This document shows positions 1 through 32,845 of a DNA stretch of 32,845 nucleotides, piece by piece. Each line of letters begins with the position of its first letter. The first letter of the stretch is position 1. The notes below the pieces were generated by a model. That model searched no databases. It was not told where the DNA came from and worked only from the letters and a program-made list of their open reading frames with translations. The DNA is taken from the IMG/VR virus record IMGVR_UViG_3300017963_000555, positions 1 through 32,845 of that record. One strand, written 5' to 3'. Source of the stretch: a virus. Made by a program: the position numbers and the translations under genes.

Positions 1-156
1 AGTGGAGCAGAAATGGTGCGGTTGGTGTTGGAAGCAACGGAGCCTCTGATTAAGAGATCGGAGGAGCTTCGTGGGTTGCTTCCGGAGGGGAGTATAGGAG
101 AAAAGGGTAGCACACTCTGTCAAGGGCAGGTACGTGCTTATGGGAGAGTGAGTTAG
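1..156 (+). CDS. 3' end of an unidentified rightward ORF (partial)
   Basis: An open frame enters from the left edge and stops with TAG at 154-156, giving 51 codons. An internal ATG at 13 could also be a start, but no ribosome binding site can be judged this close to the edge. The peptide has a charged helical stretch around EATEPLIKRSEELRGLLPEG and no recognisable domain. It would converge on the leftward gene array that ends at 299. Coding status is uncertain because only the tail is visible. Confidence 0.35.
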   Translation, partial: SGAEMVRLVLEATEPLIKRSEELRGLLPEGSIGEKGSTLCQGQVRAYGRVS

Positions 157-298
157 GCGGATTCGTGGTGTCTTTGGGAGGCACGCGGGGCGAGAAGTTA
201 CAAAAAGGAGACAAGTTGCTACGGGAAATGTAGCAGTGCTACGCCTGATGTAGCGGGCGCTACGCCTGATGTAGCGGAACGGATGGTGGCGATCTAGG
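157..298. other. Non-coding stretch between convergent genes
   Basis: This stretch lies between the rightward ORF ending at 156 and the leftward array ending at 299. I see no convincing ORF. It contains three dyad repeats (218-275) and borders a 7-bp inverted repeat (295-315). It is richer in G and A than the coding regions. A control or replication/packaging role is possible, but only the repeats are seen directly. Confidence 0.6.
218..275. repeat. Three phased dyad repeats GCTAC-N7-GTAGC
   Basis: Three 17-bp units each have the arms GCTAC and GTAGC around a 7-nt centre: 218-234 (centre GGGAAAT), 238-254 and 259-275 (both with centre GCCTGAT). Unit starts are 20 and 21 bp apart, about two DNA helical turns, so all three sites face the same side of the helix. 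That spacing suits cooperative binding of a dimeric protein (operator or iteron). The units could also form small hairpins in RNA. No binding protein can be named. Confidence 0.75.
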
Positions 299-315
299 TC
301 ACCTCTTTTGACCTA
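295..315. repeat. Inverted repeat at the 3' end of the leftward operon
   Basis: TAGGTCA (295-301) and TGACCTA (309-315) form a perfect 7-bp stem around a 7-nt loop. The repeat overlaps the stop codon of the last leftward gene. No run of T follows in either direction, so it is not a classical rho-independent terminator. It could protect or end the leftward transcript, or bind a protein. Confidence 0.5.
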
Positions 316-538
316 ACATCTTGGCAGCTCGAAGGATACGGATTCTGGCGGAGGCTGCTGCTTCGGGCGATCGGTCTATGTAGGCCATGCAGTGGCACTT
401 GTCGAAGGTGCATCCGAGGCCATCATGCGCTTCGAGTCGATGGCGGCAGTGGGTGCATTTCCCCAATTTGACGGCATAGCCTGTGACCTTCGGGTTGCCT
501 TGGGTGGCAGCTCGGGTGAGGTCGATGGTTCGTTTCAT
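299..538 (-). CDS. Small zinc-finger protein, last gene of the leftward array
   Basis: The 79-residue product starts MKRTIDLTRAATQG. It holds a dense Cys/His cluster, CTHCRHRLEAHDGLGC followed by CHC, spaced as C-x2-C...H...C...C-x-C. This is typical of small phage zinc-finger proteins; partner and function are unknown. The ATG at 538 overlaps the TGA of the upstream 37-aa gene (ATGA), which suggests translational coupling. A longer frame runs upstream to 622, but its extra N-terminus is Arg-rich and overlaps the membrane-protein gene, so I reject it. Confidence 0.7.
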   Translation of the reverse strand: MKRTIDLTRAATQGNPKVTGYAVKLGKCTHCRHRLEAHDGLGCTFDKCHCMAYIDRSPEAAASARIRILRAAKMLGQKR

Positions 539-648
539 CGGCGGATCCGCCCGGCGACGAAGGCGACGATGAAGCCGACTACGGCGCTGCCGAAGAAGAT
601 GATCGGACCGACTACGAGCCATTGCTTCAGTGTCATGGGCTCACTCAT
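535..648 (-). CDS. 37-aa single-pass membrane protein
   Basis: The frame encodes 37 residues: a short polar N-terminus (MSEPMTLKQW), one hydrophobic segment at about residues 10-33 (LVVGPIIFFGSAVVGFIVAF) and a basic tail (GRIRR). This is a one-span membrane protein with a predicted positive cytoplasmic C-terminus. ATGA overlaps join it to both neighbours: its ATG at 648 overlaps the stop of the upstream gene, and its TGA overlaps the ATG at 538. The exact junctions and the clear membrane segment make a real gene likely. Function is unknown. Confidence 0.65.
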   Translation of the reverse strand: MSEPMTLKQWLVVGPIIFFGSAVVGFIVAFVAGRIRR

Positions 649-923
649 GTGCCCTGCTTGACGACAGGTGCCTCGGTCGTATCGAGCAGCCATACCTCGT
701 GCGTGTACAACAGGCCAGAGAGAGAGAACTCCTCGACCGCGCCATCACAGTCGATGGTGACGAGCCAGACGCCCCTGTCACCCTCGAAGTCTGGATCTGG
801 AACCTTCTCCACGTAGGCTCCGCCGACTGTTCCACGCAGGTACGGCTTGCCGGCATTCAGCGTGGTTTTGTTGATGGAGGCAACCCACAGGTTCTTGCCA
901 ATCAGTCCAGAGAAGTCACTCAT
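645..923 (-). CDS. Unknown 92-aa protein
   Basis: The 92-residue product starts MSDFSGLIGKNLWVAS. It looks beta-rich, with alternating hydrophobic residues and an acidic middle (VPDPDFEGDRGVWLVTIDCD). No Cys cluster or membrane segment is present. The ATG at 923 overlaps the TGA of the upstream gene, and its own stop overlaps the next start, so it is embedded in the coupled array. I recognise no family. Confidence 0.65.
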   Translation of the reverse strand: MSDFSGLIGKNLWVASINKTTLNAGKPYLRGTVGGAYVEKVPDPDFEGDRGVWLVTIDCDGAVEEFSLSGLLYTHEVWLLDTTEAPVVKQGT

Positions 924-1177
924 GGTTGTCGATCCGCCTTTCGCGCAAGCTCGGCCACCTTCTCAACCGTGTTCTTCAGTTGAGCACGTAGGAGCTTCGT
1001 CTCGTCCCGGAGCGCGCCGATACAGTATTCCAGACGTGCATGGTAGAACATGGTCCCCACGGGTGTACGGACGCTGCGAGAGCAGTCCGGATCCGTGAGA
1101 TCGATCGGTCCCTGGCAGTTGGTGCAGTTCGGCACCTCTTGGTCGCCCCAGTGGAGGGGTTCGTTTCCTTCGTTCAT
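920..1177 (-). CDS. Small Cys/His protein with helical tail
   Basis: The 85-residue product has PNCTNCQGPIDL near its N-terminus, then FYHARLEYC, giving C-x2-C...H-x5-C as a likely zinc site. A charged helix follows (about residues 50-80, LRDETKLLRAQLKNTVEKVA), possibly a coiled coil. The layout matches the genes at 1458-1763 and 4846-5046. I chose ATG 1177 because a GAGGGG sequence precedes it at good spacing. A GTG at 1186, which overlaps the upstream stop as GTGA, is an alternative start. Function unknown. Confidence 0.62.
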   Translation of the reverse strand: MNEGNEPLHWGDQEVPNCTNCQGPIDLTDPDCSRSVRTPVGTMFYHARLEYCIGALRDETKLLRAQLKNTVEKVAELARKADRQP

Positions 1178-1182
1178 TCGTA

Positions 1183-1458
1183 TCACCCCTCATCCGTGGG
1201 TAGGAACATCTTGCACTGCTCATTGTCGAGTCCATCGTCGCTGCGCGGGATGAAGATGGACAGTCCCTCGCGGATCTGCGCCGCCTTGGTTCCTGGGCGA
1301 GCTTCCAGGCCCCGGCGGTCGAACTGCGCGTAGTTCCAGACGAAGTGGAGCTGTAGCACCGGGCAACTCTGGCCTTCGTAGGTCTCTCCGTGCTTGCACC
1401 TCCGGCACCACCGCTCCTCGTACTCGGATCCCTCGCAGGCGTTGGAGAAGTACCCCAT
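1183..1458 (-). CDS. Cys-rich small protein
   Basis: The product has 91 residues from ATG 1458; a GTG at 1461, overlapping the upstream stop, would add one. It contains CEGSEYEERWCRRCKHG followed by GQSCPVLQLHFVWNYAQF, so a C-x2-C plus outlying Cys pattern that resembles small phage zinc-binding proteins. The second half lacks a known domain and includes an Ile/Leu segment (IREGLSIFIPRSDD). A GGGAG-type ribosome site lies upstream. It sits between two other Cys-rich genes. Confidence 0.6.
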   Translation of the reverse strand: MGYFSNACEGSEYEERWCRRCKHGETYEGQSCPVLQLHFVWNYAQFDRRGLEARPGTKAAQIREGLSIFIPRSDDGLDNEQCKMFLPTDEG

Positions 1459-1763
1459 CACTCACTCCCTCGATCTCGTGGGTCCACTGGAGCCGGTGGA
1501 GCCGGGGGGTGGACGTGGTGAGCGCCGAACATGGTTTCGAGTATCGACAGGCGGTTCTCGATGCCATCTACCCGCTCTGTCATCCTCGAACCCCAGCAGT
1601 CGTCCTCCTCCTCAAAGTTCTCCAGCATGTTGAGCCGCTGGCGGAAGAAGTCGATGCAGTCGCGTGGGTTCTTGTGACGCCAGAAGGACTCGTGGACCTC
1701 CTGCGCGTTCGCGTTTGCGCCGAGCTGCTGGCCGCAGTGGACGCAGTTGGGGATATGTTTCAT
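1458..1763 (-). CDS. Small Cys/His protein with coiled coil and Pro-rich tail
   Basis: The 101-residue product starts MKHIPNCVHCGQQLG. CVHC followed by FWRHKNPRDC gives C-x2-C...H-x5-C, the same arrangement as the genes at 920-1177 and 4846-5046. A helical region follows (TERVDGIENRLSILETMFG), then a Pro-rich tail (HPPAPPAPVDP). ATG 1763 has GGAG at proper spacing. The upstream ATG 1778 overlaps the stop of the SLOG gene (ATGA) and is a credible alternative that would add five residues. Function unknown. Confidence 0.6.
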   Translation of the reverse strand: MKHIPNCVHCGQQLGANANAQEVHESFWRHKNPRDCIDFFRQRLNMLENFEEEDDCWGSRMTERVDGIENRLSILETMFGAHHVHPPAPPAPVDPRDRGSE

Positions 1764-1774
1764 GGCGTCTCCAG

Positions 1775-2227
1775 TCATTCCAGCACCCCGCATGTGCCCC
1801 CGCAGTTGGGGTCGTGGTGTTCGGTTCCCGAGCAGGCGTTCGGCCCCTCGGCGTCAGGAATCGTTGTCTGGTCCAGTGGATAGACCCGCACGGGCACACC
1901 CTTCGCCTTGGCCTTGCGGATCATGTCGAGCGTCCCCTTCGAGTCCTTCCTCGGGAACGCAATCACCTCGTCTGGGCGAAGGTCCAACATGACGGCGTTG
2001 CGACGTGGACCCGCAGCCCGGCCGTGCTTCCACCACAACGCCTTCACCACCGCCACGTGGATGCCGTGCCCGTGGCACCACGAGTACACACAGTCATCGA
2101 CTCCCGTGGCTCCGCCGGTAATGGCGATCCAGTCGGTCCCGAGCGTCGTCAGCACCCCATAGACGATCGCCTTCTCACGGTCAGGCATCCGTTGCTTGCG
2201 GCTGCCGGTGAAGAGGATGCGTCTCAT
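1775..2227 (-). CDS. SLOG/DUF2493-type nucleotide-binding protein
   Basis: The 150-residue product starts MRRILFTGSRKQ. The first strand ends in TGSR (residues 7-10). ITGGATGVDD (36-45) is the glycine-rich phosphate-binding turn, AGPRRNAVM (72-80) is the conserved GxxRN-type motif, and VIAFPRKDSKGT (88-99) is the next strand and turn. This order fits the YspA/YpsA-related SLOG family (DUF2493), a Rossmann-like fold that binds nucleotides or nucleotide-derived ligands. A Cys-rich tail (ACSGTEHHDPNCGGTCG) is an addition. The ligand is unknown; handling of a signalling nucleotide or anti-defence action is inference. ATG 2227 overlaps the stop of the upstream 25-aa gene. Confidence 0.8.
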   Translation of the reverse strand: MRRILFTGSRKQRMPDREKAIVYGVLTTLGTDWIAITGGATGVDDCVYSWCHGHGIHVAVVKALWWKHGRAAGPRRNAVMLDLRPDEVIAFPRKDSKGTLDMIRKAKAKGVPVRVYPLDQTTIPDAEGPNACSGTEHHDPNCGGTCGVLE

Positions 2228-2301
2228 TTGGCCGCTTCCTCGCGCTCCTCTTCGAGATAGGTGTTCACGAGCGTGATGTCGGTGTAGTTCTTGTCGGTCA
2301 T
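2224..2301 (-). CDS. 25-aa peptide gene
   Basis: The frame encodes 25 residues (MTDKNYTDITLVNTY, then LEEEREEAAK) with a polar start and an acidic helical end. Evidence for a gene is positional: its ATG at 2301 overlaps the TGA of the Tat-signal gene, and its TGA overlaps the ATG of the SLOG gene, both as ATGA. It fills the space between them exactly. It could be a real micro-protein or a translated linker that hands ribosomes to the SLOG gene. Confidence 0.45.
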   Translation of the reverse strand: MTDKNYTDITLVNTYLEEEREEAAK

Positions 2302-2615
2302 TTTCCCATCTCCAAGTCTTCCCAGCGCGCATTGCGCCACTCGTACAGCTTCGGCTTCGTGGTCCAGCTCTCCGATCGAACCGTCGCCAGCCAACCCATC
2401 TCCGCCTGCGCCCGCGTCTCGTACCACGTAGTCTCGTCCAGCGGTCGCCCAATGATGCAGTCGTTGAAGTTCACGCACGCCACCCCGCCAGTCAGCATGA
2501 ACCGCATTCTCGGGTCCGGCGGTGCGTCACCTTCGGCCTTTGATGCTGGGATGGTCGCCGCGACTGCTGCGCCACCACTGATTCCGAGGAGCTTTAGGAA
2601 GTCACGTCTCTTCAT
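2298..2615 (-). CDS. Small protein with a twin-arginine (Tat) signal peptide
   Basis: The 105-residue product begins MKRRDFLKLLGISGGAAVAA. RRDFLK fits the Tat consensus (RRxFLK), followed by a mildly hydrophobic Gly/Ala segment (residues 9-22) and a likely signal-peptidase site after ASKA (residue 27). The predicted mature part is about 78 residues with two Cys (47, 53), several Trp and no recognised domain. If functional, the folded protein would be exported by the host Tat system to the periplasm or cell surface; superinfection exclusion or envelope modification is conceivable but unproven. A GGAGAAGG ribosome site precedes ATG 2615, which overlaps the upstream stop. Confidence 0.72.
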   Translation of the reverse strand: MKRRDFLKLLGISGGAAVAATIPASKAEGDAPPDPRMRFMLTGGVACVNFNDCIIGRPLDETTWYETRAQAEMGWLATVRSESWTTKPKLYEWRNARWEDLEMGK

Positions 2616-2800
2616 AGCACCTTCTCCACCTTCATGCAGTACAGCTTCCCGCGCCACGAGTATACCGTCACCATGTAATCGCCAGAGAAATGCACCACCT
2701 TGAATCCGAACAGCCTTGGCAGAATCGTTTTCCACCAAGGGACGTAAAGGCGACCCTCGTAGATTTCATGCCACAGCGCATCAGGCCGGACGCTCATCAT
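2612..2800 (-). CDS. Unknown 62-aa basic/aromatic protein
   Basis: The 62-residue product starts MMSVRPDALWHEIYEG. It is rich in aromatic and basic residues (YVPWWKTILPRLFGFKVVHF) and looks like a compact beta protein. ATG 2800 overlaps the stop of the upstream zinc-ribbon gene; ATG 2797 is an equally possible start one codon later. Its stop overlaps the start of the Tat-signal gene. I recognise no domain. Confidence 0.55.
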   Translation of the reverse strand: MMSVRPDALWHEIYEGRLYVPWWKTILPRLFGFKVVHFSGDYMVTVYSWRGKLYCMKVEKVL

Positions 2801-3165
2801 CCGCAGCACCCCGCGCAGCGCCCGCACCCAGGACACAGCTCACTGGTCGCCTTGCCGCACTGCGGACACTGGTTGCCGAATATCTTGCGCTCGATGTCGC
2901 GCTTGTACGCCTTGTCCATGACCCGCATCCACGCACGTAGCGTCTGCTCCAGTAGCGAGAAGTTGCTCTTCTTCTCGCTGTCCTTGATGACGCCAATCCC
3001 GGTGTAGTTGGGCGGCTCGTTGCAAATGTGCTCGGCTCCGGAGGAGAACATAAGCATGCCGCACACGGGACACGGCTTGAACCGCCCAACCGTAAAGCCC
3101 TCTTCGGTGAAAAAGATGTCGCCGCGTATGACCCGCTGTACTGCGCGGTCCAATCCATCAGCCAT
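2797..3165 (-). CDS. Double zinc-ribbon protein
   Basis: The 122-residue product has two Cys clusters: CPVCGM...HIC (about residues 32-48) and, at the C-terminus, CPQCGKATSELCPGCGRC ending in AGCCG. A basic helical region lies between (LRAWMRVMDKAYKRDIERKI). The C-x2-C-G knuckles are typical zinc ribbons that bind nucleic acid or protein partners. The gene overlaps its upstream neighbour by 8 bp. The ATG at 3165 has an AAGG directly adjacent, so the start is less certain. Specific role unknown. Confidence 0.7.
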   Translation of the reverse strand: MADGLDRAVQRVIRGDIFFTEEGFTVGRFKPCPVCGMLMFSSGAEHICNEPPNYTGIGVIKDSEKKSNFSLLEQTLRAWMRVMDKAYKRDIERKIFGNQCPQCGKATSELCPGCGRCAGCCG

Positions 3166-3472
3166 CCTTGATGTCCTTGTCGTTGACTTTCATCAGTGCC
3201 AATAGCACCGCCTCGATGCCGTTGCGCCCACCCGAGGGGACCGTAGATGCCATGTGCTTCGCGTGTACCGTGAAGCTGTACTTGAGCCAGCCCCGTTCGT
3301 CGCAGTCGGTCACGAGCTTCAACCGGGGCTCCGAAGCGGAGCCCCTTCGAGTAGCGGGAGCCTCTTTGCCGGGTGGCGTCACCTCCGGTCCCAGCGCCAT
3401 AGCATCACTGGGCTCCGTCGCAGTAAGCCGTTCACGTGCATCAGCAGCCAGATTCCTCGTCTCCTCGCTCAT
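3158..3472 (-). CDS. Unknown 104-aa protein
   Basis: The 104-residue product starts MSEETRNLAADARERL. The N-terminal half is polar, Pro/Ala-rich and probably disordered. The C-terminal half (RLKLVTDCDERGWLKYSFTV to LLALMKVNDKDIKDG) looks like a small alpha/beta domain. A strong GGGAGGAG ribosome site lies upstream, inside the overlapping 58-aa membrane-protein gene. I recognise no family. Confidence 0.6.
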   Translation of the reverse strand: MSEETRNLAADARERLTATEPSDAMALGPEVTPPGKEAPATRRGSASEPRLKLVTDCDERGWLKYSFTVHAKHMASTVPSGGRNGIEAVLLALMKVNDKDIKDG

Positions 3473-3617
3473 CGATCTCCTCCCTCATTCGCTGGGCTAT
3501 CCGCATCAGATTGCGCGCCCGCATGTAGTAGCCCCACGCCAGGAACGAGCCGATGATGAACCCCAGCACCAAGCCCAGGATCACGCCGACGAAATACTCG
3601 GGCGTGCAGCGGATCAT
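3441..3617 (-). CDS. 58-aa single-pass membrane protein
   Basis: The frame encodes 58 residues starting MIRCTPEYFVGVILGLVLGF, with one strong membrane segment at about residues 8-31 and a long charged cytoplasmic-type tail (RARNLMRIAQRMREEIDERG). Its ATG at 3617 overlaps the upstream stop (TGATG). Its 3' end runs 32 bp into the next gene and carries that gene's ribosome site. Clear hydrophobic design and exact junctions support a real gene. It could be a holin/spanin-like or host-membrane protein, but nothing identifies it. Confidence 0.65.
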   Translation of the reverse strand: MIRCTPEYFVGVILGLVLGFIIGSFLAWGYYMRARNLMRIAQRMREEIDERGDEESGC

Positions 3618-3973
3618 CAGGGCACCCGCTTGTATCGGAAGGCAGCCTTGTGGGGGCTACCCTCGAAGAGCATCTCCGTCCAATACACCCACCTACGGGT
3701 CCGCTCCGGGTGGCTACACACAAACTGAAGATCGCGGAGAATCCTCGCCTTCTTTGCTGGGGATACGAACTCCCCGAGCATCTTCAGGCATGTAGCGCAG
3801 CACTGGTCAACTGGTGGATCGCCGGGCTCTGTCCATCGCTCCGGACGGAGATTCCCCCAGTGGCGGTGGTGGCAAAGCTGGCGACTGGGGTACGACGGAT
3901 CGAGGCAGTGATAGCGAGCAAAGGACTGCCCCTCGTTCCTGTAGCGAACCCACTCTCTAGGGGAACGTAACAT
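3617..3973 (-). CDS. Cys/His/Trp-rich 118-aa protein
   Basis: The 118-residue product starts MLRSPREWVRYRNEGQSF. Cys and His residues are scattered (YHCLDPSYPSRQLCHHRHWG, then DQCCATCLKMLGEF and VCSHPER), suggesting metal binding without a standard spacing. It is strongly basic. ATG 3973 has AGGTGCC just upstream, and a 6-bp gap separates it from the preceding gene. Function unknown. Confidence 0.58.
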   Translation of the reverse strand: MLRSPREWVRYRNEGQSFARYHCLDPSYPSRQLCHHRHWGNLRPERWTEPGDPPVDQCCATCLKMLGEFVSPAKKARILRDLQFVCSHPERTRRWVYWTEMLFEGSPHKAAFRYKRVP

Positions 3974-3979
3974 GGCACC

Positions 3980-4264
3980 TCAATTCGGCTCCTGGGAGTG
4001 GTTCGGCACCGACCCCGGCTCTTTGATGTGATGCTGGACCATCTCCATGCAGGCGTTGGTTATGTGCTCGTGCATCTCGACCACCACCCTGCCCCCCTTG
4101 GCGAAGATGTAGGACACGACCTCATCGTCAGGGCCTTTGGTGACGAGCGCGAAGTGCTCTGCGTCCACCAAAAGCCCCGCTGCATACTTCTTGGCCTTCT
4201 TCAACTCCGCTTCCGCGTCCTTTTCGGGGAAGTCGATGATCCCCTCCCTCTTATCCTTCAACAT
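3980..4264 (-). CDS. Unknown 94-aa alpha/beta protein
   Basis: The 94-residue product starts MLKDKREGIIDFPEKDAEAE. A Lys/Ala-rich helix (AELKKAKKYAAGLL) is followed by probable strands (HFALVTKGPDDEVVSYIFAK) and a second helix (EHITNACMEMVQHHI). It overlaps the upstream gene by 14 bp. No domain is recognised. Confidence 0.6.
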   Translation of the reverse strand: MLKDKREGIIDFPEKDAEAELKKAKKYAAGLLVDAEHFALVTKGPDDEVVSYIFAKGGRVVVEMHEHITNACMEMVQHHIKEPGSVPNHSQEPN

Positions 4265-4445
4265 CGGGCTCCTTTGCCTCGGGCATTGCCTCGCTCCGAC
4301 TCATGTGTACGAGGACATTGCCGAGCGAGTTCACGTCGGCCGAAATCAGCTCGAAGCCCTCGGCGTTGAGCTGCATGATCTGATCGTTGATCCTCTCCTC
4401 CCACCCGTATGCGAAGAGCAGTCGATCGTAATGCCTATATTCCAT
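4251..4445 (-). CDS. Small DUF4177-like protein
   Basis: The 64-residue product starts MEYRHYDRLLFAYGWEERIN. The order strand, helix, then LNAEGFELISADVN and LVHMSR resembles the DUF4177 pattern, in which a conserved aEGWelvs-type motif follows a helix. This family is small, widespread and of unknown function. The start at 4445 lies in the end of the upstream gene (11-bp overlap). The family call rests on pattern only. Confidence 0.55.
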   Translation of the reverse strand: MEYRHYDRLLFAYGWEERINDQIMQLNAEGFELISADVNSLGNVLVHMSRSEAMPEAKEPDVEG

Positions 4446-4695
4446 CGGGCACCTCGCGTTTCCAATAGGTCTGGAAGAAGATGATGTGTTCGCTTGAGTG
4501 CTCGCGGCCAGTGCCGTAGCCCTGGTGCGGGTTGATCCCCTGCTCACGCAGCCACCTGTGGAGCTTCGCCGTATCCACCGCTCCGGCGAGCTTGCCTTCC
4601 GCGATCAAGAACCGCCGGTGATAGTCCTCTTCGGAGATTCGGACTTCTCGGACGCTATACTCGTCCACCGCAATGACTCGTGTGTCTTCCACCAC
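4435..4695 (-). CDS. Unknown 86-aa protein
   Basis: The 86-residue product starts with GTG at 4695 (a second GTG follows at 4692); GGAGGG lies seven bases upstream. The sequence is mixed alpha/beta (VIAVDEYSVREVRISEEDYH, KLHRWLREQGINPHQGYGTG) without a known motif. It overlaps the upstream TTG-start gene by 91 bp, unusually long for this array. In the overlap this frame looks more protein-like than the other. Confidence 0.52.
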   Translation of the reverse strand: MVEDTRVIAVDEYSVREVRISEEDYHRRFLIAEGKLAGAVDTAKLHRWLREQGINPHQGYGTGREHSSEHIIFFQTYWKREVPDGI

Positions 4696-4916
4696 TCCTC
4701 ATCCCTCCCGTCCCAGCCAACCTGCTCGGCATCCAGTAGGAGCCGATCGATATTCGTCACGTCATGGTCTTGGATCACTGCGCGGTGCCCGTAGCCGTCC
4801 ATTAGCATCCACTGCGACGTGTGCGCGAGCAACCGAATGAGTCGGTCACGAAGTTGGATCTGGGTCGTTACGCTTGCCAGATCCTCGATAATCGGCGTTA
4901 CCCTGTCGTCGCTCAA
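4605..4916 (-). CDS. Unknown 103-aa protein with TTG start
   Basis: The best start is TTG 4916, six bases after a perfect GGAGG, giving a 103-residue product beginning MSDDRVTPIIEDLASVTTQI. The first 70 residues look like a real alpha/beta domain (LRDRLIRLLAHTSQWMLMDG). The last 30 (WWKTHESLRWTSIASEKSES onward) overlap the next gene and look like out-of-frame sequence. The gene may be genuine with a long overlap, or an ancestral stop may have been lost. It overlaps the first gene of the array by 71 bp. Confidence 0.48.
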   Translation of the reverse strand: MSDDRVTPIIEDLASVTTQIQLRDRLIRLLAHTSQWMLMDGYGHRAVIQDHDVTNIDRLLLDAEQVGWDGRDEEWWKTHESLRWTSIASEKSESPKRTITGGS

Positions 4917-5046
4917 AGCGTTCCTCCAAACACTTCTGGTGTACCTTGTCGTGCCCGACGTTGTGATACATCTCCTGCACCGTGATCCCGAGCCCGCAGT
5001 AGTGGCACAGGCCCATATAGCGAGTTGCAATCTTGCCGTCTTCCAT
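4846..5046 (-). CDS. Small Cys/His protein, first gene of the leftward array
   Basis: The 66-residue product starts MEDGKIATRYMGLCHYCGLG. CHYC plus GHDKVHQKC gives a C-x2-C...H...C zinc site, followed by a basic helix (LEERFERRQGN). The same layout recurs at 920-1177 and 1458-1763. A good AAGGGGG ribosome site precedes ATG 5046. As the promoter-proximal gene of the array it is probably the first one translated. Function unknown. Confidence 0.65.
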   Translation of the reverse strand: MEDGKIATRYMGLCHYCGLGITVQEMYHNVGHDKVHQKCLEERFERRQGNADYRGSGKRNDPDPTS

Positions 5047-5117
5047 CGGTTCCCCCTTGCCACCGAACGAAAAATGGTCTACACCCACTGTACCACAGGG
5101 CGGTTGCGGGGTGGGGC
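5047..5117. promoter_or_regulatory. Divergent control region
   Basis: This 71-bp gap is the only point where the leftward array and the rightward genes diverge, so promoters for both are expected here. For the rightward direction, TTGCCA (5057-5062) and TACACC (5080-5085) are 17 bp apart, a weak sigma70-like match. I see no convincing leftward -10/-35 pair. The promoter role is inferred from gene orientation. Confidence 0.35.
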
Positions 5118-5498
5118 ATGAACAGCGTGCGGCTGTCGGGATTTCTGGATAGTGACCCGAGGATGTTCCCTGCACAGGGACGAAGACGCGCAATGGCAAT
5201 CCTCGACCTGCGGGTGCGATCACCATACGACCCGAAGAAGGCCGACTGGCACAAGGTCGTGGTCTACGGGCCGCTCGCCGAACACTGCGGACGGCATCTC
5301 CGCAAGGGCATGATGATCCAGCTCGATGGGGTGCTTACCACGTCCCGGTGGAAGGACGGCGACAAGTTCCGCAAGGCGGTGCAGGTTGTCGCGCAGTCCA
5401 TCTCGCTGGGGTTCCACCGGAACGCGACCGAACGCCTGGAGGTGGCCCTGCTCCTCGCGGGGCAGCAAGGCGACGACGTGGAGGTTGAAGAGGACTGA
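5118..5498 (+). CDS. ssb: Single-stranded DNA-binding protein (OB fold)
   Basis: The 126-residue product starts MNSVRLSGFLDSDPRMFPAQ and follows the SSB plan: first strand (VRLSGFL), DLRVRSPYDP, then WHKVVVYGPLAEHC (the conserved W-x-x-V-x-x-(F/Y)G-x-x-A block), LRKGMMIQLDGVLTTSRWKD and a final strand. It ends in a short acidic tail (GDDVEVEED) without the classical DDDIPF tip. It would coat single-stranded DNA during phage replication or recombination. ATG 5118 follows a GGGGTGGGG stretch. Upstream in-frame codons reach into the control region and are rejected. Confidence 0.85.
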   Translation: MNSVRLSGFLDSDPRMFPAQGRRRAMAILDLRVRSPYDPKKADWHKVVVYGPLAEHCGRHLRKGMMIQLDGVLTTSRWKDGDKFRKAVQVVAQSISLGFHRNATERLEVALLLAGQQGDDVEVEED

Positions 5499-5616
5499 GG
5501 CGGGTGCGCCCGACCGGCCAACGGCTCCACGCACAGATCCGCCGTGAGAGCCTGCGGTACGAGGGCGCATCCCCCTCGGCGTGCACAGAATGACACACTC
5601 GGGAGGGGTTGTGGCG
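5499..5616 (+). other. Intergenic gap between SSB and peptidase genes
   Basis: I see no separate gene or clear promoter here. The last part contains the GGGAGGGG ribosome site (5601-5608) of the peptidase gene, with in-frame GTG (5581) and ATG (5590) codons that I do not use as starts. Confidence 0.4.
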
Positions 5617-6117
5617 ATGGAGACACGGGTAGTGAGGATCGACGGCCAGGATGTCCCAGACGTGAAAGTCTCGGATCACTTCTGGTTGAGCGACTTTCGG
5701 GTGTATTGGCCCAAGCGGGTCTGTAAGCACGATCGGTTCCCGGTTGTGTGTCAGGATGTAGACGCGGCGACGGCACTGGCGAATAGTCTGGAGGTGCTCC
5801 GCGAGAAGCTCCGCAAGCCTATCATCATCACCGACTGTCTCCGGCCCACCTGGCTCGTCCGCTACATCCCCGATTCAGCACGAAACTCCAGACATCTCAC
5901 CAAATGGATCTCGAAGCGCATCATGGCGGTGGACTTCAAGGTGCCAGGTGTATCCATGAAGCGGGTTTACAAGGTTGCCGACGAGCTGATGAGCGAGCCC
6001 ACGATGCGCTACGGCATCGGCAGACCCACGCGCATGGGTGAGGGCGGTCTCGGGTACTACCGCAGCCACATCCACTACGACAACCGTGGTTATCGAGCAC
6101 GTTGGGGGTTGAAGTAA
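5617..6117 (+). CDS. M15-type zinc peptidase (probable endolysin)
   Basis: The 166-residue product resembles Peptidase_M15 proteins. SRH (H93) and AVD (D106) correspond to the first two zinc ligands, and GYYRSHIHYD (H153, D155) to the third ligand and catalytic end. RPIIITDCLRPTW-like sequence (67-79) matches the strand before the active site. The family cuts peptide bonds in cell-wall peptidoglycan, so this is a likely lysis enzyme. H93 and D106 are farther apart than the usual H-x6-D, pointing to a small insertion. ATG 5617 lies eight bases after GGGAGGGG; GTG 5581 and ATG 5590 are alternatives. Confidence 0.75.
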   Translation: METRVVRIDGQDVPDVKVSDHFWLSDFRVYWPKRVCKHDRFPVVCQDVDAATALANSLEVLREKLRKPIIITDCLRPTWLVRYIPDSARNSRHLTKWISKRIMAVDFKVPGVSMKRVYKVADELMSEPTMRYGIGRPTRMGEGGLGYYRSHIHYDNRGYRARWGLK

Positions 6118-6184
6118 CCGGCTCTGACTGGTACAGTTCCCCCGTTGAAACACCTTCGTACCACGTGCGTTGGTTCCCCTTGGG

Positions 6185-6221
6185 ACGGCTCCGGCTCACA
6201 CACCCGGAGCCGTTCTGTTTT
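6185..6221 (+). terminator. Rho-independent terminator after the peptidase gene
   Basis: A perfect 10-bp stem, ACGGCTCCGG (6185-6194) paired with CCGGAGCCGT (6204-6213), encloses a 9-nt loop and is followed by TCTGTTTT. This is a classical intrinsic terminator. It separates the SSB/peptidase transcript from the late genes that begin at 6296. Confidence 0.85.
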
Positions 6222-6295
6222 CGGGCAACTTGACATTTCTGCGCCATATCGCCCACGCTCTTCATGGGTTGTGAAGTGTGGTGGGGTGGTGTGGA
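6222..6295 (+). promoter_or_regulatory. Possible late-gene promoter region
   Basis: A TTGACA hexamer (6230-6235) lies just after the terminator and before the terminase gene, where a promoter is needed. No good -10 hexamer is present at 16-18 bp (that segment is CCCACG-like). Either a phage-specific or activator-dependent promoter is used, or the hexamer is chance. The G/T-rich end (GTGGGGTGGTGTGG) supplies the ribosome site. Confidence 0.3.
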
Positions 6296-7084
6296 ATGCC
6301 CGAGCGGTTGACGAGCGAGCGCGTCCTGCGGTCGCAAGCCCAGCTCAAGGATCTCGAAGCGTTCGATCGCGAGCTGCTCCGGCAACTCGGGATGAATCGC
6401 CGTTGTGCGACCTCGAAGGTCCAGAAGGTCATCGAGAAGTGCACGAAGGATCCCGAATACTACATCTTCGGCGGTTTCGTTCGGACATTCGATGAGCGAT
6501 CCCGCAAGTTCCCCCGAAAACCCTTCCCTACCGACAAGAAGTACCTCCGAGCAGCACTCCAACACATCCACGGCAAAGAATCAGGAGACGTAGCCGCGAT
6601 TTCCAAGTCGCGGCAGTTGATGTTGACCTGGCTCTGCTGCGCGTATGCAACCTGGGAAGCCCGCTTCCACCCGCAATCGCGGGTGATGATCCAATCCAAG
6701 AAGGCAGAAGACGCATGGAACCTCGTGTACCGCAACTCGTGGCTGCATGCCCGTTGCGCGTTCATCGAGAGGGCGATGCCGCTGTTCATGCGCGCTACCG
6801 AGCTGACCCCGACCCGAGGTGAGCTGTGGTATCCCAACGGATCGGTGATCGCTGGGATCCCGCAGGGTGCCGATATGTTCCGTTCCTACACCGCCTCGCT
6901 GGTGATCTGCGACGAGGCTGCCTTCCAACCCGAGTTCGAGGACGCATACAAAGCAGCTCTTCCGATGGCGAAGGGCTACCCGGATGACCCCGACTCCGGT
7001 GGCCGCATCATTCTCATCACGACCGCCGCAGCCGGTAGCTACTACGCAACCCTCGTGGAAGAGGACGATAAGGAGGCGGCCTGA
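6296..7084 (+). CDS. terL: Terminase large subunit, N-terminal ATPase part (split gene)
   Basis: The 262-residue product carries only the ATPase half of a terminase large subunit, the motor that pumps DNA into the prohead. AISKSRQLMLTW (101-112) is the variant Walker A of this terminase group, SLVICDEAAF (201-210) the Walker B with its Asp-Glu pair, and RIILITTAA (237-245) the coupling motif. The protein ends about 17 residues after that motif, where a complete protein of about 550-600 residues would continue into the nuclease. That missing half lies at 9452-10357. ATG 6296 follows a G-rich site; GTG 6278 is an alternative. Its stop overlaps the next start (TGATG). Confidence 0.85.
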   Translation: MPERLTSERVLRSQAQLKDLEAFDRELLRQLGMNRRCATSKVQKVIEKCTKDPEYYIFGGFVRTFDERSRKFPRKPFPTDKKYLRAALQHIHGKESGDVAAISKSRQLMLTWLCCAYATWEARFHPQSRVMIQSKKAEDAWNLVYRNSWLHARCAFIERAMPLFMRATELTPTRGELWYPNGSVIAGIPQGADMFRSYTASLVICDEAAFQPEFEDAYKAALPMAKGYPDDPDSGGRIILITTAAAGSYYATLVEEDDKEAA

Positions 7085-7809
7085 TGGGCTGGAGAAAAGA
7101 CCAGTTCTTGCTCTGGTCGAGTGACGGCACCAACGACATCACACTCGGCACTACGAACCAGTGCCACAACGTCCCGCTCGACAAAGACAATCCCCCAAAC
7201 GACGTGGCGGACATCGGGAGCCTGAACTACTACAACCCCGCGTCACTCGACCGGATCGACGTGACGCACTACGAGAAATTCGCGCTCTACTCGGTAACGC
7301 GCCCCGTGCAGGGCACTGACTCTGTTGGGTTCTCCGCCAACCCGGCCGCGACAGTCGTTTCGGTCCCGGTGCCGGTCGGCAGCGCCCACGAGGGCAACGC
7401 GCTGCTGAATAGCCCCTGGGACATCGCGCCCGCAGCCCAGCACGCATCAGCCGTTTACAACGAGCACCGCATCACATTCCACGCCCCCACAGCATCACTG
7501 ACTGGCACGCGGGGCAATGCAGACGGAAGCGTTACTGGGCAATGGACGTACTGGGGTTGGCGTCAGGCGGGACTGTCCGTCAATCCGCTCGATATTGCCT
7601 CTTCGATGATCTTCCTCGGCTATCCGTCTATGGCGGCAGCCGGAAGCCCGTGGACTGGAGCATGGGAAGGGCTGCCGAGCGTCATGGCATACGACGAACT
7701 CATGGTGAGCCTCATGTGGGTGCCGCAGTGGGGAGGAGTCATCTCAACGCCGCTTCGCATTCTCGGCAGGGTCTACGGCATCGGGTACTACCAAGAGCGA
7801 GGTCAGTGA
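7084..7809 (+). CDS. Unknown protein, tandem paralogue 1 (inside the terminase gap)
   Basis: The 241-residue product starts MGWRKDQFLLWSSDGTNDIT. It is rich in Trp, Tyr, Pro and Gly, has no signal peptide or membrane segment, and looks like a beta-rich structural protein. The next gene encodes a close paralogue; shared blocks include the LYSVTRPVQGT, GNALLNSPW and AWEGLPSVMAYDE segments. Its position among late genes suggests a virion component, but no family is recognised. Start and stop overlap the neighbours (TGATG). Confidence 0.78.
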   Translation: MGWRKDQFLLWSSDGTNDITLGTTNQCHNVPLDKDNPPNDVADIGSLNYYNPASLDRIDVTHYEKFALYSVTRPVQGTDSVGFSANPAATVVSVPVPVGSAHEGNALLNSPWDIAPAAQHASAVYNEHRITFHAPTASLTGTRGNADGSVTGQWTYWGWRQAGLSVNPLDIASSMIFLGYPSMAAAGSPWTGAWEGLPSVMAYDELMVSLMWVPQWGGVISTPLRILGRVYGIGYYQERGQ

Positions 7810-8549
7810 TGGGCTGGCGAAAAGAGCAATTCCTGCTGTGGTCCAGCGATGGGACCAACGACATTACGCTCGGCACGAGCGGGAATCTGCACAACATCCC
7901 GCTCGACGTGGATGATCCACCAAACGACGTGGTGGATACAACGAGTGCGGCCAACTACTACAACCCCACATACCTCGACCGCATCAACGTGCAGAATTAC
8001 GAGAAGTTCGGGCTCTATTCGGTAACGCGCCCCGTGCAGGGCACTGTTGCAGTGAATTGGACTGCAACTCCGCCGGTAACGACCGTGGCGGTTCCGGTCC
8101 CAGTGGGAAGCATGCACGAAGGTAACGCGCTGCTGAATAGCCCCTGGAACGCCGCACCCGCCGCCCAGCATTTGAATGCCCTCTACGCCCAACACCAGAT
8201 TTGTTGGCAAACGCCAGCCGAGGTCTCTCTCGCGGGAATACGAGCAGACGCAGACGGCAACCTGGCTGGCGCTCCCCGGAACGGACGTGACCAGTGGGCA
8301 AGTTGGGGCTGGCGCTCGGGTGCGGTGGCGAACGTCAACCCGCTCGATGTTATCTCTTCGATGATTTGGCTCGGTTACCCGAGCGTCTCGGGGAACACGA
8401 TGTTCGGGGCCTGGGAAGGGCTGCCGAGCGTCATGGCATACGACGAAATAATGGTCAGCCTTATGTGGGATCCCCAGTGGGCGGGAGCGATCACAACGCC
8501 GCTTCGGATCCTCGGCAAAGTGTGGGGCATCGGACTGTATCAGGAATAG
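7809..8549 (+). CDS. Unknown protein, tandem paralogue 2
   Basis: The 246-residue product starts MGWRKEQFLLWSSDGTNDIT and aligns along its whole length with the preceding protein, by eye with well over half the residues identical. It has a short extra segment (NLAGAPRNGRDQ). DNA blocks such as the one around 8017-8044 are nearly identical to 7291-7318, so the duplication is fairly recent. The frame is open upstream to 7542, but the conserved N-terminus fixes the start at 7809, overlapping the previous stop. Likely structural; function unknown. Confidence 0.78.
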   Translation: MGWRKEQFLLWSSDGTNDITLGTSGNLHNIPLDVDDPPNDVVDTTSAANYYNPTYLDRINVQNYEKFGLYSVTRPVQGTVAVNWTATPPVTTVAVPVPVGSMHEGNALLNSPWNAAPAAQHLNALYAQHQICWQTPAEVSLAGIRADADGNLAGAPRNGRDQWASWGWRSGAVANVNPLDVISSMIWLGYPSVSGNTMFGAWEGLPSVMAYDEIMVSLMWDPQWAGAITTPLRILGKVWGIGLYQE

Positions 8550-8559
8550 GAGGATCAAC

Positions 8560-8895
8560 GTGACCCCCGAAACAATGGCAATTCTCATCACGATTGGTGC
8601 CCTCATCGGCATCATCGCCAAGCGAGTGAAGTGGATCAACAACCAGGCGATCCCATTCGTCATCCTCGTTTGGCAGTACATCGGCGCGCTCTTGGATGGC
8701 GCGGGATACCTACCGGGCAGCTCCGACGCTGCCATCAAACCGATTGGCTACGCCGTCGCCGGATTGTTGTCGGTGTTCGAGCCCTTCAAGGTGGCCCTCG
8801 TGAATACGGCCATCAACGTATTTCTGCATCAGGTGCAGAAAGCTCTACGGCGGCTGCCGTGGAAGTACGTGACGAGCGGATCCGTCACTCGTTAG
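8560..8895 (+). CDS. Small membrane protein (holin-like?)
   Basis: The 111-residue product starts with GTG 8560 after a good AGGAGG site. Hydrophobic segments lie at about residues 4-20 (ETMAILITIGALIGIIAK), 31-47 (IPFVILVWQYIGALLDG) and 60-85 (PIGYAVAGLLSVFEPF), followed by a basic C-terminus (HQVQKALRRLPWK). Size, two or three membrane spans and basic tail are compatible with a holin, but also with an unrelated membrane protein. It lies in the gap between the terminase halves, not next to the peptidase gene. Confidence 0.62.
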   Translation: MTPETMAILITIGALIGIIAKRVKWINNQAIPFVILVWQYIGALLDGAGYLPGSSDAAIKPIGYAVAGLLSVFEPFKVALVNTAINVFLHQVQKALRRLPWKYVTSGSVTR

Positions 8896-8921
8896 CAACT
8901 TGCAACGAGAGGTGGTAACCA

Positions 8922-9446
8922 ATGGCGTTCGAGGATCTGTTCGGTGACTTCGAGTACAAGAACACCGAACTCGGCAGCCTCGCCGACTTCAGCTACGAGG
9001 TGTGTGTCACAACCGCCCGTGAACAGTCGGCAGGCACAACGATGGGCCTCGACCAACACGCGATGGGGCGTCAACGCGCCTACATCCAGAACGCACGAGA
9101 CCGGCTGGCTGGCCTTGCAGGCAGGCCGATGCCGGATCTCCCTGCCGTCCATCCGATGACGTTTATGACCACGCAGGTTCCCCCGGAACTCATCAGCGTG
9201 GACGGCAAGCCGCTGAACACGGACGCCGTGGCAGTGGCTCAGATGTGGCAAATGCTCTCCTACGAGCTGCTGAAGTCGAATTCGGCAGGTCTTGGGGGAG
9301 GGATGACCGTGTTCGACGCCAACCGATGCGCGCAGAACATCTCCTCGGTGGAGCAGTTCCTCATCGCCATCGAAGAAGCTGGGGACGTGGACTTCCCCGA
9401 AACAGCGTCCCCCGAGGCGAAGCCCGGCGGCGCAAAGAAGAAGTAG
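8922..9446 (+). CDS. Unknown 174-aa protein before the nuclease half
   Basis: The 174-residue product starts MAFEDLFGDFEYKNTELGSL. A central helical part (MGRQRAYIQNARDRLAGLAG) and a later one (AVAQMWQMLSYELLKSN) surround Pro-rich loops. The tail is flexible and basic (EAKPGGAKKK). No family is recognised. A ribosome site (GAGAGGTGG) precedes ATG 8922, and the nuclease gene begins six bases after its stop, so the two are probably co-translated. A small-terminase or packaging role is possible from position only. Confidence 0.65.
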   Translation: MAFEDLFGDFEYKNTELGSLADFSYEVCVTTAREQSAGTTMGLDQHAMGRQRAYIQNARDRLAGLAGRPMPDLPAVHPMTFMTTQVPPELISVDGKPLNTDAVAVAQMWQMLSYELLKSNSAGLGGGMTVFDANRCAQNISSVEQFLIAIEEAGDVDFPETASPEAKPGGAKKK

Positions 9447-9451
9447 GAGAA

Positions 9452-10357
9452 GTGTCGAAAGGCATCGAATACTACACCACCCGCGATGGCGTGCGCGTCA
9501 TGCGGTTGCACTACTCGGCGGATGAGGTCAAAGACCCAGACACCGAGAAGGGAATGCGATGGTTCCAGTCGCAGGTCAAGGGCTATCCAGGCGGGCAAGC
9601 GGGCTCCAAGTGGCAGCAGGAAATGGAAATCAATTTCCAAATCTTCGGCGGTCGCAAGGTGTACCCCGATTGGCTCGAACGTCAGGCGCATGTCGCCGTG
9701 CCCAAGTTCAACGTGCCCGAGGAGTGGCCGCTCTACGCGGGCTACGACTACGGCACTGCGAACCCAATGGCCTTCACTCCCATCGCATTCAAGTCCATCG
9801 ACGAATGCGTCCAGATCGACGAAATCGTAATGACGGGCCTCACGGTCCCCCAGCAGGCGAAGGCCATCAAAGCCAAGCCCTACTGGGAACGGATACGGGG
9901 CATTGTTGGAGATCCATCGATCTGGCGGCGCACTCAGGGACAGGACGAAGAGCGACTCAAATCCATTGGCGAGATGTTCGAGGACGAGGGCATCTACATC
10001 GAGAAGGGGCGCAACGAGCCGGGCGTAGACATGGCCTATGTTGCTCTGCTCGACGGATACCTCTGGCAAAAGAAGGACTCGCCAAAGTTCCAAATCTTCG
10101 ACCACTGCGTCGAGACGCTCAAGTGCTACCGGAATCTGCGGAAGAAGCAGCATACGACCGCGCACGCCATCGCCAACATGGACGACCCCGAAGCCATCGT
10201 GCAGAAGGGGATCGATGCCTTCGATGCGAACAAGTACATCCTCCTGTCTCGGGGGTTCGAGACGCCTGACGCAATCGTCTCGATGCCAGGAACCTGGGGC
10301 TGGTGGGCCGAGCAGATCGAGAAGAAGCAGCAACGAGGGAAGTACGTACTGGCATGA
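9452..10357 (+). CDS. terL: Terminase large subunit, C-terminal nuclease part (split gene)
   Basis: The 301-residue product starts MSKGIEYYTTRDGVRVMRLH from GTG 9452, just after AGGAGA. It holds the linker (YPGGQAGSKWQQEMEINFQ) and then the RNase H-like nuclease: YAGYDYG (D99), IVGDPSIW (D154) and QKGIDAFDANKYILLSRG (D255), the three acidic positions expected to hold metal. This domain cuts concatemeric DNA at the start and end of packaging. No ATPase motif is present; that half is at 6296-7084. A longer frame reaches up to 9245, but it overlaps the upstream gene and is not used. Confidence 0.85.
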   Translation: MSKGIEYYTTRDGVRVMRLHYSADEVKDPDTEKGMRWFQSQVKGYPGGQAGSKWQQEMEINFQIFGGRKVYPDWLERQAHVAVPKFNVPEEWPLYAGYDYGTANPMAFTPIAFKSIDECVQIDEIVMTGLTVPQQAKAIKAKPYWERIRGIVGDPSIWRRTQGQDEERLKSIGEMFEDEGIYIEKGRNEPGVDMAYVALLDGYLWQKKDSPKFQIFDHCVETLKCYRNLRKKQHTTAHAIANMDDPEAIVQKGIDAFDANKYILLSRGFETPDAIVSMPGTWGWWAEQIEKKQQRGKYVLA

Positions 10358-10548
10358 GAAGCAAGACGACCAAGAAGGTTGAGAAGCTGCTGTCGGAAGA
10401 GCAGGGCCGATTCAAGCCGACTGCGATCTACAAGTGCGGACGCTGCCTGTTCGAGAAACACGTTCGCGCAGACCTGATCCCCGTGCAGTTGATGTGCGCT
10501 CATTGCGAGAAGCCCATTCGACCACGGATCGTGCGGGAGCAGAAATGA
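10354..10548 (+). CDS. Small zinc-ribbon protein
   Basis: The 64-residue product starts MRSKTTKKVEKLLSEEQGRF. YKCGRCLFEKHVRADL followed by LMCAHCEKPIRP gives two C-x2-C knuckles, a zinc ribbon. The rest is basic. ATG 10354 overlaps the nuclease stop (ATGA), and its own stop overlaps the next start. A nucleic-acid or packaging partner role is possible; function unknown. Confidence 0.7.
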   Translation: MRSKTTKKVEKLLSEEQGRFKPTAIYKCGRCLFEKHVRADLIPVQLMCAHCEKPIRPRIVREQK

Positions 10549-10838
10549 AGCGAACCTTCTGCGATGGGTGCTACCACCGAGGCGACCTGAAGGAGCTGGT
10601 GGAACCCAACTTCGGGAAGGTCCGGTTGAGCGACACCTCGGCAGTGGTCCTCGATCTGTGCTTCGACTGCATGCCGCACTACGAGAAATTCGCGGCGACG
10701 ATGGACAACATGACGCTCGATAGCGCCAGGAAGTTCAAACGCCAGTGTGAGGAAGAGGAACAGAAGTTCTGGGCGGCGGTGAAACATGGCGGCGCGAAAG
10801 AAGAAGACAAGGGCAAGCATACCACCAGGGTCGGGTAG
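10545..10838 (+). CDS. Small zinc-finger protein
   Basis: The 97-residue product starts MKRTFCDGCYHRGDLKELVE. CDGC near the N-terminus and DLCFDCMPHYEKF provide two C-x2-C pairs about 35 residues apart, a zinc-finger plan. A charged helix (ARKFKRQCEEEEQKFWAAVK) forms the C-terminal part. The start overlaps the previous stop (ATGA), and the 3' end overlaps the portal gene by 53 bp. Function unknown. Confidence 0.7.
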   Translation: MKRTFCDGCYHRGDLKELVEPNFGKVRLSDTSAVVLDLCFDCMPHYEKFAATMDNMTLDSARKFKRQCEEEEQKFWAAVKHGGAKEEDKGKHTTRVG

Positions 10839-12798
10839 GGCCGGCCTTGCAAATGCACGTCTGAAGGACACGCGGAAAGGGCGGCGTCGGCAGAACGACG
10901 TGCGACTCGACGAGACCTTCGTGCGGATGGCAGAGGCGCAGTCCGAGAACTACTTTAAGACCTTCCAGCGGAACATCGACTTCTATGTCGGCAAGCAGAA
11001 CCCCGGTTTCACCTGGGACTGGGAGATCGACGACTGGGACTACGGTGATCCCACCGAAAAGCGCATCGTCGTCAACCGCATCCTGGCGGTCCTGGCGAGC
11101 CAGAACGCGCAGATCATGTGGCAGATCCCGTGGTTCAACCTGCACGCCCGTCGAGCGTCTGGGCTCGGAGACGATGAACAGCGCGAGGCGGCAGAACACG
11201 CACTCAACTACGTGCTCCAGGCACCAAAGAACAACTTCCTCCTGCATGCGCGCCTGACGTTGTTGATGGCGCACTTCGGAGTCGGGTTCCTGAAGCATAC
11301 CTACGTGCCGGACCTGGGCATCGACCCCGAGAAGGACAAGCCCGAGCAGCTCGGCGAGGTTGCCTACGAGGTGGACCCGCTCACGGGCGAAGAGCGCATC
11401 GAGTTCGTCGGCGGGACTCCGAAGCTCCGCGCAGACGGTACACCCATCCGACGCGGACGCACCAAGTTCGTCGTAGACAACCGCAATCCGGCCGACTACT
11501 TCCGAACCGACTGGGTGCACTTTTTGGACATGCGGATCGATCCGGAGGGCGCGAACGACCTTCAGGAGCACCAGAAGATCGGCGAGCGTATGAGCTGGAC
11601 CCTCGAAGAGTTCGAGGCGGTGGAGTTCTTCGAGCACAAGAAGGAGATCACCAACGCTCTGCGCTTCGTAGACCGGGACGGCCTCTCGCGCAACACGCGG
11701 GCACGGCTGGAAGGCAGTAATGCGGCCTTCAATCCGGCGGAGCCGCTCACACTCACACCCAACGATCGACACCTCTCGCGGATCTGGGGCACCCAAATCT
11801 GGGATTTGAAGAAGCGCGAGATCCGGTACATCGTCGATGGATTCGACAAACTTGTAGGCAAGATGCCGTTTCCACCGTACATCGAGACCTCGCCGTATAG
11901 CGACTGCAAGATCCATGAGGTGCCCGGAGAGTATTGGCCGATTACCGAGATCGAGGCGGCCCGCCCGCTGGCGCTCGGCTACAACGAGATGTGGAGTGGG
12001 TTGCTCACCCACTTCCGGCGCTTCAAGCGCAAATACATCTCCCGGTTCGGGATGCTCGATGAGAGCGAGAAGGCGAAGCTCGCCGATCCCGACGATGGCG
12101 TTGTAGTCGAATTCCGCAAGGGCAACAGAACAGACATTGGAGCACTCGAAGACGCGCCATTGGACCCGGCAATCTATCGCATGATGGCTCGGTTCATCGA
12201 CGACATGAGCGAGATCCTGGGGAACTCCCCGGAGGCGCGGGGCATTGCCGACAGCGACACGGCAACGCAAGCCGCCATCATCGAACGCAGTGGTACTGCC
12301 AGGGACAATGATAAACGGGCCACGGTCGCCCGATGCCTGGAACGGCACGCCAAGATCACGCTCGACTCCATGCAGTACAACATGGACGAGCGCATGCAGG
12401 TGAACATCACTGGACCTCGCGGAACGGCGTTCGAGGGGCGGCTCTCGCGCCTTCAGATCCAGGGCGATTTCAAGACACGCATCGACCTGACCGAACTGGA
12501 ACCGCATGACCTCGCCGCCGAACGTCAGGAGCTTGGGAACATCGTCTCCCTCCTCGGGCCTGCGGCGTTCCTGGCTCCGACGTTCAGCAAGCGGTTCTTC
12601 ACCGCCCACAGGTTCAACGACCCACAGATGGTGGTCGAGTTCCAGCAGGTTGCGGCCATGCTGGTCGGCCAGCAGGAAGGGCCGGGACCGGGCTCGCAGG
12701 GCGGGCCGAAGCAGACCGGGCAGGGTCCGGAAGGCAACCGATTCGCCGAGGGCCGTAGCAACGGCCGGACTGCGCGCACGTCGGAGGGCAATGGATGA
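10786..12798 (+). CDS. Portal protein
   Basis: The 670-residue product fits the dodecameric portal through which DNA enters and leaves the head. Size and position (after the terminase, before scaffold and capsid) match podovirus portals. A basic N-terminus precedes a helical region (FVRMAEAQSENYFKTFQRNI) and KRIVVNRILAVLASQNAQIM, typical of the portal clip/stem entry. The C-terminal part contains AIIERSGTARDNDKRATVAR and ends in a flexible Gly/Gln/Pro tail. The gene starts 53 bp inside the previous one. A 624-aa antisense frame over this gene is a coding shadow. Confidence 0.8.
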   Translation: MAARKKKTRASIPPGSGRAGLANARLKDTRKGRRRQNDVRLDETFVRMAEAQSENYFKTFQRNIDFYVGKQNPGFTWDWEIDDWDYGDPTEKRIVVNRILAVLASQNAQIMWQIPWFNLHARRASGLGDDEQREAAEHALNYVLQAPKNNFLLHARLTLLMAHFGVGFLKHTYVPDLGIDPEKDKPEQLGEVAYEVDPLTGEERIEFVGGTPKLRADGTPIRRGRTKFVVDNRNPADYFRTDWVHFLDMRIDPEGANDLQEHQKIGERMSWTLEEFEAVEFFEHKKEITNALRFVDRDGLSRNTRARLEGSNAAFNPAEPLTLTPNDRHLSRIWGTQIWDLKKREIRYIVDGFDKLVGKMPFPPYIETSPYSDCKIHEVPGEYWPITEIEAARPLALGYNEMWSGLLTHFRRFKRKYISRFGMLDESEKAKLADPDDGVVVEFRKGNRTDIGALEDAPLDPAIYRMMARFIDDMSEILGNSPEARGIADSDTATQAAIIERSGTARDNDKRATVARCLERHAKITLDSMQYNMDERMQVNITGPRGTAFEGRLSRLQIQGDFKTRIDLTELEPHDLAAERQELGNIVSLLGPAAFLAPTFSKRFFTAHRFNDPQMVVEFQQVAAMLVGQQEGPGPGSQGGPKQTGQGPEGNRFAEGRSNGRTARTSEGNG

Positions 12799-13178
12799 TC
12801 TACGACTTCCGATGCAACAACCCGGAATGTCCGGATCGGCGCGAGACGCCCGATAAGGTCGTCACCTGGGAGTGCACGCTGCGGATGCCGGCATCGGAAA
12901 TGCACGGCGAAGAGCAGTACCCGACGTGCACTGCATGCGGCAAGCGCGCAGGGCGGATCTATAGCGAGCAAGGTATTGCCGAGTGGAGTCGTGAGAAGGG
13001 GATCTTCCCCTACATAGACGAGAACCTCGGCCACGAGCCGGTGGAAGTCCGGTCACAAAGACATAGGCGACAGCTCATGCGTGAGCAGAACCTACACGAT
13101 AGGGGACCGACCGAGAACTCTCGGATCAAAGCACGTGAGGCAAGGCGTAAGACCTTCCACATGGGTAGCGGGAGGTGA
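12795..13178 (+). CDS. FmdB-like zinc-ribbon protein
   Basis: The 127-residue product starts MIYDFRCNNPECPDRRETPD. An N-terminal Y-x-F-x-C type ribbon with CNNPEC and later CTACGKRAGRIYSEQGIAEW resembles the FmdB family of zinc ribbons, often found near phage head genes. The C-terminal half is very basic (RSQRHRRQLMREQN). ATG 12795 overlaps the portal stop (ATGA). Function unknown; the family call is by motif. Confidence 0.68.
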   Translation: MIYDFRCNNPECPDRRETPDKVVTWECTLRMPASEMHGEEQYPTCTACGKRAGRIYSEQGIAEWSREKGIFPYIDENLGHEPVEVRSQRHRRQLMREQNLHDRGPTENSRIKAREARRKTFHMGSGR

Positions 13179-13181
13179 GTG

Positions 13182-13268
13182 ATGAGCAAGGCGTACCCGA
13201 GCGGTGCAGGTGGGCCAAACAAGCCCACCAAGTTGCCGATCAAGAATGTTCCTTCCCGGATGAAGTAG
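13182..13268 (+). CDS. 28-aa basic peptide gene
   Basis: ATG 13182 opens a 28-codon frame (MSKAYPSGAGGPNKPTKLPI, then KNVPSRMK) ending with TAG. GGAGG lies six bases upstream, and the gene fits between the zinc-ribbon and scaffold genes without overlap. The peptide is small, basic and rich in Pro and Gly. Small frames of this kind occur near phage scaffold genes, but no function can be given. Confidence 0.45.
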   Translation: MSKAYPSGAGGPNKPTKLPIKNVPSRMK

Positions 13269-13284
13269 GCCGGGGGAACGACAC

Positions 13285-13304
13285 CGCCAGGCAGGGGCCT
13301 GGCG
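13285..13304 (+). promoter_or_regulatory. Hairpin upstream of the scaffold gene
   Basis: CGCCAGGC (13285-13292) and GCCTGGCG (13297-13304) form a perfect 8-bp GC-rich stem around AGGG. No T-run follows, so it is not an ordinary terminator. It ends about 18 bases before the scaffold start codon, so it could act on translation, RNA processing or the scaffold/portal dose. Confidence 0.5.
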
Positions 13305-13322
13305 TGAAGGGTGGTAGACGAC

Positions 13323-14180
13323 GTGGCAGATCAAAAGGCTGATACGGTCTCGACCCCCAGCGACTTCAAACGGTCATCGCTCGTCAGTGAGCTGAAGGAC
13401 GATGATTCCGAGATGAGCCTCGAAGAGCAGCTCGCGCTGGTCGAGAAGAAGCTCATCGACGAAGACAACGTTGCGGGGGAGCAGACCGAGGACGACAAGT
13501 CCACCGTCTCTGAGGAGTCGGATGAAACGGATGCGTCCAAGGCCGATACGGAGTCCACAACGGCAGTGCGCGAGCAGGTGAAGGAGGAAGTAACCCTCCA
13601 GATGCGCCTGGCACGCCTGGAGGCGGAGAACGCGGAGCTTCGTGCACAGAAGCAATCGTCGGAGAAGACCGAGGACGAGGACATCGATCTGAACGAGATC
13701 GACTTCGACATCGGTGAACTCGACGAAGCCTATGACGGCATCCGCGAGCCGCTGAACCGAGTGGGGAAGCTCCTGATCGCCGAGAACATGCGACTCGATA
13801 AAGAGGTCAAGGGACTGAAGGACTACATCACGAAATGGCAGCAGCGGCAAGACGTAGAGACCGTGAAAGAGAAGCTCGAAATCGACGATAGCGAGGAAAA
13901 GGCCATCGCCGATTGGGTGGAAAAGAACGGTCTCAGCTTCAACGACCGCAAGAGCCTCGTGAACGTGGTGCGTCTCTACCGGAACGAGCAAGAACTGAAC
14001 ACGCTGAAGGAGGAGAAGACGAAGCGCGGTAAGCGCAACTCCAATCCGCCTTCGGCGACTCGCAAGAGCACCAGTTCGCGCACGGAACCGGAAGTCCGCA
14101 AGGGCAAATCGCTCGAAGACCACTTCGATCGCAATGTGGACAAGATCAACGAGGAACTCGCCAGGGGCAGGCGCTACTGA
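13323..14180 (+). CDS. Scaffold protein
   Basis: The 285-residue product is strongly acidic, nearly free of aromatic residues and predicted to be mostly helical and coiled coil (LEEQLALVEKKLIDEDN, LRLARLEAENAEL-type, IAENMRLDKEVKGLKDYITK), with a basic C-terminal segment (RKGKSLEDHFDRNVDKINEE). This is the classic composition of an internal scaffold that shapes the prohead, and it lies directly before the capsid gene. GTG 13323 has AAGGGTGG at good spacing; GTG 13311 would add four residues. The basic C-terminus probably binds the capsid protein. Confidence 0.78.
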   Translation: MADQKADTVSTPSDFKRSSLVSELKDDDSEMSLEEQLALVEKKLIDEDNVAGEQTEDDKSTVSEESDETDASKADTESTTAVREQVKEEVTLQMRLARLEAENAELRAQKQSSEKTEDEDIDLNEIDFDIGELDEAYDGIREPLNRVGKLLIAENMRLDKEVKGLKDYITKWQQRQDVETVKEKLEIDDSEEKAIADWVEKNGLSFNDRKSLVNVVRLYRNEQELNTLKEEKTKRGKRNSNPPSATRKSTSSRTEPEVRKGKSLEDHFDRNVDKINEELARGRRY

Positions 14181-14212
14181 CGGGGCCTCGCGTTTCATAG
14201 GAGAGGTGAGGA

Positions 14213-15331
14213 ATGGCTTCGACTTCGGAACTGCGGATCTATTCCGCGCTGTTCTCCACGACTCTCGATGACCATTCGCCGGACTTGGCGGATAACGTAT
14301 TCCTGGGCATCCCGTACCTCTGGTACATGATGAACAGGGGTCGTGGTCGAGACCGTGGAGCGGGGCGCGGGATTCGATTCCAGAACGGCGGCGCTCGGGT
14401 GAAGGTGCCCGTGATTTGGGCAGAGAACGCGAACGCCGGTTCCTACTCGAAGTTCGAGATTCTCAGCGTCAACCCCACGGATTCGATCACGGTCACGATC
14501 GAGGACTTGGCGCAGCTTGCCTGCACGGTGGGAATCTCGGGCGAAGAGATGGATCAGAACCAGGGTCTCGCTGCAAAGCGGGAACTCTTGCGCGACAAGG
14601 TAGACATCGCAGAGATGACCTTGAAGCAAATGGTCGAGCAGCAGCTCGTCCAGGGAATCGTGGACCCGGCCCCGGCTGGTCTTCCATTCAACTTTGTGGC
14701 AGGCAACAGCGGGAAGGATCTACTCCCGCTCGGCTGGCTAATCAAGAAGGAGTGGACCACCGGAGACTCGGTTCACAACATCGACGAAGGTGCCGAGGAC
14801 TGGTGGCGCAACCGCATCCAGCTTTCGGCCGTCGGTACGAACACGGCATTGGCATTCCGGCGAGAGATGGCCCATCTCTACAACGAATGCTCCCGTGGCT
14901 CCAACCAAGATCACCCCGACCTGATTCTGGCAGACCAGAACTACTTCGAGTGCTACGAGGCTGGGCTCACTGCGAACCAGCGGTACGGCAACTACGGAGA
15001 CGACGGTATCACCAGCGCCGGGTTCGAGGCGATGAAGTTCAAGGGTGCGATGATGTTCTGGTCGGACTACATGCCCGACTTCGGCGACACCGCAGCCGAT
15101 ACGGTGGCCCTCGCACAAACTGCTACGCAGGCCGGTGCGTTCTTCCTGAACACCCGCTGGATCGAGCTTGTGATCTCGCGGAACCTGTTCTTCAAGAGCA
15201 CCGACTTCATCGAGCCCTACGATCAGGATGCTATCTGGGCCAAGATCCTGTTCCGTGGGCAGCAAACAGTCAAACAGCGCCGCAAGCAGGGACTCCACCA
15301 CGGAGTCGATGCTGTGGCCTGTGTGGCGTGA
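14213..15331 (+). CDS. Major capsid protein
   Basis: The 372-residue product follows the scaffold and has the size and composition of an HK97-fold capsid protein. Visible features are an N-terminal arm (MASTSELRIYSALFSTTLDD), a long helix region (GEEMDQNQGLAAKRELLRDK) that could be the spine helix, then DLILADQNYFECYEAGLTAN and MKFKGAMMFWSDYMPDF near the A-domain end. The C-terminus is basic (QTVKQRRKQGLHHG). GGAGAGGTGAGGA precedes ATG 14213. The call rests on position and general pattern. Confidence 0.8.
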   Translation: MASTSELRIYSALFSTTLDDHSPDLADNVFLGIPYLWYMMNRGRGRDRGAGRGIRFQNGGARVKVPVIWAENANAGSYSKFEILSVNPTDSITVTIEDLAQLACTVGISGEEMDQNQGLAAKRELLRDKVDIAEMTLKQMVEQQLVQGIVDPAPAGLPFNFVAGNSGKDLLPLGWLIKKEWTTGDSVHNIDEGAEDWWRNRIQLSAVGTNTALAFRREMAHLYNECSRGSNQDHPDLILADQNYFECYEAGLTANQRYGNYGDDGITSAGFEAMKFKGAMMFWSDYMPDFGDTAADTVALAQTATQAGAFFLNTRWIELVISRNLFFKSTDFIEPYDQDAIWAKILFRGQQTVKQRRKQGLHHGVDAVACVA

Positions 15332-15346
15332 GGGGGTGGAGGTACA

Positions 15347-15868
15347 TTGCGTTACCAGAAGCCTCACGATTACTCCGCGAAGGAGCAAATCTTCATCAAC
15401 GTGGAGCCGGACGACGTGGCTGCTGCTGTGCCGGCTCTAGGAACCTACGTTCGGGGCAATCTCGTCCTGTGGCATCTCGCTGACGAGTCGGGCAACTTCA
15501 CGGCTGGCAACCTCCCCGCGTTTAACACGCAGGGCTTGCGGGTTGTGCAGGCCGTCGAGGCTGGCTCGGTGCGAGCGGCTGGATTTGTCGAGACGTTGCC
15601 GGCTGCAAACGGTGTGGCAACCAATCTCGCGCAGACCCGTCCGGGGTTCACGTTCGAGATCCAAGTCTACGGGTTCCACGATGCGGCGCTCGCAGATGCG
15701 GCTGGGTGTACTGCGGGCACAACCATCGAAGCCGGGGCATTGGTCCACGGTTCGGTGACAGACCAAGCTGGTGCGGTTGGTGGTGATGGACCGAGGCAAG
15801 TCGGTTTTGCCTTCGAGAACATCGCCGGCGGTGCACGTGGTCCCATTTTCATCAAGGGTCTTCTCTAG
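15347..15868 (+). CDS. Head decoration-like protein
   Basis: The 173-residue product starts from TTG 15347 after GGAGG (MRYQKPHDYSAKEQIFINVE). It is rich in Gly, Ala, Val and Thr with short strand-like segments (VRGNLVLWHLADESGNFTAG), and ends in GARGPIFIKGLL. Size, beta-rich composition and place right after the capsid gene fit a capsid-stabilising or decoration protein. No specific family is recognised. Confidence 0.5.
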   Translation: MRYQKPHDYSAKEQIFINVEPDDVAAAVPALGTYVRGNLVLWHLADESGNFTAGNLPAFNTQGLRVVQAVEAGSVRAAGFVETLPAANGVATNLAQTRPGFTFEIQVYGFHDAALADAAGCTAGTTIEAGALVHGSVTDQAGAVGGDGPRQVGFAFENIAGGARGPIFIKGLL

Positions 15869-15876
15869 GAGGCCGG

Positions 15877-16179
15877 ATGGATCGAGAAGAGCAGCTCGCT
15901 CAACTCGAAGAGACGTGGCTCGGGTCGCCGCCCTCGTGGCGGCGGCCTTGGGCTGCAATCGACTGGTATTTCGGACGGTGGGTGTGGCGCAAGTGCGTCG
16001 GCCCAGGCCAGGTGCCGCCCCGATGGGTATTCCTGCGTTGTTCTGGATGCAGTCAGCTCCGAACGTATCGCAGGCGCAAGCTCGTGTCTGAGTGTAAATG
16101 CGGCAGCAGGAAATCAACGAACGCTATCGGCAAGATGACGACAGGACGTGCCCTCTGGGCGCTGATTCGGGGGTACTGA
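15877..16179 (+). CDS. Small basic zinc-ribbon protein
   Basis: The 100-residue product starts MDREEQLAQLEETWLGSPPS. It is Trp/Arg-rich (SWRRPWAAIDWYFGRWVWRK) and has FLRCSGCSQLRTYRRRKLVS followed by ECKCGSRKS, a C-x2-C...C-x-C zinc ribbon. AGGAGG lies eight bases upstream of ATG 15877. It separates head from tail-type genes; function unknown. Confidence 0.65.
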   Translation: MDREEQLAQLEETWLGSPPSWRRPWAAIDWYFGRWVWRKCVGPGQVPPRWVFLRCSGCSQLRTYRRRKLVSECKCGSRKSTNAIGKMTTGRALWALIRGY

Positions 16180-16181
16180 GA

Positions 16182-17522
16182 ATGCAATACACGCATCCAC
16201 ATGCGGAGGGGGACAAGGACCGGGTGACGCTGCACGGTTCGTGGGCGGACACCGCAGCAGGCGAAGCTGGTATGCTGATCGCTTACTGCAATGCAAGCAC
16301 ACCGGGTTTCGCTGACCGTCGCCTGGCGATTGGTGCAGGCAACACGGTCGATCTCGACCTGACTGGATACCGGCTCTTCAAGGCTGGGGCGAACGCGGCG
16401 GTGCAGGATCCGGTCATTGCTGGAATCTTGGACGAGGACCAACCGGGGCGTGCGCTATCGACGTTCCCGACGCATGCCTTTCCTCCGATCAATGTCACTG
16501 CGTATGGGACCGCTGTGGCGAAGGTCTACTTCCCCACGGCAGTCATCAATTCGGGTACGGCCATCATTCCCGATCCGGACAAGTCGGGCTGGTGCAGGCC
16601 GTTCGTTGGCGGCGGCAATGTCCTCTCGGAGTCGGAATTCACGACCCAGACCAAGTGGGTCATCCTTGCCGAGATGGTGATTACCCCAGCAGGCGAGCTG
16701 GAGTACGTCTTCGCCGCTACGGGGACAGGGCGGGCCACGCAGACAATCGCGAATTTCCGTGAGCGCGTGAGACCCAACACGACTTATGCGCTGGACTACG
16801 AGGTCACAACGGTTACGGCAGGTCTCAACCCAGCCAACGCCATGACGATCCCGAACACGTTCGCGTCTGTGGAGACCGTGCTGCCAGCAACGCTTGGGTG
16901 GCACCGAGTCGTCTTCACGACCGCCGCGACGGTCGGCAACTTCGTGATCGACGTGGGCGGCGGTGCCGCTGGCGTTGCGCTTGCCGGTGACTTCGCAATG
17001 GACCACATGACACTGACAGCGGTTGAAAACGACGATGCCCGCCAGCATCTCGTGGTCGGACACACGCTCGAACGGCACAATCGGCCGACGAACGAGCTGA
17101 CGGATCCAGGCTTCGCGGTCCCCGCGAGCTGGACCACGACGGGTGAATGCACGGTGGCCCTCAACGTGGCGACCTTCGCGCACGCCGTAACGGGTGACGG
17201 TACACTCGGACAGACCGAGATCCAGCGCGCCGTCGTTGCGACGGATAGCGCCCGGTATCGGTTCACCTACACCGGCACGGTCGGTGGCGGTGGCTTCGCT
17301 CCGGCATCGTTCCAGATCACCAACAACTTCGCATCTGTCGCAGTAGACCTGCCGCAGACGACGGGGACGCATTCGGTGGACTTCACCAGTCAGGCGGGTG
17401 CTTCGACGGCAGACTTCACGATCGAATGCTCGACGATGGGTGCTGGCGAGTCCTACGTGATGGACGACGTGTATCTCGAAAACCTCGAAACCGAGGTCCG
17501 AGTCATGGTGAGGTGCATGTGA
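16182..17522 (+). CDS. Virion protein with two beta-sandwich modules
   Basis: The 446-residue product starts MQYTHPHAEGDKDRVTLHGS. After a variable N-terminal domain it has two similar modules of about 130 residues: residues 143-284 (RPNTTYALDYEV, VGNFVIDVGG, FAMDHMTLTAVE) and 303-436 (NELTDPGFAVPASWTTTGEC, SARYRFTYTG, VMDDVYLENLE). Both follow the jelly-roll carbohydrate-binding-module plan. A third copy is inserted in the nozzle protein at 24017. Such modules on virions usually bind glycans or host surfaces. The long upstream open frame overlaps the zinc-ribbon gene, so ATG 16182 is chosen. A 518-aa antisense frame here is a shadow. Confidence 0.65.
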   Translation: MQYTHPHAEGDKDRVTLHGSWADTAAGEAGMLIAYCNASTPGFADRRLAIGAGNTVDLDLTGYRLFKAGANAAVQDPVIAGILDEDQPGRALSTFPTHAFPPINVTAYGTAVAKVYFPTAVINSGTAIIPDPDKSGWCRPFVGGGNVLSESEFTTQTKWVILAEMVITPAGELEYVFAATGTGRATQTIANFRERVRPNTTYALDYEVTTVTAGLNPANAMTIPNTFASVETVLPATLGWHRVVFTTAATVGNFVIDVGGGAAGVALAGDFAMDHMTLTAVENDDARQHLVVGHTLERHNRPTNELTDPGFAVPASWTTTGECTVALNVATFAHAVTGDGTLGQTEIQRAVVATDSARYRFTYTGTVGGGGFAPASFQITNNFASVAVDLPQTTGTHSVDFTSQAGASTADFTIECSTMGAGESYVMDDVYLENLETEVRVMVRCM

Positions 17523-18188
17523 TTGAATCGCGGCGAAATCCGGAACCGCGTTCTCTGGTCCTTGCGGGAGGAAGCGGCTCCACTGCGGAGGTTCTCGGAC
17601 GCTGAACTGAACCTCTACATCGACGATGCCTACGTGGACATCGCAGAGAAGACCGGGGTGGTGGTCGAGACCGTCAACATTGCCGTTGGCGCGGGTCAGC
17701 ACTTCGTCCCCTTGCCTGCGAACACGCTGTTCCCACTTGCGGTGAAGGATCTGGCAGCCGACTGGCCGATCGATCCGACCACGTGGCACTGGATCGATTC
17801 GGTGGACCGGCTCTGGATTCGCCGCACACGTGCTCGCCCCTGGGTGTACGCCTCCTGGGGGCTGACGCATATCTTGCTCTACCCGGCCTATAACGTCGCC
17901 GGCACCATCAACATGATGCAGGCGATCGTGCCTGTTGCATTCGGCCAGGACTCCGAAGAGCCTGACATTCCCGAGGAGTACCACCAGGCGCTCGTGCACT
18001 ACGCACACCACCGGGCGCTACTCAAGGATGCCGATGGCCCACGCTTGGGGCGTGCGCTGCGGCAGCTCGGTTACTACAGGGAGATGCTCGAAGACGTTCG
18101 GGACTACTCGAACGATCGGCACGAGGGCATCCGCACCGCCGTCTACGGCAACCGATTGCGGACACCTGCACGCTTGGAGCTGGGCTGA
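17523..18188 (+). CDS. Head-tail adaptor protein (copy 1)
   Basis: The 221-residue product starts with TTG 17523, directly after the previous stop (MNRGEIRNRVLWSLREEAAP). An N-terminal helical part with LNLYIDDAYVDIAEKTG, a beta part (VNIAVGAGQHFVPLPANTLF) and a C-terminal helical part (EEYHQALVHYAHHRALLKDA) match the helix-sheet-helix plan of podovirus adaptor (gp11/gp4-type) proteins that sit under the portal. A second protein of the same plan lies at 21477. The plan is seen; the function is by analogy. Confidence 0.65.
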   Translation: MNRGEIRNRVLWSLREEAAPLRRFSDAELNLYIDDAYVDIAEKTGVVVETVNIAVGAGQHFVPLPANTLFPLAVKDLAADWPIDPTTWHWIDSVDRLWIRRTRARPWVYASWGLTHILLYPAYNVAGTINMMQAIVPVAFGQDSEEPDIPEEYHQALVHYAHHRALLKDADGPRLGRALRQLGYYREMLEDVRDYSNDRHEGIRTAVYGNRLRTPARLELG

Positions 18189-20470
18189 TGTTTGTATGGA
18201 ATGGTCACCAGATTCTTGAGGTTGGGGACGCGCCCACCGCGCTCGGGAACCGATCAATCGGGGATCCGTTTCCGCAGTATTGGCACAAGAACTCGCCTCT
18301 CGGGTTCTCTAGCGGCACGACGACATTCGTGGGTGCCGTGGACTTCATGGACTGCCCGACGCGGTTCAACGTCAACGGTGGCTCTTGCGATCCGGTCGTT
18401 ACCATTTTTACGGATGGCACCGCCAACAAGCGGTTCGTGCAGTACGGCACACAGGGGGCCATGTTCGACACGGGACCAGCCCCGTTCGAGGGGCTGCGCC
18501 TGGAAAGCGATCCCGGCTATTTGCGGCTGGAGGCAGCAACGAGCTGGACTGGCCTTGCGAACGCTGGGCCGATCACTCTCGCAACGGTCGGAGTTGGGGC
18601 TGATGCGACCCTCCAGGCTGGCGACGGCAACGTGATCCTCAAGGCAGACACCCCCGGCGGCTATTACGTGAAGGTCAACGACCGCCTGATAGTCAACGAG
18701 AGCGGCGTCGGCGGAGACCCGGTGTTCCGTGTCGAGAGCGCGTCGAACCCGCAGTTCATCATGGCAAACGCCACGATACAGACCATCGGCTTCAACATGC
18801 CGGCCGTGCCGACATACACGCACCAGTTCCAAGTGGGGCAGAGCGGCAGTACCTCGATGACGGTGGGGTTCAATGTCCCAGACGCGACCGCGAACGCCTG
18901 GGAAGTCAAGAACGCGACGACTACGCAGTCGGTCATGCGATACGACAGTTTCGGGGGGGCCGACGCTCTCATCTTCAACAATGGTGTCGCGGGCTCCCTG
19001 GACCTCCAGGTGGGTGCAAGCGGCACTGCCGCCCCGGTCTGGGCGTACTTCCTCGGGACGTTGGCACCGCGCAACGACAATACCCACAACATCGGCGAGC
19101 CAGCGCAGCGGTGGAAAGACGGCTATTTCAGCGGGACCGTGTGGAACAACTACTCCGCTGGGCCGCTGTTGAGCCTCGACGATGGGGTGAATACCGTTAC
19201 CACCATCAGTGGCGCAACCCACGACATGAACCACTACGGTGACTTCACCAACTGGGACGCGGCTGGAGTATCGCAACTCATCGATACCGATACGGTCAAC
19301 ATGATCGCCGGGATCAACGTGGTGCCATCTGTAGGTGTCGGGCGCTTGCAGACGTACAGCGACGACACGGTGCCAGTGCACTTCCTGCGGCACAATATAG
19401 CCGCAACCGCATCGCTCGCCGGGGCTGTGTATCGAGGCTTCCAGCTCGACTATGACTACAACTACAACAATGGCGCGGGTCTCGGAAACAACCTGATGCT
19501 CCCCGTAGACGTGGCGGCGAACTACACGACAACCGCAACGATCTTCTCGCTCGACATCCCGCTGCTTGCGCGCTGGCGGTTTACTGGTGACGCAGCGACA
19601 CAAATCTCGACCGTTGGCCTTCTCGAACCCTGGAGCGCGGTCGCGACCAGCGCACATCCGAACCAGCCCAGCGAAGGCTGGTATCATTTCAAGTCGGAGT
19701 GCACTGGAGCTGCAACGACCCCCGTGGTGAGCGTCTATGGCCTGGCGCTGAACAACGGCACCGCAGACTGCGTGGCCTTCAAGGCGTCGGCGCGTTCTGG
19801 CATCGGACACACTGGTGGTACGATCGGTCTCCAAGTCTCGAACACACCGGCAGCGACAGCAGCGCGATCCGTTGGAGTTCTCGCCATCCCAGGAACATTT
19901 GTTGCGGCTAACCGTCGCGTGGGGCTGCGAAGCAGCAATGGTGCTGTCATGGTCGGGTCCAGCAACCTGATCGTTGACACGGCAGACAACCAAGACCCCT
20001 CGACGGTCGTATCTACGCACCTCAACTTCCTTACCACGAGCGGCCAGGCGCTCGTGCGAGGCGTGATGGAAGTAGACGGCATCTTGTATGCGGATTCGCA
20101 GCTCGGCGTGGCGTTGGCTGGTGCGCCTACGGAAACCGTTGACGTGGGCTCCGGAAGACTGCGGACACGCGGCGGTCGCCGCAAAGCCTACGTAGCCAAA
20201 AGCGCCGGCTACACTGCAACAACTTCAGACGAAATCATTGGCGTTGACAGCTCGGGCGGGACCGTGACGATCACGCTCCCGGCGGCAGCAACAGTGGCAA
20301 GCGGCACCGTCTACACAGTGAAGGACGAGGGTGGGGCAGCGAGCACAAACAAGATCACGATTGATGGGAATGGGGCTGAAACGATTGATGGCGCAGCGAC
20401 ACACGACATTATCGTGGACTACGACTCGCGCACGGTCTACACGGACGGGACGGGGTGGTACATCATATGA
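18188..20470 (+). CDS. Tail fibre / appendage protein
   Basis: The 760-residue product is beta-rich and repetitive, without signal peptide. NDNTHNIGEPAQRWKDGYFS (about residues 297-316) is a recurring segment of phage fibre and appendage proteins. The C-terminal module with GYTATTSDEIIGVDSSGGTV and TITLPAAATVASGTVYTVKD, ending in YTDGTGWYII, is the common end module of trimeric fibres. It probably forms a trimer that contacts the host. ATG 18188 overlaps the adaptor stop. A 588-aa antisense frame over this gene is a shadow. Confidence 0.72.
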   Translation: MFVWNGHQILEVGDAPTALGNRSIGDPFPQYWHKNSPLGFSSGTTTFVGAVDFMDCPTRFNVNGGSCDPVVTIFTDGTANKRFVQYGTQGAMFDTGPAPFEGLRLESDPGYLRLEAATSWTGLANAGPITLATVGVGADATLQAGDGNVILKADTPGGYYVKVNDRLIVNESGVGGDPVFRVESASNPQFIMANATIQTIGFNMPAVPTYTHQFQVGQSGSTSMTVGFNVPDATANAWEVKNATTTQSVMRYDSFGGADALIFNNGVAGSLDLQVGASGTAAPVWAYFLGTLAPRNDNTHNIGEPAQRWKDGYFSGTVWNNYSAGPLLSLDDGVNTVTTISGATHDMNHYGDFTNWDAAGVSQLIDTDTVNMIAGINVVPSVGVGRLQTYSDDTVPVHFLRHNIAATASLAGAVYRGFQLDYDYNYNNGAGLGNNLMLPVDVAANYTTTATIFSLDIPLLARWRFTGDAATQISTVGLLEPWSAVATSAHPNQPSEGWYHFKSECTGAATTPVVSVYGLALNNGTADCVAFKASARSGIGHTGGTIGLQVSNTPAATAARSVGVLAIPGTFVAANRRVGLRSSNGAVMVGSSNLIVDTADNQDPSTVVSTHLNFLTTSGQALVRGVMEVDGILYADSQLGVALAGAPTETVDVGSGRLRTRGGRRKAYVAKSAGYTATTSDEIIGVDSSGGTVTITLPAAATVASGTVYTVKDEGGAASTNKITIDGNGAETIDGAATHDIIVDYDSRTVYTDGTGWYII

Positions 20471-21228
20471 GCTACCAGAATCCTTATGATTTCGCGCTCG
20501 CAGTCTCTCGCGGTCTCGTCGCAGGCCACAGCTACGTGCTGAAGTACGGGTACAACGCGGACATTGATTCGGGAACCGACGAGGACGTTATCGAGCAGGG
20601 TGGGGACTGCGCGTTTCCCACGAGCGCCGAGAGCCTGGAGATCATTTCCGACAGCGGCAGCGACGTTGCGGCAGGCACCGGGGCTCGCACGGTGACAGTG
20701 CAGGGAATCGACAACTCCTACGCATACCAGAGCCAGACGGTTACGGTTACAGGCACGCTTGCAGCGGCCATCAGTGGTACGTGGCGGCGCGTGTATCGGG
20801 CGTTCGTAGCGACTGCCGGCAACACCAATAGCAACGTCGGGACGCTGACGATCCGCGTGTCGGGCGGTGGTGCCACGAGGCTTATCATCTCTCCGACAAA
20901 GAGCCAGACCAACTTCGCTTGCTGGACGGTGCCGATCAACACGAAGGCATACATCACCCAGTTCCATTCCGCCATCAACGGCGGGTCGCCGTCTGGCGTG
21001 ACTGTAGATATTCAGTTGTGGGTGCAGGACGCGATCAACGTCGGAACAGGCGTCAGGAAACAGAAGGAAAACATTGGCTTGGTTTCGACCGGCACGACAG
21101 CGAAGACGCGCCCTTTCAACCCGTACCTCGAAGTGGTGGGGCCGGCAGACATTTGGCTGCGGGCAGATGTAGACACAAGCAACACGTTCATCAGTGGCAG
21201 CTTCGATCTGTACCTCGTGGACGATTGA
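20467..21228 (+). CDS. Beta-rich virion-associated protein
   Basis: The 253-residue product starts MSYQNPYDFALAVSRGLVAG. It has ESLEIISDSGSDVAAGTGAR followed by TVTVQGIDNSYAYQSQTVTV, a strand-rich pattern that recurs in structural proteins of marine podovirus-like phages, and a beta-rich C-terminal half (VDIQLWVQDAINVGTGVRKQ). The fold and exact location on the particle are unknown. ATG 20467 overlaps the fibre stop (ATGA); upstream in-frame codons are not used. It lies between the fibre and second adaptor genes. Confidence 0.6.
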   Translation: MSYQNPYDFALAVSRGLVAGHSYVLKYGYNADIDSGTDEDVIEQGGDCAFPTSAESLEIISDSGSDVAAGTGARTVTVQGIDNSYAYQSQTVTVTGTLAAAISGTWRRVYRAFVATAGNTNSNVGTLTIRVSGGGATRLIISPTKSQTNFACWTVPINTKAYITQFHSAINGGSPSGVTVDIQLWVQDAINVGTGVRKQKENIGLVSTGTTAKTRPFNPYLEVVGPADIWLRADVDTSNTFISGSFDLYLVDD

Positions 21229-21237
21229 GGAGGAGAG

Positions 21238-21477
21238 ATGTTCGAGATCACGTTGCGGTTCCCAAACGATGCGCTGCGCCCGAAGTTGGAGGCGTTCTTC
21301 GGGACCGACCGACTGCCCGGTGCCATCAAAAGAACCATTCGAGATGCGATGGTGAACAAGCGCGTGCAGGACTTGAGCCAGCAGCGCGAGGGAGAGTTGC
21401 GGACGCAGCTCCAGGCCGAGCTGGCCGAGGCGGCACAGGGCATCCAGAACGACTTCGATGAGGACGAAACGCCGTGA
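21238..21477 (+). CDS. Small helical protein
   Basis: The 79-residue product starts MFEITLRFPNDALRPKLEAF after a strong GAGGAGGAG ribosome site. A long charged helix (VQDLSQQREGELRTQLQAEL onward) and an acidic tail (NDFDEDETP) suggest a coiled-coil or chaperone-like helper. Its stop overlaps the start of the second adaptor gene. Function unknown. Confidence 0.6.
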   Translation: MFEITLRFPNDALRPKLEAFFGTDRLPGAIKRTIRDAMVNKRVQDLSQQREGELRTQLQAELAEAAQGIQNDFDEDETP

Positions 21478-22394
21478 TGACGCTCGACGACCTGCTGCAA
21501 CGGTTCTTTTTCATCGTCGGCGACAATCCGGACAACCCTCGCGAGTTCGACCGTGACCGTGCGATCGATCTGATGAACGAGGGCTGCCGGCAGTTTCGCC
21601 GCACGGTCGAGGACGAATGGTATCGGCAGGACGTTCCGGTGGTCGCAGGCACACACACCTACGATCTACCGGAGATCAACGTGCGGGTGCAGAGGATCGC
21701 ATTCGACGACTACACGATGCGTCCCCGAACCGTGCAGGAGTTGGTCGCCCTGGATGCGAAGTGGGAGACCCGCACGGGGCCACATCCGTTCGACTGGACG
21801 ACGCAGGGGGTGGCCCACAACGAGTTCCGGGTGTACCCGGAGCCCACGGCCACTTCTACGCAGTCAATCAACCAGACTGGCGAGTACGGCGCGCTGGTGC
21901 GCTGGGTCGAGGACGGAACGAATGCGACCTACAGCGCCGAGTACGGGGTGGTCGTGCGGGTGGAGGGTTCTGATCTGGGTGGTCCGTTCTCGTCGGAGTA
22001 CGGCGAGGTGGGTAAGTTCAACCAGTCTCGGGTGAAGCAGTGCACGGTCTGGGGCACGCGGAAGATCGCCGAGATGGACAACACTGACTCCGAGGTGCCG
22101 ATCAAGAACGCCTATGAGAAGGCGGGTCTCTGGTACGCACTCTGGCACACCTACGAGGAGGAGCACGAGCACCATAACAAGTTGCTGGCGAGCTTCTATC
22201 GCGACAAGTTCAACGATGAAGTCGAGAAGGGACGGCAGCGAGCACACACGCCGCTTCCGTGGATCGTGCACAAGCTCGGGCAGAAGACGAGCCGGGTATC
22301 GTCCCGCTCATTCCTGCCGTTCTCCCCGGACATGAGCGTGCCGGGGCTTGGGAACATCAGTATCGGCTGGCCGAAGAAGGGGTACTGGTCGTAG
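21477..22394 (+). CDS. Head-tail adaptor protein (copy 2) with repeat insertion
   Basis: The 305-residue product (ATG 21477; GTG 21474 would add one residue) has the same plan as the protein at 17523: N-terminal helices (RAIDLMNEGCRQFRRTVEDE), a strand part (VPVVAGTHTYDLPEINVRVQ) and C-terminal helices (YEEEHEHHNKLLASFYRDKF). A segment of about 50 residues carries three EYG repeats (TGEYGALVRWV, SAEYGVVVRVE, SSEYGEVG), an unusual insertion. Having two adaptor-type proteins is uncommon. This one is next to the spike and nozzle genes and may be the true tail adaptor. Confidence 0.65.
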   Translation: MTLDDLLQRFFFIVGDNPDNPREFDRDRAIDLMNEGCRQFRRTVEDEWYRQDVPVVAGTHTYDLPEINVRVQRIAFDDYTMRPRTVQELVALDAKWETRTGPHPFDWTTQGVAHNEFRVYPEPTATSTQSINQTGEYGALVRWVEDGTNATYSAEYGVVVRVEGSDLGGPFSSEYGEVGKFNQSRVKQCTVWGTRKIAEMDNTDSEVPIKNAYEKAGLWYALWHTYEEEHEHHNKLLASFYRDKFNDEVEKGRQRAHTPLPWIVHKLGQKTSRVSSRSFLPFSPDMSVPGLGNISIGWPKKGYWS

Positions 22395-22418
22395 CTCTAC
22401 TGGGTGGAGGTGGATGAA

Positions 22419-24017
22419 GTGGCGGACATTACGAAAGAACAGCTCGGCCAGGAGGACATCCTCTGGGAAACGGCTGGCGCTGGTACAGGAACCGGCACCA
22501 CCCGGACCAGCTCGACTGGTGCAGTGGTGCCCCTCAATCCGGTGAGTTCCGAGCACGTGCCGGTGCTGGATGCTCCGGTCGCGCATTATTTGGGGGCCAC
22601 AGGAAGCAGCCCGTTCTCCAAGATCACGCCGGCAACCGACCGCGACGTGGAAGAGTGTCTCCGGGACATTCGCACCCACGCCTACACGGCCAAGAACTTC
22701 GAGCACTACGGCGGCGTGCCTGGGTCCGGCAAGACGCAGGCTGTTGCTCAGTTCAATACATCCGTGTGGAAGACCATCGAGGACGAGTTGCGAGTCGATG
22801 GCGGCGGCATCGTGTTCTTCCCCAGCGAAACCTACGAGTTCGAGGAATACGCTGCGCTCGCCGGACTGTACGCAACCCACTGCTTGCCGTGGAACGTGCC
22901 GAACACCGCGTTCATCGGTACGCCCAACACAATACTGCAACTGCGCGCAGGTTCTACCGGCAAGGGCCTCATGTACTTCCACGGCCTCACGGCCCCGTTG
23001 GCGCTGACCAATATCATGCTCGCGGATCTGCAAACGAGCATGAATTCGGTCGTTGGCCTTGACGAGATCGGGTTTACTGGTACTGGCGACTACCTCGATA
23101 TTCGCATCTACAACGTCAAGACCAACAGCACTGGCTTCAACTTTGCCAATTCCAACGCCACTAACCGTGTGTGGCTGAAGGATTGCTCCCTGTTTGTTGG
23201 CGATATTCAAATGGCTGACGTGGTGAACGCCACGGTACAGGGGAACATTCTTTCCAACGGCGAGCTGGCCGTATCATCTAGCCAAGGCGTTACGGTCGCC
23301 GAGAATTGGCTTGCCGGTACGAACAGGAACATCGAGATCACCGGGGCTGGGTCTAGCGACCGGGACTTGACGATCATAAACAACCGGCTGACCCGTGGGA
23401 ACATCGAGCTGACCCGCGTAGCCGAAGCAATCGTTGCCAAGAATCAGGTCTTCTCGGGCTCAATCGACTTCACGAACGCCACAAGCGCCGTCAGCAAAAT
23501 CACGATTACCGACAACGTGGTGACGGCGGATTCTGGCGACGACGTGTTCTGCATTCGCATGAATGTTACCTCAGAGGTCTCGGACGTGGTGGTTTCGCGG
23601 AACCGCCTCAATGACGCCCAGGAGGATGCGTTGCTCCTGGCGACGAATGCTGCGCTACTGAAGCGCGGGCTGGTGTCCGAGAACTTGATCCATAACCCCA
23701 GCCGGGCGCTGACGAACGGACATTCCGGGATCACGGTCGAGGCGCTCTCGGGAGCCAACACGGATGGGACGCAGGACTTCCTCATCATCAACAACAACAT
23801 CCGGTCGGACACGGTGGGTCTTCTGCCCGCCTACGGGATCGAACAGAACGGTGCCTCGACATCGTTTGCGAACACCTACGTCCACCACAACTACATCCGT
23901 GGATACGTCACAGCAGCCCTGACCGGGGCCAGTTTCCTGTACCCGATCTACGACGCTGGTGGGCCAGTGCCCACGAGCCTGACGGCCGCTAACATCGATG
24001 GAGGTGCAGCTCCCTGA
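22419..24017 (+). CDS. Tailspike-like parallel beta-helix protein
   Basis: The 532-residue product starts from GTG 22419, eight bases after GGAGG (MADITKEQLGQEDILWETAG). A head-binding part with GVPGSGKTQAVAQFN and DGGGIVFFPSETYEF matches the GVxGDGxTD/GGGTVYFPxGTY start of pectate-lyase-type spikes. The body (NNRLTRGNIELTRVAEAIVA, ITITDNVVTADSGDD, VSRNRLNDAQEDALLL, IINNNIRSDTVG) is a right-handed parallel beta-helix. Such spikes bind or cut host surface polysaccharide. GSGKT here is not a P-loop. GTG 22404 and 22410 are less likely starts. Confidence 0.75.
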   Translation: MADITKEQLGQEDILWETAGAGTGTGTTRTSSTGAVVPLNPVSSEHVPVLDAPVAHYLGATGSSPFSKITPATDRDVEECLRDIRTHAYTAKNFEHYGGVPGSGKTQAVAQFNTSVWKTIEDELRVDGGGIVFFPSETYEFEEYAALAGLYATHCLPWNVPNTAFIGTPNTILQLRAGSTGKGLMYFHGLTAPLALTNIMLADLQTSMNSVVGLDEIGFTGTGDYLDIRIYNVKTNSTGFNFANSNATNRVWLKDCSLFVGDIQMADVVNATVQGNILSNGELAVSSSQGVTVAENWLAGTNRNIEITGAGSSDRDLTIINNRLTRGNIELTRVAEAIVAKNQVFSGSIDFTNATSAVSKITITDNVVTADSGDDVFCIRMNVTSEVSDVVVSRNRLNDAQEDALLLATNAALLKRGLVSENLIHNPSRALTNGHSGITVEALSGANTDGTQDFLIINNNIRSDTVGLLPAYGIEQNGASTSFANTYVHHNYIRGYVTAALTGASFLYPIYDAGGPVPTSLTAANIDGGAAP

Positions 24018-26635
24018 TGGCGGAAGTCAAGAAGGATAAACTGCTTGGGTTTCGGGGGCTGGACCTCGGAACCGATCCGTCGAAGACCGGCAGCCTGGTC
24101 ATCGCAGACGGCATGCGTATAGCCATTGACGGCTCCCTGACACCACGCCTCGGGCGCGAATCTGTGTCGTTGGTGTATCCGGATGAGCAGTTCGGGACGG
24201 CGGCGGACTATGCGGAGACCATCGACCCGTTCCGGCCTGGTGATACGCATGGGATCATGCCGTACTACGACCAGCGCATCGAGACTGATACCCCGGAGGT
24301 GCTGCGGGACAACAACTTCCGCAGGGAGGATGGCATTGCGGGCTGGACGGTTGGAGGTGGCGGTGCCTTTACAATCGTTACTACGAACTCCCGATACCGG
24401 GCCTATGTACAGTACGCCGATCTTGCACCTCCGGGCACCGATACGTTGACGCAGAATTCTGCGCTCTTCCGGCAGACGATCAAGCCGAACACGGATTACA
24501 TTTTCGGTTACTACATCTACCGGCAGGCACTCTCGGGCACACCCTCGAACGAGACATTGAACGTCACGGGGTTTGCTACTGGGCCAGCCATGTCTACAGA
24601 AGCGGGCTACCACGAGTACACGCTGCGCTCGAACGCAACGCTTGGGAACTTTGTTATCAATGCCTCCAATGTTGTGACGGCGGCGACGTTTTGGATTATG
24701 AGCGTATCGCTGCGGGAGAAAAAACAGGCTGGAGTCGAGATGATCCCGCAGCGGCTACACTACGTCTTCAAGGCCAAGGACCGCTTGTACCTCAACAAGT
24801 CTGACCCGGCGGTCACGGCGGCGAATGGTGCAGATCAGCTCCGAAGCTCTACGACACAGGCAAAGTTCGCAATCCACGGAACCGAGGTGGTGGTTGCCGA
24901 CGAGTCGAGCCGTCCACGGCACCTACGGCGGAAGCCGCTGAAGGAGCAGGAGCATCTTGCGCGCTCGCAGTACGAATGGACCGAGCTTGGGCTGCGGTGG
25001 CCGAAGCCGGCGTCGCCAGCACCCGAGATTGTGGAGATTGCTGGCGGTGGTTCCGGTCCTCTGGAGCAAGGGCTGTATCGGTTCCGGATTTGCCTTGTGG
25101 ACAAGTGGGGGCATCTCTCGAATTGTAGTTTGCCTGGTTCCTACGCGCTGACGGGTGCGGCCAACACGCTCGGGATCGACTGGTCGCACATGCGAAGTGA
25201 TTGGCGAGACGTGACCGACGAGAACCCCATCCGAATCAACATCTACGTGCAGTACCAGAAGGAGTTGAGCGCCCAGGAGACGGCCAGCGACTACAAGCTG
25301 TTCGATTCGGTATACGAGAACTACGAACACCCAGATGGTGCCGTAGGTGATGGGGTGGGTTCGCATCGTTACCGGGAGGAAGATCGGGAACGACGGCCGA
25401 ATGCGCCCCTATGGGAGCGCGACAATGGGCACCCGCCGAGGCTCAAGGACATAATCATCGTCAATGGTATTCCCTTTGGGATTGCTGCGCCTGACGTGGT
25501 GTATCGGGAAAGCATGCTCGGGCTCGATGAGCGCCGACCCGTGAAGTCCCACATGGCGAGTGGCTACCAGCCAGGCCAGTTGGAGGACAACACACGCATC
25601 ACCGAGAAGAAGGTGGATTCGTCGTACTTCTTCTGGGGCAATGGCAAGCAGCTCGGCTCGATGGAGGATTACGTCCGCATTGGTCGCGGCTCCGAGATCG
25701 GGATGGGTCTGTCGGAGATTGGCGCGAAGGTCTTCGTCTTCACGAACCTTGGCATCTATGTCTTCGAGGATGGTCCGCCGCCCATTATGAAGCGCGTCTA
25801 TTCCAAGGTGGGTTGCGCGGCCAGGGACTCCATCGTTGAGACCGAGCGCGGCATTCGCTTCCTCGGGTCCGATAACATCCCGCGCCTATTCAACGGCGCA
25901 ACGGTCGAGGAGATCAGCGACGAGGTACGCCCGGTCTTCCACAAGGACGACTACGTTGGTTACTACAACTCGTTCGACTCGCGGTTCCCGGCAAACGTGA
26001 CGGCGAGCTACGGGCGGGGCGCGTACTACCTCAACTATCCGGTGAGCGCCGAGCCAAAGGTGAACCGCACCGAAGAGCCGGGGCGGATTGTTCCCTGGAA
26101 CTACAACCTCGCTCTGGCACACGAGGGAGGAGAACGTCCGCAGTGGGCAATCGACGGTGGCAGGGCGCTGCGAGAAATCGTCTGGCTCGGACGCGAAGGA
26201 CGACTGCTTGGCATCGAGGCTGCGACCACTGGCTACGCCTACTACATCGAAGAGGGGCTCACCGACGAGCTGATGGTACTGACAGACATCGGTGGCACCC
26301 TCGTCGATGCCAGGACCGAGCAGACCATCCCGTACACGTGCGGGTTCCGTTGGTATGCCGCCGCCGATGGATTGGAGGGTCAGTTTTATCAGTTCCGAGT
26401 CGAGGCGAACACCAAGGGCAACGACATGCGGATCGAGTTGATGGTGGACGGCCAGCCGTCGTTGAGTGCCGAGTTCGTGATGAACACGGTCGAGAGGGAC
26501 GCGATCGACACTAACCTTCCGGCACACTTCAAGGGCCGATACCTCGACGTGCGATTCATTGGGACATACGAGAAGGATAATGGCCGCCCGGAAATCTTCA
26601 ACCATTTCGTCGAGGCGATGCAAAGGGGTGAATAG
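24017..26635 (+). CDS. Tail nozzle protein with inserted beta-sandwich module
   Basis: The 872-residue product starts MAEVKKDKLLGFRGLDLGTD. An N-terminal segment with ADGMRIAIDGSLTPRLGRES and a beta-propeller-like body (KVFVFTNLGIYVFEDGPPPI, GIRFLGSDNIPRLFNG) match podovirus tail nozzle proteins (T7 gp12/P22 gp10-type) that form the tip of the short tail. Residues 97-235 are an extra beta-sandwich module (RQTIKPNTDYIFGYYIYR, NATLGNFVINASN, FWIMSVSLRE) related to the two in the 16182 protein. ATG 24017 overlaps the spike stop. The module would extend from the nozzle toward the host. Confidence 0.7.
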   Translation: MAEVKKDKLLGFRGLDLGTDPSKTGSLVIADGMRIAIDGSLTPRLGRESVSLVYPDEQFGTAADYAETIDPFRPGDTHGIMPYYDQRIETDTPEVLRDNNFRREDGIAGWTVGGGGAFTIVTTNSRYRAYVQYADLAPPGTDTLTQNSALFRQTIKPNTDYIFGYYIYRQALSGTPSNETLNVTGFATGPAMSTEAGYHEYTLRSNATLGNFVINASNVVTAATFWIMSVSLREKKQAGVEMIPQRLHYVFKAKDRLYLNKSDPAVTAANGADQLRSSTTQAKFAIHGTEVVVADESSRPRHLRRKPLKEQEHLARSQYEWTELGLRWPKPASPAPEIVEIAGGGSGPLEQGLYRFRICLVDKWGHLSNCSLPGSYALTGAANTLGIDWSHMRSDWRDVTDENPIRINIYVQYQKELSAQETASDYKLFDSVYENYEHPDGAVGDGVGSHRYREEDRERRPNAPLWERDNGHPPRLKDIIIVNGIPFGIAAPDVVYRESMLGLDERRPVKSHMASGYQPGQLEDNTRITEKKVDSSYFFWGNGKQLGSMEDYVRIGRGSEIGMGLSEIGAKVFVFTNLGIYVFEDGPPPIMKRVYSKVGCAARDSIVETERGIRFLGSDNIPRLFNGATVEEISDEVRPVFHKDDYVGYYNSFDSRFPANVTASYGRGAYYLNYPVSAEPKVNRTEEPGRIVPWNYNLALAHEGGERPQWAIDGGRALREIVWLGREGRLLGIEAATTGYAYYIEEGLTDELMVLTDIGGTLVDARTEQTIPYTCGFRWYAAADGLEGQFYQFRVEANTKGNDMRIELMVDGQPSLSAEFVMNTVERDAIDTNLPAHFKGRYLDVRFIGTYEKDNGRPEIFNHFVEAMQRGE

Positions 26636-26637
26636 TG

Positions 26638-27288
26638 ATGCCCGGAGAACAGGAGTACGACTACCAGCAAGGTATCGATAAAAACAAAGAGTTCTGGGGT
26701 AACGTAGGCGCCAAGTTCGGGAACTGGGGCTTCACCCCGATGACCGGCCTCTCCGTTGGCGCGAACCTCCTCGGCTCACTGCTGTCGATCTACGGTGAGC
26801 GCAAGCGCCGCCGGGAGATGGCGGGCTTGCAGCGCGAGGCATTGCGTCCCCTGGAAGATCGCATGGCAACCTTGAGCTTCGGCCCGAGCGAAGCCGAGGG
26901 CGGTCTCATGCGAGGAGTCGTGGACCGAACCATTCGCGGTCTTGCCGACCGTGGGATGTTGGACTCGAACATCGCAGCCGGGGAGATTGCCGGGGCGATC
27001 GCCCCGGTCCAAGCGCAAGGCGCGTCCGAGCGACGAGGCTTGGAGCGCGACATCGCTTCGGCGAAGTTCCAGATCGCAGCGACGGAAGCAGCTCCGGGAT
27101 ACTCGGAAGCCTTTGGTGGCGCGCTGGGCGAGACGGGTGGGTTCCTCGCACTGATGGAGGGGATCCGCCAGGGCGGTTCGCGGACATCGAGGACACGCGA
27201 GCAGCAGCTCCGTGACCTGTTCGACTTGAACAACGACGAGGAGCTTGGAGACACGAGCGACCTCTTCTCGAACTACGACCGGGCGTGA
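26638..27288 (+). CDS. Internal virion protein A (ejection-type)
   Basis: The 216-residue product starts MPGEQEYDYQQGIDKNKEFW. A short hydrophobic stretch (FTPMTGLSVGANLLGSLLSI, about 33-52) is followed by a charged helical region (ERKRRREMAGLQREALRPLE) and repeated Ala/Gly helices. Size, an early hydrophobic segment and place after the nozzle gene fit the smallest T7-type internal core protein (gp14-like) that exits into the host envelope. Sequence identity to that family is not claimed. GTG 26635 is an alternative start. Confidence 0.55.
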   Translation: MPGEQEYDYQQGIDKNKEFWGNVGAKFGNWGFTPMTGLSVGANLLGSLLSIYGERKRRREMAGLQREALRPLEDRMATLSFGPSEAEGGLMRGVVDRTIRGLADRGMLDSNIAAGEIAGAIAPVQAQGASERRGLERDIASAKFQIAATEAAPGYSEAFGGALGETGGFLALMEGIRQGGSRTSRTREQQLRDLFDLNNDEELGDTSDLFSNYDRA

Positions 27289-27296
27289 GGTGAACC

Positions 27297-28592
27297 ATGC
27301 CTAGCCTTGCCGAACTGTACGCACGAGGATTCGAGCTGGGGCAGCGCCAGCGGACGCGCCAGATCGAAGAGGAATTCCGCACCACGCAGCGCCAGAAGAT
27401 TGAGCAAGACATGCTCATTCGCGGCCGACGCCTGACACCACAATTCCGCGCTGCGTTCGAGCGGGTAGCGGATCCTGATATTGCCATTGGTGCACAGGAC
27501 CGCGCCGACCTGTTCATGGACATTCCGTCATTCCGCGAGGCCCTCTCGCTTCGTAGGGAGACGCAGGAGTGGCGCAGGTTGGTCGAACAGAACAAGCTAC
27601 AGTTCGAGCGGCAAATGGAGCTGAACAGGCTCCAACTGCAACAGCAGCAATCGCAGACCGAGGCAGCGAGGTATCGCGCCCAAGCAAGCGGGGATCTGAC
27701 GACAGAGCGGACCACGAAATACACCAGCGCGCAGATGGCCCAGTGGCTCATGGCCGCAGACCCGAACATCTCGCTACAGGACGCACAGGCAGCGTTCCCG
27801 GATCCCGAAGCGGTCTACGACAAGACGATGGCTACATCGATCATCGAATCTCGTACCCGCAAGCGCACGTCGATGAACACTCGCGAGCTGCGCGACTACA
27901 TCACCGACCGCAGCTTCCGCGCAATCGTCCAGGCTCGGCCCGACCTGTTCACGGTGGGGAACGACAACAAGATCCAGTGGAAGGACGACAAGCAACGGCT
28001 GCGTTGGGAAGGCGTTATCGGCGACATTGCCGACCAGTTCGAGGGCGCATCGCGGGATGAGATTGACGGCGAGGTCATTCGGAAGAAGATAGAGGGATCT
28101 GGCTTCTTGGATCCGAAGAAGCCAGGCATGTGGCGTCGGGCCTGGGACTCGCTCACGGGTGGGGGCACTCCTGCTGGTGATGATGATGGGGCGGGAAGTG
28201 AGGGGGTGCCCCCCTCTGAAGAACCAGACTTCGTTGAGCCGCAGGCGCAAACGCCAAACGCGGACATGGCGCAGAACCTACCTCCACGCACGGGCGAAGG
28301 GTACACCAACCCCGCTGCGATCATCGAAGAGGACTTCGCACAGATCGACGAGAAGTACGAGTTCGGTGCACTCGGCGGCATGAAGACGAGCCAGCGCGAC
28401 GAGTTGAAGACCGAGCTGTGGACTGCGCTCGCCATGCGCGGGATGTTGACCGATGAGACCCGCAAGATGGTCGAGGACTTCGTTCGAGGCCAGGCCGGGA
28501 AGAAGGCGAAGCAAGACCTTTCCTCGCTGGTGAATTCGATCGCGGGGGTACTGGCAAAGAGTGGTGCAGCCGCAGCGCGGCCAGGGAGGTAG
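27297..28592 (+). CDS. Internal virion protein B (ejection-type)
   Basis: The 431-residue product starts MPSLAELYARGFELGQRQRT. It is almost all charged helix, with a Gln-rich coiled coil (FERQMELNRLQLQQQQSQTE, about 103-122), a middle domain (ITDRSFRAIVQARPDLFTVG) and an acidic Pro/Gly linker (GGGTPAGDDDGAGSEGVPPS) before a helical C-terminus. This composition is typical of the middle-sized internal core proteins of podoviruses that form the DNA ejection conduit. No enzymatic motif is visible. Confidence 0.55.
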   Translation: MPSLAELYARGFELGQRQRTRQIEEEFRTTQRQKIEQDMLIRGRRLTPQFRAAFERVADPDIAIGAQDRADLFMDIPSFREALSLRRETQEWRRLVEQNKLQFERQMELNRLQLQQQQSQTEAARYRAQASGDLTTERTTKYTSAQMAQWLMAADPNISLQDAQAAFPDPEAVYDKTMATSIIESRTRKRTSMNTRELRDYITDRSFRAIVQARPDLFTVGNDNKIQWKDDKQRLRWEGVIGDIADQFEGASRDEIDGEVIRKKIEGSGFLDPKKPGMWRRAWDSLTGGGTPAGDDDGAGSEGVPPSEEPDFVEPQAQTPNADMAQNLPPRTGEGYTNPAAIIEEDFAQIDEKYEFGALGGMKTSQRDELKTELWTALAMRGMLTDETRKMVEDFVRGQAGKKAKQDLSSLVNSIAGVLAKSGAAAARPGR

Positions 28593-28595
28593 TCC

Positions 28596-31500
28596 ATGCC
28601 CGAGTTGAGCACCCGCCAGCTCCAGAAGCTCTCGACCGAAGAGCTGGCCCGCTATCTACGGACCAAATCCCTGGGTGACACCACCGAGTCCGCAGCTCCC
28701 GCTACCCGACGCGAGCAGCAGATGGCACAGTCCCCGATCCCCCGAGCACTCCAGCCGTTCGTTCAGCCCGTGTTGCGGTTGGGGGCGGGCGTAGCGGAGG
28801 GGATCGGGGACATGCCGATGTCGGTGATGGAGGAGTTCTCCGCGCTGGGGAACAACCTCGCTCGCCTGTTCGGCACCGCAGGGCAGACGATCGGCAACGT
28901 GCTCCAGGGGGACTTCGACATCGAGACCCCCGAGGGGCTCCGAGAGCTGGAAGACGTGGAGCTTCCCCGGCTCTCGATCGTCCCGCAGCTCGAAGCTCGG
29001 AACATCCTCATCGAAGCCAACATGCTCGAACGCATCGCCCAGCACGGTGGAGAGTTCGCGTCTTCGTTCGTCTACCCGGTGGGCGTTGTCGGCAAGGCGA
29101 TGACGGCCAAGGGGTTCACCAAGGTACTCGCCGACATGGGGCTCCTCACGATGGCGAGCCTGGCTATGCAGCGGGCCGAAGCGCGCCAGGCGGGTGTCGA
29201 GCTGACCCCCAGGGACTACGGGACGAACGTGCTGTTCTCGTCGGTCGCGGTGCCGGCGGGTGCGCTCACCTCGAAAATCGCTATCAGCTCGATCCAGCGG
29301 TTGCTGAACACGGAGCTGGGGGAGACCGCTCGACGGCTCGCCAGCGACATCGCCCTCGGTGGGGCCTTCGGCACCTTCGGGTCGGTGCAGGAAGGGATCA
29401 GTCCGTTCTCGAAGGAGGGTCTGGAGAAGATCGCCACTGAGATCGTCGGCTTCACCCTCGGCAATACGATGGCGGTCCTGTACCCAGGACCGGCGAAGCC
29501 CTTTAGCAAGGCGCAGGTTGAGGAGTCGTTGCGGATCAGTGAAGAGATCATCCGCGAGTACGGCATCGGTCTGAGTGAGCCCCCTCGCCCGGGGCAGCCA
29601 ACCGGCAAGGAGCCCGACTACATTCGCTCGGTTGCCCGGAGCACCTACGAGAACCTGATGACGCCGCTTCTGGAGACGCCTGGAGTGCGTATCGAGATCA
29701 CTCCCGAAGCTCTGGCGGCTGGGACCGGGGTGTCTCTGAAGCAGGCTGGGCGCATCGTGCGGAAGCCAGTGCCGACCGAGGAGATCCTCGGCGAGAAGTG
29801 GCAGGCAGCGCAGCTCGAAGCCGCCAGGGAGGCCGGCCTGGGCGTCTATAACGAGACCGCCTACCGGCTCAAGCAGCTCTCGCCAGGAGACCGGAAGGTC
29901 TACGAGGCGCAGCGCGAGAAGCTCTCCCCCGAGTCCCGAGACGCGCTCTACATGAGCCGGCGGCGTCTGGAAGAAGCCTTCCAGCGTGATCCCGAGTTCG
30001 CAGGGGACATCGCCGAGGTGGTCGAGCAGCGGGTGGGCCGTGCGAGGTTGAGGCGCTCTGCGGGCGCTGAGCAAGCGCAACGGGAAGTCGAGGCAATGGA
30101 GGCCGACCTTTCGCGTCCAGCGCGAGAGGCGCAGGCGCGTGAGCTACAGGAGGGCATGCAGCCCCGGTTCACGGAGGGAGAAGACACTGCAACGCCCCGT
30201 GGACGAGGTGAGCCTGCGACCCGAGCGGAAGACGTTCGTCCTGAGCTGGCCCACGAGGATCGACGCTTACCGGGGCCGGGAGGTCGATATGTCTCTGGGC
30301 CGGCCAGGACGCGGGAAGCACTCCAGAACCGCCTGGAGGAGCGGCGACTGAAGGGAGAGAACGTCCGGATCGTTCCCACGGTGGAGGAGAACGGCACACG
30401 GCGGTTCCGGATCCTCCAAGAACGACGCGGTGGGCCTGTCTCCGAACCCAGGCGCGAGCCCGAGGCAGAGCCCACGGTCACCGGACGCAAGCGCCAGGCA
30501 GCGGTGCGGAAGAAGACTCCCGAGAAGACGGAGGGGAAGGAGTTCCCCAGGGCTCTGAACGATCCCGAGGGGTTGCTCTCGAAGCTCTACAGCAACAAGA
30601 ACCGCGCTCGCAAGGCGCTGGAGCGCCTCGAAGAGCTGAACCCGAACGCCGAGTTCAAGCTCCGCCGGAGCATCACGACGACGAGCCGCAAGCCCGGTCA
30701 GCCCCGGCAGAAGCGCACCATGTACTCGATCGAGGCACCCCAAACGGGTGGACGCCAGGAGACGGTCACTCGGGCAGAGCCGCAGACGCGCATCGTGCAG
30801 GAGCGCAAGCCGTCCAAGACGGCCATGCGGAAAGCCAGGGACAAGCAGCGCCAGGCCGATCGAGCGGTCTCTCCTGTGGAGGTACGTAGGCGGCCAGGTG
30901 GACCAGACGCAGACGAGGGTGGCGGAGGCGGTCGCCAGGCTCCGATCGTCCCGATCGATGTTTCACGTGAAACCCCCGCCGAGGCAGCGGTCGCAGGCTT
31001 GCAGTCTCGAAGGAAAGGAGGTCAGACCCCTGCTTCGGCGGCGGGCCAACCTTCTGCTACACCGAAGGTTACAGGAAAGGGCAAAACGCCACAAGCCCCG
31101 AAGACCCCCGAGCAGCGCGCCAGGCTGAAACCGCGAGTTGTCCCAGACGCGGTGCCCAAGACCAACACCCAGACGGCTGCCCGGAAGCAGTTCGGCGCTC
31201 CCAAGGAGGGGAAGACGCTGGCCGAGTACAACAAAGAGATCCGGGCACTGGAGCGCGAGATCGCAGACACCGAGGCCAGGGCCAGGGTGTTCGCCAACCA
31301 GGCCAGGCCACCTCGGGGTGATGCTCGATACAAGCTCTGGAGCAAGGCGAAGGCGATGCGCGCCGCAGCCCGGAACCTCATCTTCCAGCGGGCGCAGCTC
31401 AAGGAGAACCGCGCCGCCTGGAAGGAAGTCCGGAAGCCGAGGGCGCTCACCGAGATGGACGTGTTCGGGCAGCGGGGCGGAACGAGTCTGCGGAGGTACT

Positions 31501-32845
31501 CGGCCGCCCGCCCGGACTTCATCGACTCTGGCTATGCGTCCTACCTGAAGCGCCAGGCCAAGCGCGGCGAGATCGTCCAGAAGGACGACGGCACCGTGGC
31601 GAAGCCCCCCGAGGGGAAAGATCCGCCGGAGGGCGGGATCGGCCAGGTGAAGCCCGAGCTATCGAAGAAGCCCATCCAAGCGGTGCTGAACGATGCGCGG
31701 GCGGTGAAGCCCAACGAGACCACTGTTCGAGCGGAGCCCAAGCGTCTGGAGGGTGAGAGTGAGGCGGATTTCAAGGCGCGCCGTGATCTGGAGAAGTGGT
31801 TCGAGCAGCAGAACGAGGCCAAGAAGCGCCAGGAGGATCTACGCAAGGGCTCGGGCAGCGACGACAGCCCGACACTCTGGCAGCTCCCGCTACTGGCCCT
31901 CGGTACTGCGGGCGCGCTCGCGTGGGCAGCGAATGGCGAGGAGACTGAAGGTGCTGTCCCCGTAATCGCGTCGGCATTCCTGATACCCATTGGGCGGAAG
32001 GGCTTCCTTGCGCCAGCCGGACGGGGCGGTTCCGGCGGTCGGGGCAAGAGCAAGCCCCGCCCAATGGCAATCTCCGGCGGCAACACTCCGATCGAGCGGT
32101 GGACAAAGCGCATCCTCGACCGCGAAGCGAAGATGGCCGAGCCGAAGAGCCCGGTCGAGACGAAGGATGACGCGATCAAGGCCGATCGCAGCAAGCCGGG
32201 TCCGAAGAAGTCGCAGGAGACGCTCGACGAGGTGAACGAGCTGGTCCGGAAGATCGAGACCACCGAGGGCAAGGACGCACTGATGACGGCCGACGAGCTG
32301 AGTGAGTTCGCCGTGGGTGGTGTGACCAACACGGGTGGCGACACCTACCTGCGCGCACAGGAAGCAGCTCGGGGGATCACTCCGCCGAAGATCAACTCGA
32401 AGACGGTGACGGAGTTCTTCCGCACGATCGGCCATGCACTCACCAACAAGTTCGGCGAGTGGGGCAAGCTCATCGGCACCCCGATCGTGAGCCTGGTGGC
32501 CGAGTCGCAGCGGCGCTGGCGGGTGCACAACGAGGATCTCGTGCAGCTCTCCGACCTGCGCTACGACGTGCCGCTCTCCACGCATCGCCGGCCAGGACAG
32601 AAGCGCAGCGACTATCGCAACCTGCACGACATCATGCGGCAGCTCTACTGGCGCACGGTGATGGTGCGCTACCACAAGCGCGACATCCGATACTTCGAGC
32701 GGGCGAAGAAGCGCGGCCAGCTCGGGGAGCGGGTCGAGCGGCTGGGCACGTACAAGACGCTCGAAACTGCGAAGCGAACGCTCGAAGAGGTGCGTGCCTC
32801 GCGCCCGAGGGGCAACTACCGGATCAAGCAGACGAAGCTCGGGTA
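28596..32845 (+). CDS. Giant internal virion protein, open at the right edge
   Basis: ATG 28596, six bases after AGGGAGGT, opens a frame with no stop to the end of the window: at least 1416 residues. The N-terminal 200 residues contain amphipathic and hydrophobic stretches (VLADMGLLTMASLAMQRA). A long basic, Pro- and Lys/Arg-rich region follows, then a membrane-like segment (LWQLPLLALGTAGALAWAAN, about 1094-1113). Three similar helix-strand-strand modules occur near 572-609, 660-714 and 1385 to the edge. Position and size suggest the largest ejection/core protein; no lytic transglycosylase motif is visible in the sequenced part. A parS site lies at codons 789-793. Confidence 0.7.
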   Translation, partial: MPELSTRQLQKLSTEELARYLRTKSLGDTTESAAPATRREQQMAQSPIPRALQPFVQPVLRLGAGVAEGIGDMPMSVMEEFSALGNNLARLFGTAGQTIGNVLQGDFDIETPEGLRELEDVELPRLSIVPQLEARNILIEANMLERIAQHGGEFASSFVYPVGVVGKAMTAKGFTKVLADMGLLTMASLAMQRAEARQAGVELTPRDYGTNVLFSSVAVPAGALTSKIAISSIQRLLNTELGETARRLASDIALGGAFGTFGSVQEGISPFSKEGLEKIATEIVGFTLGNTMAVLYPGPAKPFSKAQVEESLRISEEIIREYGIGLSEPPRPGQPTGKEPDYIRSVARSTYENLMTPLLETPGVRIEITPEALAAGTGVSLKQAGRIVRKPVPTEEILGEKWQAAQLEAAREAGLGVYNETAYRLKQLSPGDRKVYEAQREKLSPESRDALYMSRRRLEEAFQRDPEFAGDIAEVVEQRVGRARLRRSAGAEQAQREVEAMEADLSRPAREAQARELQEGMQPRFTEGEDTATPRGRGEPATRAEDVRPELAHEDRRLPGPGGRYVSGPARTREALQNRLEERRLKGENVRIVPTVEENGTRRFRILQERRGGPVSEPRREPEAEPTVTGRKRQAAVRKKTPEKTEGKEFPRALNDPEGLLSKLYSNKNRARKALERLEELNPNAEFKLRRSITTTSRKPGQPRQKRTMYSIEAPQTGGRQETVTRAEPQTRIVQERKPSKTAMRKARDKQRQADRAVSPVEVRRRPGGPDADEGGGGGRQAPIVPIDVSRETPAEAAVAGLQSRRKGGQTPASAAGQPSATPKVTGKGKTPQAPKTPEQRARLKPRVVPDAVPKTNTQTAARKQFGAPKEGKTLAEYNKEIRALEREIADTEARARVFANQARPPRGDARYKLWSKAKAMRAAARNLIFQRAQLKENRAAWKEVRKPRALTEMDVFGQRGGTSLRRYSAARPDFIDSGYASYLKRQAKRGEIVQKDDGTVAKPPEGKDPPEGGIGQVKPELSKKPIQAVLNDARAVKPNETTVRAEPKRLEGESEADFKARRDLEKWFEQQNEAKKRQEDLRKGSGSDDSPTLWQLPLLALGTAGALAWAANGEETEGAVPVIASAFLIPIGRKGFLAPAGRGGSGGRGKSKPRPMAISGGNTPIERWTKRILDREAKMAEPKSPVETKDDAIKADRSKPGPKKSQETLDEVNELVRKIETTEGKDALMTADELSEFAVGGVTNTGGDTYLRAQEAARGITPPKINSKTVTEFFRTIGHALTNKFGEWGKLIGTPIVSLVAESQRRWRVHNEDLVQLSDLRYDVPLSTHRRPGQKRSDYRNLHDIMRQLYWRTVMVRYHKRDIRYFERAKKRGQLGERVERLGTYKTLETAKRTLEEVRASRPRGNYRIKQTKLG
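30960..30973. promoter_or_regulatory. parS-like ParB-binding site
   Basis: GTTTCACGTGAAAC is a perfect 14-bp palindrome identical to the core of bacterial chromosomal parS, the loading site of ParB in the ParABS segregation system. The flanking base is T on the left as in the consensus and C instead of A on the right, so 15 of 16 positions match. In frame it encodes VSRET within the giant virion gene. No parA or parB gene is visible in the window, so any binding protein would come from the host or from elsewhere in the phage. A chance 14-bp match in 33 kb is expected about once in ten thousand windows. Confidence 0.8.

Follow-up and report, generated by a model that had tools for sequence, protein, structure and literature searches.

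The large terminase is encoded by two genes

The window, which is the whole 32,845-nucleotide stretch of virus record IMGVR_UViG_3300017963_000555 that was analysed, carries the ATPase and nuclease parts of a large terminase (TerL) as separate open reading frames (ORFs), with four ORFs on the same strand between them:

5581..6117, + strand: M15 peptidase preceding the ATPase gene, likely an endolysin (PF08291, E 5.6e-6)
6296..7084, + strand: TerL ATPase gene, 262 aa, ATG start; KSRQLMLTW P-loop with shifted lysine K104, Walker B D206-E207, motif III ITTAA
7084..7809, + strand: cargo gene 1, tandem paralogue, 241 aa, function unassigned; homologue in the L038 gap
7809..8549, + strand: cargo gene 2, paralogue of cargo gene 1 (65% identical), 246 aa
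8560..8895, + strand: small membrane protein, weakly holin-like, 111 aa (phrog_1129, E 0.0025; PF16079, E 0.012, below cut-off)
8922..9446, + strand: 174-aa protein, function unassigned; homologue directly before the L038 nuclease gene
9452..10357, + strand: TerL nuclease gene, 301 aa, GTG start; RNase H-type nuclease residues D99, E124, D154, D258
10786..12798, + strand: P22-like portal protein (PF16510, E 5.4e-6, 25.6 bits, cut-off 26.1; phrog_156, E 2e-7)
14213..15331, + strand: major head protein (phrog_9953, E 4.2e-31)

The ATPase and nuclease ORFs each have their own start and stop, and the ATPase gene ends 11 aa past the end of the family profile match. A single nucleotide is shared by the ATPase stop and the start of cargo gene 1 (TGATG), and likewise by cargo genes 1 and 2. 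The TerL genes adjoin the portal and head genes, with the portal downstream; the portal protein is the expected docking partner of the motor.

Both halves match PHROG family 2 (TerL, 807 positions) in consecutive order: the ATPase gene covers positions 250–404 (E 2.1e-11) and the nuclease gene positions 445–597 (E 1.3e-7), collinear with the gene order. A second record of the same phage contains the same split with the same junctions (16,903 bp compared, 4 mismatches), the junction check comprising this second assembly together with relatives. A phrog_2 search covering four records, in which the profile failed to detect one known half, found no other TerL in the approximately 44.8-kb, apparently closed genome. 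These observations confirm that the TerL of this phage consists of two genes standing four genes apart, as the earlier note had described.

We aligned the ATPase (alignment A5, 32 of 36 representatives) and the nuclease (A6, 31 of the 36 plus L040 and L073) across the family. The P-loop, Walker B DE and coupling motif III of the ATPase are all present: K104, S105, R196, D206 and E207 are invariant in all 32 rows, A244 of motif III is conserved in at least 90%, and the classical P-loop lysine is absent from every row, with the shifted K104 in its stead. The nuclease is of the RNase H type with acidic metal-binding residues, D99 and D154 being invariant and E124 and D258 present in at least 90% of the 33 rows. 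Of the nuclease-motif aspartates proposed earlier (D99, D154 and D255), the first two hold; D255 is absent from the divergent relative L007, and the third is D258, which is invariant in the three relatives compared. Values of dN/dS lie between 0.02 and 0.08 in 14 of 18 comparisons (those computable), and pairwise identities of ATPase and nuclease correlate with r 0.97 over 528 pairs, indicating purifying selection on the TerL genes and co-inheritance of the two parts.

The split is widespread and its gap is variable

Both TerL parts are present in 50 of the 56 viral loci examined (window included). Five of the 50 have them fused, 8 split but adjacent, 11 separated by 0.2–2.4 kb and 26 reversed, running nuclease, small terminase, ATPase. 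The two domains are therefore not in one polypeptide in 45 loci, among them the divergent relatives L006 and L007, and the two-gene split seen in the window is widespread. We read the split TerL as a two-gene variant that would work like other TerLs. A search of genome contigs for prophages found no relative. Locus L037 has a partial ATPase match of 25%.

A Terminase_2-type protein precedes the ATPase in all 26 reversed loci; neither in the window nor in the remaining split loci did the Terminase_2 profile match a small terminase. For a protein of about 190 aa between the nuclease and the small terminase of the reversed clade, a second nuclease-like domain was considered and is not claimed (hhalign E 0.0036, probability 9%). 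The fused members L071 and L078 are nested among split ones in the tree, at a point where the program warned that long branches meet; given this nesting, re-fusion or repeated splitting may have occurred, and we do not claim a single origin of the split.

The gaps between the terminase genes differ in size and content among loci, or are absent. The L006 gap holds one holin-like ORF, and the window cargo genes have no tblastn match in L006 or L007 (at E<=1 for L007). The earlier note had suggested that gap proteins take part in the motor. Comparison did not support this, with 8 of 50 loci lacking a real gap, 26 reversed, and L006 and L007 giving no tblastn match to the window cargo; because the intervening genes are variable or absent, they are unlikely to be motor parts, and we reject them as shared motor components. 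The small membrane proteins of the window, L006 and L042 are alike in shortness and hydrophobicity; homology between them was not convincing by shuffling, the observed score being reached in 22 (window–L006), 47 (window–L042) and 125 (L006–L042) of 500 shuffles.

The break lies within the ATPase domain

Descriptions of TerL give it a single chain, in which a hinge joins the engine to the nuclease. In all 33 split representatives the ATPase gene stops 4–20 aa past the same region of the ATPase profile, so that they break at about one site just after ATPase motif III, and in 28 of 33 the match of the nuclease gene starts at profile position 1–2. The ATPase profile matches T4 gp17 (E 1.7e-17) up to residue 294, and the crystallised gp17 ATPase construct extends to about residue 360 (deduced from chain length and offset). 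Judged from these alignments, it is the ATPase domain itself that is broken, and the hinge is not the site of the break.

The remainder of the domain is probably carried by the other polypeptide. In an alignment with T4-type TerLs, the opening 62 columns of the nuclease family fall at columns 220–262, shortly after column 209, where the ATPase half ends, with a score reached in 0 of 300 column shuffles; by itself the match is weak (HH probability 13%, or 8% without the fused rows; E 0.002–0.004). The N-terminal part of the nuclease protein contains the invariant residues Y21, W54, E57 and E59, and the first ~35–60 aa of this protein probably correspond to the ATPase domain's last strand and lid. 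The separate nuclease gene that the earlier note had placed from 9452 stands, with the correction that these residues precede the nuclease match and the nuclease does not begin at the gene start.

The two parts resemble different terminases

The ATPase core, the Walker B DE and the coupling motif are common to this family, T4 gp17 and the T4-type terminases of RB32, RM378, PA5oct and ct52p938. Unlike gp17, which is one chain, the family has two genes in most loci, and the classical P-loop lysine of gp17 is replaced, with a lysine shifted upstream. A lysine N-terminal to the classical Walker A position is also described for lambda gpA and HK97 (PMC9410871); in that account HK97 keeps the classical lysine as well, whereas our family has the shifted lysine alone, as described for lambda. 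The score against the T4-type Pfam model Terminase_6N is below threshold (16.2 bits, cut-off 22); the ATPase is homologous but divergent.

By contrast, the gp17 nuclease does not match the family nuclease profile at the sequence level and does so weakly in profile–profile comparison. The nuclease profile matches the D6E (2e-9), SPP1 (4e-7) and P22 (5e-6) terminases from profile position ~76–91 on, and likewise the RNase H nuclease of the Shocker, DS1, KIT05 and NV1 TerLs. The TerLs named here are intact, unlike that of the window; Shocker, NV1 and KIT05 share with it the neighbourhood of lysis gene, TerL and portal. The ATPase profile matched neither the 11 TerLs of the Shocker/SPP1-type group nor D6E (E<=1). 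In sequence, then, the ATPase part resembles T4-type terminases, whereas most of the resemblance of the nuclease part is to a different terminase group. The boundary between the lineages is not sharp: with the nuclease profile taken whole, the match to the non-T4 set starts at column 36, and columns 9–150 also have a match in the T4-type set (E 7.5e-5, probability 62%). We infer that a chimeric TerL, with a T4-type ATPase and an SPP1/P22/D6E-type nuclease joined near the domain boundary, was later broken inside the ATPase domain, after which cargo genes would have come between the halves, or the halves would have changed order with the small terminase between them.

A probable two-polypeptide motor

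We consider it probable, at roughly three chances in four, that the two genes encode a functional two-polypeptide large terminase, in which both proteins pair into the motor and the ATPase is completed in trans. The basis in sequence is the separate genes, the common break site inside the ATPase domain, the retained active-site residues, purifying selection, co-inheritance and the different nearest relatives of the two parts. The ATPase polypeptide would supply the P-loop, Walker B and coupling motif III and end before the last strand and lid; the nuclease polypeptide would begin with the missing ATPase piece (~35–60 residues) and continue into the nuclease. On association, the nuclease protein would complete the ATPase of its partner; copies of this complex, presumably in pentameric stoichiometry, would dock on the portal, translocate DNA and make headful cuts. 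The odds are even that the nuclease polypeptide gives the last core strand and lid in such a way that ATP hydrolysis occurs only after pairing. AlphaFold models of each half, from three-sequence alignments, had mean pLDDT of 42 and 34, too poor for use.

Such a motor is not obviously workable, because T4 gp17 split artificially at its linker, which is a different place from the break here, loses translocation in the experiments reported (PMC3012670, PMC9958956). One could instead suppose that the proteins act in sequence and never form one motor, with the ATPase alone translocating and the nuclease needed only for initiation and termination cuts. The phi29-type ATPase works without an active nuclease of its own, and the account in PMC9410871, in which the TerL homologues of phi29 carry out packaging while their nuclease domain is vestigial and inactive, names no separate nuclease partner; the 26 reversed loci and the distance between the genes also mean that coupled translation is not needed. 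We nevertheless find sequential action unlikely, as it would leave the ATPase polypeptide without part of its own domain while a matching piece, with its invariant Y21, W54, E57 and E59, sits at the start of the nuclease polypeptide.

The split TerL genes described in the literature cited here are interrupted genes: in Bastillevirinae, Jug phages and iF6, what breaks up terL is a group I intron or an endonuclease gene (PMC11878797, PMC12363816, PMC10054541). There, as here, the coding sequence is in two or more pieces, and in the cases shown splicing rejoins them or only one piece is thought to work; Enterococcus phage iF6 has a TerL fragment beside inserted VSR endonuclease genes (PMC10054541), and the Mic1 TerL is reported to contain inteins (PMC7156551). 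A single protein joined by an intron, trans-splicing, a split intein or ribosomal bypassing is very improbable in our family, where no intron was found at the junctions searched, the window cargo are not endonucleases and one clade is reversed. Rfam gave no match at the junction in the window (5500–11000, E<=1), in 10 other separated loci (gathering score), or in the 8 adjacent and 2 of the 26 reversed loci, 21 in total; the search can see introns, having found a group I intron in L067 at 7179–7470, 5.5 kb from its terminase genes. Pfam searches of the 33 nuclease and 32 ATPase rows placed intein domains in one nuclease alone (L077), near the C terminus and away from the junction. Moreover, gaps vary in size and contents, and the reversed loci have the small terminase between the parts. 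The data are metagenomic, and misassembly, or decay of a terminase replaced by another, would be a conceivable source of broken genes. Both are negligible prospects given the identical junctions in the second record, the same split in many lineages, the retained active-site residues, the low dN/dS and the phrog_2 result. The split is genuine, no intron or intein being detectable at the junctions searched, in line with the earlier note, and the two-protein complex that the note put forward as possible is the likely way of working.

If ATP hydrolysis does depend on such pairing, motor assembly could be set by partner binding, nucleases could be exchanged between lineages, and the motor would run with its ATPase core and nuclease not covalently joined, at odds with the T4 splitting experiments. 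A natural, widespread two-gene TerL cut inside its engine suggests that motors in nature can do without a continuous chain. Because gp17 splitting at the linker abolishes translocation (as reported in the papers cited above), the natural split offers a ready system for testing which contacts transmit force. The family also matters for annotation, since at E 0.01 Pfam terminase models match only 3 of the 32 rows for the ATPase and none of the 33 for the nuclease, fused members included. With PHROGs at E 1, all 3 ATPase halves tested were matched, as were at least 2 of the 3 nuclease halves.

Organization of the split terminase locus

The two-gene large terminase (TerL) of the window phage is a real and widespread variant, in which the break lies within the ATPase domain. 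All ORFs that the earlier note had listed in this 32,845-base IMG/VR virus record were borne out by our ORF check. Genes at and near the split are as follows.

5025-5498, gene for a single-strand DNA-binding protein (PF00436, E 4.8e-11), immediately upstream of the M15 peptidase and ATPase genes
6296-7084, TerL ATPase gene
7084-7809 and 7809-8549, tandem paralogues, 65% identical, with no assigned function
8560-8895, small membrane protein gene
8922-9446, gene for a 174-aa protein
9452-10357, TerL nuclease gene

The gene order is M15 peptidase, ATPase, two paralogues, small membrane protein, 174-aa protein, nuclease, small ORFs and portal. The TGA stop of the ATPase gene shares one base with the ATG of the next gene, the following gene pair overlaps likewise, and an AGGAG stretch precedes the GTG start of the nuclease gene, so that the peptidase-to-portal region reads as a single operon. 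A 240-aa homologue of the paralogues (7084-8549) lies in the gap of a related locus, L038; the second paralogue has no homologue in the named phage collection (tblastn, E 0.01).

A second record of the same phage, G001 (44,818 bp), is 99.98% identical to the window across 16.9 kb. It is a circular permutation that spans the entire window and 11.9 kb more, with a 27-bp overlap between its two ends. We deduce from this that the genome is closed and about 44.79 kb long, although IMG/VR lists the record as linear. The earlier note had named a full-length TerL elsewhere in the genome as evidence against the split. A search with phrog_2, the PHROG family of TerL, matched only split halves in the window and G001, and also in G002 and G003, the records that hold the relatives L006 and L007. 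Because phrog_2 did not detect the G002 nuclease half, which the family alignment does, the lack of another TerL is only as sure as the reach of this profile.

Distribution and history of the split

A viral-collection search with the ATPase half found L006, and one with a two-member alignment found L007. Their ATPase halves are 57% and 59% identical to that of the window, and both nuclease halves 42%. Both loci are split, as the earlier note had proposed looking for in related phages, with gap contents that differ from those of the window: the L006 gap has a single holin-like ORF, and that of L007 has two frames, about 340 and 75 residues long. A three-nuclease query returned 56 loci, three of which (L002, L008 and L041) are contigs of G001, L006 and L007, respectively; the 56 loci examined are thus the window (standing for L002/G001), L006, L007 and 53 others.

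Six of the 56 hold one TerL part only (L039, L040, L063, L072, L073 and L086). Among the 50 two-part loci, TerL is fused in 5 (594 aa, 585 aa and three near-copies of 504 aa), split with adjacent or overlapping halves in 8 (-4 to 25 nt), split by 181-2367 nt in 11, and reversed in 26, with the nuclease before the ATPase and 1.37-2.18 kb between them. These gap lengths depend on script-chosen start codons, and contig ends truncate a few genes (L048, L049, L056 and L067). All 26 reversed loci carry a small terminase between the halves (in L058, Pfam Terminase_2, E 1.8e-12), whose frame overlaps the ATPase frame. In 28 loci, made up of all the reversed ones and two fragments, the nuclease gene is followed by one for a conserved protein of ~190 aa; the L058 copy (9087-9728) has no match in Pfam or PHROG.

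The earlier note saw no intron, and Rfam agrees, with nothing at E<=1 in window positions 5500-11000. Ten other separated-split loci gave nothing at the gathering score. Across the eight adjacent loci and two of the 26 reversed ones, the search found one group I intron (L067:7179-7470, RF00028, E 4.9e-13), ~5.5 kb downstream of adjacent-split terminase genes at 22-1680. Separately, the split nuclease gene L077:2300-3679 encodes a splicing domain of the intein type (PF14890, E 3.6e-7), which interrupts the third catalytic motif in the deep nuclease alignment A6.

An IQ-TREE tree was built on 467 columns from 36 representatives (95% identity) and carries a program warning that long branches meet. 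In it the reversed loci form a single clade (15 rows, support 100/100) and the window groups with L038, L006, L007 and L042 (100/100). Two fused members pair (100/97) and then join one adjacent-split member (93/90) amid split members; the third fused member has the longest branch. Fission may have occurred a single time, followed by re-fusion, or several times.

Position of the break

Each of the 33 split representatives has an ATPase protein that ends 4-20 residues past the end of the profile match (position 206-207). Of their nuclease genes, 28 begin to match at position 1-2 of the profile and the remainder at 5-10. The 32-row deep ATPase profile matches T4 gp17 as far as residue 294, and the tail of the ATPase half, mostly 7-12 residues, puts the break at about 301-306 in gp17 terms, before a strand at about 307-315 of the T4-type homologue RB32. 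The crystallised gp17 ATPase construct 2o0h (length 385, offset 25) is deduced to span about residues 1-360, assuming no C-terminal tag. Past the break lies the gp17 lid, which we take to be about 314-360. The 33-row deep nuclease profile begins to match the D6E, SPP1 and P22 terminases at its positions 76-91. The comparison with whole terminases that the earlier note had proposed places both halves: in a global profile alignment with 11 intact TerLs, the ATPase half covers columns 1-231 of 483 (E 1e-13) and the nuclease half columns 179-482 (E 2e-27).

The best inference is that the two proteins would pair as a motor, with the ATPase domain completed in trans. T4 gp17 cut at the linker retains ATPase and nuclease activities and loses translocation (PMC3012670, PMC9958956). 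Literature searches on split TerL and on ATPase or nuclease subunits, in a library with few subscription journals, turned up no description of stand-alone ATPase and nuclease TerL genes. Actinobacteriophage annotation guides permit separate ATPase-domain and nuclease-domain TerL calls, and isolated split cases may be known.

Different nearest relatives of the two parts

Among 16 intact phage TerLs, 5 match the ATPase profile alone (E<=2e-17), 11 the nuclease profile alone (E<=5e-13) and none both; as all 16 were chosen for matching one half, the proportions are meaningless and the absence of double matches stands. In hhalign (E values per single comparison), the ATPase half matches a T4-type set at E 3e-31 and hardly matches the other, non-T4 set (8e-4 over 51 columns). 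For nuclease columns 63-262 the match is to the non-T4 set (E 6.5e-33), with none to the T4 type (0.17). The first 62 nuclease columns align with T4-type columns 220-262 (E 0.0021), next in line after column 209, where the ATPase half ends; they give no match to the non-T4 set (0.61). Omitting fused rows, this N-terminal piece scores 24.0 (E 0.0041, HH probability 8%), which none of 300 column shuffles reached (maximum 22.9). The picture is not clean, however: taken as a whole, the nuclease profile already matches the non-T4 set from column 36 on, and it also matches the T4-type set (columns 9-150, E 7.5e-5, probability 62%).

This puts the lineage boundary some 35-60 residues inside the nuclease gene and the gene boundary before it, most simply explained by a domain swap followed later by gene fission. 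The intact TerLs of the isolates Microbacterium phage Shocker (L097) and Cellulosimicrobium phage DS1 (L096), whose nuclease matches to the family rank best and third best of the 16, have ATPases without a match. In Shocker a peptidase and a membrane protein precede TerL; the membrane protein gene of the window, by contrast, sits in the gap that separates the ATPase gene from the nuclease gene.

Conservation of the halves

ATPase residues K104, S105, R196, D206 and E207 are invariant in all 32 rows, and nuclease residues Y21, W54, E57, E59, D99 and D154 in all 33. dN/dS is 0.02-0.08 in the 14 of 18 comparisons (9 pairs, two genes) for which it was computable; synonymous sites are saturated in the other four, including both of window versus L038 (pN 0.24 and 0.22, pS 0.82 and 0.77). 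Pairwise identities of the two halves correlate (r 0.97, 528 pairs), as expected under joint inheritance. The classical P-loop lysine (T4 K166 by alignment) is missing from all 32 ATPase rows, every one of which has a lysine six residues upstream. Lambda likewise has the upstream lysine without the classical one, whereas HK97 keeps both (PMC9410871).
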